Assembly: GCA_029571905.1 (NCBI GenBank)
Contig: JAKPXU010000047.1
Span: forward strand, 1 to 36,796
Reading direction: 5' to 3'
Length of the DNA stretch: 36,796 nucleotides
Source of the DNA: Acidobacteriota bacterium
Lineage (GTDB): Bacteria; Acidobacteriota; Aminicenantia; Aminicenantales; Saccharicenantaceae
The notes under the pieces were generated by a model that saw only the letters and a list, made by a program, of their open reading frames with translations, searched no databases and was not told where the DNA came from. The translations under genes and the position numbers were made by a program. Position 1 is the stretch's first letter. Each line of letters begins with the position of its first letter. Shown here one piece after another: positions 1 to 36,796 of the stretch.

Positions 1-43
1 CAGAAACGGTTGGGCGCGAGCGATACAGAGAAATGCTCCTGAC

Positions 44-116
44 TGGGGCGTAGCCAAACCGGTAAGGCAACGGACTTTGGATCCGTCATCTGGAGGTTCG
101 AGTCCTCCCGCCCCAG
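44..116 (+). tRNA. tRNA-Gln (anticodon TTG)
   Basis: The sequence folds as a full cloverleaf. The 7-bp acceptor stem is TGGGGCG (44-50) with CGCCCCA (109-115), and the discriminator is G116. The anticodon stem ACGGA/TCCGT (70-74, 82-86) encloses loop CTTTGGA, giving anticodon TTG at 77-79, which reads glutamine CAA/CAG. The T arm is GGAGG (92-96), TTCGAGT loop (97-103) and CCTCC (104-108). No CCA is encoded, so the tail must be added by tRNA nucleotidyltransferase. It lies about 30 nt before prs; a tRNA-Gln next to prs/rplY/pth is a familiar arrangement in several bacterial phyla. Confidence 0.96.
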
Positions 117-147
117 CTTGTATGAAACCGCAGTAAAGGAAGGCAAA

Positions 148-1080
148 ATGCTAAAAATTTTTTCGGGAAGTTCGAATCCTCAGCTGGCCCAAAGTATTGC
201 CCGCTATTTAAATGTCGAACTCGGCCGTTCGGTGCTTGAGCGTTTCGCCGATGGCGAGATTCATTTTTATATTGACGAGAGCGTGCGGGGCGAAGACGTA
301 TTTGTCATTCAGTCAGGTAGTCACAATGCCAACTTCCATCTGATGGAATTATTTCTGATGCTGGATGCCTTTAAACGGGCTTCAGCTGGTAGAATCACGG
401 CTGTTATTCCTTATTTTGCATATGCCCGCCAGGACTGGAAAGACAGGCCAAGAGTGCCAATTTCAGCGCGCTTGATGGCTGACTTGCTGGAAACAGCCGG
501 TGCCAATCGGGTTTTGACTATGGACCTTCATTCGCCTCAGATCCAGGGATTCTTTTCCATCCCTGTGGATAATCTTATGGCCGCACCGGTCATTGCCAAT
601 CATATCAAAAAGCTACAGCTGGATAATTTGACCGTGGTCTCTCCGGATGCAGGCGGGGTTGGTCGGGCCAGGGTTTTCGCCCAGAGGCTGAACGCTCGCC
701 TGGCCATCATTGATAAAAGGCGGCCGGCTCCCAATGTAGCCCAGGTTCTCCATGTAATTGGTGATGTCAGAGATCAGAATGTGTTGATCTTTGATGATAT
801 GGTGGATACTGCCGGGACGTTAACCTTGGGTGTTGAGGCTCTCAAGCGAGAAGGTGCCAAACAGATTTTAGCTGCCTGTACTCATCCGGTGCTGTCCGGC
901 CCGGCGGTGAACAGGATTCATCAATCAGCTCTGGAGAAAATTTATGTCACCGACACCATTCCTCTTAAAGAAGAGGCCTGTAACAATTCTAAATTTGAAG
1001 TCCTGTCAGTTGCTGAGCTTTTTGGCGAAGCTATAAGAAGAATAAATGAGGGTAGCTCGGTTAGCTCTCTCTTTTCGTAA
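148..1080 (+). CDS. prs: Ribose-phosphate pyrophosphokinase (PRPP synthetase)
   Basis: Transfers pyrophosphate from ATP to ribose 5-phosphate to give PRPP, the cytoplasmic precursor of purines, pyrimidines, histidine, tryptophan and NAD. I chose the ATG at 148 over a TTG at 118 in the same frame: AAAGGA at 135-140 is a good ribosome site, and the protein then begins MLKIFSGSSNPQLAQ, as class I enzymes do. The 310 residues match the usual 310-320. Visible motifs are the ATP-binding YARQDWKDR (about 92-100), SPDAGGVGRA (about 165-174) and the PRPP-binding loop FDDMVDTAGT (about 215-224). rplY follows after 11 nt with a strong Shine-Dalgarno site, so the two are probably cotranscribed, as in many bacteria. 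Confidence 0.97.
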   Translation: MLKIFSGSSNPQLAQSIARYLNVELGRSVLERFADGEIHFYIDESVRGEDVFVIQSGSHNANFHLMELFLMLDAFKRASAGRITAVIPYFAYARQDWKDRPRVPISARLMADLLETAGANRVLTMDLHSPQIQGFFSIPVDNLMAAPVIANHIKKLQLDNLTVVSPDAGGVGRARVFAQRLNARLAIIDKRRPAPNVAQVLHVIGDVRDQNVLIFDDMVDTAGTLTLGVEALKREGAKQILAACTHPVLSGPAVNRIHQSALEKIYVTDTIPLKEEACNNSKFEVLSVAELFGEAIRRINEGSSVSSLFS

Positions 1081-1091
1081 GGAGGAAAAAC

Positions 1092-1760
1092 ATGACCCTG
1101 GTAATTAAGGCTGAGACAAGAAAAGAAATCGGGAAAAATGCAGCTGGGCGTTTGAGAAGGCAGGGCCTGGTCCCCGCCATTCTTTATGGTGGTAAAGGGG
1201 CCAGCCAGCCCTTGACTCTCAAGAAAAAGGACATCCTGGAAATTCTCAAGTCCCAGACGGGAGAAAACACTATCTTCCGGGTAACCATAGATTCTGAAGA
1301 AAAAGATGTAATGCTCAAAGACATTCAGATCAATCCTGTGACCGATGAATTAACCCATGTTGACCTGATTGAAATTTCGATGGATAAACCGGTCAGGGTG
1401 TCGGTGCCAGTCGAACTGGTTGGGGAGCCAGTTGGGGTAAAAGTAGAAGGTGGTGTGGCTGATTTCCTGTTGCGTGAACTGGAAGTCGAATGTCTGCCAA
1501 GAGAAATTCCTGAAGCAATTAAAATTGACATCAGCAATCTTCATATTCATCAGTCCTTTAAAGTCCAGAACCTGGATCTTCCTGCTGGGGTTAAGGTTTA
1601 TGCTGATCCCAATGCGGCTATGGTGGTCATAAGCAGTGTGGCGGAAGAAGCCGCTCCAGCCCCAACTGAGGAAGTAATCGAAGGAGTTGAAGCCAAGGAA
1701 CCGGAGCTTATCAGGAAGGAACGCAAGAAGGAAGAAGAAGAGCAACCCAAGGAGTCATAA
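1092..1760 (+). CDS. rplY: 50S ribosomal protein L25, long CTC/TL5 type
   Basis: Binds 5S rRNA in the large subunit. At 222 residues it is the long TL5/CTC form, not the roughly 95-residue E. coli form. The N-terminal 5S-binding domain (about 1-92) includes GRLRRQGLVPAILYGG, and the C-terminal beta domain (about 95-185) includes the typical VPVELVGEPVGVK. The final 35 residues are a low-complexity tail rich in Glu and Lys. AAGGAGG at 1079-1085 precedes the ATG. The stop codon abuts the GTG start of pth, so translation is probably coupled. The family also includes general stress protein Ctc, but the ribosomal role is the safer call. Confidence 0.96.
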   Translation: MTLVIKAETRKEIGKNAAGRLRRQGLVPAILYGGKGASQPLTLKKKDILEILKSQTGENTIFRVTIDSEEKDVMLKDIQINPVTDELTHVDLIEISMDKPVRVSVPVELVGEPVGVKVEGGVADFLLRELEVECLPREIPEAIKIDISNLHIHQSFKVQNLDLPAGVKVYADPNAAMVVISSVAEEAAPAPTEEVIEGVEAKEPELIRKERKKEEEEQPKES

Positions 1761-2345
1761 GTGTGGCTGGTGGTGGGGCTGGGCAATCCTGGTTCGAAGT
1801 ATGCGGGTACCAGGCACAACGCCGGCTTTATGGTTGTGCAGCGCCTTGGGCAAAGATGGGACGTTGAGTTCGACCGGAGAGGTAATAGCTCACGCCTGGC
1901 CGAAGCCAGACGCGGCCGAACAAGAATATTTCTGGCCCTGCCGCAGACCTTCATGAACCAGAGCGGCCAGGCAGTTCAATCACTCCTCTCTACCTATAAA
2001 GTTAAGCCTGAAAATCTTCTGGTCATTTATGATGACCTTGATCTTTTGCTGGGCGAAATCAGAATAAGGCCAGATGGCAGCCCGGGCAGCCATAAAGGAA
2101 TGAGGTCTATTGTTGAGGCCATAGGCACGACAATGTTTCCAAGAATCAGGCTGGGCATTGGTCCAAGACCAGAGGCAGTGGAAGCGGTCGATTATGTTCT
2201 AAGCCGGTTTTCGGAAGAAGAAAAGCCAAAAATAAAAGAGGCAGTAGAGAAAGCCTGCCAGGCAGTAGAGATGATTGTGGCTGGTCATCTGGCGGAGGCT
2301 ATGAATACTTTCAACCGACGTCAGGTTGATTTTTTAGAAAAATAG
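1761..2345 (+). CDS. pth: Peptidyl-tRNA hydrolase
   Basis: Releases tRNA from prematurely dissociated peptidyl-tRNA in the cytoplasm. Starts at GTG immediately after the rplY stop, with AAGGAG at 1749-1754 inside the end of rplY. The 194 residues match the family. Visible features are WLVVGLGNPGSKY with Asn9, catalytic His19 in TRHNAGF, the FMNQSG motif near 65, and YDDLDLLLGEIR. In the substrate-binding loop the usual HNG is HKG (SPGSHKGMRSI), so the Asn equivalent to E. coli Asn114 is replaced by Lys. I treat this as family variation, not loss of function. Confidence 0.96.
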   Translation: MWLVVGLGNPGSKYAGTRHNAGFMVVQRLGQRWDVEFDRRGNSSRLAEARRGRTRIFLALPQTFMNQSGQAVQSLLSTYKVKPENLLVIYDDLDLLLGEIRIRPDGSPGSHKGMRSIVEAIGTTMFPRIRLGIGPRPEAVEAVDYVLSRFSEEEKPKIKEAVEKACQAVEMIVAGHLAEAMNTFNRRQVDFLEK

Positions 2346-2347
2346 GA

Positions 2348-2392
2348 TAAAATGGATTTTTACTCCTTGCTCCTTTGCCCAGGCAAAGGGGC
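2348..2392 (+). promoter_or_regulatory. Possible rpsF promoter and leader hairpin
   Basis: Between pth and rpsF there is a TAAAAT box at 2348-2353. A GC-rich hairpin follows at 2369-2392: ten pairs (GCTCCTTTGC with GCAAAGGGGC, one T-G wobble) closed by a CCAG loop. There is no T-run after it, so it does not look like an intrinsic terminator. It lies 24 nt before the rpsF start in what would be a short 5' leader. S6:S18 autoregulatory leaders are known before rpsF in many bacteria, but I cannot match this hairpin to the published consensus. No convincing -35 is visible. Confidence 0.35.
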
Positions 2393-2415
2393 TGTAAATC
2401 CACAGGGAGGATCAA

Positions 2416-2814
2416 ATGAATCAGTATGAAACAGGCTTTATAATAGCCCCTAACCTATCTGAAGAAGAAACTTCTGCTTTGATTATTCAAATGGCAGAAG
2501 TTGTTTCGGCCAAAAAAGGGCGGATGATCAAGCAGGACTTATGGGGGAAGCGCAAGCTGGCCTACCCGATCAAGAGATTTCAGGAAGGTTTCTATGTGTT
2601 TTTTAATTATGAGGGAACAGAGATCGTTCCAGCCGAGCTGGAAAGAAAATTCAAACAAACGGATTCGATTTTGAGGTTTATGACGGTGAAGAAAACTCCT
2701 GGCGAGCAGGTGAAAACCAAGAAAAAGGAAAAAACAGCAGCTCCAGTCTCTCCAGAGCCGGCACCGGCTGCAGGCGAAACCAATCCGGAACTAAACCATG
2801 AGGAGGCAAAGTAA
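2416..2814 (+). CDS. rpsF: 30S ribosomal protein S6
   Basis: Small-subunit protein that pairs with S18 on the 16S rRNA platform. The start [18 protein letters not shown] and the central [20 protein letters not shown] (about 42-61) are characteristic. The core ends near residue 97, and the last 35 residues are a Lys/Pro/Ala/Glu tail common in longer S6 proteins. A good GGGAGGA site precedes the ATG. The 3' end holds AGGAGG at 2801-2806, which serves as the ribosome site of rpsR, whose start is 2 nt past the rpsF stop. S6, S18 and L9 in this order is a widely conserved ribosomal cluster. Confidence 0.97.
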
Positions 2815-2815
2815 G

Positions 2816-3082
2816 ATGGCCATCAGAGAAGAACGAGAAAAAACAGACAGAGTACCTGGACGGAAATTTTTCCCTCCCAAGCGAAAGGTTTGCCGATTTT
2901 GTGAGCGCAATTTAACTGATATAGATTATAAATCAGTCGATATCCTTCACCGCTATATTCCGGATCGGGCTAAAATCGCACCCAGAAGAATAACCGGTAC
3001 CTGTGCTTATCACCAGAGAAAGCTGGCCCGGGCTATCAAAAGAGCCAGAATCATGGCGCTGCTGCCCTTCGTTGAAGATTGA
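2816..3082 (+). CDS. rpsR: 30S ribosomal protein S18
   Basis: Binds S6 in the 30S platform. I chose the ATG at 2816 ([12 protein letters not shown]), not the in-frame ATG at 2798 inside rpsF, because AGGAGG at 2801-2806 sits correctly for 2816. The product is 88 residues. It has the family core [21 protein letters not shown] and the terminal [20 protein letters not shown]. Cysteines in VCRFCERN and GTCAYHQ may form a zinc-ribbon-like C+ form, inferred from the spacing only. The next gene, rplI, begins 17 nt downstream. Confidence 0.97.
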
Positions 3083-3099
3083 AGCCAAGGAGACACCTG

Positions 3100-3591
3100 A
3101 TGATGAAAGTAATACTCTTAGAGAGTGTTGAGAAAGTCGGGAAAAAGGGCGATGTCCTGAATGTTGCTCCTGGTTTTGCCCGAAATTATCTTATTCCGCG
3201 GAAGTTAGCCATGGAGGTTACTCCCAGCAATATCAAGATGGTGGAAATGCGGCAGCAAGCTCTTAAGAAGAAGGAAGAAAAAGAGCGGTTATCTTACCAG
3301 GAACAGATTAATAAGCTGAATGAAGTGCACCTGGAAATAAGGCGTCGCTCCAGCGAGAAAGATGTCATCTTTGGTTCGGTCTCAGCTGCAGATATTCAGG
3401 AAGAATTGGCCAGACTCGGCTTTGAAATAGATAAGAAAAAGATCATGCTCGATGAACCAATTAAACGTCTGGGGACTTTTACCATCCCCATCAAAATTTA
3501 CCACGACGAGCGGGCAGAAATAAAAGTAACAGTCAGCAAGGAAGAACCAACAACCTCCGGGTCAACTGCCGAAGAACAGAAAAACAGCTGA
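3100..3591 (+). CDS. rplI: 50S ribosomal protein L9
   Basis: Large-subunit protein with two RNA-binding domains joined by a long helix. The N-domain shows KVILLESVEKVGKKGD and the signature GFARNYLIPRKLA. A charged helix follows (about 45-80), and then a C-domain containing SSEKDVIFGSVSAADI. The product is 163 residues, slightly longer than the usual 150 because of a Ser/Thr/Glu tail. AAGGAG at 3087-3092 gives 7-nt spacing to ATG 3100 and 10 nt to ATG 3103, so either methionine could start. A TTG at 3079 in the same frame is too far upstream to be likely. Confidence 0.95.
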   Translation: MMKVILLESVEKVGKKGDVLNVAPGFARNYLIPRKLAMEVTPSNIKMVEMRQQALKKKEEKERLSYQEQINKLNEVHLEIRRRSSEKDVIFGSVSAADIQEELARLGFEIDKKKIMLDEPIKRLGTFTIPIKIYHDERAEIKVTVSKEEPTTSGSTAEEQKNS

Positions 3592-3634
3592 GCTTGGGAA
3601 CGGGTGCAGGCGCTATCCCATCTCTTTAGTTTAA

Positions 3635-3643
3635 TGATAAATT
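3635..3643 (+). promoter_or_regulatory. Possible extended -10 upstream of dnaB
   Basis: TGATAAATT at 3635-3643 fits an extended -10 (TG, one base, TAAATT) in the 85-nt gap between rplI and dnaB. The transcription start would be near 3650, 27 nt before the dnaB ATG. I see no good -35. Read-through from the ribosomal genes is equally possible. Confidence 0.3.
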
Positions 3644-3676
3644 AGAGGGAGGAAGTATCTCGAAGAGAGAGTAAGG

Positions 3677-5041
3677 ATGGAACTCGATTTAACCGTTCTC
3701 AAAAAAATGCCTCCCCACAGTCTGGAAGCCGAAAAGACAGTTCTGGGGGGAATTCTGGTTAATAACGCTCACCTTAATATTGTGCTGAGCTCTGTCACAC
3801 CGGAAGATTTCTATAAAGAAAACCACCGGTTGATTCTGGAAACTATGATCAGTCTCATGGATAAAGGTCAGCCCATAGATCTGCTAACCCTGAGTGAAGA
3901 GCTGCAAAAGGCTGGCCACCTGGAAGAGGTGGGAGGTTCTTCCTATCTGGCTTCGCTGCTGGATGGAGTCCCACGAAGCTTGAATATCAGCTACCATGCT
4001 CAAATTATTAAAGAAAAATCCCTGCTGAGAAAGCTTATTCTCTCTTCATCCAAGATTATTAACGACTCTTATGAACAACAGGTTGATCCGGACACACTTA
4101 TCAGCGAAGCCCAACAGGCTATCGTCGAAATTGCTGAAGAGAAAATCAGACCAGGTTTTATTCCGCTCGCCTCGTTAACCGGTCCAATGCTGGAGACCAT
4201 CCGGCAATTGGTTGACCGGAAAGAAGCGGTAACCGGCGTGCCATCTGGATTTGTCGATCTGGATAACCTGACGGCTGGTTTTCATCCCTCAGAATTTATT
4301 GTGGTCGCTGCTCGTCCCTCGATGGGCAAGACGGCTCTATCCCTGAACATGACTCAATACATTGGTCTTCAGACTGATTATCATGCTGGGTTTTTTTCTA
4401 TAGAAATGTCAAAAGAACAGGTGGTCTTGCGTCTGCTATGTGCTGAGGCTAAGGTCGATTTGAAGAAAGCCAGATCAGGCTTTATCAGTGACAGGGAATT
4501 TGAGCGGCTGCGTCTGGCTGGCGAGACTCTATCTCAGGCCAGGATCTACATTGATGAGTCGCCAGCCCTGACCGTGATGGAGATGAAAGCCAAGTGTCGG
4601 CGGTTAAAACTGGAAGGCCATCTGGATATTGTATTTGTTGATTATATACAGCTGATGAGGACAGGCGGCCGATTTGAAAATCGCAATCAGGAAATGTCCT
4701 TTATTTCCAGATCACTTAAAGAGCTGGCCAAGGAACTTCAGATACCGGTAGTGGGGATTTCCCAGCTGAGCCGGGCGCCAGAAAAAATGAGAAAAGAACC
4801 AAAACCAGTTCTATCCGATCTCCGCGAATCGGGAGCCATTGAACAGGATGCGGACGTAGTCATCTTTATTTATCGCCCTGATTATTACCACCCCGATGAT
4901 GAGGCTCTCAAAGGTCTGGCTGAAATCAGTGTGGCCAAGCAAAGAAATGGTCCGCTGGGAGTTGTCCCTCTGGTCTTTTTGAGAGAATACGCCAAGTTTG
5001 TTAATATGGATTATGCGTATCGAGCAGAAGATGAAAGTTGA
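3677..5041 (+). CDS. dnaB: Replicative DNA helicase DnaB
   Basis: Hexameric 5'-3' helicase that unwinds the chromosomal replication fork and recruits primase. The N-terminal domain opens with PPHSLEAEKTVLGGIL (about 12-27). The RecA-like ATPase has Walker A in ARPSMGKTAL (about 212-221), Walker B in IVFVDYIQLM (about 318-327), and the late motif LRESGAIEQDADVV (about 383-396). Its 454 residues match intein-free family members. A weak GTAAGG site precedes the ATG. Its position after rpsF-rpsR-rplI is the common bacterial order. The mlaE start lies inside its last codons, so the two are translationally coupled, which is an unusual neighbour for dnaB. Confidence 0.97.
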   Translation: MELDLTVLKKMPPHSLEAEKTVLGGILVNNAHLNIVLSSVTPEDFYKENHRLILETMISLMDKGQPIDLLTLSEELQKAGHLEEVGGSSYLASLLDGVPRSLNISYHAQIIKEKSLLRKLILSSSKIINDSYEQQVDPDTLISEAQQAIVEIAEEKIRPGFIPLASLTGPMLETIRQLVDRKEAVTGVPSGFVDLDNLTAGFHPSEFIVVAARPSMGKTALSLNMTQYIGLQTDYHAGFFSIEMSKEQVVLRLLCAEAKVDLKKARSGFISDREFERLRLAGETLSQARIYIDESPALTVMEMKAKCRRLKLEGHLDIVFVDYIQLMRTGGRFENRNQEMSFISRSLKELAKELQIPVVGISQLSRAPEKMRKEPKPVLSDLRESGAIEQDADVVIFIYRPDYYHPDDEALKGLAEISVAKQRNGPLGVVPLVFLREYAKFVNMDYAYRAEDES

Positions 5042-5846
5042 GTCTATCGAAAAAGAAACTAAGGTGGAAAGTCGATTCCAGACTGGACTCTTGGCGCGGT
5101 TTTTTTCTGGTGTGGCCGAGGTCTTTGAGCTGATTGTCCGGGCAAGTCGAGGCTTATTTCAGAAGCCGTTCGAAAAGGCAAATTTTGTTCAGCAGCTGGA
5201 AGAAGTTGGGGTTAATTCTCTGCCGGTAGTGGCTTTAACGGCGGCTTTTGGCGGGCTGGTTTTTGGCCTCCAATCTTACCTGGCTTTTCACCGCTATATT
5301 GGGCCTGGTTCAGAAGCTCAGGCCGGTTCAATCATAGCGGTTGGCCTTTGTCGAGAATTAATTCCTATTCTGGTTGGTTTAATGGTGGCCGGACGGGTTG
5401 GTTCATCTATGGCGGCTGAGATTGGCACCATGAAAATTACAGAACAAATTGATGCCCTGATCAGCCTGGGGGCCAATCCGGTCAATTATCTGGTTGTGCC
5501 CAGGACTCTGGCCAGTATTATTATGGTCCCGGCCCTGACTGTTTACGGTGATTTTATAGGTATTTTTGGTGGCTATGCTTATAATGTTTTGCTGATGAAT
5601 GTGAACCATACGCTTTATGTTAATACCACCCTGAAGTATTTTGAGATGTGGGATATCTCGGTCGGGGTCATCAAAGCGGTGGTCTTTGGCTTCCTGATTG
5701 CTATTATTGGCTGCTGGCAGGGTCTGAGTACCGAGGGTGGAGCTGAAGGTGTCGGCCGAGCTACGACTAAATCAGTCGTCGTCTCCAGCATCTGCATTTT
5801 GATTATCAATTTTTTCTTAAGCAAAGTTTTGCCGGCGACTCTATGA
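5031..5846 (+). CDS. mlaE: MlaE-type ABC transporter permease (lipid transport)
   Basis: Inner-membrane permease of the MCE/Mla lipid transporter. I chose ATG 5031, which overlaps the dnaB stop by 11 nt; an upstream TTG at 4998 lies deep inside dnaB. The 271 residues contain the family's hallmarks: FVQQLEEVGVNSLPVV (about 54-69), then a hydrophobic region with GLCRELIPILVGLMVAGRVG and SSMAAEIGTMKITEQIDAL, and further membrane segments to the end. About five to six membrane segments are visible. mlaF begins 9 nt downstream and mlaD follows, giving an E-F-D order. Direction of lipid movement cannot be read from sequence. Confidence 0.93.
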   Translation: MKVESIEKETKVESRFQTGLLARFFSGVAEVFELIVRASRGLFQKPFEKANFVQQLEEVGVNSLPVVALTAAFGGLVFGLQSYLAFHRYIGPGSEAQAGSIIAVGLCRELIPILVGLMVAGRVGSSMAAEIGTMKITEQIDALISLGANPVNYLVVPRTLASIIMVPALTVYGDFIGIFGGYAYNVLLMNVNHTLYVNTTLKYFEMWDISVGVIKAVVFGFLIAIIGCWQGLSTEGGAEGVGRATTKSVVVSSICILIINFFLSKVLPATL

Positions 5847-5855
5847 TAGAAGACC

Positions 5856-6608
5856 ATGACCAAGATTAAAATTGACAACCTGTACAAATCCTTTGGCCAG
5901 AAACAGGTCCTTAAAGGGGTTAATCTGGAAGTAGAAGAAGGCGAAATTATGGTCATTATCGGGCAAAGCGGCTCGGGTAAGAGTGTCCTTCTTAAACATA
6001 TTATTGGCATAATGAAGCCGGATGCTGGTGAGATCTATGTTGATGGTCAGGTAATGAACGCTTTCACCGAAAGGGAATTGCTGAAAATGAGCCGCAAGTT
6101 TGGCATGCTTTTTCAGGGATCAGCCCTTTTTGATTCACTGACGGTTGAGGAAAATGTGGCCTTTGGCCTCAGGCGGCATACCACGCTTTCCGACGAGGAG
6201 ATAAAAAAGGTCGTACGGGCCAGTTTAGAGAGAGTTGGCCTGCGAGACATTGAGCATTTGCTGCCTTATGAACTATCAGGTGGGATGAAAAAAAGAGTTG
6301 GACTGGCCAGAGCTATTGCCTATGGACCGGAAATTATTCTCTATGATGAGCCGACCACCGGCCTTGATCCAATTAGATCTGACGCCATCAATAATTTGAT
6401 CTTGCAATTAAAAAGAGATCTGAACGTGACCTCTATCGTCATTACTCATGACATGAATAGCACTTATAAAGTGGCCGACCGGATTGCCATGCTGTATGAA
6501 GGTCGGATTATTGAAGTTGGTAGCACCGAAGAAATTAGAAATTCGCCCAATCCGATAGTCCAGCAATTTATCAACGGTCGGGCGACTGGACCAATAGCTG
6601 AATGGTGA
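5856..6608 (+). CDS. mlaF: MlaF-type ABC transporter ATPase (lipid transport)
   Basis: Cytoplasmic ATPase energising the MlaE/MlaD complex. Its 250 residues carry all ABC motifs: Walker A GQSGSGKS (36-43), Q-loop in MLFQGSALFDSLTV (84-97), signature LSGGM (140-144), Walker B ILYDEP (161-166) with TTGLDP as D-loop, and the switch His in VITHDM. SGGMKKRVGLARAI is typical of the Mkl/MlaF subgroup. It lies between mlaE and mlaD at 9-10 nt spacing. The regulatory STAS protein MlaB is not encoded nearby. Confidence 0.94.
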   Translation: MTKIKIDNLYKSFGQKQVLKGVNLEVEEGEIMVIIGQSGSGKSVLLKHIIGIMKPDAGEIYVDGQVMNAFTERELLKMSRKFGMLFQGSALFDSLTVEENVAFGLRRHTTLSDEEIKKVVRASLERVGLRDIEHLLPYELSGGMKKRVGLARAIAYGPEIILYDEPTTGLDPIRSDAINNLILQLKRDLNVTSIVITHDMNSTYKVADRIAMLYEGRIIEVGSTEEIRNSPNPIVQQFINGRATGPIAEW

Positions 6609-6618
6609 GGAGCTAATT

Positions 6619-7932
6619 ATGACAACAAATAGAGAAATAAAAATTGGTATCTTTGTCACCGGGTTGTTACTCCTGCTGGCCCTGGCCATCATTTTCATTG
6701 GTGATATAGGGGGTTTATTTAAGAAACAGGGTTATGAGGTTTATGCCCTCTTTGACTCGGCTCTGGGGCTGGAAAATAAAGCTTCAGTTAAACTGGCTGG
6801 AATAAAAATCGGTGAGGTCAAGGATATTACTCTGTCCGGACGTCGAGCAAAAGTCGGCATGATGATTTATCCTGAGCATCAGATTCCACGCGGCTCAAGG
6901 GCAACTCTGTCTTCTCTTGGTATTCTGGGAGAAAAATATGTGGAGATCGTTCCTGGCCAGGAAGAGACCTTTTATCAGAGCGGAGAAGTTATGGAATCGC
7001 TGCCTCCTATCAGTTTTGACCAGCTGGGTACACTATTCATGTCAATGGGCGAGGACCTCAAAAAAATCAGCAGTTCGGTCAATAAAATTATCACGCCAGA
7101 ACTGGGCAAGAATATCAGTCAGACTATCGAGCATCTGGCTAAACTGAGCGCCGAACTCGATTCTCTGGTTCAAGAAAATAAGGCTTCACTCCATCAAACG
7201 CTCGCTGGCTCAGCCCGCACCGTTGATAATCTTAATCTTCATCTAGAAGCAATTTCTGAAGACATCAAGGAGACTCTACATGAAATTCAGAGCCTGGTCG
7301 GAGATAATAAAGTAGCTGTTGAGGAAAATCTGGAACAGTTAAAAGAAGATCTGACCACTCTGGGTAAAACTTTACAAAGCCTGAATGAGACGCTGGAAAA
7401 AGTAAATAAAGGGCAGGGCACGGTTGGTAAGCTGGTTAACGATCCTTCTCTTTATGAGGAAACAAAAAGCACCTTGCAGGAGGTGCAGAAAATTACTTCG
7501 GGCTTTTCGCCTCTTAAGGCAGGGGTAGGTCTAGAAGGCAGCTATTATGGTGAGAGTGATCTTTTTAAGGGTTCTCTATATGGCAGCTTGACCTGGAAAA
7601 ACAGAGCTTTTTTATCGGCCGGTCTGATCAATGATCCCTTCCGGGACAAATTTGTTTATTCACTGCAGGGAGGCTATAAAACCGGTCCTCTGGCCCTGCG
7701 GGCCGGATTGATAGAATCTTATTTTGGAGCAGGAATGGATCTTTATCTCTTTAATAACAGGCTGAATATAGGAGCGGAGGGCTTTAATTTTAATCGCGAT
7801 CCCCGGCCTCAGTTTCGGGTTTTTGGCCGTCTTTATCCGGTTAAAAATATCTATCTGGTAGTTGGTTTGGATGATTTTACTCTGGCTGAGCGACGAGAGC
7901 TTTATTTTGGTCTGGGATTTGAGTTTAAATGA
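6619..7932 (+). CDS. mlaD: MlaD-type MCE protein with C-terminal barrel-like domain
   Basis: Substrate-binding partner of MlaEF. At 437 residues it is far longer than E. coli MlaD (about 183). In order: a short cytoplasmic start, one membrane helix (about 10-29), an MCE domain (about 38-116) with LGLENKASVKLAGIKIGEV and ATLSSLGILGEKYVEI, a long helical region (about 130-295), the motif GQGTVGKLVNDPSLYEE (265-281), and a last 139 residues of alternating polar and hydrophobic stretches rich in Gly, Tyr and Phe. These look like roughly ten beta strands and end FGLGFEFK, resembling an outer-membrane barrel. Long MlaD proteins with fused barrels, proposed to bridge both membranes, are known from diderm Firmicutes such as Veillonella. 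The barrel call here is inference from residue pattern. Its stop overlaps the radA ATG (ATGA). Confidence 0.9.
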   Translation: MTTNREIKIGIFVTGLLLLLALAIIFIGDIGGLFKKQGYEVYALFDSALGLENKASVKLAGIKIGEVKDITLSGRRAKVGMMIYPEHQIPRGSRATLSSLGILGEKYVEIVPGQEETFYQSGEVMESLPPISFDQLGTLFMSMGEDLKKISSSVNKIITPELGKNISQTIEHLAKLSAELDSLVQENKASLHQTLAGSARTVDNLNLHLEAISEDIKETLHEIQSLVGDNKVAVEENLEQLKEDLTTLGKTLQSLNETLEKVNKGQGTVGKLVNDPSLYEETKSTLQEVQKITSGFSPLKAGVGLEGSYYGESDLFKGSLYGSLTWKNRAFLSAGLINDPFRDKFVYSLQGGYKTGPLALRAGLIESYFGAGMDLYLFNNRLNIGAEGFNFNRDPRPQFRVFGRLYPVKNIYLVVGLDDFTLAERRELYFGLGFEFK

Positions 7933-9284
7933 AAAAAAGAACTTTTTTTGCCTGTCAGAACTGCGGCTTTCGTTCGCCTAAGTGGCTGGGGCGCTGCCCG
8001 GAGTGCGGCCAATATTCCACCATGGTGGAGGAAATAGAAGAGGAAACTCTGAGCGAAGAGGAAAGCGGCAGCAGCCAGCCGCTGCTCTATGGTGAAATAA
8101 AGCCAGCCAATAATCAGAGAATTCCAATCGGTATCGAGCAATTCAATAATGTTTTGGGTGGTGGGTTAGTCCTTGGTTCGGTCGTTTTGATTGGCGGCGA
8201 ACCGGGGATTGGCAAATCAACCCTGCTCCTTCAGGTCTCACGTGATCTGGCGGCTGGCGGGCAGCCAGTTCTGTATGTTTCAGGAGAGGAATCGCTGGAA
8301 CAAATCAAACTCCGCGGGGAACGATTGAGGCTTAAAGACGAAAAAGTCTATCTTCTGGCAGAGACCAACCTGGAAAGGATTATTAATGCCGCTGACCAGA
8401 TGAAGCCCAGATCGCTCACTATTGATTCTGTGCAGACTATTTATTCTCCCCATCTGACTTCCAGCCCGGGAACGATCAGCCAGGTCAGGGAAGTTACGAA
8501 CCGCCTCTTCCGTCTGGCCAAAAAGAATCAAATCCCTGTCTTTTTAATCGGTCATATTACCAAAGATGGGACGCTGGCCGGGCCCAAATCTCTCGAGCAT
8601 ATGGTGGATGTAGTTCTGCTGTTTGAAGGTGAAAGAGATCACAGTCATCGAGTGCTGAGGGCGATGAAAAACCGTTTTGGACCGGTTTCAGAACTGGCCA
8701 TTTTTGAAATGAGCCAGTCCGGTCTCCGGGCTATTGATAATCCTTCAGCTTTCTTTTTAAAAGAAAGGCCTCAAAACGAACCAGGCAGTGTTATTGTTAC
8801 CACTATCAAAGGGTCTAGACCTCTTTTAGTTGAAATCCAGGCCCTGGTCTCTTCGACCATCTTTGTGGGCAATCCCAGGCGGATGTCTATTGGCCTTGAT
8901 CATTATCGCGTAGCCATGCTTCTGGCTCTGACTGAGAAAAAGATTGGCTATAGTTTTGCTGGTGAGGACATTTACCTCAACGTGGCTGGAGGCTTAAGCC
9001 TCGATGAGCCGGCCGCTGACCTGGGAGTGGTACTGGCCGTAATTTCCTCAGTAAAAAATATAGCCTTGCCGAGGGAATTAGCCGTGTTCGGTGAGGTTGG
9101 CTTAAGCGGTGAAATCAGATCAGTCAATCAGCCAGCGGCCAGAATCAGAGAAGCCAGATCAATGGGGTTTGAGCTGGTCATGATGCCAGCTGGCAATCTC
9201 CAGCAGCTTGAAGATGAAAATCAGCCAGGCATAAAATGTCTGGGCGTCAGCTCTGTTCGACAGGCCCTGGCCAGAGTCTTCTAA
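7929..9284 (+). CDS. radA: DNA repair protein RadA
   Basis: RecA-related ATPase that helps process branched recombination intermediates. Its 451 residues show a C4 zinc finger (Cys9, Cys12, Cys23, Cys26), Walker A GGEPGIGKST (89-98), the RadA-specific KNRFG (247-251), and a C-terminal Lon-like domain with LDEPAADLGVVLAVISS. Start overlaps the mlaD stop by 4 nt. In Firmicutes radA is followed by disA, yacL, ispD and ispF. Here the order is radA, PIN/TRAM gene, ispF, so disA and ispD are missing from the usual position. Confidence 0.96.
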   Translation: MKKRTFFACQNCGFRSPKWLGRCPECGQYSTMVEEIEEETLSEEESGSSQPLLYGEIKPANNQRIPIGIEQFNNVLGGGLVLGSVVLIGGEPGIGKSTLLLQVSRDLAAGGQPVLYVSGEESLEQIKLRGERLRLKDEKVYLLAETNLERIINAADQMKPRSLTIDSVQTIYSPHLTSSPGTISQVREVTNRLFRLAKKNQIPVFLIGHITKDGTLAGPKSLEHMVDVVLLFEGERDHSHRVLRAMKNRFGPVSELAIFEMSQSGLRAIDNPSAFFLKERPQNEPGSVIVTTIKGSRPLLVEIQALVSSTIFVGNPRRMSIGLDHYRVAMLLALTEKKIGYSFAGEDIYLNVAGGLSLDEPAADLGVVLAVISSVKNIALPRELAVFGEVGLSGEIRSVNQPAARIREARSMGFELVMMPAGNLQQLEDENQPGIKCLGVSSVRQALARVF

Positions 9285-9337
9285 TCTTAGGCTTGCTTTA
9301 GTAAAATGGCAGCAAGGAGTGAAATGGAAGGAATAAG

Positions 9338-10327
9338 ATGGGCGTAATATTAATCAGGGCAATCATTCTGGCTCTTATGACCGCTGCTGGTTATTTTTAT
9401 CCCCCTTTTCATCTGTCGCGGCTAACAGGGGCAGTGGCTGGTCTGGTTCTCGGTATTCTGATTATCTGGTTGGAAAACAGGCTGCGGCGGGTGCAGTTCC
9501 GGCTTCTCTGGACAGGATCAATTGGCCTCCTCCTGGGAGTTCTCATCGGTTGGCTGGTTGGCTCTATTTATCAGTCTGTCTTTAAGGCTACAGAGACCTC
9601 TTCTTTCATCCGACTGTTTTTCCTTATTGCCTTTCCCTACATTGGTTTTGTGCTGGGGATAAAAAAACCGGAGTGGCTGGAGCCGTCTTTTCTGGCGCAC
9701 TTCTTCGAGAGCGAGACCGAACAGCATATTTATAAACTGCTGGACACCTCAGTCATTATTGATGGACGGATTGCTGAGATTTGTGAAACCGGCTTTATCG
9801 ATGGGGAACTGGTGGTGCCTCAGTTTGTGCTCAAAGAATTGCAGCTGGTAGCTGACTCGCCTGATTCTCTTAAGCGCCAGCGCGGACGACGCGGGCTGGA
9901 AGTCCTGGATCGATTACAAAAATCTCCTAAGATCAAGGTGATGATCACGGAAATTGATTTTCCTGAAATAAAAGAAGTTGACTCAAAGCTCATTGAATGT
10001 GCTAAAAGCCTCAAAGCTAAAATTATTACCAACGATTTTAATCTCAACAAAATTGCTAAGCTGCAGGGAATTGAAGTTTTAAATATCAATGAGCTGGCCA
10101 ATGCCCTCAGGCCGGTGGTTCTGCCCGGCGAAAGCATGCGGGTCTTTATACTGAAAGAAGGCAAAGAGAAGGATCAGGGTGTTGCTTACCTGGATGATGG
10201 CACAATGGTCGTCGTGGATAATGCCAGAAGGATGATGGGACAGACAGTCGACATTACAGTCACCTCTGTTCTGCAGACGACGGTAGGCAAGATGATTTTT
10301 GGGCGCTATAACGGCGAAGCTCATTAA
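9338..10327 (+). CDS. PIN/TRAM-domain membrane protein, YacL type
   Basis: The 329-residue protein has about four N-terminal membrane segments (about 5-20, 28-46, 58-78, 90-108). A PIN nuclease-like domain (about 132-250) follows, with acidic residues in [10 protein letters not shown] (Asp136, Asp142) and IITNDFNLN, and then a C-terminal TRAM domain with [17 protein letters not shown]. This matches the YacL group, which is often found near radA and ispD/ispF. The acidic residues expected for metal binding are present, so nuclease activity is plausible, but the physiological substrate in this group is not settled. A TAAAAT sequence at 9302-9307 could be a weak internal promoter. ispF starts 12 nt downstream. 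Confidence 0.88.
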
Positions 10328-10339
10328 GCAGGCGTCTAG

Positions 10340-10816
10340 ATGATGTTTAAGGTTGGGCTTGGCTTTGATTCACACCGGTTGGTGGCAGGCCGACCATTGA
10401 TTATAGGCGGCGTCAATATTCCATCCGTGGTTGGTTGTCAGGCTCATTCTGATGGCGACGTGCTGATTCATGCTCTAATTGATGCCCTGCTGGGGGCAGC
10501 CGGTCTGGGCGATATCGGTCAGAAATTTCCGGAAACCGACCTGGCCTATAAAAATATATCCAGTCTGGAACTGCTGCGGAGAGTAATGGCTGAGATTAAA
10601 GCTTCAGGCCTGGCAGTCGTTAATGCTGATACCCTTGTTATCCTGGAAAGACCCAAGCTGGCGCCTTTTATTGCTCAGATGAAGGAGCATTTGTGTCCCC
10701 TGCTCGATCTGCAGCCGTCCAGCCTCGGGATAAAAGCTAAAACCGCCGAAGGGATGGGAGAAATTGGGTCGGGTCAGGCAGTTGAGGCCTGGGCGACCAC
10801 CCTGTTGACTGGTTAA
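10340..10816 (+). CDS. ispF: 2-C-methyl-D-erythritol 2,4-cyclodiphosphate synthase
   Basis: Zinc enzyme of the MEP pathway that cyclises CDP-ME 2-phosphate to MEcPP for isoprenoid synthesis. Its 158 residues contain the metal ligands Asp10 and His12 in GFDSHRL and His44 in SDGDVLIHALIDALLGAAGLGD, plus FPETDLAYKNISSLELL. The C-terminus KAKTAEGMGEIGSGQAVEAWA is the usual substrate-binding end. Starts at the first of two ATGs (10340 or 10343), with only a weak ribosome site. ispD, its usual neighbour, is absent from the window, so the other pathway genes must lie elsewhere. Confidence 0.95.
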   Translation: MMFKVGLGFDSHRLVAGRPLIIGGVNIPSVVGCQAHSDGDVLIHALIDALLGAAGLGDIGQKFPETDLAYKNISSLELLRRVMAEIKASGLAVVNADTLVILERPKLAPFIAQMKEHLCPLLDLQPSSLGIKAKTAEGMGEIGSGQAVEAWATTLLTG

Positions 10817-10837
10817 ACTCGGCTACTGAGTTTTTTT
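10815..10837 (+). terminator. Candidate intrinsic terminator after ispF
   Basis: AAACTC (10815-10820) and GAGTTT (10828-10833) form a 6-bp stem with a 7-nt loop, overlapping the ispF stop. The stem runs into a continuous T stretch ending at 10837. The stem is A+T-rich, so termination may be incomplete. Confidence 0.5.
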
Positions 10838-10864
10838 GCTTTAACTCGTCTCTTTTGTTATAAT
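10836..10864 (+). promoter_or_regulatory. Promoter for glutamate dehydrogenase gene
   Basis: TTGCTT at 10836-10841 and a perfect TATAAT at 10859-10864 are separated by 17 nt. Transcription would start near 10871, leaving an untranslated leader of about 127 nt before the ATG at 10998. I see no recognisable riboswitch in the leader. Confidence 0.5.
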
Positions 10865-10997
10865 TTTGTCTAATTCAGGGGAGCAGGCTTTCAGATTCAA
10901 ATAGCTGAAAATTAAAGAATAAATTCAATCAATCATCAACAAAAGATGGTGACTGTTCTTCTGAGTTAGTAAAAAATTCTTAGAAAGGAGTCTAGAA

Positions 10998-13880
10998 ATG
11001 AAGTCTTGGAAGGAGATGGCAGAAAAAACGGGCCTGTCTGAAGACCAGCTGCAAAAAATCGAAGCTATTATTTTAAAGGACAATTACTTCCCAGCCGAGT
11101 CGGTCAGACAGGAAATAGAGACCTTTTGCACCGGTCTTGGCCTACCTCAGCAGTATTTTCGGACCGTGCCCCTGGAAACGATTGCCAGGCATATCGAAGC
11201 CTTAAAAGCAGGCCAGATTCTGGCTATGGTCAGAGGGGAGAAAACACTCAGGATTGACCTGGCCAGGGAGTCTGAAGAAGAGGCCCTTTATCTGGTTGAA
11301 GATAATCACTTCCGGGCACTTGAGATCGAGGAGAGAATTGAGAAAAAGTATCCGGGCTTCCGGATTCAGTCCTATCGTTCAACTGAAAAACTGCATGGGC
11401 TGGAATATCTCCGCTGGTATCTGGTCAAAAAGCCTGGTTTGCCTGCCAGGGGTACAACTGCTGAAGAAACTGATTTAAAAAAGATCGCCGATAAAGAATT
11501 CGTAACGTCAATTTCCAAGGAAGCTTTTGATCACTATCAAACCTTAATTAAAAAAAACAAGGGTAAAGAGAGTCCTTTGATCGAAGCTGCCCATGTCGGA
11601 AAGGAAAAAAACCTGCGCATCACCATCATCTGCCAGAGTGATTCTATTCCAAGCTTTTTCATTAATGTATCTGATGTTATTAATTCTCATGGTCTGGTCT
11701 CCAAGTGTAAGTATCTGGAACCTCTAGCCAATGGCCAAACGATTTTTACTGTTTATGTCGATGACATAACTGATGAGCACAAATTGGGAAATCTGATTTC
11801 TGATATCGGCCTGATTTATGTTATTCCCGAAAGTCCCCTTTCTGGCTTGTTTCGAGAAGGCAAACTGACTGCCCAGGAAATGGTCTTTGGCGTCTCGGCC
11901 TGGAGCTTTTGCTATCAGTTTCTGAGCAGCTTTAATGATGAATATGTCAGAATATCAAAAGCCTTAAAAGATTCACCCGAGCTGCTGGGATTGGTGCGGG
12001 AAATGAAACTAAGGCTGGCTAAGGAGACATTTAGAGAAAAAAGAGTCTGGGAAGCACTGAGCAATAATTACCAGCTGGTTAAAAAACTCTATTCAGCTTT
12101 TGAGAAAAAGTTTAATCCTCTTTCCCCTGATAAAAATATCGATGAGGACTTGAAAGCCCTGAGTACAGAAATCAATCACCAGGTTCAGGTTAACTCAGAG
12201 CGGCTGGTCTTGTTGATGACGATTACTTTCATTAATTCCATTTTCCGCACCAATTTTTATAAGAGAGAGAAAGTTTCTATTGCTTACATGTACAAGCCAG
12301 ATTTTATCAATAAAGTGGATTATCCCGCTCTGCCCTTTGGAATTTTTCATGTTGTTGGTCGTGAGTTCCGTGGCTTTCATATTCGTTTTCGCGACATTGC
12401 CCGCGGCGGGATCCGAATTGTACGCTCGATCAACTACCCGACCTATATCCGTAATTCTGAATCAATTTTTGATGAAAATTACAATCTTGCCTTTACCCAG
12501 CAAAGGAAAAACAAAGATATCCCGGAGGGAGGATCGAAAGGAGCTGTTTTACTCAGCTGGGGTTACAATGACCAGATGACGGTGGCTTTCAAGAAATACA
12601 TTGAAGGTCTGCTGGATCTGATGCTACCTGATGACAGTATTGTTGATTATTATGGTCAGGAAGTAATTCTATTTCTTGGGCCAGATGAATGGACAGCTGA
12701 GTTAATGGAAACCGCGGCTGAGCAGGCCAGAGCCCGTGGTTATAAGTTCTGGAAGGCTTTTACCACCGGTAAACCTCTCAGCATGGGCGGTGTGCCGCAT
12801 GACCGTTATGGCATGACCACCAATTCTGTCCATGAATACGTCCTGGGCACTTTAAGGAAGCTGGGTTTAAAAGAAGAAAATGTGACTAAGGTCATGACCG
12901 GTGGACCGGATGGCGACCTCGGCTCAAATGAAATACTGATTTCGAAGGATAAAATTCTGGCTATCGTTGATGGCTCAGGCGTACTTTATGATCCCCAGGG
13001 AATAAACCGCAAAGAACTGACCAAGCTGGCCAGAGCCAGAAAGATGGTAGAGCATTTCAATCGCGAGTTGCTCTCGCCTCAGGGTTTCATGGTCCACATC
13101 AATGACCGTAATATTACCCTGCCTGATGGTGAGAAGGTGGAGAACGGGCTGGATTTCCGCAATAACTTCCATCTCCATCCGAAATTTAGAGCTGATATCT
13201 TTGTGCCCTGCGGCGGCCGGCCGGCATCAGTCAATATAAGCAACTGGAAAGCCTGGATTGATGAAGATGGCAAGCCTCGTTTCAAGGCAGTCATCGAAGG
13301 GGCCAACCTCTTCTTGACCCAGGACGCCAGACTCAGGCTGGAAGAAAAAGGTGTGATCATTTATAAAGATGCCTCTGCCAACAAGGGAGGAGTGACTTCC
13401 TCTTCGCTCGAAGTACTATCTAGTCTGGTAATGACTGACAAAGAGTGGGACGATTTAATGTGTGTTAGAGATGGCGTGGAGTCAGAGTTCAGGAAACAAT
13501 ACATTCAAGAAGTTCTGGCAACGATCAGAGAAAATGCCCGGCTGGAATTTGAAATTATCTGGGAGGAACATGTCAGAAAAGGTATTCCCAGAGCTATTTT
13601 GACTGATTTAATCAGCGAGAAAATAAACAATATCAAGGATTCGATCCGGGAATCTGATCTTTTCCATGATAAAGCCTTGCTGAAGAAGGTCATTGAAACC
13701 GGTGTTCCCAAGTCCTTGCTGCAACTGGTTGGAATTAATCGCTTCTTGAATAAACTACCTGAAAATTATCTCCGTGCCTTATTCGCTTCCCTTCTGGCCG
13801 GTCGCTATGTTTATAAGCATGGGCTCGACGCCAATGAAGTAGATTTTTACCGTTTCCTGGAAGATTTTAAGAAAAGCTGA
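10998..13880 (+). CDS. NAD-dependent glutamate dehydrogenase, GDH2 (115 kDa) type
   Basis: Deaminates glutamate to 2-oxoglutarate and ammonia with NAD, feeding amino-acid carbon to the TCA cycle. At 960 residues it is neither the small hexameric GDH (about 450) nor the 180-kDa bacterial form (about 1600), but resembles fungal GDH2. Catalytic-domain motifs recall that group: RGGIRIVRS (about 467), FDENYNLAFTQQRKNKDIPE followed by GGSKGAVLL (about 490-518), TGGPDGDLGSNEI (about 634) and EGANLFLTQDARLRL (about 767). The first 400 residues are probably regulatory, including ACT-like segments (inference). AGAAAGGAG precedes the ATG. The gene stands alone and converges on pstB with 5 nt between stops. 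Confidence 0.9.
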   Translation: MKSWKEMAEKTGLSEDQLQKIEAIILKDNYFPAESVRQEIETFCTGLGLPQQYFRTVPLETIARHIEALKAGQILAMVRGEKTLRIDLARESEEEALYLVEDNHFRALEIEERIEKKYPGFRIQSYRSTEKLHGLEYLRWYLVKKPGLPARGTTAEETDLKKIADKEFVTSISKEAFDHYQTLIKKNKGKESPLIEAAHVGKEKNLRITIICQSDSIPSFFINVSDVINSHGLVSKCKYLEPLANGQTIFTVYVDDITDEHKLGNLISDIGLIYVIPESPLSGLFREGKLTAQEMVFGVSAWSFCYQFLSSFNDEYVRISKALKDSPELLGLVREMKLRLAKETFREKRVWEALSNNYQLVKKLYSAFEKKFNPLSPDKNIDEDLKALSTEINHQVQVNSERLVLLMTITFINSIFRTNFYKREKVSIAYMYKPDFINKVDYPALPFGIFHVVGREFRGFHIRFRDIARGGIRIVRSINYPTYIRNSESIFDENYNLAFTQQRKNKDIPEGGSKGAVLLSWGYNDQMTVAFKKYIEGLLDLMLPDDSIVDYYGQEVILFLGPDEWTAELMETAAEQARARGYKFWKAFTTGKPLSMGGVPHDRYGMTTNSVHEYVLGTLRKLGLKEENVTKVMTGGPDGDLGSNEILISKDKILAIVDGSGVLYDPQGINRKELTKLARARKMVEHFNRELLSPQGFMVHINDRNITLPDGEKVENGLDFRNNFHLHPKFRADIFVPCGGRPASVNISNWKAWIDEDGKPRFKAVIEGANLFLTQDARLRLEEKGVIIYKDASANKGGVTSSSLEVLSSLVMTDKEWDDLMCVRDGVESEFRKQYIQEVLATIRENARLEFEIIWEEHVRKGIPRAILTDLISEKINNIKDSIRESDLFHDKALLKKVIETGVPKSLLQLVGINRFLNKLPENYLRALFASLLAGRYVYKHGLDANEVDFYRFLEDFKKS

Positions 13881-13891
13881 GTCAATCAGCT
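13875..13891. terminator. Palindrome spanning the convergent gdh and pstB stops
   Basis: AGCTGA (13875-13880) and TCAGCT (13886-13891) form a perfect 6-bp stem with a 5-nt loop. It contains both the gdh stop (TGA at 13878-13880) and the pstB stop (13886-13888 on the minus strand). On the minus strand it is followed by TTTCTTAAAAT, so it could act as a weak terminator for the phosphate operon; on the plus strand the T-run is poor. Confidence 0.4.
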
Positions 13892-14647
13892 GATTTCGCC
13901 CGTGATGTAGGCCCGGGTTCTGGGATCCTGAGGAGCAGTCAGGACTTCAGAAGCCGGGCCGAATTCTATTAGCTCTCCCATATAAAGAAAGGCGACATAG
14001 TCAGCCAGGCGCTTGGCCTGCCGAAGAATATGAGTGACCACAACAATTGCATAATTTTTTTTCAAACTCTGCAGCTGGGCTTCAACGTTGCGGCTTGACT
14101 GAGGATCAAGGGCTGAAGTTGGTTCATCACCCAGGATAATTTCCGGCTCAACAGCCAGTCCCCGGGCTAAACAGAGCCGCTGCTGCTGGCCGATGGACAA
14201 CCGGCTGGCCGGCTCATTTAAACGGTCCTGGACTTCCTCCCAGAGCCCGGCCAGTTTTAAGTATTTTTCTACAAGCCGGTTGAGTTCGGATTTTTTTAAG
14301 GAACGGTGGAGTTTAAGGCCAAAGGCTATATTGTCATAAATCGACATGGGTAAAACCTGCGGCTTCTGAGATAGCAAGCCCATTTTTTTTCTGATCTGAG
14401 TGACATCAACATCACGGCCATAGATGTTCTGATTATCGAGCAGAATCTGTCCTTCCACCCTGGCTTCCTCTACCTCATCGAGCAAACGGTTAAGACTCTT
14501 TAGCAAAGTGGACTTGCCACAGCCAGAAGGTCCGATGATTACCGTTAGACTTTTATCAGGAATGTTAAGGCTGATATTTTTCAAGACCTGATTCTGGCCA
14601 TAATAAACACTGACATTTTTAAGAATTAATCGTCCGTTATCAACCAT
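13886..14647 (-). CDS. pstB: Phosphate ABC transporter ATP-binding protein
   Basis: ATPase driving phosphate import through PstC/PstA. Its 253 residues have Walker A GPSGCGKST (39-47), the PstB-like Q-loop region LLSQKPQVLPMSIYDNIAFG (91-110), Walker B ILGDEP with TSALDP, and an H-loop VVTHILRQAKR. The ABC signature reads LSIGQ (150-154) where PstB normally has LSGGQ. The Gly-to-Ile change sits beside the nucleotide in the dimer, and the rest of the protein looks intact. AGGAGAAAG precedes the ATG. Last gene of the operon, 25 nt after pstA. No phoU follows, which is unusual for a pst operon. Confidence 0.9.
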   Translation of the reverse strand: MVDNGRLILKNVSVYYGQNQVLKNISLNIPDKSLTVIIGPSGCGKSTLLKSLNRLLDEVEEARVEGQILLDNQNIYGRDVDVTQIRKKMGLLSQKPQVLPMSIYDNIAFGLKLHRSLKKSELNRLVEKYLKLAGLWEEVQDRLNEPASRLSIGQQQRLCLARGLAVEPEIILGDEPTSALDPQSSRNVEAQLQSLKKNYAIVVVTHILRQAKRLADYVAFLYMGELIEFGPASEVLTAPQDPRTRAYITGEIS

Positions 14648-14672
14648 AACTTTCTCCTGTGTTGCTCATTTA

Positions 14673-15557
14673 CTACCTGACCTTGTGCCGGCTCAATTTC
14701 CGCCCAAAGTATCTGGTCAAGAGGCTGATGATCAGAATGAGCAGCGTCAGTATAGCAGCTGAGGCGAAAGCTCGTTCCTGAACTTCGGGAAAAGGAGAAT
14801 TAAGCTGGAAAAAAATGGCCAGTGGCAAAGTAGCGACTGGTTGAAATAATGAGGTTGTTATCCGATCAGTGTAACCAGCCGTAAAGAGTACTGAGGCTCC
14901 ATCCCCGAGGCCACGCCCCAGGGCAATGAGGATCGAGGTGATTAAACCGGGCAAAGCCTGCCTTAAGACAACTCTGGTGGATGTTTGCCAGCGATTGCCT
15001 CCCAGGGCATAGCTGGCCTCTTTAAGTTCAGCTGGAACCAGTCTGATTGTTTCATCCAGGGCCCGGCTCAAAATGGGCAGCTCTACCAGAGCGATAGTGA
15101 TCATGCCGGCCAGAAGAGAGGCCCGCAGGTGAAGCATGAGCATTAACAAAAAACCGAAAACTCCATAAACTATAGATGGGATCCCCCAGAGTACATCGAG
15201 GCTAAGTCTAATCACTTCGGCCAGGAAGGATTTCCTTTTGAGATAGGTATTAAGGTAGATAACTGTGGGGAGAGCAATGACCAGTGCAATTAAAGTGGCT
15301 CCTAAAGAAACTTCAAGCGACCCGACAATAGCATTGAGAATGCCACCTTTTTTGCCAAGGTAATAACCTGTGCCGGGCGTCTGGAGGATCATCGATAATT
15401 TCAAAGCGGGCAGGCTTTTCCATAGAATCGTAACCAGAATAATAGAAAGTATAATTGCAACGAGAATGATTGAGGCCAGCAGGATTAATTTGAAACCCGC
15501 TTCCGCCCGATGTCTTCTCCTCAGGCGGCGGTCAGTGCTTTTCTGGCGACTGCCCAT
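14673..15557 (-). CDS. pstA: Phosphate ABC transporter permease PstA
   Basis: Inner-membrane permease paired with PstC. The 294-residue protein has about six membrane segments after a basic N-terminus, and the family motif region WGIPSIVYGVFGFLLML. The transport-domain loop includes ELKEASYALGGNRWQTSTRV, the EAA-like coupling motif that contacts the ATPase. The ATG at 15557 overlaps the pstC stop by one base (TGATG); a TTG one codon earlier is less likely. Its specificity for phosphate is supported by the pst context rather than by residues I can name. Confidence 0.92.
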   Translation of the reverse strand: MGSRQKSTDRRLRRRHRAEAGFKLILLASIILVAIILSIILVTILWKSLPALKLSMILQTPGTGYYLGKKGGILNAIVGSLEVSLGATLIALVIALPTVIYLNTYLKRKSFLAEVIRLSLDVLWGIPSIVYGVFGFLLMLMLHLRASLLAGMITIALVELPILSRALDETIRLVPAELKEASYALGGNRWQTSTRVVLRQALPGLITSILIALGRGLGDGASVLFTAGYTDRITTSLFQPVATLPLAIFFQLNSPFPEVQERAFASAAILTLLILIISLLTRYFGRKLSRHKVR

Positions 15558-16435
15558 CAATCTATCCTCTGTTCTAATTTATTTAAATACAAGCGAGCGG
15601 CCAGGCTGAAAATGATCACCATAAAAAGGAGAACGACGGCGGCCAGATTAAGAGCGGCTTCATAGCCGGGGATGGATAACATCTCTCCATAATTATTAGC
15701 CAGCAAAGCTGGCAGCGGGTAGGCAGGTGAAAAAAGCGAAGTCGGAGTGAGAGGCACATTACCAACCACCATCATGACGGCCAGGGTTTCACCGAAAGCT
15801 CGAGATAGGCCGAGAACACAGGCAGCAGCCACTCCTGGTCTGGATTTTTTTAAGACTATGAAACGAACCACTTCCAGGCGAGTAGCGCCCAGCGCCAGAG
15901 CAGCTTCTTTGAGGTCAGCCGGTACGGCGCTAAGGACTTCGACTGAAACGTTGACAATAGTTGGTAAGATCATTACTGCCAGGACAATCCCGGCTGTCAG
16001 AATACAATAGCCGGAACTGTAAGTTCCGAAAAGAGGAGCCAGATACTTTCCTACCAGCGGCACGATCAACAAAATACCCCACATACCATAGATGACAGAA
16101 GGTAATCCAGCCAGCAGATCAATGACTGGCACCAGCCATTTTTTCAATCGGCCAGAGGCATAATCGGAAATATAGATAGCAGTCAGAATAGACAGAGGAG
16201 CAGCCAGGATAAAGGCAGTGATAGTCACCCAGATAGTACCGAGGATAAATGGCCAGAGGCCAAATTGCCCCTTCTGTGGTTGCCAGGCTGAGGAAAAAAG
16301 AATGGTGGGCAAGGATTTTAAGGACAGGAGAGGAAAAGCCTTGGTCAGCAGCAGAAGGAAAATGCTGATGGCCAGAATGATGGGGAGAAGAGAGAATAGG
16401 CCGGCCACAAGCTCCTTACCTTTTTCTTTTTTCAC
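15554..16435 (-). CDS. pstC: Phosphate ABC transporter permease PstC
   Basis: First permease of the phosphate importer; the final codon ends at about 15557. The 292 residues begin at a GTG (16435). There are about six membrane segments, with DLLAGLPSVIYGMWGILLIV typical of PstC and the cytoplasmic coupling loop DLKEAALALGATRLEVVRF. The upstream GGGAG lies rather far from the GTG, so the ribosome site is weak. It follows pstS by 24 nt and is coupled to pstA by stop/start overlap. Confidence 0.92.
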
Positions 16436-16459
16436 TTATCTAAGCCGCTCCCTGGTCTT

Positions 16460-17485
16460 TTAGTTTTCCAAAAGTTTCTGTTTTTCTGTTTGAGCCAGAT
16501 TTTGATCGAGGGCCAGATAGCCAGCTTCGGCCGCATACTGTTGCCCCTGGTCGAGAACCCAGAGCAGGAAATCTCTGACCAGAGTCTGCTGAACCGGTTT
16601 CTTGACGACCAGATATAACTTTCGGGCTGGAGGCGAAGGGTACAATCCTCTGGAAATAGCCAGAGTTAGCTCATCACGCTGGCCATAGAAATTCTCCTCA
16701 GAGGTCAGCTGGCCGTTGCCATCAAGATCAAGTGGACCGATGGCCAGTCCAGGATGAGGTCTTCCCGTCTCTGGATGATAGGCAAAGTTCAGATTGTTGA
16801 AACCGAGTCCGGTCGGATCCTGGCGTACAGCCTCGGCCAGGCCCGGATCACCATAAATGGCTATGCCCTTCAGATCTTCCTGATGGCCTCCCAGAAAGGC
16901 CGCCCAGGTTTCAGCCGCTCCACAGGCATCGGAACGGGTGTAAAGATGAATAGGGGTTTTGCCTGGCTGTCCATAAATTTCTTCCCAGAACTTAATCCGG
17001 CCCTCTATCCAGATTGCCCGGAAAATTTCTCGATTCAGTCCTCTTGCCTGAATGAGTTTCAGGATGGGATTTCTGGTATTTAATGTAGCTACAACGGCAT
17101 CCCTGGCAACAGCCAGTGGTAAAGCTCCCTTCTCTATTTCTTCTGGAAAAATTTCTCGGGAAATCATGCCTATATCGACCAGACCGGAGAGAACATCGGC
17201 CATTCCTTTACCAGCACCGCCGGCCTGGAGATCAATCTTAACCGCCGGATTTTCTTTCTGAAATTCTTCTACCCAGCGAACGGCCAGCGGGTAAAGAGCC
17301 CAGGCACCAGAGATGCTGATCTGACCGGCGAGGCTTTTTGGCTGGCCGAACACTCTCTGCCCTTCTCCCTTGAGGGAAGCAGGCTGTGGGAAAGCAGTAA
17401 AATTAAAAACAAGGTTTAGACATATCATCAGAAAAGAAAAAAATCCGAAGGTGGCAATCATTCTTTCAAAATTGAATTTTTTCAT
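16460..17485 (-). CDS. pstS: Periplasmic phosphate-binding protein PstS
   Basis: Captures phosphate in the periplasm and delivers it to PstCA. I prefer ATG 17485 (MKKFNFERMIATFG) to the ATG at 17509, because AAGAGG lies just upstream of 17485 and nothing resembling a ribosome site precedes 17509. The 341-residue product has a signal peptide of about 35 residues. The mature part has typical phosphate-loop segments: GQISISGAWALYPLAVRW, LQAGGAGKGMADVLSGLVDI and the later TRSDACGAAETWAAFLGG. Length and motifs fit the PstS-like PBP family. It lies between the porin and pstC, consistent with an uptake operon. Confidence 0.9.
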   Translation of the reverse strand: MKKFNFERMIATFGFFSFLMICLNLVFNFTAFPQPASLKGEGQRVFGQPKSLAGQISISGAWALYPLAVRWVEEFQKENPAVKIDLQAGGAGKGMADVLSGLVDIGMISREIFPEEIEKGALPLAVARDAVVATLNTRNPILKLIQARGLNREIFRAIWIEGRIKFWEEIYGQPGKTPIHLYTRSDACGAAETWAAFLGGHQEDLKGIAIYGDPGLAEAVRQDPTGLGFNNLNFAYHPETGRPHPGLAIGPLDLDGNGQLTSEENFYGQRDELTLAISRGLYPSPPARKLYLVVKKPVQQTLVRDFLLWVLDQGQQYAAEAGYLALDQNLAQTEKQKLLEN

Positions 17486-17511
17486 CCTATTCCTCTTATT
17501 TATCTTCATTT

Positions 17512-18534
17512 TTAAAAGCCTAACTGAAGCAGCAAAAGAGCTGCCTGGCGATCTGGTCCACTTGCTGTTTGATGGTATTCATAATTGGCCTGCAGCTTCG
17601 ATTTTTCGGTTAAAAACCAGTTAACACCGGCCGTGTAAATAGTGGTCTTTTGAGCCGGAAGATGCCGGTCAAGGTTAATGGCCTCCAGACGACCGACCAG
17701 CTGCACTTTCTGGCGAAGAAGAGAATAGGTGGCCAGAGTATACCAGCCCTCTTTTTCGGTCCGGTCATCTGTTGCCCGGATAAACTCGGCTTGAAGACCA
17801 AGTCGCTGATAACTGAAGGCCAGCTCCAGGCCGTATCTGTTTCTTCTGATTAAAACTGGACTATCGCTGACTGTTTGCTTTCCATTATAAATAGAGAAGG
17901 CCAAAGACAGAGGCTTCCAGGGGTGAGCTACCAGCCGTCCGGCCAGATCTTTGTGATCATTGGTGTCAGCCTTATTTGCCCCGGAACCATTGAACAGACC
18001 GATGGAATAATCAAAAATCGAATAAGAGCCAAAAATGGCAGCTCCAAGATCGCGACCAGCCGAACCATTATCTCTGCCCGGGGCGAGTTTCTCGACGACC
18101 TGAGAACGGTTAATAGTCAGCAGGTCGGAGGAAGAGGTTATATTTTCCAGGCTGAAAGGCACCAGAAATTGCCCGGCCCTAAGACTTATAACCTGATTCG
18201 GCGTGAATTCCGCCTGGGCGTCCAACAGGACTGGCGACCTGGTAAAATCAACCTGGATTTTAAATTTTAATGTCTTGAGTACCTGTCCACCGAGCGAGAG
18301 GCGGGCCCTTCTGATAGAAAAGGTATCATTGTCTTCACTTTTCCAGGCTGCCTGCAACTGGGCATAACCTGATAGCTTCAGTTGAAGCGAAGACTGAACA
18401 ACCGGAGCTTTTTTATTTTGCTCGTCCTCGTTTAAAAAATCTCTCGCTCTGGAGGCCTGAGCCCGAATAGGAATCATAAGGAGGCCTAAAGTAACTAATA
18501 CAAAGAGTACAGCCGGGTAGATGACCCTCTTCAT
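17512..18534 (-). CDS. Phosphate-selective porin, OprP/OprO family
   Basis: Outer-membrane channel expected to admit phosphate. The 340 residues start with a Sec signal peptide (about 1-27, cleavage after RAQA). The OprP-like segments FSIRRARLSLGGQVLKTLKF, FKIQVDFTRSPVLLDAQAEF and LRAGQFLVPFSLENITSSSD follow, then alternating barrel strands to a terminal LLQLGF ending in Phe. It is shorter than Pseudomonas OprP (about 440). The ATG overlaps the Rrf2 stop (ATGA) and pstS follows, so one mRNA carries outer-membrane entry, periplasmic capture and import. Selectivity for orthophosphate or polyphosphate cannot be told. Confidence 0.85.
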   Translation of the reverse strand: MKRVIYPAVLFVLVTLGLLMIPIRAQASRARDFLNEDEQNKKAPVVQSSLQLKLSGYAQLQAAWKSEDNDTFSIRRARLSLGGQVLKTLKFKIQVDFTRSPVLLDAQAEFTPNQVISLRAGQFLVPFSLENITSSSDLLTINRSQVVEKLAPGRDNGSAGRDLGAAIFGSYSIFDYSIGLFNGSGANKADTNDHKDLAGRLVAHPWKPLSLAFSIYNGKQTVSDSPVLIRRNRYGLELAFSYQRLGLQAEFIRATDDRTEKEGWYTLATYSLLRQKVQLVGRLEAINLDRHLPAQKTTIYTAGVNWFLTEKSKLQANYEYHQTASGPDRQAALLLLQLGF

Positions 18535-18983
18535 TTTTCTTCACTTCCGGCTAATTTTTTCTGATTGATGGCTATTTGCCGGTCCAAAACCTCGGCAAAA
18601 GTGGTTTGCTCTAAATGTCTGGCCACCATATCTCTGACTTCTTTCCAGACGGATCTTAATCCACAATTTTCTTCGAGGGGGCAGGGCTCATGTTCGATCA
18701 CACTGACACAGTTAATCGGAGCCAGAGGGCCGTCCATGACTCTGATCACTTCCGCTACTGTAATCCTGTCCGGTGGCTTTGATAGAAAATAACCGCCATG
18801 GGGGCCTTTTTTGCTTTTGACGTAGCCTGCCCGCCGCAGTGATAAAAGAATCTGCTCCAGAAACTGCTGGGGAATAGCCTGCGCCAGAGAAATAATTCTA
18901 ATTGGCACCGGACCCTCTCCGAAGCGGGCTGATAGTTCCAGCATGGCCCGGCTGGCATATTCACCTCTGGTAGAAAGCTTCAT
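18531..18983 (-). CDS. Rrf2-family transcriptional regulator
   Basis: The 150-residue winged-helix protein begins MKLSTRGEYASRAMLEL, the standard Rrf2 start, and has the recognition-helix region IPQQFLEQILLSLRRAGYV and wing GPHGGYFLSKP. Cys92, Cys101 and Cys107 lie in the loop where IscR has its three Fe-S ligands (92, 98, 104), so it may sense iron-sulphur status, nitric oxide or oxidants. I chose ATG 18983; a GTG one codon earlier is possible, and GGAG lies just upstream. It heads the porin-pst operon, with stop/start overlap to the porin. That suggests control of, or control together with, phosphate uptake, where PhoB would normally be expected. The effector is unknown. Confidence 0.9.
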   Translation of the reverse strand: MKLSTRGEYASRAMLELSARFGEGPVPIRIISLAQAIPQQFLEQILLSLRRAGYVKSKKGPHGGYFLSKPPDRITVAEVIRVMDGPLAPINCVSVIEHEPCPLEENCGLRSVWKEVRDMVARHLEQTTFAEVLDRQIAINQKKLAGSEEK

Positions 18984-19271
18984 CACGCTCCAATATTAGT
19001 TGATTAATATTATCGACTATATCATATATTATGCCTATGGCTGCCTGTCAAGCATTTTTTTGAACTAGTTCGGTTATTTGAGAACAGAACTGTCCTCCTT
19101 TTATGTATTGTTATATATTGAGGCCGCTGCTCTCTTGGCCTGACTCGGGCTACTCTTCTTTTCTTCAGGCTTGCCCTCGAGCTGCGCTTCTGGTCTGGCG
19201 GCGAGCATCTGCACTTTTAATTGAACAAATTTCTAAAATATGACATGATTAAAAAAGTAATGGAGACCAGG
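18984..19271. other. Divergent intergenic region
   Basis: 288 nt separate the Rrf2 regulator (minus) from the DUF1573 gene (plus). The left third holds the Rrf2 promoter and palindrome. On the plus strand, A+T-rich TTATATATTG at 19111-19120 may serve as a -10 for the DUF1573 gene, but I see no matching -35. I see no coding sequence or stable RNA in the rest. Confidence 0.5.
18998..19051 (-). promoter_or_regulatory. Promoter and candidate operator of the Rrf2-pst operon
   Basis: On the minus strand TTGACA (19051-19046) and TATATG (19028-19023) are 17 nt apart, a good sigma-70 arrangement. Directly downstream, an imperfect 21-bp palindrome (18998-19018) has arms AGTTGAT and ATCGACT, matching 6 of 7, around TAATATT. 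It covers the expected transcription start and lies 14 nt before the Rrf2 ATG. Its place and symmetry suggest an autoregulatory site. The half sites resemble but do not match the IscR consensus. Confidence 0.5.
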
Positions 19272-20069
19272 ATGAGAAATAAACCGTTAGTGGTGATAGC
19301 AATTATTTTAACTCTGGGTTTTTTACTGTCGCTTTACCCGCCTTCCATTTCCGGTCAAAGCGGGTCACCCAGTGTTGTTTTTAAAGAACTGGAATGGAAC
19401 TTCGGGAGAATAAAACAGGGAGAGGTGGTCAGTCATGAATTTATTTTTAGAAATGAGGGTACGGCCCCGTTAAAGGTGAGCCGGGTGGCAACCTCCTGCG
19501 GTTGTACGGCGGCTCTCGTTTCGCAAAAAGAAGTTGCCCCGGGGAAGGAAGGGCGAATTAAGGTCAGTTTTGATTCTCGCGGCTACAGTGGCCAGGTGGT
19601 CAAGTATATTTATTTTGACAGCAACGACCCGAAAAAGCCGCAGGTGGAATTAACTGTAAAAGCCGAGGTTGAAACCGGTCCAGCGGCGAGGCTGGAGCTT
19701 GATCGTTATAACCTCGACCTGGGGATTTCCCTCGAGGGAGAAGAAGCCTCAACTAAATTGCTGGTCAGAAACAGCGGTCAGCTGGAGCTAAAACTGGAGA
19801 CAGAAAGCCCCGAAGTTTCCTTTTTCATTAAAAATCGGCCAGTCAGTTTCCCATTAAGGGTACCGGCCGGCCAGTCGGTAGAAGTGGAAATCAGATTGGC
19901 GGGCAAGACTGGCCGGACAGGGCTGCTCCGGGACTATGTTATGCTTAAGAGCAATGATCCAGTCAGGCCAACTGTCTCGGTTTTTATCACTCGTTATGTA
20001 GTGACCAAAGAGGAACTAAAGCAGCTTTTTGAGAAATACAAGAAGGCGTTGGGAGAAAAGTCAGCTTGA
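19272..20069 (+). CDS. Secreted DUF1573 protein
   Basis: The ATG at 19272 is preferred because GGAG (19262-19265) is 6 nt upstream; earlier in-frame starts at 19221 (TTG), 19245 and 19260 (ATG) lack a ribosome site. The 265 residues have a signal peptide (about 1-30) followed by a DUF1573 Ig-like domain (about 35-135). That domain shows the typical WNFGRIKQGEVVSHEFIFRN, SCGCTAALVS and YIYFDSNDPKKPQVELTVK. A second, more divergent repeat of the same kind occupies about 140-245. Such proteins are abundant in Bacteroidetes and Acidobacteria-like lineages; their function is not established. The gene appears to stand alone. Confidence 0.87.
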   Translation: MRNKPLVVIAIILTLGFLLSLYPPSISGQSGSPSVVFKELEWNFGRIKQGEVVSHEFIFRNEGTAPLKVSRVATSCGCTAALVSQKEVAPGKEGRIKVSFDSRGYSGQVVKYIYFDSNDPKKPQVELTVKAEVETGPAARLELDRYNLDLGISLEGEEASTKLLVRNSGQLELKLETESPEVSFFIKNRPVSFPLRVPAGQSVEVEIRLAGKTGRTGLLRDYVMLKSNDPVRPTVSVFITRYVVTKEELKQLFEKYKKALGEKSA

Positions 20070-20176
20070 AGCCTGATTTGAATAAGGTGGCAAAAAGGCC
20101 GGAGACAGACAGAAAAATTTTGTTGTCCTGCCGGGTGAAGATAAAAAAATAATTGAGGCCCGAAAAAATATCAGTC

Positions 20177-20458
20177 ATGGCCGGTAAAGCTGAACAAAGA
20201 AAAAATGAAAGGCAATTAATTACTGTCCGGGTGCAACCTAAATCGAGACAGCAGCAATTAATCCAGCTTTCTTCAACCGAATTTAAGGCCAGATTGAAAG
20301 CAGCCCCCGATAGGGGTCAGGCTAACGCTGAGTTACTGGCTCTTCTGGCTGATTACTTTGGGTTGCCTCCTTGCAGGTTGGCAATCATTCAAGGTAAGAC
20401 TTCCAGAACAAAATTAATAGAAATCAAAAACGCCACCAGCTCTGAGAAAACAAGCTAA
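20177..20458 (+). CDS. DUF167 (YggU) family protein
   Basis: The 93-residue protein contains the DUF167 core: ITVRVQPKSRQQQLIQL, FKARLKAAPDRGQANAELLA and the ending IIQGKTSRTKLIEI. The family is a small alpha/beta fold of unknown function, widespread in bacteria and archaea. I took ATG 20177 (MAGKAEQRKN); an in-frame TTG at 20153 also exists and neither has a clear ribosome site. A perfect AAACTT/AAGTTT palindrome with 3-nt spacer follows at 20485-20499. It could be a weak terminator or part of the next gene's control region. Confidence 0.85.
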   Translation: MAGKAEQRKNERQLITVRVQPKSRQQQLIQLSSTEFKARLKAAPDRGQANAELLALLADYFGLPPCRLAIIQGKTSRTKLIEIKNATSSEKTS

Positions 20459-20518
20459 TAACTATCGTCTATTTAGCAATCAGAAAACTTAAAAAGTTTA
20501 ACTTGATGACCCTGGTTA

Positions 20519-20527
20519 TGATAAAAT
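20519..20527 (+). promoter_or_regulatory. Extended -10 promoter for the stress-protein gene
   Basis: TGATAAAAT at 20519-20527 fits an extended -10 (TG, one base, TAAAAT). The start would be near 20534, about 20 nt before the ATG. The -35 region is poor (TAACTT) and overlaps the tail of the 20485-20499 palindrome. Confidence 0.4.
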
Positions 20528-20553
20528 GAAAAAAAACTAAAGGAGAAGGGTCA

Positions 20554-21429
20554 ATGAACTATCAAATCAAGAATATTCTCTGGTCGACGGACTTTTCAGC
20601 CGAGTCCCTAACTGCTCTTAATTATGCCAATTATCTGGCTGAGCATTTTAAGGCTTCAATTAAAGCAGTTCATGTTGTACCAGATTTTGCTCCTGCTCTC
20701 TATGAAACCAGGGCGATGATGGTGGCTGATCTGGTCAAACGGCAGGAGGACCTTATAGTCAAAGCCAGAAAGAGATTAGAGAAAATTTCGGCCAAGAATC
20801 CCATAAAATTTTCAAAAATCCTGATAGAAACCGGCGCAGCAGGGAAAAAGGTACCTGAAATTGCCGAGAAAGAACATTGCCAGCTGATTGCTGTCGGGCG
20901 GAAAGGGATGTCTGCTCTGGAGAAAATTTTGCTGGGCAGCGTGGCCAATCAGATACTCCGGCGCTCGAAGGTCCCGGTGTTGATCGCACCGAAAAAACGG
21001 CGTCAGGCACAAATTAAAAAGATATTAGTTCCGACAGACTTTTCAGCTGGTGAAGAAAGGGAAAGAGATTATGCCTGGACACTGGCCAGCAAACTTCAGG
21101 CTGACCTGACTCTAATCTATGTCCTCGAGCTTTATGATTTTAAATTTTCTCCAGAAGAAGTGAAAGCCCTGATGGATGAAGCTTTAACCCGACTCCAGAA
21201 CAGAAAGAAAAGGAGGGGCAATATTAAGGTGGATGAGGTGGTGATCAGAGATTTGAATGCTCCGGCTGGGATAGTGACTTATGCCAACCGCCATAAATTT
21301 GACCTGATACTGATGTCCACCTGTGTTTCACCTGTCGAAAGATTCTTTCTGGGAAGCACAACCGAAAAAGTCATTTCTTATGCCGCCATGCCTGTTCTGG
21401 CGCTGCCAGCGGCCTATTGTAAAACGTGA
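20554..21429 (+). CDS. Tandem-domain universal stress protein
   Basis: The 291 residues comprise two UspA domains (about 1-147 and 153-288). Domain 1 has an intact nucleotide-binding pattern G-x2-G-x9-G-S (Gly115, Gly118, Gly128, Ser129). In domain 2 the first two glycines are replaced (Met254, Cys257) while Gly267-Ser268 remain, so it probably does not bind ATP in the usual way. Both domains open with a Usp-like strand (ILWSTDFSAES and ILVPTDFSAGE). AGGAGAAGG precedes the ATG. Its stop is overlapped by the GTG start of dprA. The specific stress role cannot be inferred. Confidence 0.92.
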   Translation: MNYQIKNILWSTDFSAESLTALNYANYLAEHFKASIKAVHVVPDFAPALYETRAMMVADLVKRQEDLIVKARKRLEKISAKNPIKFSKILIETGAAGKKVPEIAEKEHCQLIAVGRKGMSALEKILLGSVANQILRRSKVPVLIAPKKRRQAQIKKILVPTDFSAGEERERDYAWTLASKLQADLTLIYVLELYDFKFSPEEVKALMDEALTRLQNRKKRRGNIKVDEVVIRDLNAPAGIVTYANRHKFDLILMSTCVSPVERFFLGSTTEKVISYAAMPVLALPAAYCKT

Positions 21430-22532
21430 GGATAGATAATAATCAGGTTTTCTGGCTGGCCCTGAACTATCTGGTAACTGACGGCTATTTATCGGCGGGG
21501 AAAGCTCTACGTTTTTTTGATTCAGAAGAAAAATTATTAAATCCAGATCCGGCTTATTTAAGCTCATGCCAGATTAGTGCGCCAGCCAGACAAAGAATTC
21601 TCTCCGGGGAAATTGTCAGCCGGGCCAGCCTGGAGGCGGAGAGACTCAGGCAAAACGAATATACTCTGCTGAGTTTTCAAGATAGCCGTTACCCGCAACT
21701 TCTCAGGGAGATAGTCGAGCCGCCTCTTGTGCTTTATACTTACGGTCAGATTGACCTTCTCAATCAGGCCGGGGTGGCTGTAGTTGGCTCAAGACACCCG
21801 ACTGCCTATGGACGGCTGCTGGCCGACAAACTGGCTGATGAACTGGCTGCCTGCGGACTGGTGGTAACAAGTGGTCTGGCCAGAGGTATTGATACCATAG
21901 CGCATCAGGGAGCTCTGCGCAGCGGAAAAACCCTGGCTGTCCTTGGTTCTGGCCTTGACCGGATTTATCCTAAGGAAAACCGACTCCTGGCTAAAAAGAT
22001 TGCAGCCAGAGGTCTGGTAGTCAGTGAATTTCCCCTTGACTCTGAACCACTGAGCTTCCATTTTCCACTCAGGAACCGGGTGCTGAGCGGTCTATCGCTG
22101 GCCTGTCTGGTAGTTGAGGCTGGCCAGAAAAGTGGCGCTCTGATTACGGCCGGGCTGGCTCTCGATCAGGGGCGGGAAGTGATGGCGGTGCCCGGGCCGG
22201 TAACTTCAGAACTGAGTCGGGGCACACATTTTTTGATAAAACATGGGGCTAAGCTGGTTGAATCAGTTGAGGACATTGTCTCTGAGCTGCCTTTCCCCTG
22301 GAATGAAGCAGCTCTGAATCAGTTGGCCACCAGAAAGCCTGCCAGGCCAGAACTCAGTGACCAGGAAAAAAAGGTGCTCCAGGCTCTGCCAGAAAACGAG
22401 GTTATTCACATTGACGAATTATCTGATAAAATTCAGATACCGGTAAGTGAATTGCTGACTGTTCTACTGAGCCTTGAGATGAAAGAAACAGTTATTCAGG
22501 AACCGGGTAAATTTTTTCGCAGGAGATGCTAA
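21426..22532 (+). CDS. dprA: DNA-processing protein DprA
   Basis: Binds single-stranded DNA and loads RecA during natural transformation. Starts at GTG overlapping the stress-protein stop. The 368 residues have an N-terminal SAM-like region, a Rossmann-like core with VAVVGSRHPTAYGRLLA, TSGLARGIDTIAHQGALRSG, FPLRNRVLSGLS and SGALITAGLALDQGREVMAV, and a C-terminal winged-helix segment (about 300-365). topA begins directly after the stop. The dprA-topA pair, often followed by a Xer recombinase, is a common arrangement. DprA also occurs in bacteria not known to be transformable. Confidence 0.95.
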   Translation: MRIDNNQVFWLALNYLVTDGYLSAGKALRFFDSEEKLLNPDPAYLSSCQISAPARQRILSGEIVSRASLEAERLRQNEYTLLSFQDSRYPQLLREIVEPPLVLYTYGQIDLLNQAGVAVVGSRHPTAYGRLLADKLADELAACGLVVTSGLARGIDTIAHQGALRSGKTLAVLGSGLDRIYPKENRLLAKKIAARGLVVSEFPLDSEPLSFHFPLRNRVLSGLSLACLVVEAGQKSGALITAGLALDQGREVMAVPGPVTSELSRGTHFLIKHGAKLVESVEDIVSELPFPWNEAALNQLATRKPARPELSDQEKKVLQALPENEVIHIDELSDKIQIPVSELLTVLLSLEMKETVIQEPGKFFRRRC

Positions 22533-24917
22533 GTGGCGAAATCATTGGTAATTGTAGAATCACCAGCTAAAGCCAAAACAGTCAACCGTTATCTTGGCCC
22601 CGGTTACCTGGTAAAAGCCTCAATGGGTCATGTCTGTGATTTGCCTAAAAGTAAATTAGGTGTGGATATTAAGAATGATTTTAAGCCGACCTATCAGATC
22701 ATTCCTGAGCGGCGCCGGTTGGTGGCCGAGCTGAAAAAATTGGCAGAAGATAGCGACCAGGTCATTCTAGCGGCTGACCCCGACCGGGAAGGAGAAGCCA
22801 TTGCCTGGCACATCAGCCAGTTGCTGGAGCCAGCCAATCAAAAGATATACCGGGCTGTGTTCTATGAAATAACAGAAAGAGCTATAAAAGAGGCTTTTTC
22901 CCGCCTGGGGTCGCTCGACCAGAATAAAATTAATGCCCAGCAGACCAGACGTATTCTGGATCGGCTGGTAGGCTATCTGGTCAGCCCTCTTCTTTGGAAA
23001 AAAATTGGTCGGGGGCTGAGTGCCGGGCGAGTTCAGTCGGTTGCTCTTAGATTAATCTGCGACCGCGAAAAAGAAATCAAAGATTTTAGACCGGAAGAAT
23101 ACTGGACAATCACCGCCCAGCTTCGAGCAGAAGCACCGCCGGATTTTAAAGCCAATCTGGTCAAAATTGAGGGCAAAAAAGCCAGGATAAAAGATGGACA
23201 GCAAGCCCAGGCTATTATAGATGCCTGCCGCCGGCAACCCTTTGTTATCCAGAAGATTCAGGTCAAAGCCAGGAAGAAGAATCCACCTGCCCCCTATATT
23301 ACTTCTACTATGCAGCAAGAGGCTTACCGCCTCCTGCATTTTCCAGTTAAAAAAACTATGTCCGTCGCCCAGCGGTTATATGAAGGCCTGGAACTGGGTG
23401 AGCTGGGACCGGTCGGGTTAATTACCTATATGAGAACTGATTCGGTCAGAATTTCTGAAGCAGCCAGGAACGAAGCTAAGAAGTACATCGAAGAACACTT
23501 TGGCCCTGACTATGTGCCGGCTAAACCGGTCATTCACAAATCGAGAAAAACAGCTCAGGAAGCTCACGAAGCGATTCGCCCAACCCATCTGGACCTGCCG
23601 CCGGCCAGAGTTAAACCTTTTTTGAAAAAAGAAGAATATGACCTTTACCGGTTAATCTGGAACCGTTTTCTTGCCTCTCAGATGAGTCCGGCGGACATTG
23701 AGGAAACGCAATTTGAAATAATTAGTGGACCTTATGAATTCCAGGCAAGAGGAGAAGTGGTTAAATTTAAGGGTTTTCTGGCTCTCTATGAAGAGCAGCG
23801 ACTGAAGTATGACAACGAAGACGGCGAGGCGCAGGACAATAAGGCCGAAGCAGCTATCGAATTGGCTCCGAGTGAGACAGGCACCCTACCAGCAGCCCGA
23901 GAAAGGGAAATTCTCACCCTGCTTGACTTAGAGAACAAGCAGAATTTCACCCAACCACCGCCTCGTTATACAGAAGCAACACTGGTCAAAGAGCTGGAAG
24001 CCAGGGGAATTGGTCGTCCCAGCACCTATGCTCCCATTATCTCCACTTTGCAAAATAGAACCTATGTGGTCAAAGACGAAGGTCGGTTTAAACCGACTGA
24101 GCTGGGAATATATGTGACAGATTTTCTGGTTAAGTATTTTACTGAATTGTTTGATTATCGCTTCACAGCCCGAATGGAAGAGCAGCTGGACCGAATAAGT
24201 GATGGCCAGGCCGAATGGCTGGAAGTGCTCCGTCGTTACTATGAGCTTCTTGAAAAATATCTCCAGCAGGGACAGGAAACTGATTCAGTTAAAAAGAATG
24301 GCATACCGGTTGAGGATAAATGCCCGAAATGCGGCCGGAACCTGGTTATCAAAGAGGGGCGCTATGGCCGTTTTAAGGCTTGTTCTGGTTATCCTGAATG
24401 TAAATATAAGGAATCGCTGGTCAAGAAGGAGACCAAAACGATTGAAGCCAAATGCCCTGTTTGCGGTTCGCCTCTGGTCTACCGTCGGGGCAGATACGGA
24501 ACATTTATTGCCTGTTCTAATTATCCCCGCTGCAAATATATTCATAAGGAAAATTCTGACACGGGCTTACCCTGTCCGCTGGGTTGCGGAGGGACAATTA
24601 TTAGAAGGAAAACAAAGCGGGGAAAATATTTTTATGGGTGCAGTCACTACCCGAAATGCCGTTTTGCTACCTGGGACGAAATAGTCAAAGAGACCTGTCC
24701 TCAATGTGGTTCTACTTACCTGCTAAAAAAATTGGCTAAAAAGGGGAAGCCCTACCTTTACTGTCAGAAGTGTGATTACGTCCGCTATTTAAATGGAGAT
24801 GAGCAAAATCAACCTGAGCTGGAAGCTAAAGAAAGCCAGAAGCAACGGACAGGTCAATCTGAAGAAGTTATTCAGACGACCAAATCTTCTGCCGACTCCG
24901 ATGAAAAAAGAAATTGA
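22533..24917 (+). CDS. topA: DNA topoisomerase I
   Basis: Type IA topoisomerase that relaxes negative supercoils. GTG start immediately after dprA. The 794 residues show the Toprim region (SLVIVESPAKAKTVNRYLG at the start and AADPDREGEAIAWHI near 87), and the active-site Tyr299 in GLITYMRTDSVRIS. About four C-terminal zinc-ribbon modules begin near Cys597 (CPKCG, CPVCG, CPLGCGG, CPQCG). The end is Gln/Glu/Lys-rich and overlaps the xer start by 17 nt. Confidence 0.96.
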   Translation: MAKSLVIVESPAKAKTVNRYLGPGYLVKASMGHVCDLPKSKLGVDIKNDFKPTYQIIPERRRLVAELKKLAEDSDQVILAADPDREGEAIAWHISQLLEPANQKIYRAVFYEITERAIKEAFSRLGSLDQNKINAQQTRRILDRLVGYLVSPLLWKKIGRGLSAGRVQSVALRLICDREKEIKDFRPEEYWTITAQLRAEAPPDFKANLVKIEGKKARIKDGQQAQAIIDACRRQPFVIQKIQVKARKKNPPAPYITSTMQQEAYRLLHFPVKKTMSVAQRLYEGLELGELGPVGLITYMRTDSVRISEAARNEAKKYIEEHFGPDYVPAKPVIHKSRKTAQEAHEAIRPTHLDLPPARVKPFLKKEEYDLYRLIWNRFLASQMSPADIEETQFEIISGPYEFQARGEVVKFKGFLALYEEQRLKYDNEDGEAQDNKAEAAIELAPSETGTLPAAREREILTLLDLENKQNFTQPPPRYTEATLVKELEARGIGRPSTYAPIISTLQNRTYVVKDEGRFKPTELGIYVTDFLVKYFTELFDYRFTARMEEQLDRISDGQAEWLEVLRRYYELLEKYLQQGQETDSVKKNGIPVEDKCPKCGRNLVIKEGRYGRFKACSGYPECKYKESLVKKETKTIEAKCPVCGSPLVYRRGRYGTFIACSNYPRCKYIHKENSDTGLPCPLGCGGTIIRRKTKRGKYFYGCSHYPKCRFATWDEIVKETCPQCGSTYLLKKLAKKGKPYLYCQKCDYVRYLNGDEQNQPELEAKESQKQRTGQSEEVIQTTKSSADSDEKRN

Positions 24918-25788
24918 AGAGTTTCTCGACTATCTAAGGCTGGAGAAGAATGCTTCTCCGCATACCGTCGCAGCCTACAGCCGGGATCTCCAGCAATTAG
25001 CTCTTTATCTTAAAGACAATGGCTATAACTGGCGGACGGCTGACACTCTGGCCCTGCGCGGCTTTCTGGCCGAACTTCATCAGCGCCAACTTAAAAAAAG
25101 CTCCGTGGTGCGAAAACTGGCTGCCATGAGATCCTTTTTTGCTTATGGCCTCAAAAAAAACTGGCGACAGGACAATCCGGCCAGTCTTCTGGCCACCCCC
25201 CGACAGGAGCAGTCCATACCCGGTTTTCTTACTGAAGAAGAAACGTCCAGGCTGCTTGATTGGTCAGTGAACTCGGGCGATCCGCTGGAAGTCAGGGACA
25301 AAGCTATTCTGGAACTCCTGTATGCGGCGGGGCTGCGTGTCTCAGAATTAACTTCCCTTAATCTCGAAGATATACATCTTAAAGAGAGGCTAATCCGGGT
25401 TAGAGGCAAAGGTAAAAAGGAAAGAATAGTTCCCTTTGGGCGGGAAGCTGAAAAATGGCTCAGAGAATATTTAGGCCTCCGTCCTTTACTGGCTATAAAT
25501 AAAATACCAGAGCTGGCTGTTTTTCTTAACTACCGCGGTGAAAGGCTCAATGCCCGTTCGGTTCAGAGGCTGGTGCAGAAGAGGATTAATCAGATAGCCG
25601 TGACGAGAAAAATTAGTCCTCATTCTTTGCGACATTCTTTTGCGTCCCATCTATTGAGTCGTGGGGCCGATCTTAGAGCGATTCAGGAATTACTCGGTCA
25701 CCGTAGCCTGGCCACCACTCAGAAATATACCCATCTTGATTTAAGGCATCTGCTGGAAGTCTACCGCAAGTCACATCCTCGCTCCTGA
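24901..25788 (+). CDS. Tyrosine site-specific recombinase, XerC/XerD family
   Basis: Likely resolves chromosome dimers at dif. I chose ATG 24901 (MKKEIEEFLDYLRLEKNASP) because Xer proteins start this way; an ATG at 24793 lies deep inside topA. The 295 residues match Xer length. The N-terminal core-binding domain is followed by a catalytic domain with Arg146, a Lys near 171, His241, Arg244, His267 and nucleophile Tyr276. It belongs by sequence to Xer rather than to phage integrases, and the dprA-topA context supports this. XerC, XerD and single-protein XerA/XerH forms cannot be separated here. Confidence 0.92.
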   Translation: MKKEIEEFLDYLRLEKNASPHTVAAYSRDLQQLALYLKDNGYNWRTADTLALRGFLAELHQRQLKKSSVVRKLAAMRSFFAYGLKKNWRQDNPASLLATPRQEQSIPGFLTEEETSRLLDWSVNSGDPLEVRDKAILELLYAAGLRVSELTSLNLEDIHLKERLIRVRGKGKKERIVPFGREAEKWLREYLGLRPLLAINKIPELAVFLNYRGERLNARSVQRLVQKRINQIAVTRKISPHSLRHSFASHLLSRGADLRAIQELLGHRSLATTQKYTHLDLRHLLEVYRKSHPRS

Positions 25789-25844
25789 AATATGCTTAAA
25801 TGATTAAGCCCGGTTAACAACAAAAAGTTGAAAAAATAGGGAAA

Positions 25845-25885
25845 AAGGCGGAAGAGGCCAAATTGCCTACTCCCTCTTCCGCCTT
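25845..25885 (-). terminator. Strong terminator between xer and the ComEA-like gene
   Basis: AAGGCGGAAGAGG (25845-25857) and CCTCTTCCGCCTT (25873-25885) form a perfect 13-bp stem with a 15-nt loop. On the minus strand the stem runs into TTTTT, so it is a good intrinsic terminator for the ComEA-like gene; on the plus strand the trailing T-run is weaker but it may also stop the xer transcript. Confidence 0.8.
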
Positions 25886-25900
25886 CTGTTCTCCCGAGTT

Positions 25901-26215
25901 TCACTTTGACTCGCCGATGGTAATCCGGTCTTTAAGCTGATTAAAAATTTTTTCTCCGATGCCCTGGACCTTCATTAGATCTTCCACCTTTTTGAACGGT
26001 CCATTTTGAGTCCGGTAATCGATGATTCGCTGGGCAACTTTCGGGCCGATTCTCGGCAGACTCTCCAGTTCAGCTATAGTAGCTGTATTGATGTTAATCT
26101 TGCCCGCAGCCGCCTTGCTCTGATTTTGGGCCTGAGCCCAGCCGTTACCGATCAAAGACAAAAAGACCAGGATGACCAGATTGATGGCCAGCGCCTTAAC
26201 CAAAACTTTTTTCAT
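25901..26215 (-). CDS. Secreted helix-hairpin-helix protein, ComEA-like
   Basis: The 104-residue protein has a signal peptide or membrane anchor (about 1-28) and a ComEA-type double helix-hairpin-helix domain: KININTATIAELESLPRIG, then AQRIIDYRTQNGPFKKVEDL and VQGIGEKIFNQLKDRI. Such domains bind double-stranded DNA; ComEA is the periplasmic DNA receptor in natural transformation. GAGGAGG precedes the ATG. It is a single-gene unit with its own terminator. Competence is possible given dprA close by, but short ComEA-like proteins are also found alone in many genomes, so the role is inference. Confidence 0.88.
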   Translation of the reverse strand: MKKVLVKALAINLVILVFLSLIGNGWAQAQNQSKAAAGKININTATIAELESLPRIGPKVAQRIIDYRTQNGPFKKVEDLMKVQGIGEKIFNQLKDRITIGESK

Positions 26216-26427
26216 TGGAAACCTCCTCTCGCTTTTACCTGATGCGAAAGGCGGGCCAGGGCTGTTGTTTTTGATAACTTGTTGTTTGTCAATAAGATAG
26301 TTACAATCGGGGGAGGCTTCAAAGTCAAGAAAAATTTACGCCAGCTCTTATTAAGTCCAGTAGACTTGACCTGAGTGAAGACCCGTAAACTTTTCCAACC
26401 TTAAAGAAAAGATAAAGATGGAAAACC

Positions 26428-27036
26428 TTAAGTTTTAGCTTTAAGTTTCTCCAGATAGATCCGCATTTTTTTCAGCGCCCGGCCACGATGGCTGATTTCA
26501 TTTTTTTCTTCAGTCGTCAGTTCAGCCAGAGTTCTGCCGAGCGGTGGGTAGAAAAAAACAGGATCATAGCCGAAGCCGCGCTGCCCCCTTGGCTTCTCCA
26601 ATATTCTGCCTTTCAACTCTCCTCTATAGACTTTAAGAATCTTGCCTCGCCTGGCCAGACTAACGACACAGATAAATCGGGCCTTTCTTTTTTTTTCAGG
26701 GATATTTTTCATCAATCTCAGAAGTTTGTTGATATTTTTTTTGTCAGTAGCCCGGGGACCAGAGAAACGAGCGGAGAAGACGCCTGGCTTTCCCTGCAGA
26801 GCCTCCACTTCGAGACCTGAATCTTCAGCCAGCACCAGACCGGGATATTGCAGGCTGTAAAAAATTGCCTTCCCGCAGCTGTTTTCTTCAAAGGTGCTGC
26901 CTTTTTCCTCAAATTGCCCGAAGTCTGGGTAATCACTCAAGCTTTCAATCCTGATATTCAAACCGGCCAGTAACCTCTTGATTTCTTTTGCCTTCCCCGG
27001 GTTGGTAGTTGCCACCAGCAGCTGCCGCTCAATCAA
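26428..27036 (-). CDS. rdgB: dITP/XTP pyrophosphatase, RdgB/HAM1 family
   Basis: Hydrolyses non-canonical purine triphosphates (dITP, XTP) to monophosphates and so prevents their incorporation. I chose the TTG at 27036: the protein then begins MIERQLLVATTNPGKAKEI, aligns with the family at 202 residues, and has GGAGGAG 7 nt upstream inside mgtC. Motifs visible are TTNPGKAKEI, FEENSCGKA, LAEDSGLEVEALQGKPGVFS, RGFGYDPVFF and EISHRGRALKKM. The start lies in another frame 8 nt inside the end of mgtC, so translation is probably coupled. Confidence 0.94.
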   Translation of the reverse strand: MIERQLLVATTNPGKAKEIKRLLAGLNIRIESLSDYPDFGQFEEKGSTFEENSCGKAIFYSLQYPGLVLAEDSGLEVEALQGKPGVFSARFSGPRATDKKNINKLLRLMKNIPEKKRKARFICVVSLARRGKILKVYRGELKGRILEKPRGQRGFGYDPVFFYPPLGRTLAELTTEEKNEISHRGRALKKMRIYLEKLKAKT

Positions 27037-27676
27037 GTTTGAACTCCTCCAGTTCGCCCAGATCCAGGACTGCTTCATTAAATTCCTGCTCTTTATCTTC
27101 AGATCCAACAGCTGTAAAAGAAACAACCAGGGATGCCCCATCCTTTTTCAGGCTGAGATGTTCCAGCCTGATTCCATAATGGAAACTCAATTTTCTAAGC
27201 CTGGACAGCAAGTTCGGCTGCTCTTTGAATTTAAGATGATAACGATAGATATGTTTCCTTAAATAAACCTCTTCCACCCTTCTAAAAGCCACCAGGGTGG
27301 CAATAATAATAGCGGTAAGAATTATGGCTGGAATATAATAGCCAGCTCCAATAATTAGTCCGAGTCCAGCTACCACCCAGAGAGTTGAGGCCGTGGTCAG
27401 GCCGATAACGGCCCCCTGGGCGTGAATAATTGTTCCAGCCCCGAGGAAACCGATGCCGGTGACCACGCCGGCGGCCATTCTGATCATGGAATCAGGAGAT
27501 GCGGTGCTACCCTTGATGAGCCCGGCAGCCATACTCATCATCATGGCCGAGCCAAGGCAAACCATGATATTGGTCCGGAAACCGGCCGGTTTCTGGCTGG
27601 CCTCTCTTTCCAGGCCGATCAGTCCGCCAAGAGCAATGGCCAGAATTAGCTTGAGAATTATTTCTAAGATATCCAT
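27029..27676 (-). CDS. MgtC/SapB-family membrane protein
   Basis: The 215 residues have about four or five membrane segments in the first 140 (IILKLILAIALGGLIGLERE, then GFRTNIMVCLGSAMMMS, and IGFLGAGTIIHAQGAVIGLT). A soluble C-terminal domain of about 70 residues, resembling the ACT-like tail of MgtC, follows. MgtC aids growth in low magnesium and in macrophages and affects ATP synthase, but family function outside pathogens is unclear. Overlaps rdgB and is probably cotranscribed with it. AAGGAG lies rather far (12 nt) from the ATG. Confidence 0.88.
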   Translation of the reverse strand: MDILEIILKLILAIALGGLIGLEREASQKPAGFRTNIMVCLGSAMMMSMAAGLIKGSTASPDSMIRMAAGVVTGIGFLGAGTIIHAQGAVIGLTTASTLWVVAGLGLIIGAGYYIPAIILTAIIIATLVAFRRVEEVYLRKHIYRYHLKFKEQPNLLSRLRKLSFHYGIRLEHLSLKKDGASLVVSFTAVGSEDKEQEFNEAVLDLGELEEFKLD

Positions 27677-28194
27677 CTGATGGTGCCTCTCCTTCTTGAT
27701 CGAAATCAGAACTTTGTATTTAAGTGCGCTTATGATTCTATTAAAAAAATCCTAAAAATAAAAGAGGGATAAGTTTCAGAGAAGAGAGTCGAGCCAGCCT
27801 AACTACTTGATGTTCAATATCTTAAGAGCCAACGCTTCTGCCCTGGTCTTACAGCGACTTATTCAATCCTGTTTTTGGGCGATGACCAGCCTCTCAAAAT
27901 CTTCGGGGTCAATTTGTCTTCTCGGGAAAAGGTACCCAGCCTGGCTCCATAGATGTCAATTCTGGTGTAACCAAGGGATGTCGATAGTCAGGTTATTTTG
28001 CCTGGAACATAATATCTTTCGTTCGATGCAATTTCTATCGTCTCGCCGCCATCATCTTCTAATGAAGTCAGGTTGTGATCTCTAAAAGTCATTAAATCAA
28101 AAGTATTGTTCTGGCCTGGCCTCGAGCTTCCGGCTTCAGTTGCTCCTTTGAATTCTTTAACTCCAACCTGATCTCGGCTCAATTTTAGCCGTTT
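27677..28194. other. Gap between mgtC and the EamA gene
   Basis: 518 nt. The right part holds the TGA-interrupted frame at 27859-28182. I see nothing convincing in the left part apart from the leader of mgtC. A plus-strand frame of 92 codons from 27807 has no family resemblance and an unconvincing composition. Confidence 0.4.
27859..28182 (-). pseudogene. Possible broken gene: reading frame interrupted by TGA
   Basis: On the minus strand a single frame runs from a TTG at 28182 through 64 codons to TGA (27988-27990). It then continues in the same frame for 42 codons to TAA (27859-27861). The translation looks protein-like on both sides: NNTFDLMTFRDHNLTSLED and GGETIEIASNERYYVPGKIT before the TGA, then LGYTRIDIYGARLGTFSRED after it. 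I recognise no family. There is no ribosome site before the TTG, so this could be a decayed remnant. Stop read-through, a sequencing error or chance are alternatives. It lies 12 nt after the EamA stop. Confidence 0.35.
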
Positions 28195-29052
28195 TTACTT
28201 TAAGGTCAAAAGGACGATACCGGCTAAACCCAGTATGATCCCGAAGTAAGCTGCTGGCTTAATTTTTTCCTTGAAATAGGCTAACGACAGAATAACGGCA
28301 GCGATAATTGGACCGGCCTGGATGACAGGAAAAACAACTGGCTCCGGCAAACCGGCCAGGGCTCTCATGGTAAAGAAATTTCCGGCGACACTGCCGGCCG
28401 CCGCCAGAGCGCCAAAAGATAAAGCCTGTCGGGGCAGCCGGACTTTTTTTACAAAAAGATAAATCAGAAAAACCAGGGCCCCGGCCAGGAAAGTTATGAA
28501 AAGATATGACCATAAATTAATCTCGGCCAGGCGGACCGCTGCCGCCTGAGAGATTTGAGGAATACCGGTCAGGAAAAAAGTCGCTATCAGGAAGATAAGC
28601 CATTTTAGAAAGAGCCCTGATTTCTGACTCTCAGGAGTTGAGCCAGCTAGGGAGATTAGAATGATCCCGGCGATGATCAATAAAGTTCCCAGAGTAATTA
28701 AGGTGGTAACCTGTCTGTCCCAGAAGATGATCGAAAAGATAACCGGATTGAGAAAAGTCATCGTGTAGATGGAAATGGTCAGGGCGTAACTTCCGATCTT
28801 TAAAGCTTGAAGAAAGAAAAAATAAGCCACAGCTCCGCCCGCTCCACCTGCCACGGCCAGTAAGACGACCGTAGTGGTAAAATTTAAAGACTGGCCACTA
28901 AAAATTAAAATCAGCAAGCAGTAGAGCGAGGCCAGAGCGAAGAGACTGCCGGTCAGCTCCGATGAATTTAATCCGCGTAGACTTCCCAGTTTCATGACGA
29001 GGTTCATGGCGACATAGCCGGCAATGGCCAGGACCAGAAATAACCAGCTCAT
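28195..29052 (-). CDS. EamA/DMT-superfamily transporter
   Basis: The 285 residues contain about ten predicted membrane segments arranged as two similar halves, the EamA pattern. Typical stretches include YFFFLQALKIGSYALTISIY and, in the second half, PVVFPVIQAGPIIAAVILSL with the ending YFGIILGLAGIVLLTL. DMT members export amino acids, drugs or metabolites; the substrate cannot be read here. The gene has its own promoter and follows AAGGAA upstream of the ATG. Its stop is 12 nt from the TGA-interrupted frame, so that frame could belong to the same transcript. Confidence 0.88.
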   Translation of the reverse strand: MSWLFLVLAIAGYVAMNLVMKLGSLRGLNSSELTGSLFALASLYCLLILIFSGQSLNFTTTVVLLAVAGGAGGAVAYFFFLQALKIGSYALTISIYTMTFLNPVIFSIIFWDRQVTTLITLGTLLIIAGIILISLAGSTPESQKSGLFLKWLIFLIATFFLTGIPQISQAAAVRLAEINLWSYLFITFLAGALVFLIYLFVKKVRLPRQALSFGALAAAGSVAGNFFTMRALAGLPEPVVFPVIQAGPIIAAVILSLAYFKEKIKPAAYFGIILGLAGIVLLTLK

Positions 29053-29560
29053 TTTTCGGTTCCTTCCGATCTATTAGGGAATTTATCCTATTATCCTACT
29101 ATTATAGACGAGACGAATAAAGCAGTCATCAACAGTCAGCCTTGAGTCTTGATCCTGCGCCAATCCCAAGGAACTAATGCCATGGTCCTTTTAACTCCCC
29201 AGTAAATCTGCCTGGTGGCTTTCTAAGGGACTCAGCGATACTGAAAGGTTCAGAGAACCGTCTTCCGCTTCACTTGCTCCCCGGAAATCGGTTGCCCAGT
29301 CCTGCTATCGTTAAAAACGATGAGTCCCCTTTTACTCTGAGGGCTGAGGGGCAACTGGCTTCTCAGTCAAATTCAAAATTAATCAGGCGAATTGTGGCGT
29401 TTCTCTTAATTTTCCCCCCAGGATGATCGAGACCATAAACTGGCAGGTCAGAGTGAACGGTGATGTAAGTCTGACAAAAGTCTTGCTCAGGAAGGCTAAA
29501 TGAAATATAAAGTAAGCGAGCAAAAGAAACAATTCTAATTAAACTATTAGGTGAAGAATA
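29053..29560. other. Divergent gap with nested inverted repeats
   Basis: 508 nt between the EamA gene and the lipoprotein gene. It contains the EamA promoter (29083-29129). From 29227 to 29365 there is a set of perfect inverted repeats: GGGACTCA (29227-29234) with TGAGTCCC (29321-29328), enclosing GGTTC-AGA-GAACC (29247-29259), TTCCG with CGGAA, and ATCGTT-AAA-AACGAT (29307-29321). A minus-strand open frame without a start codon ends at 29363. No known RNA family or annotated gene was recognised. Confidence 0.4.
29083..29129 (-). promoter_or_regulatory. Promoter of the EamA gene with tandem 8-bp repeat
   Basis: On the minus strand ATGACT (29129-29124) and a perfect TATAAT (29106-29101) are 17 nt apart. 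Immediately downstream lie two adjacent copies of TTATCCTA (29083-29090 and 29091-29098, plus-strand reading), over the expected transcription start. The repeat could be a regulator site. Confidence 0.45.
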
Positions 29561-31798
29561 ATGAAAAAGCTCTTCAAACTTGCCTTTTTGTTCTTTATTG
29601 CCGCCTGTCTTTTAATCTCCTGTGGAAAAGATGAGAGCAGCAGGAGGTCGCCGTCGTCCGGTCTGGTCTTAGAAACAACTGTCTCTCCCTTTCGAACCAC
29701 TCGTGGGGAAACAGTGGTCGTAGAGTCAACAGTTAGGATGGCCAAAGCCGGCCAGGTGAAAACCGAAGCCAGGCTGCTCATTCCAGGTAAAGGCCCGGAA
29801 AGTTTGCTATTGAGAGAGGTCGAGTCAGCCAATCCAGCCGAGAAAAAATTCCGGGGTGAAATAAAAATGGACTCAAATGCGCCAGAGGGACTTTATACAC
29901 TGACGGTGACAGTGGTGCAGGGCAGTCAGCAGGCGATTAGCAAAGGGAGCTTTCTTCTGGGAAATCTCATTGGAGATTTTACGATCTTAAGCAGTTTTGC
30001 AACTTATGACCCGGAAAAAGATATGCGGGCCTATTTTGAAGAATTTAAAAAATCAGGTGGCAATCTGGTTATTCTTCATAGCCTCATTACTGCTGACCGG
30101 GCTTACTATCCTTCGGCAGTTTGCCTGAAGCCGGCCGCGGCCGGAAGCCCGGAGGATAGAATTGGCCTGGTCTTAAAACTGGCGGCTGAATATGGTCTGA
30201 CGGCGCTGCTCAGTGTGAGCTGGGATATGACCCGTGAGATGCCTTATAGCGAATGTCTGGATAGTACCAAAAAGATAATAAATGAGCTCTGGAATTTTTA
30301 TGGTGACGAACCCGCGCTGGCCGGTTTTTATAATTACCAGGAGGGGAGCGGGACTTATTTAGTCTGGCAGATGAGAGAATTTTGCGCGGCGGCGAAATCT
30401 CACGACAGGGGGCTTCTCACCGCCTGCGCCCCCTATATTGATGATCCGCTTTTAGCCGGTTATCTGGCGGCGATTGATGACCTGGATATAGTTATTTACC
30501 AGGGAGCGGTAATGGCCTCTTACCGAAAAGACAACCGCCGCTGCTTTCCTTATCGCCGGGTTAAAGATTTTGCCAGCCTGTCGGCAGGAGCGACCAGGGT
30601 CAGAAATAAGATCACTTTATCTCATGTTGAATTGTTCGGTTATCTCGAGAAACAATATGCTGGAACCTATCTGGCTTCTCCTGAAGACATCTACCGTCAA
30701 ATGTTAAGCGCGGCCAGCGCTTCAGGCCCGGAGGGTATTGTTTTCTTTACCTACCATTACAATATTTATGATTATGCTAAAACCATCCCGGCGGCCAGAG
30801 AATCGAGAACCGGGGTGGAAAAAGGCACCGCCGCTTTTAAGTCGATAGCCAGCACAGCGGCCAGGGATTCAAGCCACCTTGGTCTTTATATTCCCTATAA
30901 TGATTGGTGGGCTGACCGCTGGACGGCCACCGTGGTTCCCGCTCTTGATGCATTCCGGTCTCTAGGCCTCAGTCCTGATATTTTGCCCTTTATTCCACGC
31001 CGGGGAGAAGAAATCCTGCCTTATTATCCTTACCATCCAGACGAAGAGCAACTCGAGTATCTTCTAAAAAATCGTTATGTGCTGGTTCTGAGCGACATAG
31101 CCGGGATGCAGGATCCTGACAGCCAGATGTTAAAAGAGTTTATCGAAAAAGGCGGTGTGGCTCTCCTTTTTGGCCCGGCCATTCCTTATGGAGATAAATT
31201 CGAGAGAGAGGAGCTCTGTGGTGGTCAGGAAGAGCCGGCCAAGCTTCACTATTGGATTAAGATAGAAAAACCGTGGGGGATGAGAGCTCAGAAAGATAGA
31301 ATTTTTGATCTGAAAACGGTCAGAGCCTCTTCCTGGCAGCCAGTCACGGCCTCAGCCCTGGCTTCTTTTGAGGACGGCAGGACTGCTATCCTGGCCAATC
31401 ATTTTGGTCAGGGCTGGTGCTTTACTTGTCCGTTAAGTCTTAAAGAGGCGGCAAGAGACTGCCCGGAGTTGGTCCTTGATTTAATTGATCTGGCTCTGGA
31501 TAAGTGCGGGGTTAAAAGAGGGTTTGATGTAATCGGTTCTGGCGAGGAATTTGATCTGGCGGAGTCGGCTGACGGTGATTCCAGGTACCTGGCCGTGGTC
31601 AATCACAGCGATTCCCCTCGCCAGATAAGTGTCATCCCCTTGAATCTTGAGCCCCAGGAGACATATGAAATTAAGAATGAGGTTTCAGGCGGAACTCTCT
31701 GGGTCGGGAAAGCCGGTAACTTAAGAAGCCTGGCTGTCAATCTTCCGGCCTGTGATTATGTTTTATTATCAGTGCGGAGAAAGCCAGCCGTTTACTAG
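29561..31798 (+). CDS. Lipoprotein with TIM-barrel (DUF4434-like) and GATase-like domains
   Basis: The 745 residues begin with a lipoprotein signal and lipobox LISC (Cys21). A beta-rich, Ig-like region (about 30-135) is followed by a segment resembling a TIM-barrel glycosidase-like domain of the DUF4434 kind (about 143-410), with FKKSGGNLVILHSLITADR and ELWNFYGDEPALAGFYNYQE. A flavodoxin/GATase-like domain (about 440-620) has LYIPYNDWWADRW and a late KGGVALLFGP, comparable to the trimerisation domain of GH42 beta-galactosidases. A beta-sandwich-like tail ends the protein. Domain names are by resemblance; substrate and activity are unknown. A weak AGGTGA precedes the ATG. It diverges from the EamA gene and converges on the ceramidase gene. 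Confidence 0.75.
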   Translation: MKKLFKLAFLFFIAACLLISCGKDESSRRSPSSGLVLETTVSPFRTTRGETVVVESTVRMAKAGQVKTEARLLIPGKGPESLLLREVESANPAEKKFRGEIKMDSNAPEGLYTLTVTVVQGSQQAISKGSFLLGNLIGDFTILSSFATYDPEKDMRAYFEEFKKSGGNLVILHSLITADRAYYPSAVCLKPAAAGSPEDRIGLVLKLAAEYGLTALLSVSWDMTREMPYSECLDSTKKIINELWNFYGDEPALAGFYNYQEGSGTYLVWQMREFCAAAKSHDRGLLTACAPYIDDPLLAGYLAAIDDLDIVIYQGAVMASYRKDNRRCFPYRRVKDFASLSAGATRVRNKITLSHVELFGYLEKQYAGTYLASPEDIYRQMLSAASASGPEGIVFFTYHYNIYDYAKTIPAARESRTGVEKGTAAFKSIASTAARDSSHLGLYIPYNDWWADRWTATVVPALDAFRSLGLSPDILPFIPRRGEEILPYYPYHPDEEQLEYLLKNRYVLVLSDIAGMQDPDSQMLKEFIEKGGVALLFGPAIPYGDKFEREELCGGQEEPAKLHYWIKIEKPWGMRAQKDRIFDLKTVRASSWQPVTASALASFEDGRTAILANHFGQGWCFTCPLSLKEAARDCPELVLDLIDLALDKCGVKRGFDVIGSGEEFDLAESADGDSRYLAVVNHSDSPRQISVIPLNLEPQETYEIKNEVSGGTLWVGKAGNLRSLAVNLPACDYVLLSVRRKPAVY

Positions 31799-31814
31799 AT
31801 CGGGAAATACCAGA

Positions 31815-33089
31815 TCAGAGAGAAGACAGAAGCCGGCTGCTCTCTTCTATCAGAACTCGTTCTACGGCCGGCGTAAAATTAAAAAGCCCATAAAATTTCG
31901 GAGCACAATAGCAGGCATAATCGTCAGGATTTTGATAGGCATCAGCCGTTGGTAAGTAGCCGACATCTCCATTGGCATAACCGGCGGTCATTAAAGCCGG
32001 AAATCTTGCCTGGAGTTTGAGCCCCAGGCTGCAGAAGGCTTCACCGGGGAGGCAGAGGATTCGCATCTCGCCAACTCTTATTGCCTGTACCGGCACATTT
32101 TCCAGCCAGGGGGAAGCAGCGAACGTCTCATAATGTTTTTCGATTTTTTTCCGCCAGAGACTGATTACCCGGGCGGCATGAGGGAATTGTCGGTTGGCTT
32201 CCAGTGCTGCGGCTGTTTCCAGATCGAGGTTTTTCCGCGGAAAAACAGACAGCGGCAGGCGGATTCTGTTTTCGGCCGATTTTAAGGAAATGTCTTTCCG
32301 GAATTCGGCATATTTTACCGATTTAAGAGCTCTGGCGGCAATTATCCGGCCCGCCAGACAATAGTCCTCTCTAGTTGCTCCGAGCCGCCGGTTTATATAG
32401 GTGACCGGGTCTATATCGCCGCAGAAACCCTGCAGGACCAGAGCCTTATTCCCGTTCTTTTCTATTTCTTTAACCGCTGCTCCGGGCCAGTCGGATGAAA
32501 TTTCTTTAGTCGGTCCGAGAGTAACGGCATGGCAGGCATAATTCAGTAGAAAAATCGAGTGTTTCTTCTGTCGGAAAATTCCCACCTTTAGCCAGGGATC
32601 GATCGGACAAAAGCTATTGAGCCGGCGGTTATAACCAATCGGTTCAACCGCTTCAGCGTGGAACCCGAATTCTACCTCCTCCAGGTTAGTTCTGGCCCGC
32701 CGGGCAGCTTCCAGCACCAGAGCGGGCAATTTCCTGACATAATCCCGGCTAATTTTACCCAGTCCGGGCAAAGGCTGGACAGCAGGTCCGGAGTGAGTAT
32801 GGGTGCAGGCCAGAAGAATATTTTTTAAAGGGATACCGGTCTCCCTGGCGATTTGCCCCCGGCAGCGGTCAGCGAAATCAACTGCTAAGGAAAGCAGGTC
32901 AAGACTGAGGATAAGAACCATATCCTCGCCAGCCTCAAGGCAGAGTGCTCTGGCTTTTAGCCTATCGCGGACTACGGTTGCCCGCCGGTCTAAATAAAAA
33001 CCAAATCCGGCCAGATCTGTCCCGAGCGGCGGAGTGATGTCAATTTCACCATAGCCGGCCTGAAGAGCCCTGGCCTTGTTTTTACTCAT
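31815..33089 (-). CDS. Neutral/alkaline ceramidase-family hydrolase
   Basis: The 424 residues match the zinc-dependent neutral ceramidase N-terminal fold: AGYGEIDITPPLGTDLAGFG at the start, the metal-site ACTHTHSGPA (about 94-103), NYACHAVTLG (183-192), SSDWPG (198-203) and GFCGDIDP (221-228). There is no signal peptide, unlike secreted ceramidases, and the C-terminal Ig-like domain of those enzymes is absent. Many short bacterial family members are annotated this way without a shown ceramide activity, so the substrate may be another N-acyl compound. The GATase1-like gene lies upstream on the same strand after 147 nt. The stop is 16 nt from the lipoprotein stop. Confidence 0.85.
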   Translation of the reverse strand: MSKNKARALQAGYGEIDITPPLGTDLAGFGFYLDRRATVVRDRLKARALCLEAGEDMVLILSLDLLSLAVDFADRCRGQIARETGIPLKNILLACTHTHSGPAVQPLPGLGKISRDYVRKLPALVLEAARRARTNLEEVEFGFHAEAVEPIGYNRRLNSFCPIDPWLKVGIFRQKKHSIFLLNYACHAVTLGPTKEISSDWPGAAVKEIEKNGNKALVLQGFCGDIDPVTYINRRLGATREDYCLAGRIIAARALKSVKYAEFRKDISLKSAENRIRLPLSVFPRKNLDLETAAALEANRQFPHAARVISLWRKKIEKHYETFAASPWLENVPVQAIRVGEMRILCLPGEAFCSLGLKLQARFPALMTAGYANGDVGYLPTADAYQNPDDYACYCAPKFYGLFNFTPAVERVLIEESSRLLSSL

Positions 33090-33236
33090 TTATTTTCTCC
33101 CTTCCTGCCTAAAGCAGCCAGTTCCTTGCTTTTATCTCTAGTCTCAGATTTTTGGTCGGATTGTTGGAAGCATCCTCTGGATATTTTGACAGATCTGTCT
33201 CCTCTCCAAATTTTCATTCATTCTTATTAAACCAGC

Positions 33237-34034
33237 TCATACATCTTCAGGTGGCCAGATTAAATCCAGGCTCCGCCGCCAGAATTCCTGATATTTATCC
33301 CAGAAGACAAAATTACATCCCCAGTGGGGAGCGGGATCGGAAGTAAAGGCTAAAGTTCGTCCTCGGCCGGCTTTCATCACGGCCAGTAATGGGTCATCTG
33401 TTTCTTTAATCTTGAGTAAAATTTGCCCTTCTGGCCTGGGAAGAGTCCGGTTATAGCCCAGAAGTGGTGGAATCTCGCTGAGATCCAGACCGGCGAAAGC
33501 TGACTGGCCAGCCGGTGTAGCTTCAACGGAAAAGCCTTCGGTTGACTCCATCAAATCTTCATAATCAAGGCAGCTGACTGGCAGAATCTCGGCCAGGCGT
33601 GTCCGGCCCCAGCCTCCCTTGCCCTGCTCGCCGGTAAAGGAATACCAGCCGCCCAAAAACATGGCCGATTTGCCACTTTCGATGGCTTCAACTGTCAGTC
33701 GGACCCGATCAGGGAAAGTCAGGATTCTTTTGCCGAATTTTTCGCGGTTGAAAAAACTCGGGGCAAGTTGAAAAAGCTTGGCATCAATATCACTAAAGAT
33801 AAAAACATCATAATCAGCCAGGACTTTTTCATAATCACCGGGTCCGAGTTGATTATAGAAATCCCAGGCAGGGACCGACTTCACCTGGTGTCGGCCATCG
33901 CTTTCCAGAGCTTCTTTGAGCCACCGACCGTAATTGAAAATATCAAGCCCCTTGGGTGAGTGATAAAAAGGAGTTTCAGCAAAAACCGGACCGGTAAGAA
34001 TTGCCCAATCGCCCACATAATAAATTTTAGCCAA
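33237..34034 (-). CDS. Class I glutamine amidotransferase-like protein
   Basis: The 265 residues resemble the GATase1-like family (PF07090-type, formerly DUF1355): KIYYVGDWAILTGPVF at the start, then DYDVFIFSDIDAKLF, SGKSAMFLGGWYSFTGEQGK and, near the end, GRGRTLAFTSDPAPHWGCNF. In true amidotransferases a Cys and a His form the active site; I cannot confirm a complete triad here because the elbow position reads GGWYSF. A role in sugar or cell-wall metabolism is possible, but none is established. No signal peptide is visible. Probably cotranscribed with the ceramidase gene downstream. AAGGAGAAA precedes the ATG. Confidence 0.75.
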   Translation of the reverse strand: MAKIYYVGDWAILTGPVFAETPFYHSPKGLDIFNYGRWLKEALESDGRHQVKSVPAWDFYNQLGPGDYEKVLADYDVFIFSDIDAKLFQLAPSFFNREKFGKRILTFPDRVRLTVEAIESGKSAMFLGGWYSFTGEQGKGGWGRTRLAEILPVSCLDYEDLMESTEGFSVEATPAGQSAFAGLDLSEIPPLLGYNRTLPRPEGQILLKIKETDDPLLAVMKAGRGRTLAFTSDPAPHWGCNFVFWDKYQEFWRRSLDLIWPPEDV

Positions 34035-35660
<1,626 letters not shown>

Positions 35661-35776
35661 AAGGTTTTTTAAGCTATCGGACTGGGAATATTAGCCCGGG
35701 AGAAAAAAATCACAAGCTGCTTGGAGCTCTGCTCGATCTCAAGAATATATAATTGGTGCAGATGACCATATTTTTA

Positions 35777-35805
35777 TTTAGATTCTGAGCCGATTAATTT
35801 ATACT
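35777..35805 (+). promoter_or_regulatory. Promoter for the SH3/barrel gene
   Basis: TTTAGA (35777-35782) and TATACT (35800-35805) lie 17 nt apart, in the 167-nt gap after eno. The start would be near 35812, and GGCGGAG (35818-35824) precedes the ATG at 35828. Confidence 0.4.
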
Positions 35806-35827
35806 AGTAATAATTAAGGCGGAGATA

Positions 35828-36796
35828 ATGGAAAAGAAAAGAATAACGGGCTGTTTAGTTATGATTCTGGTCAGCCTGGCTTTTCTGGCCTTTAACCTTG
35901 AGGCTCAGAACCAGACTTTAAGAGTCCGGGTAGTTTCAGAACAGGCCAATATCCGGGTCAAGCCAGATATTAGCAGTGAGATGTTGTTTCAAGTTCCAGA
36001 GGGCACTGAATTTCAGGCTGAAAAAAAAGAAGGCGAATGGTTTTTGGTCCTGTTTGAAAAAGCTGATGGGAGCAGAGGCCAGGGCTATATCCATGAAAGC
36101 CTGGTGGAAGTGATCACCCCGGCAGGCAGAGAGCAGGCTATCCCGGTGAAGAAAGAAAAACCAGCTGCAGTCCGACCCGTTGAGCCAGCCAGAGAAGTAA
36201 AAAAGCCTGAAGCCAGACCTGATACGGGCCGGAAAACGGCTTCGGGCGGAATAACACCCGCTTCAGTTTTGAAAAAAATTTCACTATCTGTCCACGGTTT
36301 GCTGACCTATCTTTCACCCTCTGATTTAAACCAGGCAGCAGAAGGCGTGACCAATTATTATTATCAAACTTTCGGTTATGAGCGGCAGGCTGATCTGACC
36401 GGACTTCATTTTGGTCCGGGTTATGGGCTCGATATTTTTTACGAATTTTATCCCGGATTACACGTCGGTCTGGGATTTGATTATTTCCAGCCATCTAAAA
36501 ATAACAGGTCGAATTTTACGACCAACGGGACAAATTATTCGGTCTGGACAAAAGTTGGAGTGAAAGATTTACCTTTAAGAATTTCTTTAATGTTTCAACC
36601 GGTGGAGCGTTTTTATCTGAAAACAGGAATCGAGTACCATCTGGCCAAAGCTAATTATCTCTATTCGGTTTACGAGTCAGCCGGGACCCCGGAGGAGAGC
36701 TGGATGAGCTGGACAGGACAGACTTCCGGGCATTCTTTTGGCTGGTTAGTGGCGGGCGGGCTGGAGCATCCAATCACTTCCTGGTTTGGCTTCTTT
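35828..36796 (+). CDS. SH3-domain outer-membrane-barrel-like protein (partial, runs off the window)
   Basis: The frame is open for 323 codons from ATG 35828 to the last base, with no stop, so it continues beyond the window. It has a signal peptide (about 1-26, ending LEAQ) and a bacterial SH3 domain (about 30-97), including SEQANIRVKPDISSEMLFQV and GYIHESLVEV. A Pro/Lys/Glu-rich linker (about 104-145) follows, then a Tyr/Phe/Gly-rich region of alternating residues from about 150, resembling an OmpW/OmpA-type barrel (for instance GYGLDIFYEFYPGLHVGLGF). A periplasmic SH3 joined to a barrel suggests peptidoglycan contact at the outer membrane; that is inference. GGCGGAG precedes the start. Confidence 0.8.
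   Translation, partial: MEKKRITGCLVMILVSLAFLAFNLEAQNQTLRVRVVSEQANIRVKPDISSEMLFQVPEGTEFQAEKKEGEWFLVLFEKADGSRGQGYIHESLVEVITPAGREQAIPVKKEKPAAVRPVEPAREVKKPEARPDTGRKTASGGITPASVLKKISLSVHGLLTYLSPSDLNQAAEGVTNYYYQTFGYERQADLTGLHFGPGYGLDIFYEFYPGLHVGLGFDYFQPSKNNRSNFTTNGTNYSVWTKVGVKDLPLRISLMFQPVERFYLKTGIEYHLAKANYLYSVYESAGTPEESWMSWTGQTSGHSFGWLVAGGLEHPITSWFGFF

Follow-up and report, generated by a model that had tools for sequence, protein, structure and literature searches.

The genes of a predicted MlaEFD lipid transporter lie side by side on the forward strand of the window, by which we mean the whole 36,796-nucleotide stretch of DNA analysed here. The permease gene mlaE (4998..5846; PF02405, E 5e-77; TIGR00056 above its cut-off), which may in fact begin downstream of the TTG at 4998, is followed by the ATPase gene mlaF (5856..6608; PF00005, E 9e-35), for which the best NCBIfam match was the MlaF model PRK11831 (E 1.5e-63, below the cut-off of that model). 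The third gene, mlaD (6619..7932), is an intact open reading frame of 437 aa. Family matches identified the forward-strand neighbours as dnaB upstream (3677..5041) and radA downstream (7929..9284). Spacing is tight, with 9 bases between mlaE and mlaF, 10 bases between mlaF and mlaD and a 4-base overlap of mlaD and radA, which leaves no room among these four genes for an extra gene such as mlaB. The initial annotation had called MlaE and MlaF ordinary, and had singled out the position next to dnaB and radA. The adjacency is as described, but it is no peculiarity of this genome, since the placement beside radA is conserved across the order: each of the 31 loci that we examined in it had MlaE, MlaF and MlaD together, and in 28 RadA stood beside them, the other three (L002, L012 and L030) being cut by contig ends. 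Elsewhere in the window, on the reverse strand (13886-18986), an ABC set (ATPase, two permeases and a PBP_like_2 binding protein), a Porin_O_P porin and an Rrf2 regulator make up what appears to be an ordinary locus for phosphate uptake.

The MlaD chain opens with a hydrophobic stretch, conserved in an alignment of relatives (A1), that is predicted to anchor the protein in the inner membrane as a transmembrane helix (residues ~10-28; 6646..6702, forward strand, as for all segments of the protein). An MCE (MlaD) domain follows at residues 37-113 (6727..6957; PF02470, E 4.1e-21), and the same bases were matched in a whole-genome search. Pfam places a single MCE domain in the chain, and one MCE protein only was found in the window's genome, an assembly of 1.88 Mb that is 82% complete. 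Beyond the MCE domain lies a long region (residues ~130-295; 7006..7503) predicted to form a periplasm-spanning tunnel helix. Its helical character, proposed from the sequence at the outset, is borne out by the family profile, in which residues 138-295 have a moment of 2.76 at 100 degrees compared with 0.70 at 175 degrees. The remainder of the chain (residues 297-437; 7507..7929) is a domain of ten predicted antiparallel strands, a putative outer-membrane barrel, to which dyad hydrophobicity and hairpin covariation both point. Its last strand (residues 427-437, ELYFGLGFEFK; 7897..7929) resembles a beta-signal, and the motif FFGLGxE is conserved in alignment A1. Full-length relatives in the order, at 435-440 aa, share the same domain plan. 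A full-length MlaD profile matched solved MlaD and MCE structures in the PDB, including 6xbd and 8fed, and the protein scored 90.5 against TIGR04430, for which the cut-off is 135. The initial annotation thus described the 437-residue protein with its membrane helix and MCE domain correctly. Its further claim, of a C-terminal barrel-like domain ending in Phe, agrees with the strand periodicity and with a domain start near residue 297, but it is Lys that ends the chain, preceded by Phe.

We examined the strand pattern in a family alignment of 121 sequences (effective number ~80), with couplings calculated on residues 288-437. Ten segments of alternating hydrophobicity were apparent, at residues 297-309, 317-326, 330-338, 345-355, 358-366, 368-378, 382-391, 398-408, 410-420 and 427-436. 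Over residues 297-437, the lag-2 minus lag-1 autocorrelation was equalled by 8 of 5000 shuffles. The hydrophobicity contrast between strand faces was equalled by 22 of 5000, a result that is supporting only because the same data had served to define the strands, their boundaries having been taken from the alignment under test. Covariation, a more independent test, points the same way. Among the top 60 pseudolikelihood pairs at separations of 4-28 residues, 30 lay within a distance of three from the diagonals of the nine consecutive hairpins, where 15 were expected; the in-register pair count was greatest near zero topology shift and stood at 5-13 at shifts of at least 6 in either direction, and each of the nine hairpins was represented by two or more of the 100 strongest pseudolikelihood pairs. 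Mutual information with APC correction (MI-APC) put 31 of 60 pairs in register, compared with 8-20 in 15 column-permuted alignments. Mean-field couplings, and a ladder filter applied to the pseudolikelihood couplings, did not discriminate the topology. Because the covariation fits nine hairpins in register, we consider that these data support a ten-stranded antiparallel meander.

Whether such a meander closes and enters a membrane is a separate matter. A contact between strands 1 and 10 was not prominent among the couplings, and AlphaFold2 without a usable alignment was uninformative: residues 285-437 alone (single sequence) gave a pLDDT of 33, and the full MlaD with one relative (two sequences) a pLDDT of 36, with even the known MCE domain unfolded. 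Barrel closure and outer-membrane insertion are therefore put forward here as predictions. Weak apolipoprotein and coiled-coil matches to MlaD, seen with Pfam and PDB profiles, reflect the helical repeat. The C-terminal domain could instead be a soluble periplasmic beta-sheet that caps the tunnel and binds to the outer membrane, or to another barrel, but does not insert, and several observations would suit it: closure was not seen in the couplings, the lipid-facing hydrophobicity of strands 3, 5, 7 and 9 is weak, the C-terminal residue is Lys and not aromatic, and no barrel was among the matches listed when the domain was compared with Pfam and solved structures. We nevertheless regard a soluble sheet as improbable, given the regular alternation in an even number of strands (ten) joined by tight turns, the likeness of the last strand to a beta-signal, and a plan shared with the MlaD of Veillonella parvula, the barrel of which, when isolated, is found in the outer-membrane fraction (PMC10665443).

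A search profile made from the last 153 residues of MlaD matched 68 of 94 genomes of the order and, in a sample of 297 genomes from the phylum, 89. Wherever a retrieved locus scored against the MlaD profile, its C-terminal domain was fused to MCE. Matches fell in long frames, except for a few that were truncated at contig ends; in G031 and G020 the domain was confined to a frame at the edge of a contig. No relatives were found in viral contigs.

We then considered the partners on which Mla systems may depend. Neither MlaA (PF04333) nor MlaC (PF05494) was found in any of 40 genomes, comprising that of the window (82% complete) and 39 relatives, 27 of which are at least 90% complete, and the E. 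coli and Caulobacter controls were positive. The lack of mlaA and mlaC that the initial annotation had reported for the window thus extends to the genome, and the idea that either gene lies elsewhere in it is unsupported. TamB and Omp85 proteins were present in all 40 genomes. As a separate observation, single chains of 2117-2446 aa join TamB to Omp85 at three loci (L154:1314-7667, L173:3071-9508 and L174:2238-9578, all on the reverse strand), in the order AsmA/DUF748-like N-terminus, TamB domain, POTRA domains and a C-terminal, TamA-like Omp85 barrel. Most genomes of the genus have frames of about this length that match TamB as well as Omp85, in addition to a TamB-Omp85 pair encoded separately, and text searches of three TAM papers found no mention of such a single-chain fusion.

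The closest parallel to this arrangement is the MlaD of V. parvula, a protein of 419 aa with a TM helix, an MCE domain, a helical region of ~150 residues and a ten-stranded barrel (Grasekamp et al., 2023; PMC10665443). Fractionation supports its presence in both membranes, its isolated barrel goes with the outer membrane, and there is no MlaA or MlaC (PMC10665443). Our protein is similar in size (437 vs. 419 aa) and in domain plan, the likeness being one of plan and by description, and both systems consist of MlaE, MlaF and MlaD only, lack MlaA and MlaC and occur with TamB. They differ in lineage, which is Acidobacteriota here, and in setting, since the present locus lies between dnaB and radA whereas that of V. 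parvula is next to tolC and tamB. Given the ten strands, the hairpin covariation, the absence of MlaA and MlaC from all 40 genomes and the plan shared with V. parvula, a barrel-fused transenvelope system free of MlaA and MlaC is the best-supported reading of the sequence data. Much of the bridge proposed in the initial annotation stands on the same grounds; what does not stand is its tie to the diderm Firmicutes, as the host belongs to an Acidobacteriota lineage, probably Aminicenantia, and the closest relative, 91% identical, is labelled Acidobacteriota. The suggestion that the locus extends the known architecture also adds little, because barrel-fused MlaD was already published in 2023, when a barrel was inferred for 103 sequences, with a wide spread among diderm Terrabacteria and further cases in some Proteobacteria and close phyla (PMC10665443).

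We consider it likely that the product of mlaEFD is a transenvelope lipid transporter with three components, of the kind described from Veillonella. As predicted, MlaF (the ATPase) and MlaE (the permease) would power from the inner membrane an assembly of MlaD, probably a hexamer, that is anchored in the inner membrane by its N-terminal helices and forms an MCE ring. The helical tunnel would span the periplasm: taken as continuous, at 1.5 A per residue, its ~165 residues would reach ~25 nm, an estimate close to the 24.2 nm measured for the periplasm of V. parvula (PMC10665443). At the far end, MlaD would be secured in the outer membrane by the ten-stranded barrel at its own C-terminus and, bridging the envelope in this way, would not need MlaC or MlaA. 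A lipid, most likely a phospholipid, would travel along the hydrophobic tunnel, probably from the outer to the inner membrane; for both substrate and direction we lean on what is known from another organism.

The barrel itself may be only an outer-membrane anchor or a lateral gate, with lipid entering between MlaD subunits below the membrane and at no point crossing a barrel. A ten-stranded barrel has been stated, for V. parvula, to be too narrow for a phospholipid, and most long MlaD proteins have no barrel (PMC10665443). Relatives examined here offer a similar picture, as the genomes of genera g2, g4 and g5 that we read use a different, shorter and barrel-less MlaD in an mlaEFD cassette of its own (L097, L098, L099, L100 and L101; 314 and 351 aa in L097 and L098), MlaD similarity in the g2 genome G019 coming from scoring against the MlaD profile. 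In the two loci scanned, one from a g5 and one from a g4 genome, an ABC_trans_aux lipoprotein gene follows, the match in g4 (L098) being below the Pfam cut-off. We give this anchor or gate an even chance, and it is compatible with the transenvelope transporter favoured here.

Comparison with other MCE systems helps to place this transporter. MlaE, MlaF and the MCE part of MlaD are held in common with the E. coli system of MlaFEDB, MlaC and MlaA (6xbd was matched), but E. coli MlaD has 183 aa and neither helix tunnel nor barrel (PMC10665443). E. coli also needs MlaC and MlaA, which are absent here, and no mlaB stands beside the present genes. The locus accordingly falls outside the six-component proteobacterial type, which is recognized by a short MlaD with MlaB, MlaC and MlaA. 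In PqiABC, too, an MCE protein forms a helical tunnel through the periplasm, but PqiB has several MCE domains and works with a separate lipoprotein, PqiC, whereas the present MlaD has one MCE domain and its outer-membrane end is fused. The PqiB tunnel has been described (PMC10665443). Two genomes of the same order, from g4 and g5, have an ABC_trans_aux lipoprotein gene behind a barrel-less MlaD.

The genus of the window, g1 (19 genomes, G000-G018), differs from V. parvula, which makes LPS, in a further respect: lpxA, lpxB and lpxC, which serve the synthesis of lipid A, the anchor of LPS, were not found. LpxC (PF03331) was absent from 19 of 19 g1 genomes and from the 3 g4 genomes tested, and present in 18 of 18 other relatives. 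LpxB was missing from all 19 g1 and all 13 g4 genomes and present in 61 of 62 others, and the C-terminal domain of LpxA (PF13720) was likewise missing from both groups (0/19 and 0/13) and present in 60 of 62 others. The bamA locus, read in 20 genomes (L146-L152 and L158-L170), gave the same result. Nine of the ten genomes outside g1 and g4 carry bamA-ompH-fabZ followed by lpxA, lpxI and an oxidoreductase gene, the stretch fetched from the tenth (G025) holding bamA only. These three genes after fabZ are missing from 7 of 7 g1 loci (G000, G003, G005, G006, G010, G017 and G018) and 3 of 3 g4 loci (G021, G022 and G023), in all of which the sequence continues past fabZ. In the remaining 12 g1 and 10 g4 genomes, absence rests on the family searches. 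Poor assembly is an unlikely cause, because all 19 g1 genomes lack the lpx genes and ten loci run past fabZ without them. A tree of BamA grouped g1 with g4 weakly (68), so one or two losses are possible. The loss covers the genes of lipid A synthesis and not every surface glycolipid: an LptD-like protein (PF04453), mostly ~700-760 aa and often a weak match, was found in 17 of 19 g1 genomes, the window's own genome (G000) and G013 giving no match. Since this protein is kept in most of g1, export of an unusual glycolipid may persist.

Most bacteria that lost LPS have also lost Mla, which fits a role in LPS asymmetry (PMC10665443). Genus g1 is an apparent exception. The C-terminal domain of MlaD was matched in all 19 of its genomes (partially in G001, at a contig end), and dN/dS, calculated for 14 within-genus pairs, was 0.025-0.13 for the barrel part and 0.021-0.095 for the TM and MCE part. 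MlaD in g1 is under strong purifying selection, barrel included. Genus g4 had the C-terminal domain in none of its 13 genomes. That g1 lost its lipid A genes and yet retains barrel-fused MlaD under purifying selection is what is new here, the architecture itself having been published before. Because lpxA, lpxB and lpxC were not found, it is unlikely that MlaEFD in this genus keeps lipid-A-based LPS outside; a service to general phospholipid balance, or to asymmetry against another surface lipid, is more likely.

A system that outlasts the loss of lipid A genes might also serve another end. Some MCE systems import fatty acids and cholesterol, and MlaEFD could, as mycobacterial Mce does, import external hydrophobic nutrients and have no part in phospholipid homeostasis. 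In profile searches the helical part of MlaD matched Mce1 chains, and Mce4_CUP1 weakly, and the chains of mycobacterial Mce1 and Mce4 are likewise long, MlaD-like and partly helical (8fed). However, the place beside radA is conserved, the neighbours are housekeeping genes, no catabolic gene having been identified among them, and most of the genomes searched in the order have only one copy of the system. We therefore think nutrient import unlikely, and retain a phospholipid transporter as the preferred reading. In architecture, mycobacterial Mce differs in being a heterohexamer with no ten-stranded domain per chain, every chain contributing a single strand to a small barrel (PMC10665443).

Tentatively, and with more doubt than confidence, we suggest that the barrel-MlaD bridge was kept for an LPS-independent function, opposite a second bridge of the same genomes, the single-chain TamB-POTRA-Omp85 fusion, so that lipid traffic in both directions would pass through polypeptides that each bear an outer-membrane barrel of their own. 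The two genera amount to a natural experiment within one family, in which g1 has no lipid A genes and keeps barrel-fused MlaD, and g4 is without both. Given the published link between loss of Mla and loss of LPS, this pair makes the purpose of Mla, with or without LPS, open to test.
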